In this document: one piece after another, positions 1 through 64,000 of the stretch
How positions within the stretch are numbered: the first letter of the stretch is position 1
How the letters are laid out: every line of letters starts with the position of its first letter
Assembly: GCA_020055645.1 (NCBI GenBank)
Contig: CM034548.1
Span: 37,750,296-37,814,295 of the forward strand
DNA from: Tomocerus qinae
Lineage: Eukaryota; Arthropoda; Collembola; Entomobryomorpha; Tomoceridae
Direction of reading: 5' to 3'
Length of the DNA: 64,000 nt
Made by a program: the position numbers and the translations under genes
The notes under the pieces: generated by a model
Told to the model about the DNA's origin: nothing
What the model saw: the letters and a program-made list of their open reading frames with translations, nothing else
Databases searched by the model: none

Positions 1-3000
1 ACATTGCACTAAAGCTTAATTAGAATAATATTCCGACGTAGTATAAAGGCCAGGAAATTTAATCAAGTCGGAAACAATTCTATTCTTATTTTGAAGAAGA
101 TAATCTGTAGTACACACATGCAGATGTAGTGTATTTCATTAGAGTAATGGTGAAAGCTGTTGTGAACATTTGCATAAGGTGGAAGGGGAAATCAGAGCAA
201 ACTATTTAACGACTTGTAGATGAAATGAAAGTTATAATCTGACATCTAAAGATTTTGCATGAATTGGCGAGAGAGGAGAAGCAGGTAAGTAAGTAGTTAA
301 CTCGAAAGTTTGTCGCGGTTATCTGTTTGGTTCTCTCGCTTGGATATTAATCTTTTAAGCAGTTCTGGTCCGAAGAGAAAGCTGGAGAAACTCGGCCCTC
401 CTACGTGTAATTCTGAATTCTGAGAAGCTCAAGTCAGAATAAGTCAAGTCAACTTAATTCAACGTAATTGGCAAGTTGATTGTGATGTAAAGTCGAGTGA
501 GGCAGGACATGATTCCCACGTTTGCTTTGGTTAGACCATCGAAAACATTAAGTGAAAGAAGAGAGACACTTCCGCCCTTCCCTTGCTCTCCCCCAGTAAG
601 TCAGGAACACCAGCAAATAAATGTCTTCTCTCATGTCAAAGAACTCTGTCCTATTACAACATCCGATCCTTACACACTCTCATCCCATCACATGCCTAAG
701 TAACTGTCGGACTGATAAAAATAAAACTCCGCTACCGACTCCCATCTACTCACCTCGGTTCACTTACCTTACCATTAAACCTTATTTTATGCTCCTGTAA
801 TTTTGGATACCTGCCTGCCTCAGACTCTCCTACTTTCTTCAATTCTGTCGCAATGCCTACTAAGAGAAAGTTGCACAACAATGACTGCATCTTCAACTCT
901 ACTTGTGCGACGTGAACTTGTTTACTTAAAATCTCCAATTACCCAAAGTTCAGGTACGCAATGCCAATAGTAGATTGGATATTGAACTGAATATAAAATT
1001 AAGAATTGAACACTATATCGTATTAAAACATTTACAAGCCTTATTCCCATTTATGCTTTTAGAAGGCATATTTTTTTTCATATTAGTGTTAAAGTTTTAC
1101 ATTAATATTTATGTGGCTTTAAAACTTTAGTGGAGTGAATCTCGTGAAACATTCTTTGACAATACTTAGGAATGAGTTATTGGAAGTAGCATGTTATAAA
1201 CTTGAGATTATATCCATTAAAATAATTTATGACGATGCTTGGTACAAAGCAGGGCGTTTGTGAATTTATAAGAATTCCAAAAAAAATTCAATTTATCGTA
1301 GTAATAAACCTGCACGAACATGACCTTCGTAAATAGATAAGTATGCAGTGACAATTCTGATATACAACCAATTCCTATTACAGCTTGCATTTGTCAAACA
1401 CCTACCCCAACGACTTTTAATAGAGACAATGTATCGAGAAGTATTTTTGTGACAGTCTATCAAAGGAATGCAAATAATCCAGCCTTTTAGAGTTGTTTAC
1501 AATATGTATAGTAACAGTGAGCATTAAACACGCATAAATTATAAAGTCTTGTCAATATTAGATAGCAAGGTAAGTATTAAATATTCAATGCCATTTCTGC
1601 TGACTGTGCCATTAGGTTGATTGATTTTTCTTACGGATAAATAATGTGTAGCAGGCAAGAAGGAATCAATACGTTGCTAAAGATACCCCAACTGCAGAGT
1701 GGAGATAATACCTACGATTACTGAAGTGTAGAGATGTTACTACCTACCTTCCCGCAGAACTATATGGCCATTTACTGCAAAGCGTGTTTACTGCATATAC
1801 CTGTCGCTATGATATTGTTACTGAGCTAAAGAATATCTACTGCACCTACTTTATGTACGGACATGCATAATCAATGTTTATTGGTGATTGGAGCATCGAA
1901 GCATGAAAAACGGATATAGCCAGGCATAACTATGTCTGCATGCAACCAAAAATATAATATTTTATAGCCCATAATAGCTAAGTCACCCGGTTAGGAATCA
2001 GTCTGACGCTCAATATTGATATATTATTTCTTATTTCTTTCTGAGAACTTTTCTGATAAGTACAAACATCACTCATTATTAATGAGAAGCAACGGACTAT
2101 ATTCTATAAAGCTACATTGATATAAATATAACGCAAATGTCTAATTTTATTTCGGATACGGATTCACAACTCTGTGACATGAGACCTAAAGGTTAGATTA
2201 CTTAGCATTTACTCAGGTATTTGGATTCATGTGAGTTTTCTGGATTTAGAAACTGGAGACTTATTCTCGAAAATGCTCAGGGGCTGAACTTAAGCAGAAA
2301 TAATCCCCATTTCCCTTAACTATAGACAAAATTGCAAATCAGGAAAGATATATTGCTATAACAGCTCACGTGTCAAGATACTCTATTGAAATTGTCGGAG
2401 ACAAATTCTCAAAAATGTTCATCTACCCTTTAGCATTCTCATGAACAATGATTTTTAGAATGTAAGAACAAAAGATTTAGATCAAAAAAATAAATATGGT
2501 CCAAAATCAAATACTGAGAAGTTGTTTGCAAGTCTGCTGAAGAATTTGAATGCATCATTTCGGTTTTAGAGATAGGGATTTAGAATGTTCCCGTTGATAA
2601 GGGCTCCAAAATTTCCCAAATGTAATCGGCAGTACATTTATGATGATTTGATACATATTTTGGCATTATAGGTAGTCGAAAATCTTGTGTGAGGCTCTCT
2701 TTCATTATATCTGCCTTAGAGAAGAAGAGCAAATTGAGTGCACCACAGGACGGAATTAAATGACAGACAGGAAATGATCTAATCCCACCACGCCAGCCTT
2801 TTGTCATTTCATTTTGTGTACTAGAAATTGCGTTTTATTCAGTGCTCTTCCACCCACCTATACCTTTAATATCTTCCGGAATCTTTGCTCATCTTTGTTC
2901 TATTGTCTATCCTATTTCATGGCTAAAGACTATTATTTCATTTTCAATAGAACGTACATGCAGGACTGTAAATCATAAAATGAAACCCTAAGAGATACGG

Positions 3001-6000
3001 ATCACTCATTTAATACTTACTTAAATTTAAACTCAGTTAGATACGGGATTCATTCTGAACAGAGAGGTGGTTCAAGTAAAGATAGGATTGCCGACAGATA
3101 GAGACTCTACTTTTATTTAATTAAACTTCTGCATACGTTGCGACTTTCGCCAAAATAATAATATTCAGTTTCATTCGCCTAAAAGTTTTCCGTTTGTAAT
3201 TTGAGACTGAGGACGTCATAATGAGTAATTTGTTATTTAAATGCCCATATAAGAGAGAATCCGTCTGTTCTGATATATCCACAGCCACAAATAGCACTTA
3301 CCATCAGATATCTCTCCTTCCTATGGTTGACTTTTATTTCTAGGTCCTGCCCTAAGCCTAAGTTTATGTATCCTACTCATATTATCGACTAAATAATTTT
3401 ATAATATTTATATGCGGTGAATTAAACTGGATCATCTAGGAAAACTACCATATAGCCCCAATGAGTATTCCGTCCGTGCTGATTTGATTAGATTCTAAAG
3501 AGAAAGACCTGCACTTTTGCAATTGGACTTTGGATTCTGGAGGAATAGTAAACAATCGAATATGCAAAGGGATGTGTACTATTTAGGCCAAAGGGAACTA
3601 ACATTTGACGATCTCTTATTTTGCTATGTAATTATAGACACATCCTTCTCGCTAGAAAATTATTTACGCTAATAATTGCAAGTGCAAGAACTCTAATTGT
3701 CATAAGTGGAGTAATATCGGGAGCTATTTCCCTTTTTCAGCAGAAAGTGCCGGGATTGTAGGTGGATCCTCTTCCCTTTACTCTAAACCTTTTCCCAGAA
3801 CCTACTAATAAACAAAGAGTCTATTGTAGAAGGCACCTTTAAGAGCGTTGAACCAAAATTACAGATACGGCCGCCGCACTACCTGACAACTAAATTCTAA
3901 CATTGAAATTTTAATGGTTTTCTATTCCATAAACGGCTAACCTCAAACCAAGGCTTTGCTAATTGCGTTTTCTAATTCACTTTTAATTGCATCCCGTGAC
4001 TACACCTAATACCTCTACCTAATCATGTGCAATATGGAAGCAAAAGACTTAAAACAAAAGATCCAGCAAATAGAAAGAGGGAAACACGAGATTTTCAGCT
4101 TTGGATAGGCTCACATGTAAATGCATGTGTGGATGTACTACGAACTAACCCAGATAGGTCGTGTAGAATCTAATTCTACCGAATATCTTTCAAAAATTGT
4201 TCAAGGAGGTACCTACTCTCTTCTTTTTTTTCTCAATTAGTGTTTGTGTACATGAGTTCTGGATTCCTGCCTCTGTTCGCTCAGATTTTCCTGTGACTTT
4301 AATAACATGTCGTAGCCAATTGCCATCTGAGGAATGCTTTCTGCAAGTACCCTTGCCTTGAATAAAGTGTTAGGTACCTCACTTGTACAGCCTTATTTAC
4401 TTTCCTTTTTGTCAGCCGAGTAGCTTTTACTTCATTGTAGGAGACGCGAAATGTAAGTCAAACATGTCCCTTTATTATTTTTACCCTCAACAAAGCACTA
4501 GGTATATACTGAATTATTCAAAGCTATATTGTGATTTAGAATGTCTTTACATTGTGACCCATTGATCCATAAAACTAGCGACTTCCATCCATCTCTATAA
4601 ATCATACACTACTAAAACCCGTTTAATTTTCACCCGAAATCTCCTCAACCTAATGGCGTGGGCATTAATTTCTGCAAAGTTTGTTCGCGAAGATATGGAA
4701 ATTTTCCGCTCTCATTCATCTTACATCTCCCACTCGAAACTTAGGCCAACCACCCAAATGTATCAAATTGGGACTACTTAAAATATCTCCTTTGTACATG
4801 CACATGATATAAAAAGAATACAAAAATTATTAAGATTCGTTAGGTACATGGGTACACTGCACTCCATTGGCCCTATGTTATACTACCATTACCAAAGCTA
4901 TGCACTTTCATTGTACTTCTTATCTCCAATTCCTGAGTGGTCTCCTTTCGAGGAGCATTAGCTCTGTGTGCTCATTGTAAACAATGGCCGACTGATTTCT
5001 CAGATAAGGAATCTATTGAAAGCTATTGTTGGTTCTGAATTACTCTGCTAAAACCAGTATTAAAAGTACAATAGCCCTATCCACAAATTTCTATACCGTT
5101 TCATCCGGATTACTAATATAATACAACCACACGTCTCTTACCTCAAGACTCTAAATCTGCATGAAAACCTGCAGAATCTACAAATTTCTTATAAATCTAT
5201 AATTGTAGTATATTGTAGTATTCCATATTTTACTCAATGCTTCTTACTCTTCTTTGGAAAATATTGGTACCAAAAAATAACTGTATTCACTTTGTTCAAT
5301 GCTTTAGGATCTTTGAGGTTTTTAGAATTTCTTGTATAGAGCCAATTACACTGCGCCCCCATCGACGATTTCCTTCACTCCCTTTATCCATTTTCAACCG
5401 AAACCAATTTAAATTTTCTACAAAGCAATTTTGGATGAACCCTCCCTAATTATAAAGACATGATTTCTACTTATAGATTCCAACGCGCGTCATCGAAACA
5501 AAAATTCTTTGAATTTTAGATGCGATTGAAATAAGGAAAACTTGTAACGAAATGTGATTCTCAAGTACTCTAAATATGACTTACTTACACCCCCCGCACT
5601 TGGTACATGTTATCTACTGAAAGGGAAGATCTGAATGAGTATTGTAATATTGTATGTAGTTGCATAATGGAGACCGTAATTCATTTCAGGGAAAGCAACA
5701 AAGAAAACAGTGTAGTACTTACCATAATATGTTCATGAATAGGAAATAACGCTCATGCAATGTTAGGTACTTTCATTCATTTTCGATTTTTGGCATGGTA
5801 GTTTCACAGCATATGTTAGTTGGCATATTTATGGGTGACCCCAAAAAATATTAAATAATGCTACAGTTATATTTACATAATCCGATTGCTTTTCTTTTCA
5901 TACATATTGTTCTAGTGCTTAAGCCTCTTGCATTGACATGTATGTAGAGGGACATTGAATTAAATATTAATCGGGACTTTGGGATTTAGGTTCTTGGTAG

Positions 6001-7185
6001 TAATACACTATAAAGTTATTTTGGTGCATAAAATGGAATATTAATAAGCCATTTCCCTATTTTATTTTTGTTGGATTAGTAATTCCAGCATGTTATAAGT
6101 AAGAGCTCATTTATAAATTGTGCTGTATAGTTTCGACAAATTGTTAATAAATGTTTGGGAAAGGAAGATTCTTGTGTAAAGGCTAATTATATTTAGTAAA
6201 TCAAGTAGAAAAATGTGTACAATGGAAAGATGGAGTCAGAGCAGGAAGCTGATGTTTATATGCTTGCTAATATGCTATATATTTAGGGTAATAAATAGAT
6301 GGGATAATGTCAGGAGTGTAACGGAGTTATAGTAACTGGTCTCTGATAGACATTATCATGACACAGTCTGTTGAAATGGGTAGCAGTGTATAAAGGGGAC
6401 TAGATGAGACTGCCAATTTATTTAGGATTTGTACTTTTCCGTCGGATTTTGTTTTCCGTTGCCCCCGAAGTCCAACGTACCATAATTACAGAGAAACTAA
6501 AACTAATCCAAGCAGGAAAGAGCAAGAGTTAATGATATGCATCCTGCCATGTGTAATCCTACCTCGAGAAAACACAAAAATTACATTGTACATACTTATA
6601 GACTTATTAGGGGGTTATTAGCTATAGCTTAATAGGTTAGGGGTCTGTAGTTATCTTTTAGATACTTTTATGAATCTAGTGGTACAATATACGAGATAAT
6701 GTGTTTGCAGAGTGCAATGGAATTGTTCCAGCAGGTTCCAGAACTATTTGCCAAGATAATGATGCTAAGGTGATGGAAAGCATTTGTGCTGAACTTGTTT
6801 GAACCCTTGTTTCTTTTCAGTTTACTTTCGTCTCTCACCAGACAGCTATAATCGAGTGAATAAGGTGAATATGCTCAGTTTTCTCAAATCACTTGCAGTC
6901 GGTGAGTTTCAAAGCTTTAAAGCCCTGAGGTTTGCATTCTGTGTGTTTTACTACCGAATTTTATTTTTGTTGCAGCATGAAATAGAAACGAGGGGAGAAA
7001 TGCTGTCGATATCGATAAAGTGCACTAAATGTTTGTTCCTTCAGGCTTTGCCATGGAATGTGTGACTATATTAAATGCAAATCAGGAATGGGATATCAAG
7101 AATCCATAGAGTAAGCAAGTTTGTGTGTCGTAAATAGGAGAAATCTAAATTGGGGGTATTACAGATAAAGAAAGTAAATTTTTAC
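1..7185. other. AT-rich stretch without a convincing gene
   Basis: All open frames here are short (below 90 codons) and none has a recognisable domain. The only segment I would single out is minus strand about 750-938. It contains an ATG followed by a hydrophobic start (MQSLLCNFLLVG) and runs into GTAAGT-type donor sequence, so it could be a first coding exon of an unseen gene, but nothing downstream confirms it. No tRNA, rRNA or long repeat was seen. The stretch may be intron of a gene whose candidate exon lies at 7,186-7,326. Confidence 0.35.
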
Positions 7186-7326
7186 CTTTGGCATGCTCAG
7201 CGTTGATATTGAGGCTGACGTCAATGTCCACGGAATGTGTGTGACTTTGACCAATAGACAATTCTGTGTTGCCGCTCGAGTCTCGCGTTGTAATAAGTGT
7301 TCCCATGTTGACTCTATTTTTGCAAA
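7186..7326 (-). CDS. Candidate internal or first coding exon, function unknown
   Basis: On the minus strand a clean acceptor (TTGTCTTTAG) precedes an open exon. It ends at an AAAG/GTAAAA donor at 7,186. The exon contains an ATG at 7,306-7,304 and reads MGTLITTRDSSGNTELSIG and onward, about 40 codons after the ATG. It is also open upstream of the ATG to the acceptor. Its base composition is visibly richer in G+C than the neighbouring sequence, including CTCGAG and CGCG, which fits coding sequence. No domain is recognised and the peptide is hydrophilic. I could not find the partner exons, which would lie towards lower coordinates. A chance open frame between two splice-like sites remains possible. 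Confidence 0.35.
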
Positions 7327-10300
7327 CTAAAGACAATGGTCAGGTCAGAGTCAGAGAGATAGTACAGTTTGCCAGTGGCCGGAATGGCCAGCCCTTTTGC
7401 CGTAAGTCTTTAGAACTGCTCCGAGTTGCAGTCAACGAGTGAGATGAGATTGCAGAGAGATACTACCAAATGAGATAGAATAGTTTATGTGATTGACCTT
7501 AGGACAGAAACGCTTCTTTTCCACTCTGGTTACTATTTGCAAACAGTCTGACCTGGGGTATATTTAGCCTCAAGATTTCAAGTTGAAACCGAGAAAAAGC
7601 AATTGGCCACGATGAGATGAAGGTGCATCAGCGGAAAGAGTATTTGATTGATGAAAAATCTAATAGATTAGAAAGATATCACTCGCCAGAGAAAATTCAA
7701 GTTCAATTTAAAGGAAATGTACTTTTTTGTCTAAATTCGATTTCTATCTTTGGACCACTCAGATGAGGAGACTGAATTGTATCAACGATGAGTTCATTAA
7801 AAATAATTGAAAGGTAGAAGTTTCCACTTCTTGAAAGATTATTCTCAGTACTTTTTTGATAGTTCAGTGCAAAAATGTCTTGTGACAGTTCACTGTAGAT
7901 TGGTACTAATTTCTTCTTTCTTATAATTGTCAATTTGTAAACAAAAGTGTTTGTAACCCGTCAGTGTTCACTTTCAGTTGGAAAATATTGTTTGAGACTG
8001 TCTTGGGTGTGTTTTTTGCTCTGAAAACTGCTATTAGAATGCAGTAAAACTATTTTGGCTGAGTAAGATATCCTGTTGGCATTGGCAAATGTTTCTTTTT
8101 ACGACTTCTCATCTCTTTCAAAATACATGTCCAGTTTGTAGGTTATTTCTTAGGTACAACAGTAGTAAGTCAAATATCTCATAAATTATTCATACATGTG
8201 AATAATCTGGGAAAAAATGCTAACAGCAAAAAACACTTTCTTAACGGTAACCTAGTTGTTTATTTGTGCTATTTAGAGTGTTAAGAAAAGCATTGCGTTG
8301 CGGAGAACTTTTGAGTAACAATTTCCTTTGGTAAATGCATTTAGGATTTAGTAGTCTTTCTTCCCGAAACTTTTCACTTTGGATTCCAATGTTTCTGATT
8401 TATAATTAAAAGTGATGAAAGTTGAAGACGAAAGTATATATTGAATCGAAGAGTTGGGAATATTATTTAGTAGACTAGGAGGTCGGAAGGTAGAATGGTT
8501 TACCGTTAGCTTGTTAGTGAACTACGTCGTGACAGGACGATATGCCGATGTTGAGTTTAATCTTAGAAAGAATGAGGTAAGGTAAGACAAGCTTGAGAGA
8601 AAGGACAAGTTAAAGCCGAACTGAACTGTCGTAGGAGAAAACGAAGGATTCGATGTGAAATTTGGCTCTGCTACTGGGAAAATATAGTTAGGCGTTAAGT
8701 GGGCATTTGAGGAAATTCTATTTTGAGGTTATTCCTGCGGAAAAGTTTCAAATTGAGACAACTCGAAGGAAAAGTTAAGCTAGTCAAGGGGAAAGTTGGA
8801 AATTGAGACAGAGACAAGAATTGTGTTGTTGCGCTCTTTAAATAAAATAATGGACAAGTCAATAGGGAAGAGACTGGCAGGTGAGTAAGTAGTCGGATTT
8901 TTACACTTGGCAGAATTGACTTTTCAAAATTGGAACAGGGAATTCGGATTTGATGTTTATCTTGATTTGACGAGTGATAAGGAGGATTAAAAGAGAGAAA
9001 GGACATTGGCTACAGATTTATGTTTTGACTAGTTGCCTCTTGCCACAGACTGTCCAGAGCCTAGTCTGGAAGGAGTGAAAGGGAAGTGAGATGAAATTGT
9101 GTTTGTAGATTTGGAACAAGTGGAAATGGAATGTGGAGTGTAACTCTGTCAGAGGCGAAGTGACGGTTCATAGCCAACTGTCGCTGACTACACACAACCC
9201 GTTTGGGAGGGAGAGGCGGGCAACTTCCCTCCGATTCTTTCCACATCCACACTCTCTCCGTTTATACACGTTCCTTTGCGACGAACCGAAAACAGCTAAC
9301 CCAAAGACTGCCTTTCCCTCGACTTTCTCCTATGCCACTCTTGTTTACCATTGTCAGACCGGAATGCCCGAACTCCTATATAACCCGTGTAAAATGTATC
9401 TGTGTCCAGCTGGACTAACTCCTTTAGTGTTAGATGGACTTGTCTACTTGTCTCCCTCACACACAAAACGGAGTGGCTGAAGGAACTGGACGTCTCCTGC
9501 TCGTGCTCCTACATAATCCATTCACTGCTTTATATGTATTTGTTCACTATCTGAGGTGACTAGTAAATTACCTCCAGCCTCTGTTTACTCTGCTCTCTCT
9601 GCCTCTTCCTTCCTATCTCTGTCGCTCTGTTATCGAAAAATGTATTAAGTGTACATACAGAGATGCCTGAAAACAGTCGCTTTCTCCGTCTCCGAATCAC
9701 AAATTATTGCATTCCCTTTGATTCAATTTGTTTCCAGTATATTAAATTTTAGACTTCTTTCAAGTACGCAAACAGACGCTCTTCGAACACGTTGCAAATT
9801 TATGGAATTGATTACTTTCAGGTTTTCATTTACCTGCATGCTTTTATTAAGGGCCATGGTTGAATAAAATACTACTCTCTTTCAATTTCATCAATTCTTT
9901 TTCACAAAAAAAGATTATGATCTCTATACACTAAAGTCCAAAAGTCTATGCTACCTCATCCCCCCAATGGCTTTTTTCCACATCATTTACCTAATCAAAA
10001 AATAAAAAGTCAAATCTGCAGGACACAATCTCATCCTAAATGTCCTCACAGACCCTAAGGTCTGTTGACTTTATGCTCTATAATTAGTTTAATTTACGAA
10101 TGTGGGCATTCAGCAAATGTAAATGCAAACTTAAGTTTCAGTGAACTCAATTTTCCACTATTATTTACAGAAGGCTTTAATATGTGGGAATGCACTTGTC
10201 ATTACTAAAGACTGCCGACTGAGAGAGTGCAGAGACAGAAAGTGGAATCTACAGATCTGTCAACTCTAGTAGGACTTTTATCCCTTCCCTTTCTTTCGAT

Positions 10301-13300
10301 AGATACATATCAGAGTCTATCCACCCCTTTTAAAATGTCCAAATTAATTGCCAACCACGTAATTTGACTTGAAACTATCACAAGACATGTTCTTAGAGAA
10401 CATCATTACATTATTATTATAGTCTTTCATTCAGAATACGTGCACGATTCAATGCCCTTTAGTATGTGTAGGTGTTTATGATTGACTATAAAATGAGACC
10501 TAAACGAGATCATACATTTTTTATCTACAGTACTCGTATGGAAATATAAAATTTAGATGTAAGAAGTCATGAGCGTATTGAAGTAGTGTCCGGGTACTTT
10601 TTATCTGCAATATCTAAATGCTATTTCTGCTTTTCCTAGTGCACACATGACGTTGATGTTTTAGATAAAATAAAGTTGATTGGATTTTCTTCTAATTCCT
10701 ATATTCCAATGTAGAAATTCTTAAACACAAATAGGCTTGTGTTTTTCCACTCGTAAAATGATGCCTAAAACAAATATTTAGTTGTCGATATTCATCATGC
10801 TTCCGTTCCTATGAAATTATGAAGCTACATGAAAAAGTATTTCTTCCCCCATTGCCTAGTCATGAGACTTAGATACACGTGCCTGCCTACTCTCGACCTA
10901 AAATTTTTATTGTTACATAACTCGACGGAGGTATTAGTTTCACTAGTTATTAAGCGGCATGAGGAACCGCTGGAACCATTAAAAAACGAAAACGTGCTTC
11001 CTATCAGGTTACCTTACTTAATAATTTGAAATAATGATGTTCAAAGGACAGGTAATTCCGCACTTGAGTGAAATCATCTGAGGTTACCTTACCTATCAAT
11101 TTGAAATAATGATCTAAGGACAGGTAACTCCGCACTTGACTGAAATCTTCTGACCCGTTCCTACCGCCTCATACTGCGATACAAATTGTTCTATCACCTG
11201 ATATTTTTTTGACAACTGAGACACCCACTAGACACGTGTACTACTGGGGTACTTTGTAAGTACAGTACAGACTACCAATTCTGTATCTCTTTTGCCTCAT
11301 TATGCTTTCTCTGTTTCTCCACACATCTCGCTCGCCCACGGACCACGGTATATGATATTTTGTTGAATTTTAATGATGAAATCATTAGCCTTTAAAACAT
11401 GAACTACCACGAGTAGATAATGAGCAAGTGAACATCTGCATTATGCAACGATTGAAAAATTGGCCTTAGATATCAAGTTGTATTATAATTATATGGATAT
11501 AAAATGCATAATGTACTTGTAAGATTATAAATTTTTATATTTTTTGTACGCCCTTCCTTCCTTCTGACATGCCAGACGTTCATCAGTCAAGATACAAGGA
11601 AGTTCTTTGCTATGACGCAAAGGAAAAAGAAAACTGCCGATACAATGTCGACTTTGCATCCGGAATCCTTAACTTGTGTCATGACATAGAAACCTTGACG
11701 ACAGTAACTGTCTCACATTTTCCGCATCATTAAGTGATTATGCGTGCTATATTATGTTACATCTATAAGCCATTTCTGGGAGCATGCATGATGGAAAAGT
11801 ACAAATATATTTTCCTGGTTCTGGGATATATATGTATAGGATAGTACATGAGACTCATGTGTTTGCATGGGCAGATAAAAGCAAGTTTGGTGGTACAAGA
11901 AGCACGCATTTATGTACGTTGGGGAACTAATCTCTTTCCTTCTATAATTGATACATTGATTGTAAGATTAGCTCTTTTTGTCACGGCAAGGTTACCACCT
12001 GTACAAATCAGTAGTTTTTCTATTTATTCCACGTGCGACAACAGCCAACACACTTTAATTGAATTTCCTGCTTTGCTTCTTCATTCCTTTCGTGATGCGG
12101 CTGACTGAAAAGGTGGTCCGCACACGAATATTGAATACTATAGACCTCTGATAGGAATTGGATACACAAAATAAATGCACTTACATAAAAGCAATTTTAA
12201 AATTAAATACATATTGAATACGCTTGATAGTTAGCGAATGACTTACCGGACTTTGCCAATTTACAGTCAGAACATCAAAGCAAACGTGATGAAATTCGTC
12301 TACATGGAACATAAAATAAATATGAAAGAACAATCTTTTCATCAAAGTATCAAATCATTTAATCCTATATTCACGCCATTCGTTGGGGCAATCAACACAA
12401 TTCGCTTTACCATTTGGTCATGTGAATCATTACTAAGTCAATTAAGGTAAGGTCAACTATGTAGTAAAACGGTTCACAAAATATTCATAGTAATAAGCCT
12501 TCGTTTTTGACTTCCAAATATTTAGGGGATATTACTCATCACCCATTACTATATCGAAGTAGCGCTTCACGGTTATTTTTTTCTGCTGCTTCTATCCTGT
12601 TTTTGAAGTTGGGTGAACAGGCAGATTACTTAACATTGCATCTGATTGAGACAGCAGCTGTATTTTATTGCAGAGGGAAAGCCTGTTTGTCCCTAAAGAA
12701 CGGAATGTTTATTCATACTTGATGAGATGAGACTAACATATAATACCATTCAGTCCTTTGGCTTGTTTCTGCTTTTACCTCTTTCTTTTGATTACCGGTA
12801 TTGAAAATCAAACATTGGTAATATGAAAACAAATTAATCATGACTAATAATCGTTTGATTAATGTAAAGTAATTGACATTCAAGTTTTATTATTATTGTA
12901 ATGTAAAAATGTGCGAAATACGGAAACCATATTATGGTATCTTAATGCTTAAAAGGGCAGATATTATATAATGTGTTGAAAATTGCACTACTATAAGTAG
13001 CACGGGTATAATTAGTGATTCTACTTGACCTCTTTTACAAAAGGAAAATTATTTCTCTATTTCCTTAATCCTTATTAAAAAGGTCGTCAAGCTATGAACA
13101 AAGGATATAAATATGAAAAATTAATTTGTTTTCTCTGCTTTCACTCTAAATGCTTTTGTAGGAACTTTCACTTACTATATTTCTTACTTATAAGATTCTA
13201 ATTAAGATGTTTTTATATAAGCAACATTTTTCAAAAAGTACAACTGACTTCTAAATGTCAATGTATTTTACATAGAAGCAACTTACCTCGGGCAATAGCC

Positions 13301-16300
13301 TTTTCTTTCAGCAAATGAGTTTTTTGTGTTAGTAATTTGAATGCTAATGACTTTAATTAAACGAGATTGACAAAAGGGTGAGAATGTCGTTCTGAAAATC
13401 CTTTATGCAACACTAAAAGAAAACAGTTCATTGCCATCATAAATTATAGGTATTTATCTGCTCTAACTTCATTGCATCATTTACGCAGCTATTTTACTTC
13501 ATTGGTTTTTCTTATAAATATTTAATCAACTATAATAGATGCTAGATATTAATATTACCTTTGCATCCAGCACTCTATCATGAATCATTGGGGAAATATG
13601 ATCCATTTCTTCCATCATCTAGTGGGCGTAATGAAAATGTTTATTTAATGAGGACCAGGTGGAAGTATAGCAAATAACACCTTTCAATTAGGTTGCAACT
13701 AGACAATGTCTCAAATCTCAATACTATAGCATAAAAATGAACTAAAATCTATAAAATCTATAAAAATGGATACGTACTTTAAAAATTTTAATTTTATGAA
13801 AGAAATCATTTTGTTTTAAATGGAGGAATTCTTGCGATAATTTAGCCAATGGTGTAAGTTGTCCAAATAGCTGACATCATCTCAATATAAAAATTTCAGC
13901 TAAAGAAGTGGAGGAATGATCTTAGAGCCTTTGATTTGTGTTCCCTTATTCTATGAGATGTGTCACTACTATTATTGATATTTATCTGATGTACTGTATT
14001 ATTGTACTTAATTGATACTTTATTATTATTAAGTGATTAAAGAAGATTAAATCATTATTATTATATTATTATTAACAAAAACTTAATTAAAATGCCCAAT
14101 TATTGTATTGTATGTGATTAACGCACAAAATTAGGATAAAAATCACTGTGAAAGTATTTTTCTGTAGTCTGTAGACAGTTTTCGCTTTTCATGAATCGTC
14201 CCTCTAGGAAAATATGGTATAAATATGGTGTCTAGCATATTATGAACTTTTTGCTTATTTAAAATCTTTTCAATTGTTCTTTTGTAATACAATAGTAATC
14301 AAGTTCATAGAAAGAATATTGGTTTCAATTGTTCATGAATTTATTCAAGTTTGTAATTAATTCCGTTAGTAAACTTACGCCACTTTCTTTGAGTGTAATT
14401 TACAAGGAGCGGATTTTTATTGAAAAGTGAAGATCGTCGACCTTGTAATGAAATCTTTTCAGATTCTCATGTTAGTAGAAAGATGAAGAAGAACTTGAGA
14501 TTCCTCTACCTTGTGAGTGTACATGTAAAGCATAGTATTTGCATTCATGAATGATTTGGTCTGCTAATTTGCAAGGACTTACTTATCTGTAGTTTTCCAG
14601 TTGTAACATTTCTGATTTTTCACATAGTCAGCTGGACGAATGAGAATATTCTGAGAAATCCTTCTCTGCGGTCAAAAGAAATTCCTTTAAAGTTTGCTCA
14701 TCATGAGAAACACAAACCCATTCTTATTTATTTAATAATTAGCTCTAATTGAAATAACTGGAAAAGGTTTCTGCCGTTTCTTGTTTTATTAGGAAGTGTT
14801 TCATGGAAATGGTCGCATCCGCATTACGTCAAAGCATGAGGATGGCATTTCTAGTCTGTTAGATATTAATAACCTTGTAATTCATGTCAAGACAATAGTG
14901 ATCATGTCTAGTCTATTCTAATTCTAAGTATTTACTTTAAGTAGAAATAGTTTTTGAATATGTAGGCCCTAGTTCTAAAGTATGGGTAAGGATGGTTACT
15001 GAAACAAGGAAACTAAATTAGCAAGGCTGGATAAGGTACTGCTGCAAACTCAAACTAATTAGTTATTGCCTACGGGTTGACTCCATGCTTTGTCTCTATT
15101 TTGCTAATGAACGAAATACGAGCTAACGCTATTTAAAGCAATGTTGTTTGTGGTGAAAACAAGCTTTTCTGGATAGGTAACTGATTTTGAGTTACTCATT
15201 CTTTGCTAAAGGCCTGGGGTAACTGGATACATTTACTTACTTACATTGCGTCTACCTACACAACGGACGGACGCGATACACTTATATTATTATTATCTAC
15301 ATTTTAGTATTAGGTAAATACAGAGTATCCAAATGTAAACATTATTCCATTGAAAGTTGCTCTGCTATAATTGCCGAATAGAGAAAACCAAGCTTTCTCC
15401 ATTCGTGAAAAAATTAATGGAGACCATCATTAAGCAATTTTAAGCATTTAGTCTTATTATAGCAAGATGCACCAATTAAGGATGCATGATCCATGTGATA
15501 CTTTTACTCCACTAACAATCACTATTATTATAAAATTCCAATGTACTTATTCCCACCGTTTTCAGCTCCGACCACCAAGCATGGAGGTTTCCCTTCTACG
15601 TTTATTCTGATTTTCTTACTGCGTCTTTGTTATTCAGTTCAGACAAAACATATACAAAGTGCACTGTACTCTTAATAGAAACTCAGAAAGTAAATACCCT
15701 AAAAGTAGAACGCAAAAGAAAAGGGAAAGAATTTTTGAAGAAACTGACGTGAGGTTGTCTTATTTTACTTCCGCGGCAGATCATTTTTCCTTAATTTCTA
15801 AGCAATATGAGTTAATCAGTACCTGAACTGTGTACAATGAAAAATATCTATTTTAAAGGTAAAAAACATCTTACGGATTTTAAGGCTCAGATTTTATATT
15901 TAAAGTAAAACTAAATGGGAATGTTTTAGAGTCTCGAATCTCGATTATGAATGCGCTTACAGTAGGTATTTTGTTTTCTAATGATCGTCACAAGTTCCAG
16001 GCCAGGTCGGATCGAGGTCATGTCATCCGATCTGAATACATAAAAATGCAATTGCTCTGCAGCTTTTTCTATTCCACTAGTAAACTGATAATCGACAGAC
16101 AGAAGCCCAGCGACAACGCACATTGTGTTAGCATTAAGTTTCGCCTGTTAATTAAGAAGAATTGTTTTTATAATATTATAAAGATTCTTTTTACTGAATA
16201 ATTTTCATTCAAGCATATAGAGAAAATATGGGTCGAGAGTTGTATTGTTTGTTGGTATATGAAAGCGGTAGTTTTCCCACGGATAGAGGTTACAAGTAGA

Positions 16301-19300
16301 AATGAGTGGAATTGAAGAAACTCTAAAGGTGAAAGGTGTTTATCGTCCAGCAAAAAAGTGCAGTCAGAAATGACGAAGTTCAATTTTATGATTAGCCATG
16401 GGATTTTGGGACATTGAAGTGAAGGACCTTCAAGAGCACAATTACGAGATTGCTGTAAGTAATTAAAGTGTCCCTGATAAAAAAGCTTTATACCGACCTA
16501 TATAATCTTATGGATGTTACAATGCTGGTATAGAAAAGGCAAAAGGACAAATACTACGATGTTGAATATAATGTGTATTTGTCTTCAACTGGATGAAAAG
16601 TGCAATGGATGGTTTGTAACAATATGGTCATGTCACGGATTGGATTTGAAATCCAAAACGTCCTTGTATGGCTGCGTCAAATAAAAAATGAGCTTCAAAT
16701 ATCCCATGCCGTTATTTTAGATTGACAATCAAGATGCTTTTCTTGTTTTTTTTATAAAGTGTTCATTTTTATTTGATACAGGTGTAAGTAATTAATCTTA
16801 TCGTCAAATGTGGTTAAAATCGTAAGAATGTGTCATTTATATTGTTTTAAGGGACGTATTATGTGTTGATCCGCTAGATTCATTTGTGTGAGTATTCTTA
16901 CATTGTTACTAGGGGTAATATGCAAACGGGCTCGTTTTCCGTTCAGCTTTACTATTTCAGCAGAGTTGGTTGATCGTTATCGTTATTAAAGTATGATATA
17001 GCATATTAAGAGCCGTTGTCCAATTAGTGAAGTAGATGTTTAATAAAGTTTCAATTTGGGCAAAGTTATCCTTTTCAAGCATGTATCGCATATGGGCAAA
17101 ACAAATTTGCATTCTAGGAAACAAAGTAACCAATATTTTAGTACGTTGAATCTTCAAAACACACGTATCAACTTTATTACGACGCCAATTTCTGAACCTG
17201 GCAAAATATATAGCAAATTGATGGCAGGTATAAAGTTGCAAATGAAAATATTATATTTTGGCATTGAATTGAAGATTTCCCTAATGCAAAAATTAATCTT
17301 ACAGCAATTTATTACGTAATGGTACTAGTGATGAATTGCGGATAAGAATAAAATTGAATTGGCCTCGAAGTATAGCACGAAAGGCAATTACGATGATAAA
17401 TATTAAAGTACTTAGTATAGCTTCTATTTCTTCTCTTGATACGATCTGACCTCTTTTGATTAAAAAGAATTAGCATAGCTCACCGATGGGATTAAAACCC
17501 AATGTACAATAGTTAACCTGAAATTGTCTAAAATTGGGCTTCTACTTTTTATTATGTAAACGTAGAGTGAAATATTACGTAAAATGATGACAATGAGAAA
17601 TTGTCATGCTATAAATTGTAAATAGTCTCTTAACAATGTAATAGTATGAAAGGTAATGAAATTGTATTGCGTACATTTTTACGTGCAAGCCAAAATGCAT
17701 TTTTAAGTTTACCCATTTATTTAAATTGATACCAACAGTTGTATCAACCTGCATGATGTGGTTATAGTTAATATGTAAAAACAATTCTGCACTTCTTCTA
17801 TGTGTAACCAATATCCAGATGTTTCGAATGTAGTAAACTTGTTCCATATATAAAGTGCTTACAAATATGAAAAATTGAAATTCGAAATAAATAAATACAA
17901 TCGTGTCACTTTAACTGGAGCAGAGTGGTTTTACTGCATACATGAATATCATTAATCAAGTATGTCCCACTTTTTATACCATAAGCCGGTCGTGGTGAAC
18001 GCATACACAATACACATGTATACATCTGATAATAATTCAAATAGAGATAGGAAAAAGTTCTGTTTTATGCTTGGAAGTAAAAATAAACAGACCTGGAATG
18101 TGCTTAGCCATTTATTTCCTATGAGAATAAGTGAAATCCAATATTTTAATGCATTGTCAATGTTAGAGGGGAGTACGTACAGAATTTGGTTTAACTTATA
18201 TGCTGCTTGCATGTAATGAAGCAAGTAAAATGCAGTCGGGCTGCGTGACAATATAATTGTATGTGAAAGTGTTATAATCATATAAGGAGGTAGATGATGT
18301 AGCTGTCACTGAGCTTTTAGAAGGACAAGACAGGAACTGCGACGAAGTTGACTTGCAGTTGACTTGACCCACAAAAGAGTTCCCACATTCCATATATCTC
18401 CGTTGGACATTTTTGACATTTCTCGGCTTTTATTAAGGACTCAACTTTACTTTCACTTGTGGAGAAAGATTCGAAAGCAATGCAGATAAACATGAGAGGA
18501 GAGCAAAACCGATCGAATGGGGTTTCGTTCGACATCCTAACCAAATAACAACTTTGGAAAGGGATCGTGGAATTTGGAATTTCACAATTACAAATTGTAT
18601 TTACAAACTACGAAAAATAAAACCTAATGGGTTATTTGCAATTTCCAAAATGTAGAAAAACATTTTAGTTGTCTCCGGTTAAAGATTTGGAGACTCCATA
18701 CCATATGCATTAAAAAATTTTCTTTTTTTTAAACTAAAGAGTTTTAAGTAGAATTTGAGAAAATAATTTGTAATGCCCAGGAAGTAATTTGTAATTTTTA
18801 GTTCAATTATATTTAGATATAATTTTCCATTCCTGTATTTTGTCACAAAGTAGCCATGTACTGGGCTCACTACATGTACACATACATGTACATAACCCAC
18901 AACTTTGTAAACTATCTAATGTATGTCACCACAAATGTAGGGATCTAGGTTGTTCGTTCTTTCGCTTGTTCTTCTTATGAACTGCGTATGAGATAAAATC
19001 TTCTATAAATATTTGCTCACTCATGGGCTTACCCCTCCTTCGTTCCAATTGGAATACTTAATAAAATTAGTATTCATTATTCATGGTATGGAAAGTTAAA
19101 TAAATAAATTGACAGTCCTTAATGCCTTTATCGGAATTCACAAACACAAACTTTTAATATGCTGGCATGTAAATAATGCAGACGATGCATTTTGTCTAGC
19201 CACAAACAAGTAATATGTGGAACGGTGAGAACCTTTCAGCACTTAGGTTTTACAAAGAATCTAACTATATATTTTTAATTTATGCGCTGCAACTGCAGTT

Positions 19301-22300
19301 CTTGCTTTCCTTCTCCGATCTCTCTCAATTGAAAATTGGATATATCTTAAACTAATACATGGTTTCAGCTACTGAAAACAATACATCTGTATACTGAAAA
19401 CCTTAAATAATCAGTGCATTTCCACAAGTAATAAATGTTTGTTGCCTGTTTATGTAACTCCATAGATATTTGATTCAGGTATGATAGTTGAATCACAACC
19501 TTATACACTTCCAGATCTATAATTTATTCAACTTGTATATAGAGTTCATAAAAATGTACCAGTCAGGAGAAGTATAAGGTAAAAGTTGGAGAATGCAATA
19601 AAAGTTGTCCGTCTCATTACTTTCTCTTTTTGATGTTGTAGTAACCAAATGTAATGAACCCTGTTGGAATTCAAGGAAAATGCGTCTACTCATCACAATA
19701 ACATTTTTGTTACGAGAAAGACCGTCCTGTTCGTTTTCTGTGCAAAAACATTCAATCAATCTCAATGATTAACCTTAACTTATTTTTACCTTTGTTGAAA
19801 CTACCAACATTTATAGAGATATCATACCTGGAAAAAGAAATTACTGGTAGCCATAGCTAATAGAGTACAGATACATGATACACGCAGATTAAAACAATTT
19901 CATTTATCATCAATAATCATCATGTTATAAGTACATAAATCCATCGAGCATACCATATGAAATTAGTTCATTCCTTTATATCTATCATTATTACATACTA
20001 CAATAAACGTTATGAACGAAATGGATATAATAATTATGTACAGATAAATAATATTTGGAAATAATGTGGATCGTGAATCTAAAAGTAATGTAATTGTATA
20101 CTATGTGAAACCATACCTCAGATATTGGATTTTATGGCATTTAATGATTCTTTATTGGTTGGCTTTATTGTGAGTAAACATTGTTTCAGTTTCAAACGGA
20201 GTATATCTCGGTATTTTAGGAGGAGACAATAGTAAGCAAATGAATTCTTGTGAAATAGGGACAACCAAAAGTTAGAGCATAACAAAGATTTATTATGCTG
20301 CCATTATCCGTCCGCTCTGTTTCCCATGGTCCTTTCCTTGCATCTCTTTTCGCTAGAATTTTGTGTTGACGGAGAAAAGAAGAAAGATAGTCAAGAGAAG
20401 AGCCGAAGGAAAAGAATTGATTGATTCTCCATGGCATGGCTCAGAGAAAAAAGTAGTCATGGTAAGTAAGGATACCTGGATGGGGTATATGTGAAGAAAC
20501 CAACGAAGCCTAAAATTCTTATCAAATCAATCACCTCAATCCCACAAAGATTTATAGATATCAATTGATTGGATAAATAAGATGAATCTGATCTCATTCA
20601 GTTATCCGTTTAATTAGGTGAGTGCAATAACTCAGGTATATTGCAAGTGTTAACCTACATTTAACTAGGAAATAGGCCAAATGCAGACCAGAAAATTGTT
20701 TTTACTCGACCTACAACTTGGAAAGAAGACAATATGCATCTCGCACAGGATGCTACATCCATATAGATAACATCATGTCTCCGTCGTAATGTGCTAGTAC
20801 ATAACAGTACCTACTTAAATAGTACCCGAATCAGTAAATAGGTACATGACATGAAACAAAACCTGCCAGACTGTACAAACAGATCTTCAACACAAAATGC
20901 TATGTACTTTGTAGTCTGTGTACAGTACCTTGTCGCTAAAACCATCGGACGGAGACGGAGATTCTCTGGTACAGAAATTCCAACGGAAGCATTTAGTGCA
21001 GTGTAGACTGGATGAGACTGAGACAGACAATTTTAGTCGAAATGGAAACCTTCAGGCATCTGGCGTAAGAATTTGTTAACAATTGTAATATATAATACCC
21101 GAAATTTACATTGAAACTTCTTCAGTAATAAATTAATTGAACGATATAAATTACTACAGCCATGTACATATAATTACCATTTATTTACTAGTTTATGACA
21201 ATAGTATTTGCTTAAGTTGTGAAACAACGTTTTTTGAAGTCTACTTTATGATGCAGCTTATTCTAAATATCTTAGATGATCATGAACGCAGGGCAGATTA
21301 GCATGAATCTGTGCCAAGAATGCCAATTGCACTAGTATTTGACATAAAATTATTTTAAAATATGACAAATTTTATGAAACTCCTTTTAATATGAGCTGGA
21401 AAAATATTGATGATCAGTTGATTGTTGCACGTACACAAGCTAAGGTATAAGTTAGTATAAGTTTAGTATACCGGTAATGCCTTCTATTTCATAAATGATT
21501 ATCCTTTTTTTTCAACTTTTTCAACTTGCAGTTTGCCACTTGCCCTAATATACGTAACTAGCTGAAATCTAGCATGTACAGTGCTAGAAAAATGTTGAAC
21601 TATGTAATAACTGTTTTGAAACTTAAGGAAGTAGATTCATTTTAGTCGGATTCGGAATTTCAATAACGCCTTTTATATAGAGGATGATGATGCCTAAACA
21701 TTGAAGTCCATTTTTTGTCAACCACTTTCTTAAAATATTTATCTAGTTTTCGGTGTAGAAATAGGTTACTCAACTTATGATGTATAAGGATTATATCTTT
21801 TTGTTTCATACACGTATGAATGGAATGCAGTATGTAATAATTAAAGTTTCTTCAAAGTCTTCTCCATAAGCAAGATTTGCGGAAAGTAGCTAAAATTATA
21901 TACATACCTGTTCAATTCTCTGTATTATATCTGCATACATCACTTCACTATATAATAAACGGCTTCTGTCGATGAATTGTGTTCCGTGTGTATGTTTTAT
22001 GTATGCTTGGTATCCCCAAATTTCACAATTTCTCTCCCATATCCAATACGCATGATTATGTTGAATGCCTACCTTTTGAAATTGAGTTGCCCATGCCGAG
22101 GGACTGCTAGTACTAAATAATTATTAAATGTATCGAGCATGTCGGAATAAATACAAAAAGATGCGTGACATATGTCTGCTCTAAATTAACGAAAATAAAT
22201 TCATTTGGTAAGGTGTAAACGGTAAATTGGGTTTTATAAGCTTATAGTGTATATTTTATTATATCTAATTAATTTCATCTTAAATATCTTACTAACAATT

Positions 22301-22498
22301 CATTAATATAAACGTGATGCATGATAGAATTCATTGTATTGTGGACTACTTAGGCTAGGTAACAGACTTAATCACTAATTGGAGAAATAAACGCTTATTA
22401 TTAATATATACATCAAAAGTCGATTAATTGAAATATTGCCGATGAAAAAAGACGGAAACAACAAAGTGAAAGGATATCAATAAACATACTTACAAAAA
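7327..22498. other. Long AT-rich stretch, mostly featureless
   Basis: No open frame here looks coding on codon pattern or domain content. About 9,130-9,650 is richer in G+C and CpG than its surroundings, with pyrimidine-rich tracts, and could be a promoter or 5' exon of the minus-strand gene at 7.2 kb. About 20,170-20,460 (plus) ends in ATG/GTAAGTAAG, a strong donor, so an untranslated first exon is possible. A two-copy tandem repeat sits at 11,006-11,152. No RNA gene was recognised. Confidence 0.35.
11006..11152. repeat. Two-copy tandem duplication, unit about 73-75 bp
   Basis: Copy one starts AGGTTACCTTACTTAATAAT at 11,006 and copy two starts AGGTTACCTTACCTATCAAT at 11,081. Both run through AATTTGAAATAATGAT, then GGACAGGTAA and CTCCGCACTTGA-like sequence, and end in GAAATC. 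The copies differ by scattered substitutions and a small indel, so the duplication is not very recent. No coding role is visible. Confidence 0.8.
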
Positions 22499-23558
22499 TT
22501 AGTTCTCTTGAGGACCAACCCCACTATTACTGGCGACAGTGTTAACCAGTTCCACCACATTCAAAATGTGGTTAAACAATTCCTCTAAATTCCTAAGCAT
22601 ATCATAAGCCAATACTGGATTATCATCATAACAGGTCCTCAATAAATTAATATGTAGAAGGCCGGGTGCATTCAGATGGACATCTTCAGGGCCCAATGCT
22701 TGGTTGACATCTTCAATGTTGGCATGAAGGAAGGCATGTTGGTGGAGATGTTCAAGTAACATTTGTTCGTCATCGGGCTGAATTTGTTGGTTGTCGGGCT
22801 GAATTTGTTGGTTGTCGGGCTGAATTTGTTCGTTATCGGGCTGAATTTGTTGGTCGTCAGGCTGAATTTGTTGGTCGTCAGGCTGAATTTGTTGGTCATC
22901 GGTTTCAAGCTCCATTTGTTGATTGGCAGGGGAGGCTGTGTCGCTTTTGAAGAAGTTATACCACGATGGAGGGTAACGTGGCTCATAAGAAGGTGCTTTG
23001 CGGATCGCCTTCAGGATATCTCCGTGTCTAGAACTTGGTTTTATTGGAGTGTCACTTCTCAATCTTGTTACGACTCGATTCGGAGAAGCCTATAATATGG
23101 TAAATATATAAATAGGAATGACAATAAATGAAAATGTCTGAATTAAGATGAAAATTCCTACTATGTAAACTGAAAAAATGATCTAATAGAAAGATAAAGT
23201 ATTTTTACCTCAATGAGGGAAGGTTCGTGGTCCAACCAGCGAGTTACCACATTTGCAGTGATCGTTCGGGCATCCAAAAATTTCACCACTCCATTTATCC
23301 AACTGTCACTTCCAGGAGCTCCATATCCCAAAGCTTGGTTTTCAAGAGTCTGCTTTGTGAAGAATTGTATCTTCCGTCTTCGAAGCGCAGACAAATTGGG
23401 ACTGAAGAAATTAATTATTATCACAATTAGTAATTTATTTCTAAAATAGGCTGCAGGCAATCAATGCTCAATAAAAGTTGTAAAATATAAAATAAGACAA
23501 CTTACTTTGATTTCCGAACTCGTTTTCCCTCGCCGATTCTGTTTGATACTGGGCTCAT
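22499..23558 (-). CDS. 278-residue protein with heptapeptide repeat, function unknown
   Basis: The three-exon model on the minus strand is 23,558-23,506, 23,401-23,209 and 23,089-22,499, joined at AAA/GTAAGT, TTCAG/T, GAG/GTAAAA and ATAG/G with phases that fit. The start is ATG at 23,558 and the stop TAA at 22,499. The N-terminus (residues 1-35) is basic with clusters such as GKRVRKS and LRRRK, suggesting nuclear import or nucleic-acid binding. The middle holds WINGVVKFLDARTITANVV. Residues about 146-187 are six copies of D-D/N-Q/E-Q-I-Q-P. The C-terminal third is Leu-rich and probably helical, with no membrane span. I do not recognise the family. The exon is open upstream of the ATG to the acceptor at 23,599, so the N-terminus may extend if the upstream exons are coding. 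Confidence 0.7.
22775..22900. repeat. 21-bp coding tandem repeat
   Basis: About six copies of a 21-bp unit (on the plus strand, AATTTGTTGGTTGTCGGGCTG with variants), all in phase with the minus-strand gene at 22,499-23,558. They encode DDQQIQP-type heptapeptides. Copies differ mainly at third positions and at D/N and Q/E. A unit length divisible by three keeps the frame whatever the copy number, so length polymorphism is likely. Confidence 0.9.
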
Positions 23559-23598
23559 TTTTGTAGTCCAAATAGGTAGCGAAGTTGAAGAAAAATTT

Positions 23599-24239
23599 TC
23601 TGCATACAAAGAATGAAAATCATTTAGTTATTGCAAACCTTGGAAATTGTAACCAACCTTATGAACAATTATTTAGACGACTTACGGTTTTTCTTTTCGC
23701 TGAGGGAATAGGCACTGGAATTGGAAAAAGAACTTTGTTTGGCTTGGAAACAGCTACAGCAGCAACAGAATTGAAGTGTTTTGACAGAGCTCTTTTAGGA
23801 TCGACCGACTCAGAGAGCAGTTTGAGCAAGAATGATCAGAGAATTTCTCTCTTCGAAGAAGGAAACCTCGGTTTGATAACTGGCAACATAAAGAAAAATA
23901 CAGACATATGAACAAAGGAAACACCTTTAAGAAAATAGGGACTACCCTGAATGGTGCAGTTGCACTGAGACAAAGGAGACGTGACCTCATGGCCCCAAGC
24001 ACAAAATGCAAATCAACTGTGCGGGAATTTGCATATCGACCCCAATTGGTATCCACGCTCCAATCGTTTTCTTTGTTCTTCCTTAGCTTCTATGCAAATT
24101 GCCGTCCATTTGAGGTGGAAAGGCAACAGGAATATTCCTGTACAGTCCATTTGCATGTGGTAAATACCTTTACCTTTGTCTTTATTATCTCCGAGAGAAG
24201 GTACCATCCAGTACCCTCTCCATCCTCTGTGGTCGCCAT
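23599..24239 (-). other. Probable upstream exons of the 278-residue protein gene
   Basis: Two further exon-like segments precede the three coding exons. One starts with ATG in good context (AAAGATGGCG) at 24,239 and ends at an AAAG/GTAAAG donor at 24,174. The next runs from an excellent acceptor (TTTATGTTGCCAG) at 23,879 to an ACC/GTAAGT donor at 23,686. The third acceptor is TATGCAG at 23,599. No reading frame passes through all of them into the main frame, so they may be 5' untranslated sequence with a short upstream frame, an alternative short product, or a separate gene. Part of the second segment is open in another frame and reads SVDPKRALSKHFNSVAAV. Confidence 0.4.
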
Positions 24240-24299
24240 CTTTCCTTTGTTTAACATTTATTAGCATGAAAATTTCGATACCTTTTCCAAAAAAGTTGA

Positions 24300-25117
24300 T
24301 GATTTTGAAAAGGTTCAGAGATACACTGGATCATGCATCTGTGTTGGTTAATATTCGAGGTTATTTGATTGATAATTGTTTAATGAAACTCAACTTTATG
24401 AGAAAGCAATCCAGAGAAAATTAGCCGGGTACACTATGCGGCCACACCAAAAGACCAAGGCTCCATCCTTTGGCTTGAGTAATTGGAAATCATATTATAC
24501 TGTCTTCATATTGTCACAAATATTTTCATTTGTCACTTAAATAATTCTTATCTATTACAGAAGATTAAATCTTACATTTCAAATTAAACAAAAAACAACT
24601 CGTCGGGCTAAATTATTATTTTAAATAAGGCTTACTTATTACAGAAGAATTCAAAGTATTGCAAATTGAGTAACAACTCGAAAACAATTTTTACAAATTG
24701 ACTTGTTTATTTGAATAAACGGTTTTGAGTAATTGCTCCTTCAACTATTTGATTATATACGTTATATATAAATACTATATGTTTGATATATCTGATATTA
24801 TTATATTTTTGGTTGACAGTCATGAAATTTTAAGAATTTTATAAGAAAGCATTTATAGTAAATTAGTAGCCAGGTACGCAGTAATAAGAAATTATATATT
24901 CTTTCTTCCATTTTGCTATACAGATTTTTATTATCATATTCCATAATGATTTATCTATTACAGAAGTTTACATCTTCATTTCAAATGGAATGAGTTGTTG
25001 AAATTACAAATTGACTTAAGTCTACTGGAAAGTGAAACTGGGAGTAGGTCTGTATCGTGAATTAAAAAGTTGTCATGATAAATGATAATTTCATTTTAAG
25101 TAGCTGTAATGCAGGAA
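24300..25117. other. Intergenic spacer with three copies of an 11-bp motif
   Basis: AT-rich spacer between two minus-strand genes. The string TATTACAGAAG occurs exactly at 24,553, 24,637 and 24,956. After the first and third copies the following bases are also alike (CATTTCAAAT-type). They look like diverged copies of a longer unit. TATTACAG also resembles a splice acceptor in plus orientation, but no coding exon follows any copy. Confidence 0.5.
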
Positions 25118-25952
25118 TTATCCGATGATTTTCCAATATAGATATTCGAAAAAGCTATTGTCCTCCGAAATGTCCGTAGACTTAATCGTCAACATTTGTT
25201 TCGGTGGTTCTTCGTCAATCATAATATCGGCGCTTTTATTGCCAGTTGCTCCTTTCAAAAACGATCCTTCATCTCCATTTCTTGTTTTAGCACAGTTAGC
25301 ATTTTCAGCCTGCTCAAATGAAGTATTGCCACCATTCTTGTCTTCAACATCCACGCTCAACAAATTCATTGCCGTTTTCTAAAATAAATCGATAAAGTTC
25401 AATTTAAGCCACAAATAATTGACTTTCATTAATTATTGATTCATATTTTATATTTAACAAACATACAGTCTGGGAAATTTCTTGATCATAGACTAATTTT
25501 TGTCCTTCTGAGTTACTGAGGTCAACGTAGGGATTTTGGCATCGGTTATTGGAGGTATCGATTTGTATATGCGAATTCATTATAAACTCGGTGGACTATT
25601 AAATTATAAAATGATATACATTAGATCAACCTCCGATTTTTACCTTCTAACCTCAAGTTGAGGTCCTCAACAATGCAATTTAAATTGTAAATATGGCCCA
25701 AAATTTTGAAGAAAACGGTAATAATTATTATGGAAAGGAATAGTATAATAAGAAGAAATGCCAACTAACCTTAGTTAAACAGTGACTACAGTTGACGCTG
25801 ATTTTCACAGTTCCGTCATTAGATTTGACTGTTGAGTACAAGGCATTAGTTAAATTCAGAGAGATTGAGATGCCATCATTTATGCTTCCAGGCTGACCGT
25901 CTGTAGAGATATGACCCGATGGTTCAATAAATTCTTCTAGTGTCTTTTCCAT
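25118..25952 (-). CDS. 190-residue acidic protein, function unknown
   Basis: The three-exon minus-strand model is 25,952-25,770 (61 codons), 25,595-25,467 (43 codons) and 25,378-25,118 (86 codons plus stop). All junctions are phase 0, with donors AAG/GTTAGT and ACT/GTATGT and acceptors TTTAATAG and ATTTTAG. The start ATG begins MEKTLEEFIEPSGHISTDG, and the end is WKIIG-stop. The protein is hydrophilic and acidic, rich in Asn, Ser, Asp and Glu, with a few Cys (C-S-H-C near residue 55) and no signal peptide or membrane span. I do not recognise a family. The neighbour at 22.5 kb is a similar-sized hydrophilic protein on the same strand, but I see no clear homology between them. The retroelement inserted about 1.2 kb upstream of this start. 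Confidence 0.65.
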
Positions 25953-27147
25953 TATGGTGAATACTAGACAACCGATTGATTAAGTGACAAGTCAGTTCGG
26001 AAATTCGATTCAGACTTCTGATTTGAAGTTTGCAGATCTTTATGTGTATTTACAGTTTGCAGCGTCGCGTCACTACTGTCGAAGGAACTGGCTATCAAGA
26101 ATCAAGACAGAAGAACTTTGTCGATGATTCTTGTACTCTAAAACGAAATCCTCTGGTCAGATTGACTGACAAAATCGAATTAAGCACCAATCTCTTTGTC
26201 GTTTTAGAAAATTTCAAAAATGCAACTGTCAAAACAGAGGATTCAAGCTTAGAACTCGTTGGAAATGATTTGTGCGTGCTGAATACATTAATTTTGTTAG
26301 CCTACAAAGCAAATAGCTGTCCACAGAATGATGCAGCATGCTATATTACTATTTGAAACTTAATACATAAAAGTGTGCTAGAAAAATGTTGAAATCAGTA
26401 AATTTCTAGCTACTGCTCATTGGCCCGAATTTCATAAACCGTTGATTTTTTAGTAAACCAATTTTTGATGCCTAAGACAAAACTAGACTAAGACTGAATG
26501 TAAAACAAAATCAGTACTGATAGTCTAGTCCTTACTCATTAATTACAAAATAATACGGACATACATACAGACAGACTTTATATACTACAAGAATACTGAC
26601 AGAATTCCATGCGCATGTCACACTTCATGTTTATGTAGGGTAAAGATCTACATATACGTTGCATAAATTGTAATTAATACGTAATACGTTGTACCGATTC
26701 AGGGAGTAAATACCAAGTTCGTATTTAGCATAAAGGCTTCATTGCTAAGAAATCGAAGCACACGTATAAATGTATTCAAAATAAAATGGAGAATACACTT
26801 TTAAATGGTATCTATTGTTTTCTTAATCACCATAATATATAAATACGGTTGGCTAAATAACATTTTTGTTTTCAATATCTAGCTTACAAAATAATTCCTT
26901 GAGAAAGACATCGATAATGCAAATTAATTAAAGATAATTCCACCTGAACAGAATGCAAACAACGGTGAAATTTTACATGTATTCATACAGGAGTTCTGAA
27001 TGTATTTGTAATTGTAATCAAATGTAAAATACAATTAAAATACCATCTCAACTTTGATGTGACTAGTACAAAGCGAACCCAAGCCAAAAAGTTAAATTCT
27101 AAAGCCGTTGTTTTTCCTTAAAGCCAGGAAGTTTCCATTCTAAAGCA
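25953..27147. other. Upstream region between the 190-residue gene and the retroelement
   Basis: Presumed promoter side of the minus-strand 190-residue gene. A plus-strand open frame of 108 codons at 26,030-26,356 exists, but it has no domain, no splice context and ordinary composition, so I do not call it a gene. The rest is AT-rich with no repeat or RNA gene seen. Confidence 0.4.
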
Positions 27148-27152
27148 TGAAG

Positions 27153-27552
27153 TATTAGAAGAATGCACAGTGACATAAATAGTTTGTGCATGATGTCTTA
27201 TTATTATTGTTATGAAACCTTTAGCTCGGTATTGTCGAGGTTAAAGGACATTGTATCATACATTCTTATAATACTAGTACTCCTTATAAATATCATAAAA
27301 GTTTTATTGCTGTGTTTACTAAATTCTGTTCTAGTTTCTATTTGTCAATGTACATACCTTACCCACTTTTCATGTTACACTCAACCTTCAATATTTGTAT
27401 AAATACTGCTGCTCTATGCTTGAATAAATCACTTGTTAACTTTAACCAGTCAACTTCTCTTCTCTTCACTGTTGGTACTAAAACCATCAGATTGCATACT
27501 CACTCATATGGACCAGGCGAACTAGCCCTTCGAAGAGGCAATTCATGCTTCA
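27153..27552 (+). repeat. 5' LTR, 400 bp
   Basis: Begins TATTAGAAGAATGC and ends AATTCATGCTTCA. It matches the 3' LTR at 34,044-34,443 at a constant offset of 6,891 bp, and I found no difference in the segments I compared by eye. The left terminus is TA rather than the usual TG, and the right terminus is CA. It contains a TATA-like box and a poly(A) signal, and an 80-codon open frame (see the 3' copy). Confidence 0.95.
27398..27428 (+). promoter_or_regulatory. LTR TATA-like box and poly(A) signal
   Basis: TATAAATA lies at 27,398-27,405 and AATAAA at 27,423-27,428, inside the last third of the LTR. The spacing suggests transcription starting near 27,430, in the 5' LTR, and the same motifs in the 3' LTR (AATAAA at 34,314-34,319) ending it. 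This is a reading of motifs only. Confidence 0.5.
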
Positions 27553-27975
27553 CGTTATACCAGCACAAGTTCTACCAAGCTGAGGAACCTGGCCGACTAC
27601 AATTTTTATGAGGAGCTTTTCTTTCATGTTTTAATTTTTTGTCCATTCAACTTTAGAATTTTGATACTGCGCTGTCTGGATTAAATTTTTCACCTTAGTG
27701 AAAAATTCTGCAATCACCAAGTAGGACTGGAGATACGGAGGATACTCATCAATAGCTGCTGTGGGCCGCCAGAATTTGATCGGAGGAGTCCCCCTGAATA
27801 AACTCGTCACTAGCCGCACCTGTCTGAAGGAAGTAGAAGTTGCCTTGCAGACCTGACTGGAGTTTTTGGAAATCGTCACAGTTGTATCCTTAGAGCCTGT
27901 GGAACGGATTTCATTGGACTTATATCTCGTCTACTTTTTGCCGAATATTTTTGATTGCAGCAGGACCATTCCATT
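27553..27975 (+). other. Leader with possible primer-binding site
   Basis: Sequence between the 5' LTR and gag. The first bases, GTTATACCAGCAC from 27,554, resemble the complement of the anticodon-stem part of initiator tRNA-Met with a gap of about three bases. Copia-type elements can prime from an internal half of that tRNA. The match is imperfect, so the assignment is tentative. No other feature was seen in the leader. Confidence 0.35.
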
Positions 27976-29142
27976 ATGTCGAAAGGAATTAAAATTGATT
28001 GCGGGAATATCGACAAACTCACCGGGACGAGTGATTTTCCGCTATGGAAAATCAATGTGAAGAACGTCTTCACCGCCGCCGGCATTTACAAGGTAGTAAA
28101 TGGAATGGAACCCAGACACACCACTGATGCAGATAAACAGGACGAATGGGACAAAAAGGACAGCGCAGGAATGGCTGTCATACTACAAACCGTGGACAAG
28201 AGCGTCGTATGCCACATCTATTCGGCACTGACAAGTAATGTCATGTGGACTATTCTGGAACAGACCTTTGGACGATCCACCGTCTGGTCACAGGAAGTAC
28301 TGATCCAGAAATTTTATTCGATGCGTCTTGGAAATAAGAGCGCCGTGGAAATGATCAACGAATTACAGACCATCTCAGGTCAATTGATAACCCTTGGATA
28401 CACAGCAATTGACGAGCGAGCAGTGATCTCGCGGGCCACTTTCGAGCTACAAGGACCTAGTTACGATTCATTCGTAGCTACTTGGGATTGCTTACCATCT
28501 GCTCAGAAGAATTTGGGGAATATGATACAAATGCTCAACAAACATGAAGATAGACAGACAACTTGGCGCCAGAAGGAGGAGTCCACGTCCTCTGATCGAG
28601 CATTTTGGCAGAGAAGAGATGACCACCCCAACACGCCCCGACCAGGACAACAGAGATGGAATGATGTGGAACCAAGGTCCAACCCTAATTGGAAGCCGTC
28701 TAATGGAAGACAACAGAAGAAGGGTAACAGGTCAGGCAGTTGCTTTGACTGTGGTGAAGAAGGACATCATAGAGGAAGTCCGGACTGTAAAAATCCCAAA
28801 CCGAGGGATGACGACCGCCAACCGAATAATAATCATCAAAGGAACAACAATCAGAGGTCCAACAACCGTCCTCGGAATAATGGCAACCGTCAGAAGAACC
28901 GGAGCAACCACAGCAACCAGAAGAAGAATGACAAGCAGCCTGAAAATAAGCCAAGGAGTGCACCGTTTGAGGACGAGGATGCAGCCTTTGGAGTCATCTT
29001 GAAAGCTTCCCAGGATGACTACTCGTCGTTTCGAGTCGCCACAAACGACGATTGGTACTGTGACAGTGGAACGAATGTCCACCTTTGCGGCGACAAGAGT
29101 TGGTTTTCTTCATATACGGATTACAACCCCCGAGAAGTGTGA
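27976..29142 (+). CDS. gag: Copia Gag with zinc knuckle and start of protease
   Basis: Reads 388 codons from ATG at 27,976, the first ATG in this frame. Residues about 10-200 match the copia-type Gag (UBN2-like) pattern: FPLWKINV near the start, then VWSQEVLIQKFYSMR and ISGQLITLGY. A Gln/Asn/Arg-rich basic region and a zinc knuckle at 28,741-28,788 follow. The knuckle spacing is C-x2-C-x4-H-x6-C, two residues longer than the usual CCHC between His and last Cys. The frame then enters the aspartic protease, with the DSG catalytic triad at 29,062-29,070 (residue 363), and stops at 29,142. The rest of the protease continues in the -1 frame from about 29,130, overlapping the pol open frame. The change falls at a run of five C. 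It may be a lesion, an assembly error, or a recoding site; splitting the protease argues against normal recoding. Confidence 0.9.
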   Translation: MSKGIKIDCGNIDKLTGTSDFPLWKINVKNVFTAAGIYKVVNGMEPRHTTDADKQDEWDKKDSAGMAVILQTVDKSVVCHIYSALTSNVMWTILEQTFGRSTVWSQEVLIQKFYSMRLGNKSAVEMINELQTISGQLITLGYTAIDERAVISRATFELQGPSYDSFVATWDCLPSAQKNLGNMIQMLNKHEDRQTTWRQKEESTSSDRAFWQRRDDHPNTPRPGQQRWNDVEPRSNPNWKPSNGRQQKKGNRSGSCFDCGEEGHHRGSPDCKNPKPRDDDRQPNNNHQRNNNQRSNNRPRNNGNRQKNRSNHSNQKKNDKQPENKPRSAPFEDEDAAFGVILKASQDDYSSFRVATNDDWYCDSGTNVHLCGDKSWFSSYTDYNPREV

Positions 29143-31931
29143 CCGTAGCGTCCAAACAATCCGTGATATGCCCAGGAGGAGGGACGGTGACACTAGAAGC
29201 TTTCATCTGTGGAACATGGAAGGTCATCCAATTACATGATGTAATTTACCTGCCTGGAAGTACGAACTTATTTTGCCACAGCAAAATATTGCGTAAGGGG
29301 TACACTGTGAATTCAACTCAGAAAGGAACAATTTTTAAGACCAGCCAGAACAAACGAAGCATCGAGGCTACGTTTGATGACGACGGACTACAGAGGATGG
29401 TATTCCGGAGATTGCCACGTGATAGAGCCTTCTCAGCCGTTTCTATGGGAGAAAGATGGCACGAGCGCCTTGGACATACTAACTTTGAGTTTTTGAGAAA
29501 CTCAGTTACGAAGAATGCAATTAAGCTGGGAACGAATGGCAAATTGGAGAAGAAATTTAACTGCGATGTTTGCGTGAGAGCTAAGGCTCCGCTACATCCC
29601 TACCCATCCCAACCGGAAAGGAACTACCCCGTCGGAGAACTGATACACACGGATCTAGTGTATGCTGGAGGACTAAGTAACCAAGGAAATAAATATTATT
29701 TACTCGTGAAGGAAAATACTTCTAATTTTAGGCTGGCGTATTTTCAAAGAACGAAGGATGCCTCCACAACGACCAAGAATATGAAAGATGCGGTAAATTG
29801 GTTTACCAATAAAACCGGAGTTCCAGTGAAGATCGTCAAATCGGACCACGGTACGGAGTACGTCAACAGACTATGGAAAGACTTCGTGTCAGAAAAAGGG
29901 ATTACACACGAATTGACGCCCGTCGGATGTTCTCAATCGAGTGGAAAGGTCGAACGAGATGTGAGAACTGTAAGGAACATGGGTCGAGCGATGCTTCTGG
30001 AAGCAAATCTCAAGGAGGGATTCTGGCAGGATGCGATCGGCACTGCAGTCTTCTTGCTGAACAGGTTACTCAGCACTACGAATGGAACGAAGACGCCCCT
30101 TGAAATGATCTCCGGACAAGTCCCCAATCTTGGAAGAATAAGGATATTTGGCAGCCCTGGCAGAGCAAGAGTGCTCACCCCCTCTGGAAAGATGGCTGAC
30201 CGAACACGAGCAGGGATACTCGTTGGCTATGTACCTGCATCGAGAGAATATAAACTATGGGACAAGACAACTAAACAATACTTCACCTCTCGACACGTTG
30301 TGTTCAGAGAGGACTGGATACCGTCAAGTTCTCTACCGGAGGTAGTAGCAGAACAGGAAGACGAAGACCGCAGGCCTTTGGGTTCCGCAGAGGTCGAGGA
30401 ACTAGATGACGAATACGATGATGATGCCGGAGCTGAAGCAGCAGCTCGACAAGATGACGCAGCGGCAGCCCAAGGAGAAGCAGCCGCAGGTGACGCAGCA
30501 GAGGACAACGATGAAGATAATTTCTGGAGAGACTGGAACCTCAGCGAGGAGGAGGACTCCGAGACGACAGCTGATCCAGTGATAGAGGCCATTGAAGGCA
30601 CTCCAGAACCTCCTGAACAACCAAAGACCGTTGTTAAACGCGTCAGGAAACCTAAAGGAGTCACTCAGCCTACAAGGGAGATGACCAGACATACTCGAGG
30701 GGTACCACCTCCGTGGTACCAAGCGTCACACATTGTCAGCAAGAATGACCGGATCATACCAATTCCCAAGAGTTACGAAGAAGCTATGACCAGCTGGGAC
30801 AAGCTGGACTGGTTGGACGCCATGCAACGGGAGATGGAGAGTCACCAGATGATAGGAACTTGGGAACTAGTTCTATGCCCCAAGAACGGGAAGATACTTA
30901 AATGCGGTTGGATTTATAAAGTCAAGAACAACCCGGATGGAACACCGCTTTTCAAAGCCAGATTGGTTGTTAAAGGATACGCACAACGCTGGGGGATCGA
31001 CTTCTTCGACACCTTCTCATCAGTCATCAGAATGGAAACTTGGAGACTCATCTTTGCGATTGCCGCAATTTTCGGATGGTCAATTTTTGGATCTGATGTT
31101 AAAACAGCGTTCGTCAACAGTGAGCTAATGGAGCTCATCTACATGGAACAACCACCCGGATTCGTCACCGGAGGAGGATACGTATGCAGACTAAAGAAGA
31201 GTCTGTACGGGCTCAAACAGAGTCCCAGAAATTGGCATCGTCTCATGACGGAGAAACTACTGGAACTGGGATTCGTCCAATCCCAGTACGACAACTGCTT
31301 ATTCATCTATCAGGACTCCAAACATACAGTATATATGGGACTGTATGTGGACGACTTATTGCTGACTGGAAACAAACCGGAGTTCATGGAAGATATTTTG
31401 AAGAAACTAGGAAAGCAGTTCACCATGACGACGACCAGGAGGGTTACCAAATTTCTAGGAGTGGAGGTCAATGTCACGTCAAGAGGGATCCACCTGCACC
31501 AGGAGCAGTACATATTGGACTTGATGACCCGATTTGGTATGGAGCAGTGCAAAGGAGCACAGATACCAATGAGCCCCTCACATAAATTGGATCCATGCAT
31601 CGATAAGGAGGGTAACTTCCCAAATCACGACCCTCGCCTTCCATATCAACAATTAGTTGGTGCGCTATTGTTTATTAGCCGATGCACCCGACCCGACATC
31701 GCGTTTGCTGTGGGCAAACTGTCCCGCTATTTCACCGTGTACGAAGACAAACATATGAAGGCAGCCAAGGATGTACTGAGGTACCTGGCGCAGACAAGAA
31801 CACGTGGAATTTGGTACGGAAAGGACAAGGAGATGCGGATGGAAGGATTTTCTGATGCAGATTATGCCGGCGATCACGTACAGAGCAAATCGACGTCTGG
31901 CATTTTATATACTATAAATGGCTCACCCTGA
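29085..31931 (+). CDS. pol: Copia Pol: protease remainder, integrase, RT, part of RNase H
   Basis: An open frame of 948 codons. After the protease remainder comes the integrase zinc region (HERLGH at 29,460; C-x2-C at 29,562). The integrase core follows, with catalytic Asp at 29,652, Asp at 29,844 and Glu at 29,952, giving exact D-x35-E spacing for the last two. An Ala/Asp/Glu-rich linker (about 30,340-30,600) leads to reverse transcriptase: DVKTAFVNSEL, SLYGLKQSPRNWH and the active-site YVDD at 31,344-31,355. RNase H begins with SDADYAG near 31,853. The frame ends at TGA 31,929, inside RNase H, and homology resumes in the -1 frame. Residues acting in integration and reverse transcription are all present. 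The first ATG of this frame is not the natural start, because Pol is expected to be made fused to Gag. Confidence 0.92.
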   Translation: MRRQELVFFIYGLQPPRSVTVASKQSVICPGGGTVTLEAFICGTWKVIQLHDVIYLPGSTNLFCHSKILRKGYTVNSTQKGTIFKTSQNKRSIEATFDDDGLQRMVFRRLPRDRAFSAVSMGERWHERLGHTNFEFLRNSVTKNAIKLGTNGKLEKKFNCDVCVRAKAPLHPYPSQPERNYPVGELIHTDLVYAGGLSNQGNKYYLLVKENTSNFRLAYFQRTKDASTTTKNMKDAVNWFTNKTGVPVKIVKSDHGTEYVNRLWKDFVSEKGITHELTPVGCSQSSGKVERDVRTVRNMGRAMLLEANLKEGFWQDAIGTAVFLLNRLLSTTNGTKTPLEMISGQVPNLGRIRIFGSPGRARVLTPSGKMADRTRAGILVGYVPASREYKLWDKTTKQYFTSRHVVFREDWIPSSSLPEVVAEQEDEDRRPLGSAEVEELDDEYDDDAGAEAAARQDDAAAAQGEAAAGDAAEDNDEDNFWRDWNLSEEEDSETTADPVIEAIEGTPEPPEQPKTVVKRVRKPKGVTQPTREMTRHTRGVPPPWYQASHIVSKNDRIIPIPKSYEEAMTSWDKLDWLDAMQREMESHQMIGTWELVLCPKNGKILKCGWIYKVKNNPDGTPLFKARLVVKGYAQRWGIDFFDTFSSVIRMETWRLIFAIAAIFGWSIFGSDVKTAFVNSELMELIYMEQPPGFVTGGGYVCRLKKSLYGLKQSPRNWHRLMTEKLLELGFVQSQYDNCLFIYQDSKHTVYMGLYVDDLLLTGNKPEFMEDILKKLGKQFTMTTTRRVTKFLGVEVNVTSRGIHLHQEQYILDLMTRFGMEQCKGAQIPMSPSHKLDPCIDKEGNFPNHDPRLPYQQLVGALLFISRCTRPDIAFAVGKLSRYFTVYEDKHMKAAKDVLRYLAQTRTRGIWYGKDKEMRMEGFSDADYAGDHVQSKSTSGILYTINGSP

Positions 31932-32287
31932 CTTGGACCAGCAAGCGTCAAACTGTGATTGCACAGTCAACAACGGAATCAGAGTACGTTGCCCTAGCGA
32001 CCGCCAGCAAGGAGGGAATCTGGATAAGAAACTTACTATGTGAACTAAAACTTAAACCCTGGGATACACCGTTCACCATCCACATGGACAGCCAGAGTGC
32101 ACAACGGTTGGCACTCAATCCGGAATTCCACACAAGGACGAAGCATATGTCCGTCCGCTGGCATTACATCCGATTACTGGTAGAAACAAATCAAGTAAAA
32201 ATCCAGTACACACCCACTGAAGAATTGGTCGCTGACGCGCTGACGAAGCCACTACCGAAGATCAAGTTCGATGAAAAAGTGAAGCAG
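31932..32287 (+). CDS. pol: RNase H C-terminal half, in frame with envelope region
   Basis: Homology to copia RNase H resumes just after the stop at 31,931, in the -1 frame: TTESEYVALATASKEG, IHMDSQSA and the terminal ADALTKPL near 32,234-32,257, which normally marks the end of copia Pol. No stop codon follows. The frame runs directly into the envelope-like region, so the two are translationally continuous in this copy. The junction with the preceding frame lies at CACCCTGA (31,924-31,931). Confidence 0.88.
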
Positions 32288-33274
32288 ATGGACCTCAGGT
32301 TCAAGGAGGACCTGGAACTGGCGAACAATCAGTTCAAGGAGGACATCAAAAGAAGATCAGGGACCACGACACAAACGAAGAAAGTCACCTTTAACTGTCT
32401 ATCAGCACTTTTGCTGATAGGACAACTCATGTTCGCTTTATGCGACAAACTACCTACTGGAAGCCCAGTAGTTTGGCGAAAAATGGACCAGCCCGCAGTG
32501 ATAGGTTTCACTAGCGTCAACCTGAAGATTAATCTGGTATCGCCCTGTAAACTACTACCACTGGAAGGACTTCCGGCTGTGACTTCTATCAAACTGAAGA
32601 GGCAATGCGAGGACCAGTACAACAAACTTTTTCTGGATGAGCTGGAAAAAGTCTGCCCTCAGAGAGATGTGTCGGACCGACAGAAGAGAGCCATATTTGC
32701 CATTATTGGCATATTACTCATTTCAGCAGTCGCAAGCGCAGGAGTAGGCATGGGAACCTACGCCGTACATCAAACGGATCAACTAGAGGTCACGGAAGCT
32801 GAAATCGAGAGAACACTGGACGACCTGGAAGCTAAGGCTAAGATTAATAGTGAAGATATACGGATTCTTCAACAAGAGGTTAAGAAGCTTGCCTTAACCG
32901 TCAACAAACTCATCATGGACGTGAACAGCCTCACAGAAAAATCAATCGAGATGCAGTACCTCGTGTCTTACATCGTAGCAAGACTTGTCGTTGGCAGAGG
33001 AGTCATTAGCGAGATGAAAAGAAACTGGAAGAAAAAGGCTATGGACGACAGCTTTTTCGAATTCATCAACTTCACCCTGCCTTGTGAGCCTGATTGTCCA
33101 CTGGAATATGGAGAGTCTAAAGATTGTTACCTAGACTCTAAGAAGCAGTCACTCTACATGAAATTTACAGTACCCATTGTAAATGACAACCTAACAGTCG
33201 TGGAAGCAGACCCGTTCACCCTGATGGTCAAGGAAAAAGGAAAGACTTGCAGAGTCTCATATTTTGGACCCTGA
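32288..33274 (+). CDS. env: Envelope-like glycoprotein, N-terminal part
   Basis: The first in-frame ATG after RNase H is at 32,288; about 328 codons follow to TGA at 33,274. In order: a charged segment; a hydrophobic leader at about 32,390-32,440 that could act as a late signal sequence; a short first subunit of about 80 residues with several Cys; a furin-type RQKR at 32,678-32,689; a hydrophobic Ala/Gly/Ile-rich segment at once after it (32,690-32,760), typical of a fusion peptide; a heptad-like coiled coil (about 32,786-32,990); and a Cys-containing ectodomain with NFT and NLT sites. A short N-terminal subunit with a long membrane-anchored one is the plan of baculovirus/errantivirus F-like proteins. 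That is structural resemblance; family membership is inference. Predicted role: virion surface glycoprotein for membrane fusion. Expression could be by splicing or by cleavage of a Pol-Env fusion. Confidence 0.82.
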   Translation: MDLRFKEDLELANNQFKEDIKRRSGTTTQTKKVTFNCLSALLLIGQLMFALCDKLPTGSPVVWRKMDQPAVIGFTSVNLKINLVSPCKLLPLEGLPAVTSIKLKRQCEDQYNKLFLDELEKVCPQRDVSDRQKRAIFAIIGILLISAVASAGVGMGTYAVHQTDQLEVTEAEIERTLDDLEAKAKINSEDIRILQQEVKKLALTVNKLIMDVNSLTEKSIEMQYLVSYIVARLVVGRGVISEMKRNWKKKAMDDSFFEFINFTLPCEPDCPLEYGESKDCYLDSKKQSLYMKFTVPIVNDNLTVVEADPFTLMVKEKGKTCRVSYFGP

Positions 33275-34005
33275 ACGCGATGGTCTCCATCACTGAGGAC
33301 TGCGTGTATGCTGTTGACATGGGAACCGCACATCGGAAAAGGATTTTATACGCCCCTGTTCGAAATTGTCAGAAGCAGGAAAGCCTGACAGATGTCAACA
33401 AAGTATACCGAATTACGGACTGCAAAATAAGCATATTAGGAGACGAGACGGAATTTGTTCAAGTGAAAGCTTATAACAATAAGTACTACATTTACTGCCC
33501 AGGACTACAGTACAAACTCGGAGAAACACGTGTGGTAGATTGCCCGAGTAAAGTCTTCACTCTTCCGCTCACAGCGACCTTTTCGCTGAACAACGTCACC
33601 TACCAAGGAAAAATGCTGAATCTCGTTTACAACGAGAAGGAGGACCCACTCTACGTGGAGAAGCTGGAATGGCATCTGACGCCTCAGGTCAATTGGGACG
33701 AGTTAAACAAAACGTTCCCTGTGTTGGACACTCTGGATCCCAATCACTGGAATCAACACCAGGACGGACACCTGATTAGTATCTATACGATACTACTTAC
33801 CAGCTTGGCTATAATTGGAGCCGTGTATACCTACAGATGCATTAAGAAATGTAAATGCATTAAGAAGAACAGAAGGCCGCATAAGAAGTCTCGGAAGACT
33901 GGAAAGAGCAGCAGTTCACCGCCCCAGGAAGTGCAACTGGATGAACTTCACGAATTGAAGGAATCAGCACATTGCAGCTCTAGCGAGGAGACTATCAATG
34001 GATGA
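33247..34005 (+). CDS. env: Envelope-like glycoprotein, C-terminal part
   Basis: The -1 frame takes over from the stop at 33,274 at CCCTGA and stays open to TGA at 34,003. It holds a Cys-rich ectodomain (about ten Cys), NVT and NKT glycosylation sites, and a hydrophobic span at about 33,775-33,830 (YTILLTSLAIIGAVYTY) followed by a basic, Cys-containing juxtamembrane motif. A tail of about 50 residues, basic then acidic and Ser-rich, ends the protein. Together with the preceding piece this gives a type I membrane glycoprotein of roughly 570 residues. The break separates two halves of one ectodomain, so it is a lesion or assembly error unless recoding occurs. The frame ends 38 bp before the 3' LTR. 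Confidence 0.8.
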   Translation: MQSLIFWTLNAMVSITEDCVYAVDMGTAHRKRILYAPVRNCQKQESLTDVNKVYRITDCKISILGDETEFVQVKAYNNKYYIYCPGLQYKLGETRVVDCPSKVFTLPLTATFSLNNVTYQGKMLNLVYNEKEDPLYVEKLEWHLTPQVNWDELNKTFPVLDTLDPNHWNQHQDGHLISIYTILLTSLAIIGAVYTYRCIKKCKCIKKNRRPHKKSRKTGKSSSSPPQEVQLDELHELKESAHCSSSEETING

Positions 34006-34034
34006 TTACTACATGCGAGCGTCAAGGATTTCAT

Positions 34035-34043
34035 AAAGGAGGA
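34035..34043 (+). promoter_or_regulatory. Polypurine tract
   Basis: AAAGGAGGA lies immediately before the 3' LTR. This is the expected place and composition for the plus-strand DNA primer. Confidence 0.75.
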
Positions 34044-34443
34044 TATTAGAAGAATGCACAGTGACATAAATAGTTTGTGCATGATGTCTTATTATTATTG
34101 TTATGAAACCTTTAGCTCGGTATTGTCGAGGTTAAAGGACATTGTATCATACATTCTTATAATACTAGTACTCCTTATAAATATCATAAAAGTTTTATTG
34201 CTGTGTTTACTAAATTCTGTTCTAGTTTCTATTTGTCAATGTACATACCTTACCCACTTTTCATGTTACACTCAACCTTCAATATTTGTATAAATACTGC
34301 TGCTCTATGCTTGAATAAATCACTTGTTAACTTTAACCAGTCAACTTCTCTTCTCTTCACTGTTGGTACTAAAACCATCAGATTGCATACTCACTCATAT
34401 GGACCAGGCGAACTAGCCCTTCGAAGAGGCAATTCATGCTTCA
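34044..34443 (+). repeat. 3' LTR, 400 bp
   Basis: Same length and apparently same sequence as the 5' LTR at 27,153-27,552. It is followed directly by the TGAAG target duplication. No lineage-specific change was noticed between the two, which implies insertion recent on the substitution clock. Confidence 0.95.
34054..34293 (+). CDS. Small hydrophobic open frame inside the LTR
   Basis: An ATG 10 bp into the LTR opens 79 codons (MHSDINSLCMMSYY at the start) with a long stretch rich in Ile, Leu and Val (SYILIILVLLINIIKVLLL) able to span a membrane. It stops at the TATA-like box. The same frame exists in the 5' LTR at 27,163-27,402. In the 3' LTR it begins 49 bp after the envelope stop, so it could be translated from a genomic or spliced RNA. 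It may equally be a chance consequence of AT-rich sequence. No family recognised. Confidence 0.25.
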   Translation: MHSDINSLCMMSYYYCYETFSSVLSRLKDIVSYILIILVLLINIIKVLLLCLLNSVLVSICQCTYLTHFSCYTQPSIFV

Positions 34444-34448
34444 TGAAG

Positions 34449-37400
34449 TGTCAGCTATATCACAAACTGGTAAATAATATGTTCAAAGTCAGTCACCCGT
34501 GTAAGTGGATGAGCAATAATATCTAAAAACGCATTTTTCTAATTGGCACAGGAGGAATCTTCTCATTGTAACAAGAGAGCTTGAATGAATGTCATTATTC
34601 TCTGACTGCGAGTTTGTATGATAATAGCGAGGGTAATAAACACAGTGGGTGTGTATGAAGGAATAAGTGGAAGGCCACTTTATTTCAATCGGTATTTATG
34701 CTTACAAAGTAGTTCTAACTGGTTAATCTGTCCATGCAAAGATAAGTCTCTCAGTAAATTGTCTTTATATTCGTCACGGAATTATAGAAATTTTCTTGTC
34801 TATTAAGTTTTGCTACACAATTTACCTTCACTGCAGAACGTATAATATAAAATATAGTAATGTACTAGCACAAGTAAAAGGCTAAAATTCACATCTTATT
34901 TAGAATTGTGATTTAAAAATCTATTTTTACTTCAAAAGACTGTCGAACTAGTTTACCCAAGTCAAAACAAAAAAATAGTTTATGCATATGGTCTGGTAGT
35001 CAATGATTTGCCCTCTAGACAAGACATGTTAGACTTCAATCTTATTTCTATGCATTTTATTCAGTTTTTGTGATTTTCCGTTCTTAGACAAAGAATCTTT
35101 GCTTATTTGCTTTGGAAACATAAAGAATTTCTGTCAACAGAATAATTATTGATGCATTGCATTCATTTATGACCCACTCACTCTTCTAGACATTGCAAAA
35201 GTATCATATTACTGAATCCCATTCCATGAATGCAGTGCAGGTGATTAATTGTCCCCTGTAGATGATTATTTGATTATTTTGTGACCTTTTCCTACACACT
35301 CATTATCTATTCCTTTAATGTTTTTACGTATGTGGGCTTACTAGACTAAGTTTCTGATTTCTGATATTACGTTTGTCTGATTTATTGAATCGCTTTAAAA
35401 GCAGGTACAGTATCATATTTACACAAGTAGTAGTGAAAAACAACTTGGGGGTAATTATAGTGTTAGTGGATGAACAGTTCATTCATAAAATTACTTTTTC
35501 CTTAACTACGAATGACAGATAATTGGTAAGCAATACAGTAAACAGTATAATATCGTTTGATCTTCACTCCAAGGCGACGTTGATTTTTGATTTCAGAGAA
35601 AAGTAATATATCAAAAAGTTATTATTGTGAAGCCAGTTATAAACTTCACCAAAACCAAGGAAATATTGTTATTGTAACGATTCCATAACTTTCTTAGATA
35701 TAAAATGCTTGGCATCTCAAAATATAGTTAGGTAGGTGAACCTTTAGAGAAAAAATCAATTTTGTTTAATTAAGTAACACAAAAACAGAAAAAGAATATC
35801 CGCACACCAAACTTATTTAATGCGAGTTTAAAAAGACATTCTTTTATGGCTTCTCGAAGCGACTTTGGAACTTGAAGATACTGACTTCATTGTGGTTATG
35901 AAAAATGTAACTATGGCCCCTACACAGTAAAGAAGAATATATAATAATCTATGATATGGATAATAATAATAATACGTCGACATCATAGACACAAAATTTC
36001 TTTTGATTCTGAAGAACATCTTCAGACAATATGCTCTTTCAATTTTTATGCTTTTATGGAAAAAGGCAAATTTAAATGACCTCAAATATGAAGTTGGGAT
36101 TTGGGTTCGTACACTTCTCAATTATTCGCTGTAGTTTTATTTGTTTATGACTTTGCAAATCTTTCTCCAGGATTTTCATGTAAATGTCAGCTTCAGTTTA
36201 GAGGGCCATGATAGTCGATGACCTTTCTCGAGATCTCAAGATAAGAAGATAAGATTCAAGGGACATGCTGATATAAAGACAAATAATGATAGCCTTCGTT
36301 CAACATAGTCTACTGTTTGTAAGCAAGGTAATAGTCATTTATATAATGGTCATTTTAATGTCGTGATGTTAAAAAACTGAACATTAAATAGGGACTTGGC
36401 ATATGGCAGACAGTCCAAGTATTTCTGAGGCTGATTTCCCAGCATGGCGAGCTGTCTGTGGACAAAAGATTCGGATGTATACCACGAAGTCGAAAAATGG
36501 TATTTTATTTTAGGAAACATGTGGCTATCAAATGACAATGACATTGAAAGAATTTCTTTTGATGTTTTTGCACTAGAGATATGTCATGTACCTTCGTCCC
36601 TCGAGACAATAAGCTTTAAAGAATAATACTCACTGTATACTATGTAATTGTATAGACAAAGATACGGCCGAGCGAGATCATGGATGTAAGAAATGATTTG
36701 TAGTGTCTACCATCCATGTCTATACTACATAATAATAGTTACTACAGTGAAAAAGAATGGTGAAAAAATATCAAGTTGCAGCACTCTAGAATTGGGAACA
36801 TGGCAATAGAAGAGAATAACAGGGAAAAGGGGAGGGCAACAGAAGAAAAGCGGATTTGAAGAGAATAATACTTTTATTTCCAACTGACTGAATCTAGCCG
36901 GCTTATCGTTAGGTTAGGCACTTGTTAGTACTTTGGTGGTGGATTTCGCTAGCTCACATTTCCGTTGAGATTGCACCTAACGATACGCAAAACTACATTT
37001 GAACAATGCCATTGCCACTGAAAATCTCCAGTCGCTTCAAGATCTATTCATCTTCAAGAAAACTGCCAATTCTCTTTCATGGAGATCCTTCATCGTAATT
37101 CTGTTTGACCTACAAGATCCAAATATGTATACCCATGTAATTAGAGCTTTCCTTTGTGCAATTTCTCAGCGATTAATTTCCCGCTTTCTTCTACATGTTA
37201 CATGCACTCGTAATAAAGGTCACTGATCAAGTGTGCATTATTTTCCCTTCTAAACCCTAAATAATTAAAGGATAAGCTGTAGTTAAGTAATATTTTTCAA
37301 TTCAAAGTTTTTAATTCAAAAAATATGTAGCAGCATGATATTTTTATGAACTGTAGATGAATGACTCATGGTAATCAGACAAAATTACATAACATGATAT

Positions 37401-39621
37401 TTTCTAAGGCGAATGTACTTTTATGGAGACTAATTGCATGAAGACCAATGACCATTTTGTTATTTCATTATTTTTGGCGTGGGAAGAGAGTAGGGCAATT
37501 TAAAAGGCAAGGAGAAACATCCAACCTTTCGTCTCCGTTCTCTATGGATTTAATTTGCCTATTGAGAATCGATGGCATTTCCACTGATCTGCCTGCAACC
37601 GCAGAAAGCGAACTTCATGGCTATTAATCCTACTTTCCTATCCTAGCCATGAACATTACAACTTACTAGCAAAAAACTAGGAAACATACTACTTATAGAT
37701 ACCTACTAACCCATAATCTTAGTCATTTTTATCACCATGTCGAGAAGCTGGGACAATCTACGGCGAAGTTGTCGTAAGTAAATATTAGGGAGAAGAGAGT
37801 TGACCTTCCTCAACCCAGTAAGCTACAACTGTCAATATATTTTGTCAATATCAAGGTCCTCGCCAGAAAAAGCATATTGACAGTCCTCCTACTCGACGAT
37901 TTGACCTGATTTTCTCCGTGTTCATCTCAATTCATAGTAATCATGCTCATAAGGCGTCATTCCTTCCTTCCACCAACAAGTATCTCCAACTTTCTTCTCC
38001 ACTTATTCTTTTACTTTTAGTTTCATGTTTGATCTGATGCATTCTTGACCTAGTTTTCTCGTGTATACGTAATAGATGCGCTATAGCTAATGGCCAAGCC
38101 ACTCAAAATAACACCGAATATTTATATCTACATGGTCGGCCAAACATTCACTTCCTTTCATAACAAAAAAGTTTATAGATTGCAATTTACAATTAGAATA
38201 TAGCCGAAAAACAAATAAATTGGAACCTTTCTGTCATTCCATTTAATTGTGTTGCCACGTTTATTACAAATAAAAGCAGAACTTTCTACATAACCAGCTG
38301 GCTTGCCACCGCAAAGAACTAAATAAGAATTAAAATATATTCATTATAAGGGTATTATTAAGTACATTACATTTAAACTGCCAATGTCAATGTTGCGTGT
38401 AATTTAATGTAGTTAAGATTAATATTTAACATTAAGTACAATCATTTTCCTTACCATCTATGCTAAAATTACTACACACATGTATACATTGTCTAAATAT
38501 GGACATAAGAAGGTTTCAGAACTCCTCTATTTTGTACATTTTAATTGCTAAATATTATGTACAATTTTAGGTACTCGGAGGAGCGCTACCCAATAGATGA
38601 ACTATTGTTGGGTTATTTTAAAGTTAATCTAATCTACTGTTAATTTGTCTTAATTGCTATTTAAACTGTAAATAGTTAGAATTTATTGACTACATGTGCG
38701 GCAATTTAAGTGACAGACTGTAACATACAAGGCTACTACTTAAAAATAATCCAAGTTTATTCAACTGTCAAACACTAAATTATCGTCCTAAATGTAGCTG
38801 TGAAGAGACTAGGTGGTAGTAATTAGATTCTCATTTTCCTTTGAAAAAGTCGTTTTGCAAATGCAAATGCTTATCGAAAGGAATGGATAAGAGAATTTAT
38901 TGTCTTAAAATTAATTCGTTGCGAACAGATCAAAGAAAATTGATTAGAATTGATTAGAAAAATCTTACTTCAGTAGGTAAGCTGAAAAGACCAATGAATG
39001 ATGGCAAAAAATATTATTTTCAAAGAAACTTGAGTTTAAAATTTCAGTATAGAAAGAAGAAAATAAAACCTAGGGGAATTGTACAAGAATTTTGCCTTTT
39101 ATATTTAGATTTTTTGACTCAATCTGAAAAATGCATTCACGCTATTTCAAGGGAATGCTACATCTGCCATTAATGGCATAATGGTAGCAATTAAAACTTG
39201 GTGAAACTAACTTCCCAATTCCTATTCTACGTTACTGAATTCATTTGCATATCAAGATGCGTTATTCTGAGTAAGTAAGAATGGATAGAAAGTAGAAATA
39301 CTAATACATAGCTTTCACTAGTCTGGGAGAATAGACAAATGCAAATCATGATAATATGATGATAATTGGTTTTAAAGCATAACTGGCTATAGCCGTAAAA
39401 CAAAATGTGACTACTATTTAACTATACTATATTTATGCATTGACACTGATTAGGTCATTCTAATCTACGGACACCAATTACAATATCAATTCAAGTTGCT
39501 GTTTCCTAAAATGATTTAAAATCATTGGAAGCAACTGGATGCCAACATTTAGGTGCATGTCCACTTAAATGTGTATCAGGGAAACTGATAAAGGAGTTCA
39601 AGTGAATGGAGTTGGAAAGAA
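34449..39621. other. Stretch without a convincing gene
   Basis: AT-rich DNA with only short open frames lacking domains or splice support. An 11-bp inverted repeat (TATCGTTAGGT / ACCTAACGATA) occurs near 36,905 and 36,976 with about 60 bp between arms. Simple ATT repeats lie near 35,955. Nothing suggests RNA genes. The stretch may include intergenic sequence downstream of the membrane-protein gene at 39.6 kb. Confidence 0.4.
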
Positions 39622-41971
39622 TTAATAAGTATCGCTTCTGGCAATCTCCTCGTCGTATGGACGTTTGTGTTTCTTACGGAAGCAGTTGACGACCAATAAG
39701 ATGATGAAGATGACAACAGGATCCATAGTTTGCAGCATAATCAACCCGAATTCCTTTGTCGAAAATACTATCCAGTATATGAAGTTAACAATGGCGTTGA
39801 TGGTTGCCAATGTCAGAGAAATATTCCACCAATGAGTGACGTCATCGTAGCAGTACTGAAAAATAATAACCGTAGCATTTAAAGTTTATAATTTGAAGCT
39901 GGAGGTAAAAGGTTTAAGCTATATCAATGTTAGTGTACACAGAGGAACGACAAAAGCAGAGAGAGCAGACACAGAAAAGTATTATAGTGGGTGAGACGAC
40001 CTAGCATTATTGGTTGGTTAGTATCGGTTCCTTAACAAGAGATAGATGTGGTAAGCAATAGCGAAACAGAGACCTTGTCAAGATGGCTCCGTACACCAGA
40101 GCTAGAAGAGACAACACATAAGACAACAACAAGACAACACATAAGTAACAGGTTAACGTAGGGTTCATGAATTGGCTCTAAACATCAGTTATTACAGAAG
40201 AGCCACTACCTATTAAACATAAATCACGTTTAGTAAAATAATTGTCAAGTTTTCCCTGCCAAACAGAAGTAAGGATCTATACGGACCTCTTTAGCGGCAA
40301 TCCATAACAAGAGTCCAATCAAGTAGAGAACCATTGCGATCACGATGAGCAGAAACAGCAATGATGCTAAGAAAACGGCTTTTGAAAGATAAATATTACA
40401 AAATTACTCGAACTATTTTTCAATGTGTAAAGTAGAATGCTTATGGAGTAGTTTACATCGTAATTATAATATCAGAATTATCAGCTTACGCCCCAGTCGA
40501 TATAACAGAGCCAGAGGCTCGTAAGCATTGTTTCGTAGCATTTGTAACATTTCTTGCGTCCTCAAGCAGAAAAATACAAGTCCGAACAGAGCAACGAGTC
40601 CCATAAATACTCCCACGATCTGCATAAGAAAATCACATTATGTGTACACAAAGTTAACAAAATCCCAAGAATCGGTTATATTATATAGTGCTGATCAGTT
40701 TATTATTAATAAAGCATAGCAAAACGGAAATATGATTGCCGAGAAGTTCATGTGAACCAAATCCACGTGACCCTTGACATCTGACAAACATTGACAGAGG
40801 AATCAAACAACTTGTTACGTTACGAAATAGTTATCACGCGACTCAGAACAGAAATTATATCGATTTTCAGTAATTTTCCATTTTACCTGTCAAAGGGGAA
40901 GGTTGTAACCTACTTAGCAGTGTCATGACACATGTCAGTGGACCTGTCAACTTTTGATGTAGTTGTTGCACAATTTTGTCTGATGAATCGAACTGAAGTT
41001 ACACCTATTTTCATTTATTTTTAAATTTTTAAATCCCTTCCCATGTCAAGAGATGTGACCTATTTGGTCCATTTAAGAACTCGGTCTTCCTACTGCTTAC
41101 CTCAAGATAGTACCTGAAATTTGAAAAACGCAGCTCTAACCGTTTCAAAGTTATCGCGCACAGGGATTTCTAGGCAGAAAGACAGACGGACGGAAATGGT
41201 AGATGTAGATATAAAAATAGACCTCTACCGAGAAGCTGAACTTCTCTTACTAATATAGTACACCATACGCACCTTTCTCGCTTTGAAAAACTATATGACT
41301 GCCTATATGTATAGTATATAGTCAGTAAGTTAGTACTACATGATTGAAAGCTATTAGTTTGATAATCACCATTCGAGGAGTCACAATAGATCGGATTGGC
41401 TATAGAATGTATGCTTATTTATAATTTATAGAATAGAGAAGAGGAAGTGAAGCACTTTGCTATCTGCAGAGTTAATATACATCATAATTGTCTAAATGAC
41501 AGTAACAGTAGTTTCCAATATTATACATGCAGCTAGTATCATCTGATTAATTAAACGCTTAACCAAGATATATCTGTACAACGTAGGTAATTGTGGGCAA
41601 CAAGTTGACAGTGAACAAGCTGGCCATTTTCTCCAGCAAAAATATACACTTAGTTGAGCCAGCGAAGTGTTGACAACAATTTACATTGAGAATTTTCCTA
41701 AAATCTGTCTTGTGGCAGTATTTTGGATTAGATTTGAATGGAATGCAGTGAGTTAGCCCACGAACGGCCTGCTAACCAAGTACTACGGATGCTTTCTCTG
41801 ACTTAGAATGTGTATTTAAATTAAAGTGAAAATCATTCTTACCATGTTAATGACCGCGATAATTTTGATTGCAATCTCAAGCCGGATTCCACAGCAGGGT
41901 TTAAAGAGAAACAAGTCGGTGAGACAGAATAAAGGTGTTCGGGCATGGTTCTGCATTTCCTGGGATTCCAT
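39622..41971 (-). CDS. Four-pass membrane protein, about 194 residues
   Basis: The four-exon model on the minus strand is 41,971-41,843, 40,619-40,490, 40,378-40,287 and 39,855-39,622. Donors are ATG/GTAAGA, GGGC/GTAAGC and GAG/GTCCGT; acceptors are TTATGCAG, CTTTCAAAAG and TTTTTCAG. Phases fit (0, 1, 0). The start ATG opens MESQEMQNHARTPLFC. Four hydrophobic spans follow: IAIKIIAVINMIVGVFMGLV, continuing to a span ending FGLVFFCL; FLASLLFLLIVIAMVLYLIG; a third around ATINAIVNFIYWIVF; and VVIFIILLVVNCF near the end. A Cys pair (C-C-G) precedes the first span, an N-I-S glycosylation site sits in the last loop, and the tail is basic then acidic (KKHKRPYDEEIARSDTY). It resembles the many small tetraspan-like proteins of arthropods of unknown role. 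I cannot assign a family. Confidence 0.78.
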
Positions 41972-44900
41972 TGTCCTGTTTGTTGGAGCTTCAAGATCAA
42001 ACTTGTAGGAGAGAGGTTGTTGATGCTGAATAGTAGCTGATGAGTCTGGCGAACAGAGGAGATGGATGAACTACTTGTTTGAGGGTGTTGCGAGAAACGG
42101 ACTGATCAGATAGGTGAGTGAGAGGAGGACCGAGATCAACTTCCTGTCTAAGTAGGTGACGTTGCTATTTTTGTTGGTACTGGAGAAATAGTGGTGGGTG
42201 TGGGAAATCCGCAAATAAGAGCAGCAATCAGTAAATACGATCGGCTCCGTTTGGCAACGATAAGCAATTTGGACAGTAATATGAAAGCCAGAGGAATATG
42301 TAAAGTGCTCTTATACGTCATATTCTGGCTTGACGTATTATGTTTTTCCAAACTGCGCCGTGGACTTTAAAAAAGAGATTCTTTGCTATCTGCTTCGATG
42401 AATTGTTAATTTGGCAAAGAAAAGGGTTGGGTTGTGGCTTATGAGTTCATCTATGGCACTTCACCTTGGAATTGGGGCTATGGGACTCGTCTCCGCTAAT
42501 AAATAGAGGAGGGCGAAAGCGATACAATTGACAATGCATGGTTCCGAACAGTTATGTTTTCAGCTCCTTCACCGTCTTTCACCTTCTGCGTGCACGGTCA
42601 CACATTTCTGTATCTTTCTACATAAGGTGAATCCGACACACTGACACATTCTCCAAGAAGGATGTGTACTAGTGGGCATTGTGAGAATACTCAAGTCAAT
42701 CCATTTTATCTTTCACAGGCAACGCTTTTTTCACCTTATCTTGCTATCAAACTTTCTTTGAAATTCGAGTGTTTTATTATAAAGCGTTGAAATCTTCAAG
42801 TCCTCGCAAAAACTTGAATTATTAATCAAATTTCTGGAGTATCTTGGGAGTTTCTCTAAAAAATTGTCAGATAAGAGATTCATTAGATTGACTGCTCTCA
42901 CAATGCCCGCTACTTCACCTCCTTTATCTCTTACACACAGAAGTCAGCCGACATGCAGCACACACAATCACAATTCAGTAGGTACACATAATTAGAAGAC
43001 GAAGGGAAGAGAGTTTATATTTCCTTATCCCGCTTCCAGGATTTGGATTCTCCAAGTAAAAACCTTCAGATCTGTATATGCATTATTGACTGAAAGATCT
43101 ATGACAAAAATATCTAACCTCCCTCAATAATAAAGACAATGCAAAATAATTCGAGATGTCTTGTCCTATAAATATGCTCTAATGCTAATCCCTCCAACAT
43201 CAACAGTATTGCATTTCTGTTGCTCCTTTACTATACCAATCATATTCATTCTCTCCGCTTTCATCTTTGCTCCAAAGTCCATAGAGCATAACTACTCCAA
43301 CCTCTCATTTATTTCTTGAATAACCTCTGCCATATTAGCAAGCCTTCCAGTTCCATCATGCAATGAGTCATAATGTTTAAAATCTCAGTCAACCAAATTC
43401 CCTATTACCTAGATATTATTATGGCCACAAACCCTAGAACTCTGACTATGCAGGTTCCAGTTTATGCATTTCTTCCCTGGCAGTTATACTGACATTAATA
43501 TAGTATATGAACGCAATTATACACACTCTTTTAGTACTAGTCTTCAAATTCTGCGACTGCTAATATAACAATGCATTATCTCATTTTTATACTTACAGTT
43601 TATACGTTTTAGTAATCGTGACGATTCGTGGCTGTGACTGCATGCATGTAAATAGCAGTGCTCAAAAGACATTCGTATCATTGGCACTACTATAAATCAA
43701 ACAATATCTATGGCTTTATGAAGAATGTTCCTTGTCATGAGTCTAGACGTGGAATACAGCTTTGAGTTCTAAAAAGCTCATCAAATAACAAAAGGTGGAA
43801 TTAAAGCGAGTTGCATGGTTGTTAAATTCTCCTAATCAAGATTTAAACCAGATAGAACAGAAAGGTATTCATTAGACATTTATATAAATATGAATTTTAG
43901 AAAGAAAACAAGCATAGTTATCTCCACCTATAGTGTCGAGCGAGTGGCTCTCATCTCATCTCGCACTTTGTATTTAAAGATTCTCTACAAAAGCTGAAGG
44001 ACAAATAATTGCGTTTCATTATCTTATGAAAATGTCAGACTGCCTAAAAAGTTAGAAAGAAAATATCAGGTGGGGGAAATGTTAGTTTGTGTATACTCAT
44101 ATTCTCCTAGAATTAAAAATAATCTCGTTTGTTTGTAGTTTTATTTCAAATTAGGCAAAAAAGCAAATCTTCTCTTTCCAAAATGTTAAAGTTCATTTGC
44201 TTATGTATTAAAGTTAGCCTTAGTTCTTACACATTTAGAAATTATCGTGGTATGACTCTATGACAATTCCCTAGGTTTGTAAAATTATTAGAGTGGAAGT
44301 TGTTAACCTTTGATGTGTATAGAGTAATGATAGTTATTAATGCGTGCTATGGTATAAGTTTTCGTAACCAGTAGAATAATTAAACTTGCATGTATGGCTA
44401 CTTGTTACTACTACAAGGAGAGAGGAGTAATACCTTCACAGTTTATTTTATCATGTACAATGATTACAGTTCATGAACCATGATTCACTGGAGCAAAAGC
44501 ACTCGTCCCTTTCTGTCCCTATACAAGACTTCATATCATCAAACTACAATTTAAAGCTCTAAATATTTAGATCATTAAGCAGGAAGGAATGGGTACCTAT
44601 AAAAATCCTTAAAGATGAGCGCAGATTTAAAACTGAAAGGTATTTATCATTGCTTTTCCCAGGATTTTCCAAGTGGCTGTAAAGTTCTTAGGAAATAGTG
44701 CTTCCTTGTCCTATTTACTAATGCAACCACAATATAATCCTATAGTAAAATGAGCAGTAGGAGGTATCATCGATACTCGTGTTTCATAACTCATAATTTG
44801 CTTTATTGCTGGATTTGTCATTTGGCCCTTTTCCTTCTTAAAATAATAGGTTACAAGAGTCGGACATAAAACAGGATGAAGTTAGCACTATGACGCCGAT

Positions 44901-46162
44901 CTTTTATTTTCCTGTGATTAAACCTCTGCCAAAATCTCATTTGTTCAACTATTTAATCATACTGCGGTGTTAATGCGCATTAATTGTGGCCTATAAATGC
45001 ATCCTACATAATTTTATACATGGCAGGTATTAAATATTTGTAACTAAACAGATTCATGGCAAATTATATATCTATATAATATGTATGTTAACTAAAAGTG
45101 ATAAGGACGTAGGCGTACAATATTCAACAGAGACCTTCCACATCCTTCAAGCCACAAGTTTTATTGACAAGATTATAATTAAAGATTTTAATCAAAATGG
45201 TACACTAAATAAGTGGATAAATAAACGGATAAGTGTCTCTTATAATATCCCACAATATGCAAAATGAAGTCACATAGATAAATCTGCTCATCGTAGAATC
45301 ATAGCCTATGAATGCTAATGTCTCAAAAACTCACAAGGCCATATAATAAGCAAACGGCATACAATAAGATTGGTAGTGTAGATACAGTTCCTTGTTGTTA
45401 GATCTCTATAATTTTTACAGACATGTGCATACGTGACTTTTTGGGAGAACGAGACGGTAGACTATTGTGGCTTTGCCGGCATACTCTTTTCACAGTGTAA
45501 ATGTCTCTCTGTGCCCATGTAATATCTTAATATTTATATCTAGAGCTGTGCATACGTAAGAGATGGATAAAACTTGTGTATATTATGTAAATCAACGACT
45601 TTCACAAATGCCAATTTATGCAGCCCACCGACATCAGTCACGTACAAATACATTAGCTGTGCTAAGAAAGTAGGTACCACATAGTCTAAGAAAAGTGACT
45701 CTGGTAGTATAAGTACCTATTTTAATCACGTAGATGCAGAACAAGTAAAAATTCCAGGCTATGTATTACAGACTTCTTCTCACAATGATATTTTTCATTT
45801 CATACGGTGCATTTTTTCAATTAATCAAGTTCCTTTTATACGAGTTTCTATTAGTCCGCTTATTAATAATTTGTATCATAAAGGCATTTATGAAATAAAT
45901 GAGTAGAATATATATAACTCCATAATATCAATAGAAATCAAAATACCTCCTGCAACTTCGGGGATGCGTGATGCTTTACCAAACCTTTACAATAAATTAC
46001 TGAATACTGAATGCGATACTGGTTTAGTTTTTGTTATAATTCCAGGATAAAATAACAGATTGAAACTCCAAATCATTCCCGTTATTGAATGTTTATTGCT
46101 TTCTCACCCGTGAAGATTTGCAGTCTTGTCAAATACTTGCACCGTCTTGCCCGTTGGTAGGA
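41972..46162. other. Upstream region and spacer without a gene
   Basis: 41,972-42,650 is the promoter side of the membrane-protein gene. It is somewhat richer in G+C, and the frame stays open for a short way upstream of the chosen ATG, so a longer first exon is possible. A 67-codon minus-strand frame at 42,148-42,351 has a hydrophobic middle but no splice support. The remainder to 46.1 kb is AT-rich with nothing recognisable. Confidence 0.4.
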
Positions 46163-46926
46163 TCAACGGAAATGACAGTCGGATACTTGCGTCCTGATAG
46201 TCAGCAATAATACAACGGCTATCAGAATGAAAGTACCGACTACCACATCCGAGATAATTGGAGTTGCACCAAACTGAGGTTGACTTTTAATACTTCACCC
46301 ACCCAAAGCTTGTCTCACTTTTGTGGTTGTCTTGGCTGGAAAATTTATCAAATAAATAACTAAGGTAGAAGTGTTAGTAGGCCGAAAAAGCTGTATATAG
46401 ATTGAAATGCATGGTAAATTATTATTGATATGATTTTTACTGTCATTAGATTTGTCGATGGCAGCAAATCACGACATTTTCAAGAGGATGGATTGGAATT
46501 GTTCTTTTACTGATCAAATACATCCAAATGTCAACTAATTGCTTTGAGATTTCCAATCTTACCTTCTGTAGATTCGTATCAAATAATATACTTGGTTTGG
46601 GCAAATGTGACCTGATGTGGCAAATATCGTTGCCTTTGAGTATCGGATGAGTTCAAAGATATCAAATCTCCAGAAAGCCGTGAAAAGTTAACCTGTAGAA
46701 TCATAAGGACTTAATTTACAGTTCTTGACCATCTCAGGTTATACCCAAGGACATAAGATTTTGATGCTACTACAGTAACCGTAGAACTTGATGAAACTTG
46801 AAATTCCTATATGCAGGTACATTACAATATGTCTCGTTTTATTTCGATGAGCAAATTGCAAAGCTATACCCCGAATCTAACCTTCGATGTGACTATAAAA
46901 CCCAGAACTGGATCTCCACTCCGACT
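46163..46926 (-). pseudogene. Degraded CUB-like and membrane-anchor exons
   Basis: Four exon-like segments lie in order on the minus strand. 46,926-46,882 reads KSEWRSSSGFYSHIE. 46,806-46,720 reads VSSSSTVTVVASK then GYNLRW, the end-of-CUB-domain pattern. 46,692-46,563 begins VNFSRLSGDLISLNSS but meets a stop near its end. 46,335-46,163 starts after TTTTCCAG and encodes a clear membrane span (VVVGTFILIAVVLLL) and short tail, with an in-frame TGA before the span. The gap between the second and third segments is only 27 bp, too short for a normal intron. The stops and the short gap suggest a decaying copy of a secreted or membrane CUB-domain protein gene. CUB domains act in extracellular protein interaction. 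Chance resemblance is possible. Confidence 0.35.
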
Positions 46927-49232
46927 TCTAATAGCAGGTTAAGAGAATGAAGCTGAACAGATGAAAAACTCCCTTTTATAATCTAAGCTCGTATCTGTGA
47001 ACGACATTTATCTTTTTCTTGTCTCCTTGGAGCTTGGAAAGAGAAAACAGTCAACAGACAGATGCGGTTAAAATCCCCATTGCTCCAAGTTTCTGACGTA
47101 ATTGTGGCAAAAAGTGTAAGTCAAATAACTTTTAGCATAAGATGGCAGGATAGGTTATTTAAGTTAAGACAACGCAGTAAACGAGATTCTACTCCAGGAA
47201 GACAGCAGGAGGGAGAACAATTTTTCTTCAGGCACAGCTCATGACATCACCACCTTGCCAAAAAATGATATTAATAATTGATTTCCTTGTGATTCGGGCT
47301 AGGTTACAAGTCTACATATTTCGATTGCTTCATATTTTCCATGATGAATGAATGTACCTTTTTAGGTCAGACTCTTTCAAGCTTTCCAAAGAGCCAGTAA
47401 TGAACAATCAAGGGATGAAGTCAAAGAATTGGTCTTAAGTCTCTTGAGCCCCATGAAGGCATGTATTACTACATAGTATTTAGATATCTTTTGGGCAGCG
47501 TTTAGAAAATGTTCAATTCTTCTTCAGCTTCTTCTCCCTCCTCTTTGCTAAAAATGTAGCCTTCTCAACTTAATTACTCCAGAAAAACAGCAAATTTTAT
47601 CACGATCAATATTATTTTGTAAATTGGGAATAATATAATTAATTTAGTTTTGCAATTCGATAGAAAGATGCTTATTCTGTGAAGTCACTACTTACTTCTG
47701 TTTAATAACTTCATACTTTGAGGAGTATGAAAACCAGACGCTTCGTACACGTATAACAAAAGTTCCAACTCAGTGATGCTCATTCTATGGTAAAATGTTT
47801 TCACGAGTAGGTATCTATATATGAATTGTATGTCTATTAATTGATGAGCCTTACAGAGAAACAGCATGGGCCAAATAGAAAATGAATGCTTTTCATTTTG
47901 TTACAAACGTAAATGACAACTTGAAAACTACTTTTCCAATGCTTTAAGGTAGCTCTTGTGTTATAGATTTCAGTCGTTATGACATAATGACGTCAATACA
48001 CTGCGTTAACTTCCGCATACGTGTATTAACATTTTGTAACAAAACTAGTATCTGTAGCAGCAAATTCAAAGTAAAGCCGTAAAATTAGACTAGAATTTTT
48101 TCCGTACACGTGTACCATACAGAACGCAGGAAGGAAAAATGTCATGAAAGTATGAAATGCATTTGTAAACATGTAATTAGCCTTGGTCAGTCGTAATAGG
48201 TATGAAATAATGTTGATAGGTGGTATGAAATGATATGAAATATCATTCGAATATTTTCCAAATCCAAAAGCAGTTTAATGTATACTGTAATTGCTTTAGA
48301 ATAGCATACCTAAAATAGGATTGAGATGAGAAGAAAAGACAAGTCCAAGACAAAAGTACGGGGTTCTTTGGTTCAGTGCAGTATTAGTCATGTTTCATAT
48401 TCAAACACGCCGATTGATAATATGAATCACATAATCATAATAATCAAGCTGTTGGCATAATGTCGTAACTTCTCCTCAGGACATGGAGATTAGGACATGC
48501 TTAATGTTTATTAACAGTCATAAATATATGTACACAACTTGATTAGAAGAGGATGTTTATGTTACTCAGCCGACGATCAATACAAGCAAAGTACACTTGA
48601 ATAACAAGGAGAACATAACAACAATCTGTCTACACTTTCTTTATGTGTATATGTCTAGTTTTTCTGCATCCCTTACTTGAAGAGTTGAGATGGAAAATAG
48701 TTTAGTCAGGCTAATCTGGATTATTGGTTTCATTTGCTAAATAGTCACTATAGATTAGACAAGCCACACTATAATCTAGCTTATGCATTCTATTTTTGCA
48801 TATCTTCAGTCATGGCCACAGTTAAAGTTTTATTTACAACCAAAAACTACATTACGATATACCAATATGAGATTTGAGTGCATTTTTTGTTATTATTCAC
48901 ACGACGTGGAGTTATCTATAGTAGATTATATTGTTCCCTTCCGTAAGCCTGAGAATTTTTCCTTGCTCTGGTCATTTGACTCCGCATTTGCTTATTCATT
49001 GCGATTTCTGTTGATGACTTCACCAACACCTATATAAAATCAATTCGCTAATGTAAATAGTAAAATTCCCACGATTGTCTCGTCTTGTTTCTATCCCGAC
49101 ATTACTACAAATGCAGTAGCTATGCTGTTTATTAAAAATTAGTGGCGACTACGATAAGCTAAATGTGAGGTACATGACTGATAATTAATCAATAACTGGA
49201 ATTTGCTAAGCTTTGTTGGTTTGATTGATACG

Positions 49233-49295
49233 TGACATTATGTGCAACGGAAACGATCCAGACAGTTTTATTACCCCGCTGTTATTGCACTGCTC
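49233..49295 (-). pseudogene. CUB-like N-terminal exon fragment
   Basis: After a strong acceptor (TTTATCTTTACAG) the minus strand reads EQCNNSGVIKLSGSFP, which fits the opening of a CUB domain (Cys, then Gly-x-Ile, then Gly-x-Phe-Pro). A possible donor CAC/GTATCA follows at 49,233; otherwise a stop comes 9 codons later. Position and strand suit an upstream exon of the CUB-like remains at 46.2-46.9 kb. Between them, a Cys-rich open segment near 47,120-47,240 (minus) may also belong. Evidence is weak. Confidence 0.3.
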
Positions 49296-52200
49296 CTGTA
49301 AAGATAAATATTGAAATAACAAATAAGAAGTTATGCTAGCGATATGGATGTTAGCTTTGTCGAATGCCGGAGAAATTGCTAGCTCAGCCAAAAAAGGCAC
49401 TTGGAGTGTTTAGCTAATCAAAAGTGATACGATACAACGACCTTATTACGCGATTTGGAACTCGGTTCCTATCTATTAGTCATTCTATCTATCTGTACAT
49501 TTCATACTTACTACCCTATATGTAAAAGCAATAATTTTTAATAAAAGCATACCTCAATCACTGATAATGACGCATGAGGCTAACTCAATTTCTTAGGACC
49601 CAATATAGGACTCTCTGAGTGCTTAGTCAGCTCAAGATCACTTACACGTAATACAGTATTTATGTAATAACCCTCTCTCTGTATTACACGTCATACTTGT
49701 GGTTCTTAAGCTTGTATATTTGCATACCTACATTTTACATGATTCTATTCTATCTGTAATATCTGTAGAGTTGAAAGACTCGGGGCTTCCAATGAACATG
49801 AACACACAGAATCTCAAGTTGAGTTAGGTATTATCATATTTATTCAAAACTGACTTCATCCATTCTCGGATTCGCCATTAATTGGATTGGCAACAAAGGG
49901 CCTGGCAATAACGTATTCCTTTTTAATGAGTTTTAGATTTCTAACGCATCACATTCACATACGTAAGATACTTGATTGACAGGTCCTTTGCTATAAATCT
50001 AATTAAGGGCCAATCCGAGAACATCTGGCGCATTCCCTGATGCCTGCCTTACCTAAATCTTCTTTAAGACTCTCTTTAAGGCCAAAATTTGCGGGCATCT
50101 ATTGCAATTTGTCGATATAGATTATAGATATCACAGAAATAGATATGAGTATTAATATATAAGACTAGAAGCGGTAAACGAGCCTGTTAGTTGGATAATT
50201 GCGGATCAGAGACACAGACCAGAAAGGGGGAAGTTGGGGACATAATAATGAAACAAATCATACAGTAGAACCCTATAACTTGCACTCCACTTATCATGTT
50301 GATTGGTGTGTTTATATTTCCTGGCGCATAGAACGGTCACTTTCTGGTCTGTGGCGCTACAGTCACTTGTTTTGCTTGTATTGTATGTTGGACAAGGCCA
50401 GAAGCAGAAGGCAGAGGCTTTGATAGATATTTAAACTATCAAGTGTAGGTTCATTTAGCAATCTATGTTAATTAACCGATGTTAAAGAATGAGATACTTA
50501 CTTCGTTCATTGGCAAGACTTGCATACGAAAAGGAATGTAATAAGCAGTAGTAATGTTCAAGTAGTCCAAAGAGGGTTACAATGTTTTCGATAGCTCTTA
50601 CGTACCTTACGTACATCAGGATCTGTAGCAGCAAAAGGAAGTGGGTGCAAATACTTACTGTTATACAACTCAGTGGTCGGTCCTATCAATGTAAATGGCA
50701 TTTGCGCTATAAAGATGGTTGTACTTGTGTTGTATGTATCAGACTCAAGGAACACAAAATGACCTTTTATTGCTTTTTCCTTCTTTTGCTTTTTTACAAA
50801 AATGGTAAGTCCAAAATTGTAAAAAAGGTTACCCTTTTGCTTTTTTAAGTTTCTAAAAGTTGCAATAAAAAATAAATAAAATGTCTTATTTTGTAGTCCC
50901 ATATTTCTAGAATAGTGTACTATTGATTTAAAAAAAACTATTTCACACTCTAAATGTTTTATACTTGATTGATTTGTGCCATAGTTTTAGAATGACTACA
51001 TCTTTATGCATATAGGTGAAAAAGCAAAACGTAAAAAAAAAGTTAAAAAGGTACCTTTTTACTTTTTAAGTAAAAAAGGCATTGCTGTTTTGTTCCTTCA
51101 TCAGATTACTAAGATATTTCTGAGATTTTGATGTTTGGAGTTTAGGTAACAGATATGCCATACGAAGTCCACATCTCATCTTCCACGACAAAAAGAGAAC
51201 TTTGATACATAATAAAAGCCTAAACTCTACTCTGCCAGAGTTAACATTTTCCATAGTTAAACCAAATTTTATAGAAGACCAAGGCAGTAAATTGTGAAAA
51301 CATCGCTTTTTCTTTTCCACTGATTCTTTCTCCAATTCACAAGAACTTCCCCTAATCCATTCGATTATAACCGAAATTAGCCAATTGGGTTAAAAAAGAT
51401 TTTCCCTTATTGGATTTCGCCAGAATTGACCAAAATTGTTTTAGCCTGCTAAAATGGAACACTGGCCAGCAGGCATTCCTTCATAGCGTTTCTAGTAACT
51501 TGACAATTTTTAATATGAATTGCTACCCTTTTTCGTGTGTACAACGTACAAGGCAGTGTAGAAGTCATCACTACAATGGAACCTGATGAAAATTATCATT
51601 GGCAGATGCAGATCTGTACTTCAGCTCTAAAGATGCAATATCCCCTCATCGCGTAATTCACCAAATATGCAACACCAAACCGATACTTTCATGGATTATT
51701 TATAAGGGGTCATAATACACGCCCAGTTTAATCTCATGTGGAAGTATTCCAGAATCCTTTACCCCAATCTCAATAGGTAACGGCACAGGCATTTTGGTTG
51801 GATCTCGCCCCCCTCATCAGGCATGAATACCCTTGCCTCATGTAAGTATATGAATGAGTTTACTAACTGAAGCAGTGTATTATCTAGGACCTGGATACTA
51901 TGCTTAATAATGGAACACATTATAATAGTACTCACTACATTAACAGGGCTGAATTTTGTCCCTATACCACAAATGTTGTAATTGGAAGTACCTACTGAAG
52001 AATGGAAGTAATAAATTTGGGACTCCAGTTCAAAATCATGCTAGTTTTGGTTGTCCAGAGGAATGAAACACGAGAAAAGAAGTTGAATTTCAAGTAGCAA
52101 TCAATTGTCTCACAGTAGACCAAATTCTGACTATACCTACTGACTATCTGTAGTGTACCCTATAATAAACACATTAAGTCCCAATTATTTCAGTTATATT

Positions 52201-52434
52201 GGGTATTCGTGCAATTCGACGAACGTTCTTCCTAGTACCCTTGTTACGTGGCAGAGGAGCAAATGGAGCATTCAACAGGTGGAACACTATATAACTAATA
52301 AGTGCTTATAATTTAGTGTAATAGGTACTATACGCTGTAGTCAAAATGTGAAGGATATTTAAATGGGAATATTGGTAATAACAGTTGGTTTGAAATATTA
52401 CTTACCCCCCTTCGTTTTTATTCCTTTTTTTCAG
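49296..52434. other. Upstream region of the P450 gene
   Basis: No coding gene seen. Possible untranslated first exons of the P450 include about 51,781-51,840, ending at CAT/GTAAGTAT, and about 52,197-52,279, ending at AACAG/GTGGAA. Neither can be chosen from sequence alone. Around 51,030-51,080 there is an A/T-rich near-palindrome centred on GGTACC (AAAAAGGTACCTTTTT). The rest is AT-rich. Confidence 0.35.
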
Positions 52435-55314
52435 GTACAGGAATCTTCGAAAACATAACAAGTGACATGAAGGTCGATGTAGACAGCTTCTATGCTGACG
52501 AGGAAATATTCACTGCAGCTAGGATTTCCCTGTCGCTTTTCGCAATCATGGCTCTTCTGGTTTACAAGTAAGTTGCAGCTTGTTTGCGCTAAGCTTGTCT
52601 CTATCTTCTTTGTACGTAGAGCACCAATACACACTGTTGTATGACAAAACCTTTCTCTTTACATAAGTCAAGCATGTAAATTAGTAATCTGAAGTGAGCG
52701 ATGTATGATTAACATTCTTATGAGTTTATTTGTTTATGTCGCATTCTACTTTCATCTGTATTATTTGAATAGTCCCTTAAAGGAAAGACAGATTGAAAAA
52801 CGATTATTCGCTATATATTGATGTACCTACATTGCCTGATATCGTTTAGTATATTCATATTCCATGATGAACTTTGCATGAATTTCTTTCTTTTTGGAGT
52901 TTGTATTTGTAAGTCATCAATTGCGACAACTCTTTTCATACGACAGGATATGCATAAGGAAAGTTATTAGTAGGTATGGACTTACAGATTCGTACAGACG
53001 GAATTGATACACTAACCATAGTTAGACTATAGAATAGCAGCTATCAGAAAAATCAACCTACGATTCCAAAACTAGTTGAAACCTGAATGTTTAATAGAAA
53101 ATTTAGCCAGTCCACAATGTTTTATTATTGCTTAAATGGTATATATACATAGAGTATGCTCGGTTTTGCGTAAGATAAGTATTTAATTGGCAAGTTCAAT
53201 TGGCAATCATGAGACTCGTAGTATTTTTGATGCTTAACTTTCATCCTTTGTCTCAAAACTCGTTAGATTGCCAATGCCAAAGCTGAGTTACATTCATAAT
53301 AATTTGTCACTGAGATTTCTCAGATGTTAATCTCCCAAAAGCTGAGCAATGGATTCACTTTTAAACGATAGTAAATTCTCCACTTATTGAATACGCTAGA
53401 ATTTTGAAATACATACTGCGAACGCTGTACACTTTGAAAGATGTTTCCTATTATTTTCAACAGATGAGCTTAGATAATTATTCGCAACGAATAAACTCAG
53501 ATTTGTCGTAAATCATCTAATAAAGCTAAGACCATGGTTAAGTAATTGACCACGTATTCCTACTAAAAGTATGTATAGGCACTAAGTACTAATGTAAAAA
53601 TAGTTGACTCTTTGCACTTCTGTATCAAACTTGATAACAAATTAGTTACATATTGATTCATATTGGATTTTTCATATTCATAATTTACAATTTTAAGGTA
53701 TCTCACCAGAAACCACAACTATTGGTCCAGTAGAGGGGTACCGGGTCCACGACCTTTGCCATTTTTTGGTACATACTTGCACCAGTTTTTCGTTCCCTTT
53801 CAGGAGAGCGAATTGAGAAGATACCAGAAGTACGGAAAGATTTACGGGTAAGGTTTACCAGTAGAATTATTATCTAGAAACCCACCTACTACTTAAAACT
53901 ACGATCATTGATAAAATTATTTGATAGTTGAAGTAAATGAAGTTGAATATTTAGCATATTTTGTAACTATTGTTTCGTTTGATACTTCATAAGAGATATA
54001 CATATATTAATTTTCAGGATTTACGACGGAACAGAGCCGGGGTTAATTGTCGGTGAACCGAAATTGATAAAACAGATAATGTGTGGTTCTACGGCACTGG
54101 AAGTTTTCACAAACCGCCGAGCCGTGAAAACGACCCATCCGGTAATGAGTAAGTTTCTATCTAGTCTGGAAGACAACGAATGGAAGCGGGTGCGCTCTAT
54201 CACGACACCAAATTTCAGTTCGGGGAAATTGAAGACTATCTTTCCCATAATGCAAAATGCGTCTGATAAAATGTTGGATACTTTGGGGAGCCTGGCTGAC
54301 AGGAAGGAAGAGGTAGACGCAAAACTGCTCTACGGGAACTACACGATGGATGTAATAGCCTACAGTGCCTTTGCAACAAGACCGGATGATGTTTTCGTCC
54401 GTCAGGCCAGTCTTCTTTTCACATTTCCCTTCTGGAGAAAGTTCCTGGACTACGTAGTACCTATGTGGTTGCTAGAATTGGTGAGATTTACTGTCCTTCC
54501 TCCAGATCCAATGGACTTCTTCCGCAAAGTAACCATTTCTGCCATAAGACGACGCAGGGCTGAGAATGTTGAGTATGCCGACTTCCTACAGCTACTGATG
54601 AATGCTGAAGATGACAGCATCACTGGCACAGATCAAGACAAAAAGCCCAGATCCAAGGTTTTGTCCGAAGATGAAATTCTTTCCCAGTCTGTCTTATTCT
54701 TCTCCGTTGGATTTGAAACATCTTCTCAGTTACTGGCCTACTGCTCCTATTGCTTTGCCTTGAATCAAGAAGCTCAGGAGAAAGCATACCAAGAAATCGT
54801 CGAGGCAGTAAAGAAAAATGGAAATCGAGTTGATCATGATTTGCTACAGACATTGGATTATTTGACTGCAGCCATTGACGAAAGTTTAAGAATTTACAAT
54901 CCCGTACTGAGGATGGAGAGACGGGCCAGTGCGGATTTCGTACTGGAGGATACTGGAATCACCGTGCCCAAGGGAATGGTAGTTGGAATCCCTGTTTGGG
55001 CCATGCACCATACCGACGAGTATTTCAAAAACCCAGATGAATTCAACCCCGATCGCTTCATGCCTAAAAATCGACCCAATATCGTTCAATCTACTTACCT
55101 GCCCTTTGGAGAAGGGCCTCGCAATTGCATCGGCATGCGATTTGCTCTTTTGGAGAGCAAATTGGCCCTCGTTGAAATTCTTCTAAAATTTCGCTTTGTT
55201 GTATCACCTGGAACAAAAATCCCATTGGAATTCTTCCCAACAGGCCGGCCATTGTTAGGCCCAAAAGCCATTATGATTGGTGTTGAACGCAGAATCCCAA
55301 CTGAGAACGAATGA
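52435..55314 (+). CDS. Cytochrome P450, CYP3-clan-like, 515 residues
   Basis: Microsomal heme mono-oxygenase for lipophilic substrates. Exons: 52,435-52,567 (coding from ATG 52,467, after an acceptor CTTTTTTTCAG, with an in-frame stop before the ATG), 53,698-53,847 and 54,018-55,314; junctions AA/GTAAGT, TTAAG/G, GG/GTAAGG, TTTCAG/G fit in phase. Total 515 residues, normal for the family. N-terminal anchor at residues 19-33, then Pro-rich hinge PGPRPLPFFG (49-58). C-helix W139-x3-R143; I-helix SVGFETSS with E317-T318, where the usual Ala of A-G-x-E-T is Val; K-helix E372-S-L-R375; FNPDRF; heme loop FGEGPRNCIG with thiolate ligand Cys454. YGKIYG and the overall pattern suggest the CYP3 clan (CYP6/CYP9/CYP3A side), but the exact family needs comparison. 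All key residues are present, so it is probably functional. An upstream untranslated exon is implied by the acceptor. Confidence 0.92.
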
Positions 55315-56263
55315 GTAGCAATGCATTAATAATACTATGTCTATGTCTACAACTTCGATTACACACTTATTTGCCAGCTTTTATATCAATATTTCTACCT
55401 GTCTCATTTAGACGTTTAAAACATTTTTGCTTTTATCTGTTGCTTAAACTACATAGTTAGATATATAGTTAGATTATATAGGTAACTAGGTACTCGTAAT
55501 TACAATTTATTTGATTAGTGAAAATTAAGTGAAAATAGAACACTAAGTATATAAATTTGAAATGACGTCAGTCAGTTAAAACAAAAGTCGGTTAAATACT
55601 ATATTGTGCTGGTTTATTTGAAAATACCTAAGCACTTTGTAAATATATTAGGGGCTACCCCATCTTCAGACTAAGGTTTAAAATCTTATCCGTTAGAATT
55701 CTAACTACTTAATTAAGTATTCCAAAAAAAATCCTAATGATTGTTTTACTAAATCTGTGGACTAGGTTATTTGTATCTCAGTGTTTTATTTAGTGTAAGA
55801 AATATCTTTTTTGTTCGCTTTTATCACCCCTGTTAAAATAAGTATTACATTCTTGTTACACTTATCTCAAACAATCTACAATTAGAAGGGAAATATAACT
55901 TTCTAATTTGCTTACTTGTAATTTGCAGATTATACGTAAAAATAGTAATGCAGTGTGCATTCTGGGTATTCTATTCTCTTCTTGTGACTTGTACTGTTTG
56001 AAAAAAATTAGTTGAAATTATAGCATCATTCGTCTTTAATTACGATATAGTTATGTAGCCATATTAGTACTTAGACTTACATGCATCTTAATTGATTATT
56101 ATCCTTATCTATAATTATCATTTGGCCATGATGACATAGCATACAATAAAGGATGTTGCATTTAATATGGGTGTGGAATTTAAATACATCACGCAGGGAA
56201 ATAATCGTCTCAACACTCAAAGTATAGGTCATATGGTGCTGTTAAGGTTTATTAAATAGCATA
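55315..56263. other. P450 3' region
   Basis: AT-rich, no gene. The nearest clear AATAAA downstream of the P450 stop in plus orientation is near 56,147, giving a possible long 3' untranslated region. On the opposite strand, poly(A) signals at about 56,248-56,273 serve the minus-strand candidate next to it. Confidence 0.4.
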
Positions 56264-56506
56264 TTATTTTATTAGTTCCTGTAAGGCACTCCACGGTAGC
56301 CGAGAAGTCGATGACCACGGTTCCAGTTGAGAAAAGGATTGTAGCAACTTTGAATTTAATGCCTGCCTGGCATGAATTCTACTATCTCCGTCGTTATTAC
56401 TGTTTACTAAAACTAAAATTCTTGAGCTTTCATTAAGAATCATCAAAGCTGGAATAATCCATAGCTTCAACTTAATTTGCATCCGGGGTTTTAGTAACTT
56501 GTTCAT
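56264..56506 (-). CDS. Candidate 80-residue small protein
   Basis: Open from ATG at 56,506 to TAA at 56,264. The N-terminus (MNKLLKPRMQIKLKLWIIPA) is basic then hydrophobic, a possible secretion signal or anchor, and the rest is hydrophilic with RIHARQALNSKLLQ. AATAAA motifs sit at the stop (56,273-56,268) and just after it (56,253-56,248), as expected at a 3' gene end on this strand. There is no known family, and the start is chosen only as the first ATG. It could also be the last exon of a longer gene, or chance. Confidence 0.3.
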   Translation of the reverse strand: MNKLLKPRMQIKLKLWIIPALMILNESSRILVLVNSNNDGDSRIHARQALNSKLLQSFSQLEPWSSTSRLPWSALQELIK

Positions 56507-57080
56507 TCATACAGTTAAAAAAATAAGTTGCAATTCAATTAATACACTACAATTTTTTGGGGTTGCTATTTATTCATCATTAATCATTAAAATTCACTAC
56601 AAGTGACAAACACAAGCCAGTCGGCTTTTACATTCTAGAGCTACAACATTGATTTCCTTTTCATCTGAATCTTAAATCTTGCGGAAATATTCATTAGCTA
56701 CTGCCATTTCAAACATGTACATTCTACTATTCACTATCTACTTTATATCTATGACATATTTAGCATTTAGCTATATAAGTGAAGACACATAACTACTTAC
56801 TACACCAATTATATTTACTACCTTAAAGGTTCACGACATATTTATCAGAAGTAGATGAAACAAGAGAAATCATTAACTGTAATACTACATTTTTAATACA
56901 TGAGAACAAGTATTCTAGTTTCGAATTTTGTTTTTAGCAACCCACGAATATTTTAAAGATTATAATCAAACATCTAATCATCAAACATCAAATCTAATTC
57001 TAAATCCAAGTAGTGTAGTGTAGTGCAGTAGTGTACCTACAGCAGTTATAAGCCATAGAATTCAACTGCTTTTTGAGTGT

Positions 57081-57965
57081 TCAAATTATATTCCTGTGAA
57101 CTCTCTGATGCTGCTTCAGATTTCCCTTTAGAGTGAAGCGTTTCAGACAATGGGTACAGTAGAAGGGTTTTTCACCATTATGATATTGACCATGACGCTG
57201 TAAGTCCGAATTTTGGTGAAAGCCTTTTCTACAGATAGCGCAAATAAGAGCTGGTTCCTCTCCAAGATGTTTCATCACATTATGACGTTTCAAATGATTA
57301 CTCTGACGGAATGCCACCCCACAGACTTCACAAACAAAGGGCTTCTCGTTTGAGTGGATCAACTGGTGCCGTTTCAAGTTACCACGGTTACTAAGGACTC
57401 TGCCACACGTTTCACATTGATGACCCACTGGGACATTGTCTGTAAGTAATAAATGATTAGTTACTACTCCCTTTAAAATAGATTAAGTGTTGGTTTAAAC
57501 TTCAACAAATAGAATCTATATCAGTACCTTGGATATTCTCATCCACCTCTTCATCTTCTCCGTCACTAATCATGACCTCATCTTGGCCATCGACATCTTC
57601 AAAATCTGGCATTGTCAGAGGACGCTACAGAGAATTCATTAAAATTATGAGGTCAATGAGAGAACATTCAAAGTTAATAGAGACAGAATATAGTTTACAC
57701 AAATTGAAATATAAATTCATTTAACATTAACAACCTTCGGTTGTCCAACAATTCTAGAAAGAACAAATGATGCCCACTTGGTCACAGTATTGACAATAGG
57801 CGTTGCGATAAAGATTAGTATTTCCCATATTATTTTCTATAAAAAGTTAAAAAACGTTTTATGAATAGATCTAGAACAAATAATAGTAATTATTATTATT
57901 AAGTATTAGGTAAAGATTACCTTCACACAGTCAAAATGTCCAATGACTTTCAAAACAGTGTCCAT
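57081..57965 (-). CDS. C2H2 zinc-finger protein with hydrophobic N-terminus, 200 residues
   Basis: Four coding exons on the minus strand: 57,965-57,921, 57,836-57,735, 57,624-57,528 and 57,439-57,081, with donors AAG/GTAATC, AAG/GTTGTT, AAG/GTACTG and acceptors TTATAG, CTGTAG, TTACAG. Phases agree. The ATG at 57,965 follows an in-frame stop in the same exon, fixing the start. Residues 1-49 include IIWEILIFIATPIV and WASFVLSRIVG, a hydrophobic stretch unusual for such proteins. Residues 50-85 are strongly acidic (DGEDEEVDE). Four C2H2 fingers follow to the end, with TGEKP-like linkers (NEKPF, GEKPF) and H-x3-H, except the second with H-x4-H. Probable role: sequence-specific DNA or RNA binding in the nucleus. 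The hydrophobic exon may be skipped in some transcripts; then the ATG in the acidic exon (MPDFEDVDG) gives a shorter ordinary zinc-finger protein. Confidence 0.82.
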
Positions 57966-59209
57966 AGTAGAAGGAGCAAAGGGCCAAGAGCCAAGAGATG
58001 AACCAGATTAAATAAGATCTGCAATATAATTTATAGTAATTATTTGGAGAACATATAGTAGTCGTGCTCCGTAGTAGGTTGAGATTTCTGATAATATGGC
58101 TACTGTTTAGTGTCTACGCTACGTCTCTTCACAATTGCAAATGAATGCAACGCTACAGCACCGAACCGAGTACTGTGGTTTTATGTCTAGCGGTGGCGTC
58201 TCATCAATCCCTACACTCATATTAGCAGGCAGACTGACGAACTCTTCTATCATCAGAGTAATTTGCCAAATCATCCAAGCCATATAGTTGTTCACACTTT
58301 TCAAGTATTCAAAGTCCAGCTATGCGACACCTCATAAAACCTAGGCACCCGACAGTCACTAAACATGCATCTGACTGATACTACTGTATCACAGCACCAT
58401 CAGGTAAGATTATTTATTTATTTTTAACTTCAGATTGACAATTTCACAGAATTTTTACTGACTGGAATTTGTGAAAGTTTAGCATCTAAAACGTGTGTGC
58501 ATGATGTGCTAGAAGAATATTTCCGAAATCCCTGCTGTTCAAACTATAAGTTATTTATATTATGTGAGCTGTCCTTTTTAATCCAATACAGTGATCTATA
58601 TAGTAAGAGTGGAGAAAAGTAGTAACGCTATACGGCTCACATATAATTATCTGCCACTACGATGTAAGATATTGTCATTAATAAGTGACCAGTGTCCTAT
58701 AGGTCCTTGTGTATAATAATATATGATGATTTATGTTTAAAGTCAAATCAAATTCATCGTCTCTAGCACGCTTCTTAACATATCAATTCTTCAAATCACA
58801 ATAAGTTTCATTTTTCTCATACTCTGTACTAAACATTTTCGAAAGATGTATCTAACATGGGTCTAACTAACCTCTATTATCAATTATAGTGCGGATATTA
58901 ATTATTAGGTCTAATTCAACGATTTATATTATTTCTAATTTACTTTTATGTCTAATTTAAGACTTTCGGAACATTATTATCTTATGATTAGCCTGACATG
59001 CTTATAATGGTGTACATTGTTTGGACGGGCGTGCCAGTGTTCAATTGATTAAATATATACATATAATATACATTATTTCTATCTAATTAACATCAATATC
59101 CAGAGATCCATAAACAAAGCACTGTGTACACACTTGTATAGGTATAGAAGCATAAAACATGGGAACTCACCATTCTTGATTGACTCTGAGGTACCACAGT
59201 GCCACACAT
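57950..59209 (-). promoter_or_regulatory. 5' exon and overlapping upstream open frame
   Basis: An exon ending AATG/GTGAGT at 59,171 looks like the first exon of the zinc-finger gene; the next acceptor (TATATTGCAG) is at 58,018. Spliced, it carries an ATG at 59,209 whose frame runs 35 codons, very hydrophobic near its end (LALGPLLLLLWTLF), and stops at 57,950, 16 bases inside the main coding sequence. Such an overlapping upstream frame would lower translation from the main ATG. The exon join is inferred. A 61-codon frame at 58,119-58,304 lies in the intron and has no support. Confidence 0.4.
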
Positions 59210-59259
59210 CTTAAATTGTTTCATTTCTTGTTCTCCTGCTGCATCGCAGTAGACAATGG

Positions 59260-60148
59260 AGTTAAATCGTACTTAATGGTACTAAACACACGAGTATAAT
59301 TCCTGAAAGTCCTGTTATGTAACACTCACAAATAGATTAAAACAAAATTTACTTTGTTAATTTATTATTTATAATAATGCAAAGACTTAATGAATTGTTC
59401 TACTGCTTATGCGATTCTGTACTCGGGTGAGTTTTAAAGTGCATTGCATATTTCGCCCACACAATAGTACATTATATTATTTGGGTAACCTATGTCGGGC
59501 GTCGGGGTAAAATACATCTATGCAACATGCACTTTAAGACTCGGTCCGTCTCCAGAACCGTAAATACACCATACATTAAGTTTTTGCACTGTACAGGCCG
59601 TACTAACTACTGACCATGGCCGCATTTTACTTCAAAATGCAGTGCTAAAATCAAACCAACATTTTATTCGATTCCGCCACGAGAGCCAGGCAACCAACTC
59701 TTAAACAAGGGTTCATTTACTCATAAGACACACAGGTCGGCACTACATTTAGAACTAAGATTCGGCCAATAATGAGCATTATACTCGCCACAAACTGTTG
59801 TTTCTATTAACCGAGTCAAACCGTGAAAAGCTTTTGACGAAACAATTAATAATGTAGTTCTCAAGTCCGCAACCGAACCATTGCCATTACCATTGCTCCC
59901 GAAAGAAGAAGCAAACCCTTTCCCTTGTCCGACTAGATGAATGAAAATAACCTTTTGTGGTGAGGGTAATAAAGTAAAAGCAGCCTCAACATTTTAAAAC
60001 ATGCGAATATTGAGGAATAAGCGTCAGTATGAGTAAACGTTTTAGAATAGTACGGCTTCAGACCAAGTAACACTGTGAGAGAAAAACTTTTAGTGAGTAA
60101 ATACTTGACAAGACTTGACATCAACACTTAAGTCTGCTTTCATTTCTT
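59260..60148. other. Upstream region of the zinc-finger gene
   Basis: Between the putative first exon of the zinc-finger gene and the repeat cluster. It is a little richer in G+C and CpG around 59,400-59,900, consistent with promoter sequence. No open frame or RNA gene is supported. Confidence 0.35.
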
Positions 60149-60843
60149 GAAGTAAGACAGTGGTTGCAGATACGGAGGTGTAGGAGGAAAATGGAGAGGG
60201 GAAGGAGGACGGTGGAGGGGGAAGGAGGACGGTGGAGGGAGAGGGGTGATTAGGAAGTGTGGAGAAGTGAGATGTATAGGTAAAAATGGAGAATTTTTCT
60301 CTCCTCACTCACTCCTTTGCTTTTCACTCACTCCTCAATTAAGGTACAGCATATAATACACTAGTTTTATTATTATGTACGTCACAGAAATTTGTACAGA
60401 CCGGACATGAAAATGCTTAAGATATGATATATTATGTATTTTCAGAAACCAATGGTTTGATTTTTAACGAACCTAATTTAATTTAAATCGATCAAACTTA
60501 CATGAAAAAGCATTTGACAGTCACAAAGTGGTTTTAAATTAAGTCAGGTTCGTTAGAAATCCAAATTTTGGTATCTGAAATACATATTTTCTGCAGATAG
60601 GCATTTTGCATATGTCCGCGGTCTGAAAAAATTACATAACAATAAAACTAGTGTATTTTATTGTATCTGTATGCTGTACCTTAGTTGAGGAGTGAATGAA
60701 AAGTGGATTAGTGAGTGAGGAGAGAAAATTTCTCCATTTTTACTTCCATCTCACTCCTCCATCTCCTTCTTCTATCTCCACCGTCCTCCTCTCTCTCCAC
60801 CACAATCCTATATCTCCATCTCTGCAACCACTGTCTTGCTTTA
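60149..60843. mobile_element. Foldback (long inverted-repeat) element, about 695 bp
   Basis: The left arm (60,149 to about 60,490) and right arm (about 60,535 to 60,843) are imperfect inverted copies. Outer ends: AAGTAAGACAGTGGTTGCAG against CTGCAACCACTGTCTTGCTT. Middle: GGTACAGCATA and ACTAGTTTTATT against their complements at 60,640-60,680. Inner: ACGAACCTAATTTAATTT against AATTAAGTCAGGTTCGTT. The loop is only about 45 bp. There is no coding content; the open frames on either strand are repeats of purine/pyrimidine-biased sequence. It fits a non-autonomous MITE or foldback transposon. No clear direct target duplication was found. Confidence 0.75.
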
Positions 60844-61039
60844 ACCGTTTCGTGACACTTTATAGTGACTGCTGGATGGCACAATCAATGTTCACCACCT
60901 AATCTGTAGCAATATAACAACTATATTACACATTAACTACTTGGAAACAGCACTGAAACAGTATGTGTAACAATACCACATTTGAACATGTAAATAGTAA
61001 TAGTCAAAGATACTTAAATACTTGATGGAAACACTTAAG

Positions 61040-61339
61040 GTTGGGATAAGTTGGAGACTAATACATTGAAATATCTGTTCAAAAATCTCGAGTAAACTGA
61101 ATGGAAGTGAAAAATTTTGATGGATAATTAAAGTACGGATCTAGACCTCGGACTCAGTACCGATTCCTCGTTACTCGGTGCCGATTTCTCGGTCACCAAG
61201 CCACATTTTGAAAATCTAAGAGCCATGAGTCCGTCTAGATCCGTAATTTAAATATCCATCAAAATTTTTCACTTCCATCTAGCTTTACTCGAGACTTTTA
61301 TAGACAATTTCAATGTTTCAGTCTCCAACTTATCCCAAC
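61040..61339. mobile_element. Second inverted-repeat element, 300 bp
   Basis: The ends are a perfect 19-bp inverted repeat, GTTGGGATAAGTTGGAGAC at 61,040 and its complement at 61,321-61,339. Imperfect pairing continues inward for about 110 bp (for example CTCGAGTAAA and GTGAAAAATTTTGATGGATA and their complements). The centre is a G+C-richer spacer with repeated CTCGG. Unrelated in sequence to the foldback element 200 bp to its left. No coding capacity. Confidence 0.75.
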
Positions 61340-61349
61340 ATTATGACGG

Positions 61350-62222
61350 ATTTTGGGGCAAAACCCCTTGAGGCGGTTAAATGAGTTTCAAAACCTCTTG
61401 AGACAGTTACATTTGTGGAAAACCTCTTGAGAAGGTTAAATGCGTGGAAAAATCACTTTGGACGGTTAAATGTGGAGCAAAATCCCTTTGGACGGTTATG
61501 TGTGGCAAAATCCCTTTGGACGGTTAAATGTACGACAAAACTTTTTGAGACGGTTAAATGTGTTTCAAAACCTCTTGAAACGGTTAAATGTGTAGCACAA
61601 CCTCGTGGAACGGTTAAATGTGTAGCACAACCTCGTGGAACGGTTAAATGTGTCAAACTCCCTTGGGACGGTTAAATGTTTGGCAAACCCCTTTGGGACG
61701 GTTAAATGTGTGGCAAACCCCTTTGGGACGGTTAAATGTGTGGTAAAGGTTCTTGACACCGTTAATAAATGTGTGGCAAAACCTCTTGAGACAGTTAAAT
61801 TTGGGGCAAAACCTCTTGAGACAGTTAAATGTGTGGCAAAACCTCTTGAGACGGTTATGTGTGGCAATGTGTTTCAAAACCTCTTGAAACGGTTAAATGT
61901 GTAGCACAACCTCGTGGAACGGTTAAATGTGTAGCACAACCTCGTGGAACGGTTAAATGTGTCAAACTCCCTTGGGACGGTTAAATGTTTGGCAAACCCC
62001 TTTGGGACGGTTAAATGTGTGGCAAACCCCTTTGGGACGGTTAAATGTGTGGTAAAGGTTCTTGACACCGTTAATAAATGTGTGGCAAAACCTCTTGAGA
62101 CGGTTAAATTTGGGGCAAAACCTCTTGAGACAGTTAAATGTGTGGCAAAACCTCTGGGGACGGTTAAACGTGTGGCAAAACCTCTTGAGACGGTTAAATG
62201 TGTGGCAAACCCAATTGAGACG
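61350..62222. repeat. 30-bp minisatellite with 309-bp second-order repeat
   Basis: Roughly 28 tandem copies of a 30-bp unit, CGGTTAAATGTGTGGCAAAA plus CCTCTTGAGA with variants (CCCCTTTGGGA, CCTCGTGGAA). About ten units were duplicated as a block: 61,561-61,850 repeats at 61,870-62,159 with an offset of exactly 309 bp and few differences. Because the unit length is divisible by three and poor in stops, open frames of 60-137 codons appear on both strands. These are by-products, not genes. Confidence 0.92.
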
Positions 62223-62878
62223 GTTGGAGTGCAGCTAAGAAAGTCGCAAACACTTTTAGTTCCACGACCCCGCCATAATCCACGCAACGAAGTAGCAACG
62301 CTGCCTATATAGTTTATAGTTCGTGTTAGAAGACGATATCATAGAAGAATAAAACCGCTGATTGCATTTTTAGTTAAAACAGAGTGGAAAACAAAGCTGA
62401 AAATCTTCACTCTTGGATCATTGAAAGATTTCAATAAATCAGAAAATGAAGAACTTCATTTTTAAGTCGCAATAACATCGTTAAACTCAAAAGATAATTT
62501 TCAATGGTAAAAATTTTAACTAGCTTCAATTTAACTTTGTTAAACCTGTACTATAAAACTAAGCCTGACAAATAAAAGCTTCAGATGATTCTACTCAATC
62601 GCTAATCTCCTGACTCCTGCTTGCTACGCTTAACGGGAAGAAAACCCATCACAATTTTTGCCTCTTTTCTGACCTAACCTAATAAAAAAATAAACAGCCA
62701 ACCATTTATTATTTTTATTAGGTCAGAAAAGAGGCAAAAATTGTTATGGATTAAAAGAAAAAGGGATTATTTTGCTGAAAACGGAAGTTTTTGTTTCGTA
62801 GTATTGCAACCGGTAAAATATAGAGGATTAGTTTGTAGGACTTTTGACTTTGCGACCCCCCTTAACTGAACTCCAACC
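62222..62878. mobile_element. Third inverted-repeat element nested in the minisatellite
   Basis: Ends GGTTGGAGTGCAGCTAAG at 62,222 and, in inverse, CTTAACTGAACTCCAACC at 62,861-62,878; the similarity continues through GTCGCAAA. Units of the 30-bp minisatellite lie on both outer sides (to 62,222 and again 62,876-62,945), so this element of about 657 bp entered the array. Its centre holds a near-perfect hairpin, arms 62,645-62,676 and 62,718-62,749 (CAATTTTTGCCTCTTTTCTG and complement). No coding capacity. Probably a non-autonomous DNA transposon. Confidence 0.65.
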
Positions 62879-62945
62879 TCTTGAAACGGTTAAATGCGTG
62901 GCAATGCGCAAGGCAATACCACTTAAGACGGTTAAATGCGTGAAA

Positions 62946-63817
62946 ACACTATTTAGTAAACAGTAAGTGTACTTATTGTATAACTGTTTAGTGTAAAGAA
63001 CACATAGATAATGTTTGACAGCAAAATTTCATAAACAGTAAAGCACTCACCACACCAGCATTATATAGTGTCACAATTTAAGTGTATGTGTCACAATTTA
63101 AAGTAGTTTGAAATAACATTATTTAAAGTAGCTGCCACTTATAACCAATTTTGTGGCAAAGTGAATGTTTGATACAGAACATTTGTATAACTAGAAAGTA
63201 ACAGTATATATAGTAACACCACCAATTTTCAGTCGGCAACTGTTTCAAACTGCCAATTCCTAATCAGCAAAAATGTAAGAATACGGCAATTTGTAACCAG
63301 TTAATATGTAATAACTACAAGTTGTAACCAGTAAAGTTACAGTGACAATTTACAGCCAGAAAACTTCAATTTGAATCCTAATTACGTTTGGCTTCGACAA
63401 TTTATAACCAGTAACTGATGACACGGATAATTTAAACTGGTAAATGTTTCACTTAAGCAGTTTATAGCCAGTAATTGTAAAAACTGATTAAATACTTTCC
63501 ATTTATCCGTGAAATATTGCGGTAAGTGCACTTTGTTTATGCACGCTATCACTTTGTTCAAAAGTGGATTATTTTTGGCTGACTCCAGCAGTTCTGGAAA
63601 AATGTTAGCCTAGCGAGGGAACTGTAAAGGAAGTGAAAGACCCTGTTCATTTTACAAATGCGTGGGGTGTCGAATATAGTTGTTATTACCAATTGAATTA
63701 AATTGAGTGCTGATTTTTGGTTTGCGAAGAAACTCGTTGTTGAATGTGACAGAGGATGTTCGACCCTATTCCAAATTGAAATGAGGAATTTGAAATAACA
63801 TTTGGATTTTTTGGATA
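62946..63817. other. Spacer and 3' region of the edge zinc-finger gene
   Basis: AT-rich. Short degenerate reiterations of AACCAGTAA (for example near 63,296, 63,316, 63,327, 63,407 and 63,470) with CAATTTATAACCAGT contexts suggest an old, diverged tandem repeat. No gene is visible. The 3' untranslated region of the minus-strand gene at the edge probably extends into it. Confidence 0.4.
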
Positions 63818-64000
63818 CTAGAAATTGTGAGTCGCTATCGGACGATGTTGTCTTTTAATGTGTCGTTCTGCATATCGGCGTTGCTTGAATATCTTGTTAC
63901 AGACGCCACACTGATATTGCGTCGTTGAGTTTTCATTGTGCCGCCGTTGATGTAGCTCAAGTTGTTGCTTAAGGGTAAACTCTTTCCCACAAAGGGTGCA
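63818..64000 (-). CDS. C2H2 zinc-finger protein, C-terminal fragment
   Basis: Open on the minus strand from the window edge to TAG at 63,818, 60 residues visible. Two C2H2 fingers can be seen: CTLCGKEFTLKQQLELHQ with H-x3-H, and CGVCNKIFKQRRYAERH with H-x4-H, then a short tail (RPIATHNF). The linker between the two is longer than the usual TGEKP and is not conserved. The gene continues beyond the window, so the number of fingers and the N-terminal domain are unknown. It lies on the same strand as the zinc-finger gene at 57 kb but its finger sequences are different. Confidence 0.85.
   Translation of the reverse strand, partial: CTLCGKEFTLKQQLELHQRRHNENSTTQYQCGVCNKIFKQRRYAERHIKRQHRPIATHNF

What the first reader, a model, noticed from the sequence alone, without database searches (positions are those of the whole stretch)
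27148..34448. Ty1/copia element carrying an envelope-like glycoprotein gene
Seen: IN-RT-RNase H order (copia), and downstream a region with hydrophobic leader, RQKR site, fusion-peptide-like segment, coiled coil, Cys-rich ectodomain, glycosylation sites and a C-terminal membrane span. Known: env-like genes are typical of gypsy-type errantiviruses and some plant copia elements, while animal copia elements normally end after RNase H. Inference: a copia lineage captured an F-like class I glycoprotein and may be an endogenous-retrovirus-like agent in Pseudoviridae.
Basis: partly seen in the sequence, partly recalled or inferred. Interest (0 to 1): 0.93.

Follow-up and report, generated by a model that had tools for sequence, protein, structure and literature searches.

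The report
Springtail copia retrovirus with fused envelope
A family of copia-type jumping genes, in what is likely a springtail genome, carries fused to its polymerase in one reading frame a gene predicted to encode a membrane-fusion spike like those of paramyxoviruses, so it may spread between cells like a retrovirus, although copia elements are generally described as having no stage outside the cell.

Summary
Window 27148-34448 is a Ty1/copia element (identical 400-bp LTRs, 5-bp duplication, IN before RT) followed, in the RNase H frame, by an envelope-like region: hydrophobic core, RQKR, fusion-peptide-like segment, coiled coil, Cys-rich part, membrane span. It is no one-off: 64 of 68 RT loci found in this genome have the env downstream, and the same fusion occurs in database proteins of three named springtails. 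Of nine env pairs with measurable dS, eight give dN/dS 0.08-0.19. Env-bearing RTs share one supported copia clade, and env divergence tracks RT divergence. Two AlphaFold models of low to moderate confidence match paramyxo-/pneumovirus F in all PDB rows listed. New: RNase H and env share the frame in 38 of 43 distinct copies although the linker varies in length, and 12 loci have one open frame of at least 1,780 codons, so a Gag-Pol-Env polyprotein is likely. The window copy itself is broken by three frameshifts. Infectivity and donor virus are untested; the host name is inferred.

The parts
27148..27152 (+). 5-bp target-site duplication TGAAG, left copy
   Evidence: sequence
27153..27552 (+). 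5' LTR, 400 bp, begins TA and ends CA
   Evidence: identical to the 3' LTR
27976..29139 (+). Gag (copia type, PF14223) and start of protease (DSG at 29062-29070); frame broken within 29064-29139
29064..31928 (+). rest of protease region, integrase (rve, SH3-like), reverse transcriptase (RVT_2; YVDD 31344-31355), start of RNase H; frame broken within 31856-31928
31856..32248 (+). RNase H, C-terminal part, ending in ADALTK 32231-32248
32249..32383 (+). linker, open and in frame with RNase H and env
   Evidence: window copy is L001
32384..32443 (+). signal-peptide-like hydrophobic core of env
   Evidence: hydropathy; cleavage untested
32444..32689 (+). F2-like N-terminal part with Cys at 32546, 32606, 32654, ending in RQKR 32678-32689
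32690..32755 (+). fusion-peptide-like hydrophobic segment
32768..32941 (+). HR-A-like coiled coil
32942..33271 (+). F1-like Cys-containing ectodomain, first part; frame broken within 33187-33271
33187..34002 (+). F1-like Cys-rich ectodomain, second part; membrane span 33769-33834; basic tail
34035..34043 (+). polypurine tract AAAGGAGGA
   Evidence: sequence
34044..34443 (+). 3' LTR, 400 bp
34444..34448 (+). 5-bp target-site duplication TGAAG, right copy

Best explanation
The element at 27148-34448 is a recently inserted Ty1/copia LTR retrotransposon of a lineage that carries, in the same reading frame after RNase H, an envelope gene predicted to encode a class I, F-like membrane-fusion glycoprotein, which is likely made as the last part of one Gag-Pol-Env polyprotein and likely lets the element pass between cells. 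Shown: copia identity, in-frame linkage over many divergent families, purifying selection on env, broadly common inheritance of env with RT, identical or near-identical LTRs in several families. Predicted: the F-like fold. Inferred: an internal signal peptide sends the env part into the secretory pathway, signal peptidase and a furin-like protease cut it into F2- and F1-like parts, and the spike on budded particles fuses with the membrane of a neighbouring (perhaps germline) cell. Also inferred: the gene was taken once from a virus with an F-type protein, before this clade diversified.
For: Anatomy. RVT_2 RT, and all 16 env-bearing rows inside one clade with support 97/97. 64 of 68 RT loci with env within 4 kb; generic RVT_2 profile, 88 candidates all scored, 80 matches at nearly the same loci. 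RNase H and env in one frame without stop in 40 of 46 loci (38 of 43 distinct) while the distance between them takes ten values from 153 to 237 nt. Twelve of 102 matches lie in open frames of 1,780-1,995 codons. Same fusion in database proteins P0006, P0020 (Folsomia candida), P0025 (Allacma fusca), P0026, P0028, P0030 (Orchesella dallaii). dN/dS 0.08-0.19 in 8 of 9 pairs with measurable dS. RT and env distances correlate, Mantel r 0.71, p 0.0001, 14 elements. Fold: the 50 rows listed in each are all paramyxo-/pneumovirus F. Recent activity: LTR pairs at 99.5-100% in 9 of 10 sampled copies, and 100% in the window copy.
Confidence: 0.77

Rival explanations
1. Env is not made as part of a polyprotein but from a spliced or otherwise subgenomic RNA, as in retroviruses and errantiviruses; the shared frame with RNase H is inherited and neutral.
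For: Six of 11 linkers examined have a Met within 14 residues before the hydrophobic core (L006, L021, L031, L035, L036, L038). An acceptor-like site lies just before the core in L002, the family of the window. Splicing is the usual route in retroviruses (recalled).
Against: The linker takes ten lengths from 153 to 237 nt and very different sequences without loss of the frame or a stop in 38 of 43 distinct copies; the five exceptions are single copies, four out of frame and one with a stop. Acceptor-like sites occur in only 3 of 11 linkers, one just before, one within and one past the core; L002 has no Met close before the core. The acceptor scan is crude.
Confidence: 0.22
2. The F-like protein is kept for something other than entry, for example intracellular trafficking of particles or blocking of superinfection, and the element never leaves the cell.
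For: Copia elements are described as having no extracellular phase (PMC8515867, passages). Purifying selection does not tell which function is selected.
Against: The entry-specific parts are kept: basic cleavage site (KR in 13 of 14, RLPR in the other), hydrophobic segment behind it, coiled coil, membrane anchor.
Confidence: 0.15
3. The envelope region is a chance reading or an ordinary host gene caught in this copy only.
For: No Pfam family reaches its cut-off in the two pieces of the window that hold env.
Against: 102 matches in the genome, in groups as far apart as 28% identity to P0001, fused homologues in three named springtails, dN/dS far below 1 in 8 of 9 pairs.
Confidence: 0.01

Closest known systems
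Atlas virus of Ancylostoma ceylanicum (Belpaoviridae), PMC9094657
   Same: LTR retroelement with identical LTRs and a single Gag-Pol-Env polyprotein without stop codon or intron (passages)
   Different: BEL/Pao RT, not copia; Env is a phlebovirus-like class II protein, not class I F-like; nematode host
TelKA clade of bdelloid rotifer LTR retrotransposons, PMC5408684
   Same: env-like ORF of about 600 aa most similar to paramyxovirus class I F proteins (passages)
   Different: rotifer retrovirus-like lineage, not copia (lineage by recall); env described as a third ORF
Sirevirus (SIRE1), Pseudoviridae, PMC8515867 and PMC2829016
   Same: copia elements with an envelope-like gene after pol; [quoted passage not shown]
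   Different: restricted to plants; env sequence highly variable and its function unproven; no stop between pol and env in most elements here
Errantivirus (gypsy, ZAM), Metaviridae
   Same: arthropod LTR element with an Env related to baculovirus F, RxxR site followed by a fusion peptide (passages of PMC6563192)
   Different: Ty3/gypsy RT with RT before IN, env as a separate gene (both recalled)
Paramyxo-/pneumovirus fusion glycoprotein F (PF00523)
   Same: F2-F1 layout, basic cleavage site, hydrophobic N-terminus of F1, coiled coil, C-terminal anchor; best listed structural matches in PDB
   Different: about 10% identity; encoded by a retroelement; no separate attachment protein looked for or seen

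Membership tests
Pseudoviridae (Ty1/copia) | integrase upstream of reverse transcriptase | tested here: met
   rve at residues 184-281, RVT_2 at 592-830 of one open frame
Pseudoviridae (Ty1/copia) | RT of copia type | tested here: met
   RVT_2 E 3.3e-62; the trees hold RVT_2-type RTs only, so gypsy and BEL were excluded by profile and domain order, not by tree
Pseudoviridae (Ty1/copia) | LTRs and short target duplication | tested here: met
   400-bp LTRs, 5-bp duplication
Pseudoviridae (Ty1/copia) | tRNA primer-binding site, usually initiator Met | tested here: inconclusive
   sequence after the 5' LTR read but no tRNA matched to it
Pseudoviridae (Ty1/copia) | no extracellular phase (ICTV summary) | not testable with these tools
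   the env suggests otherwise; no particle data
Class I F-like fusion glycoprotein | paramyxovirus F-like fold | tested here: met
   all 50 rows shown in each are F proteins, for two models; model confidence low to moderate
Class I F-like fusion glycoprotein | basic site followed by fusion-peptide-like segment and coiled coil | tested here: met
   cleavage itself untested
Class I F-like fusion glycoprotein | match to PF00523 by sequence | tested here: inconclusive
   4 of 14 members at E of at most 1, best 2.9e-4
Class I F-like fusion glycoprotein | disulfide between F2 and F1, trimer, fusion activity | not testable with these tools
   three invariant Cys in the F2-like and nine in the F1-like part of 14 aligned sequences
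Errantivirus (Metaviridae) | Ty3/gypsy reverse transcriptase | tested here: not met
   RVT_2 (copia type) and IN before RT
Sirevirus | plant host | tested here: inconclusive
   host not named by any tool; the named env homologues are springtails
Sirevirus | placement in the Sirevirus RT clade | not tested
   no labelled Sirevirus reference in the trees

The most novel reading that the evidence does not exclude
A retrovirus-like genus arose inside Pseudoviridae in springtails: copia elements captured an F-type fusion gene from a negative-strand RNA virus or a baculovirus-like virus, welded it to pol so that one Gag-Pol-Env polyprotein with an internal signal peptide makes the whole virion, and have been infectious agents since early in springtail history, so that nearly all copia elements of such a genome are in fact endogenous enveloped viruses.
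Probability: 0.45. Interest if true: 0.92.

Novelty: new variant of a known kind. Interest (0 to 1): 0.82.

Why it matters
Env capture is known from gypsy- and BEL-type animal elements and, as an unproven envelope-like gene, from plant copia elements. A conserved, selected, F-like env in animal copia elements would mean that a third family of LTR retrotransposons in animals took the step from transposon to retrovirus-like agent, and that the summary statement that pseudovirids lack an extracellular phase needs an exception. The shared frame gives a testable model of how Env can be made without splicing, like the hookworm Atlas virus but with a class I protein. Copies with identical LTRs suggest recent activity, which would make soma-to-germline transfer open to observation in springtails.

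Tried and rejected
A chance reading of the env motifs was rejected by homologues and selection. A single captured host gene was rejected. An errantivirus was rejected by RT type and domain order. The idea that env is a separate gene in another frame was rejected for most copies.

Led nowhere: PDB sequence search with the single window piece (nothing useful); IMG/VR scan with the RNase H-env piece (18 stretches matched a pattern, none confirmed); phage records (no match); promoter scan of the LTR (a bacterial model, not used); Rfam on the window (none); host name from papers (no matching assembly seen, so the host stays inferred).

Against my reading and kept: the test that the env-bearing RT rows alone form one clade was rejected (p-AU 2.7e-7). 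The four rows inside the clade without a detected env are three copies of this genome (L051-L053, RT broken by stops or frame changes) and P0059, which ends soon after RNase H in a hydrophobic stretch; I read these as decay or loss. The clade that holds all 20 rows has support 97/97. LTRs of L006 were not resolved (76% over 976 bp, perhaps not its LTRs). In BFVD the matches are not only F proteins: abalone and frog herpesvirus proteins, a torovirus spike and a walleye retrovirus Env are also listed below E 0.001.

Rows and counts: 82 of 102 env matches were typed in; the 20 left out are further fragments at or next to the same loci. The 68 RT loci come from a search with the window's own RT, which favours its kin; with the general profile is the check. 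In one search, 46 of the then 50 loci gave both motifs (not L042, L043, L048, L050); three pairs are the same place (L011/L012, L014/L015, L013/L030), leaving 43 distinct, one of them the window copy; of these 38 are in frame without stop, four out of frame, one with a stop. That every in-frame distance is a multiple of three follows from sharing the frame and is no separate evidence. One search examined 13 elements, of which L042 and L043 lacked the motif. Trees: 146 sequences were long enough; one search used 57 and one search used 45 hand-picked rows, the window row and three decayed copies included. One search compared 18 env sequences and printed 19 pairs of at least 55% identity; ten had saturated dS, and L042/L043 (dS 2.4) is near saturation.

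Literature: ten searches listed. Searches looked for copia elements with env-like genes, in springtails or of fusion type; in their listings and in what I read I saw no report of a fusion-type env in an animal copia element. Read: passages of PMC12440569, PMC8515867, PMC10432511, PMC2829016, PMC12693562, PMC9094657, PMC6563192, PMC5408684, PMC2774666, and one section of PMC8672886. All other papers were seen as listings only. Only open-licence papers are held, so prior print elsewhere is possible.

Full report
WHAT IS THERE. The element runs from 27148 to 34448 including a TGAAG target duplication on both sides. Its 400-bp LTRs (27153-27552, 34044-34443) are identical and a purine tract AAAGGAGGA stands before the 3' LTR. 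Pfam finds copia Gag (1e-16), integrase (7.2e-12) and RVT_2 (3.3e-62), with integrase before RT. The internal part is richer in G+C and in A over T than the flanks. Its reading frame changes three times, within 29064-29139, 31856-31928 and 33187-33271, so protease, RNase H and env of this copy are each broken by a frameshift, although identical LTRs speak for a recent insertion. Whether the breaks are mutations or assembly errors I cannot tell. At least one near-identical copy elsewhere in the genome is open through RNase H and env.

THE ENV REGION. Directly after RNase H, in its frame, follow a linker, a hydrophobic core (32384-32443), an N-terminal part with three Cys, RQKR (32678-32689), a hydrophobic segment (32690-32755), a long heptad-like stretch and a Cys-containing part; in the next frame come the rest of the Cys-rich part, a membrane span at 33769-33834 and a basic tail. 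In an alignment of 14 env proteins (12 from this genome, two from databases), 12 Cys and the Arg at the cleavage site are invariant; KR precedes the hydrophobic segment in 13 of 14 and RLPR in the other.

HOW COMMON IT IS. The RNase H-env piece has 102 matches, fragments included, in the 334-Mb genome of the window (96 of 127 candidates scored, so a lower bound). The window RT has 81 matches, merged to 68 loci, 64 of which have an env match within 4 kb downstream (82 of 102 env matches entered). The generic RVT_2 profile, with 88 candidates all scored, gives 80 matches; comparing the lists by eye, one locus is new (C1:66628064). The four RT loci without env, and that one, were fetched with 4.5 kb or more downstream: no env profile match at E 0.01, and an RT that is partial, split between frames or broken by stops. 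So at this sensitivity no intact copia element without env was found in this genome. Outside it, a protein search with the env alignment gave 17 proteins; the two that bear an organism name are springtails, Folsomia candida and Allacma fusca, and one, P0006, holds RT and env in one protein. Of 120 listed relatives of the pol piece, five match the env profile: P0020 (Folsomia candida), P0025 (Allacma fusca), P0030 (Orchesella dallaii, nearly the whole profile) and the unnamed P0026 and P0028. The host of the window is therefore likely a springtail; no tool named it.

ONE READING FRAME. RNase H and env are in one frame without a stop in 40 of 46 loci, or 38 of 43 distinct copies; four distinct copies are out of frame and one has a stop. 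The distance between the two takes ten values from 153 to 237 nt, and the linker sequence is barely alike between families, so length and sequence changed without loss of the frame. Twelve of the 102 matches lie in open frames of 1,780 to 1,995 codons, long enough for Gag to Env (the window's own span from the Gag start to the env stop, 27976-34005, is about 2,010 codons). Acceptor-like sites occur in 3 of 11 linkers: just before the hydrophobic core in L002, within it in L038, past it in L035; six of 11 have a Met within 14 residues before the core. The simplest reading is one Gag-Pol-Env polyprotein whose env part is sent to the secretory pathway by an internal signal; this is inference, and a spliced message remains possible. 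Hookworm Atlas virus is a precedent for such a polyprotein in BEL/Pao (PMC9094657, passages).

SELECTION AND HISTORY. Among 19 env pairs of at least 55% identity, nine have a finite dS: eight give dN/dS 0.08-0.19 and one (L035/L041, seven changes) 1.76; several pairs share members. In the careful RT tree all 16 env-bearing rows lie in one clade (97/97) among RVT_2-type RTs, together with three decayed copies of this genome and P0059; held alone as a clade they are rejected because those rows nest inside (p-AU 2.7e-7). RT and env distances correlate (Mantel r 0.71, p 0.0001, n 14), though nearest neighbours differ in 8 of 14 elements, so limited exchange is not excluded. This fits one capture and mostly joint descent. 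LTR pairs of ten sampled copies: seven identical, one 99.8%, one 99.5%, one unresolved; several families were active recently.

MECHANISM. Most likely the element makes Gag-Pol-Env, Env is cut into F2- and F1-like parts, and particles that bud with it fuse with neighbouring cells. Copia identity, in-frame env, selection and recency are shown; the fold is predicted; processing, budding and entry are inferred.

COMPARED WITH WHAT IS KNOWN. The ICTV summary names, in Pseudoviridae, only the plant genus Sirevirus as carrying a putative envelope gene and says that pseudovirids have no extracellular phase, though its table allows that virions might be enveloped (PMC8515867, passages). SIRE1, an atypical Sirevirus, makes its env-like protein by stop-codon suppression (PMC2829016, passages). 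Paramyxovirus-like F genes were reported in rotifer TelKA elements (PMC5408684, passages) and baculovirus-related env genes in insect elements (PMC6563192, passages). I found no printed report of a fusion-type env in animal copia elements in the searches; only open-licence papers are held. Verdict: a real feature and a new variant of a known kind (LTR retroelement with captured env), with an unusual single-frame layout.

On rechecking I corrected the count of differing nearest neighbours (8, not 9, of 14), the places of the acceptor-like sites, and the argument from linker length, and lowered the best explanation's confidence from 0.78 to 0.77 and raised the splicing rival from 0.20 to 0.22 for the acceptor-like site in the window's own family.

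Noticed in passing
window 53983-55311 +: Single open frame of 443 codons matching cytochrome P450 (PF00067, 2.4e-76), a neighbouring host gene.
   Followed up: partly
window 22761-22902: 21-bp tandem repeat, 6.8 copies, inside a 196-codon open frame on the minus strand (22499-23089) without a Pfam match.
   Followed up: partly
window 61357-62225: Satellite-like array of a 30-bp unit, 28.7 copies, with a 99% alike 309-bp repeat inside it.
   Followed up: no
L056-L075 flanks: The sequence after the 5' LTR differs between groups: TGGTAGCAGAGC-like in L035 and L037, CGTTATCAGCACG in L021 and L023, CGTACTCAACACG in L008 and L009, so different primer sites may be used; no tRNA was matched.
   Followed up: no
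L021 and L023 copies (C3:48.93 Mb, C1:27.26 Mb): Two copies on different contigs share the same 5-bp target duplication GATTT, by chance, by target preference or by duplication of a segment.
   Followed up: no
P0059: A metagenome copia protein inside the env-bearing RT clade ends soon after RNase H in a hydrophobic, signal-peptide-like stretch, as if env had been cut off.
   Followed up: partly
P0028: An unnamed copia polyprotein, sister to one half of the clade with moderate support (87/79), carries a divergent env start; its host could show how far the lineage reaches.
   Followed up: no
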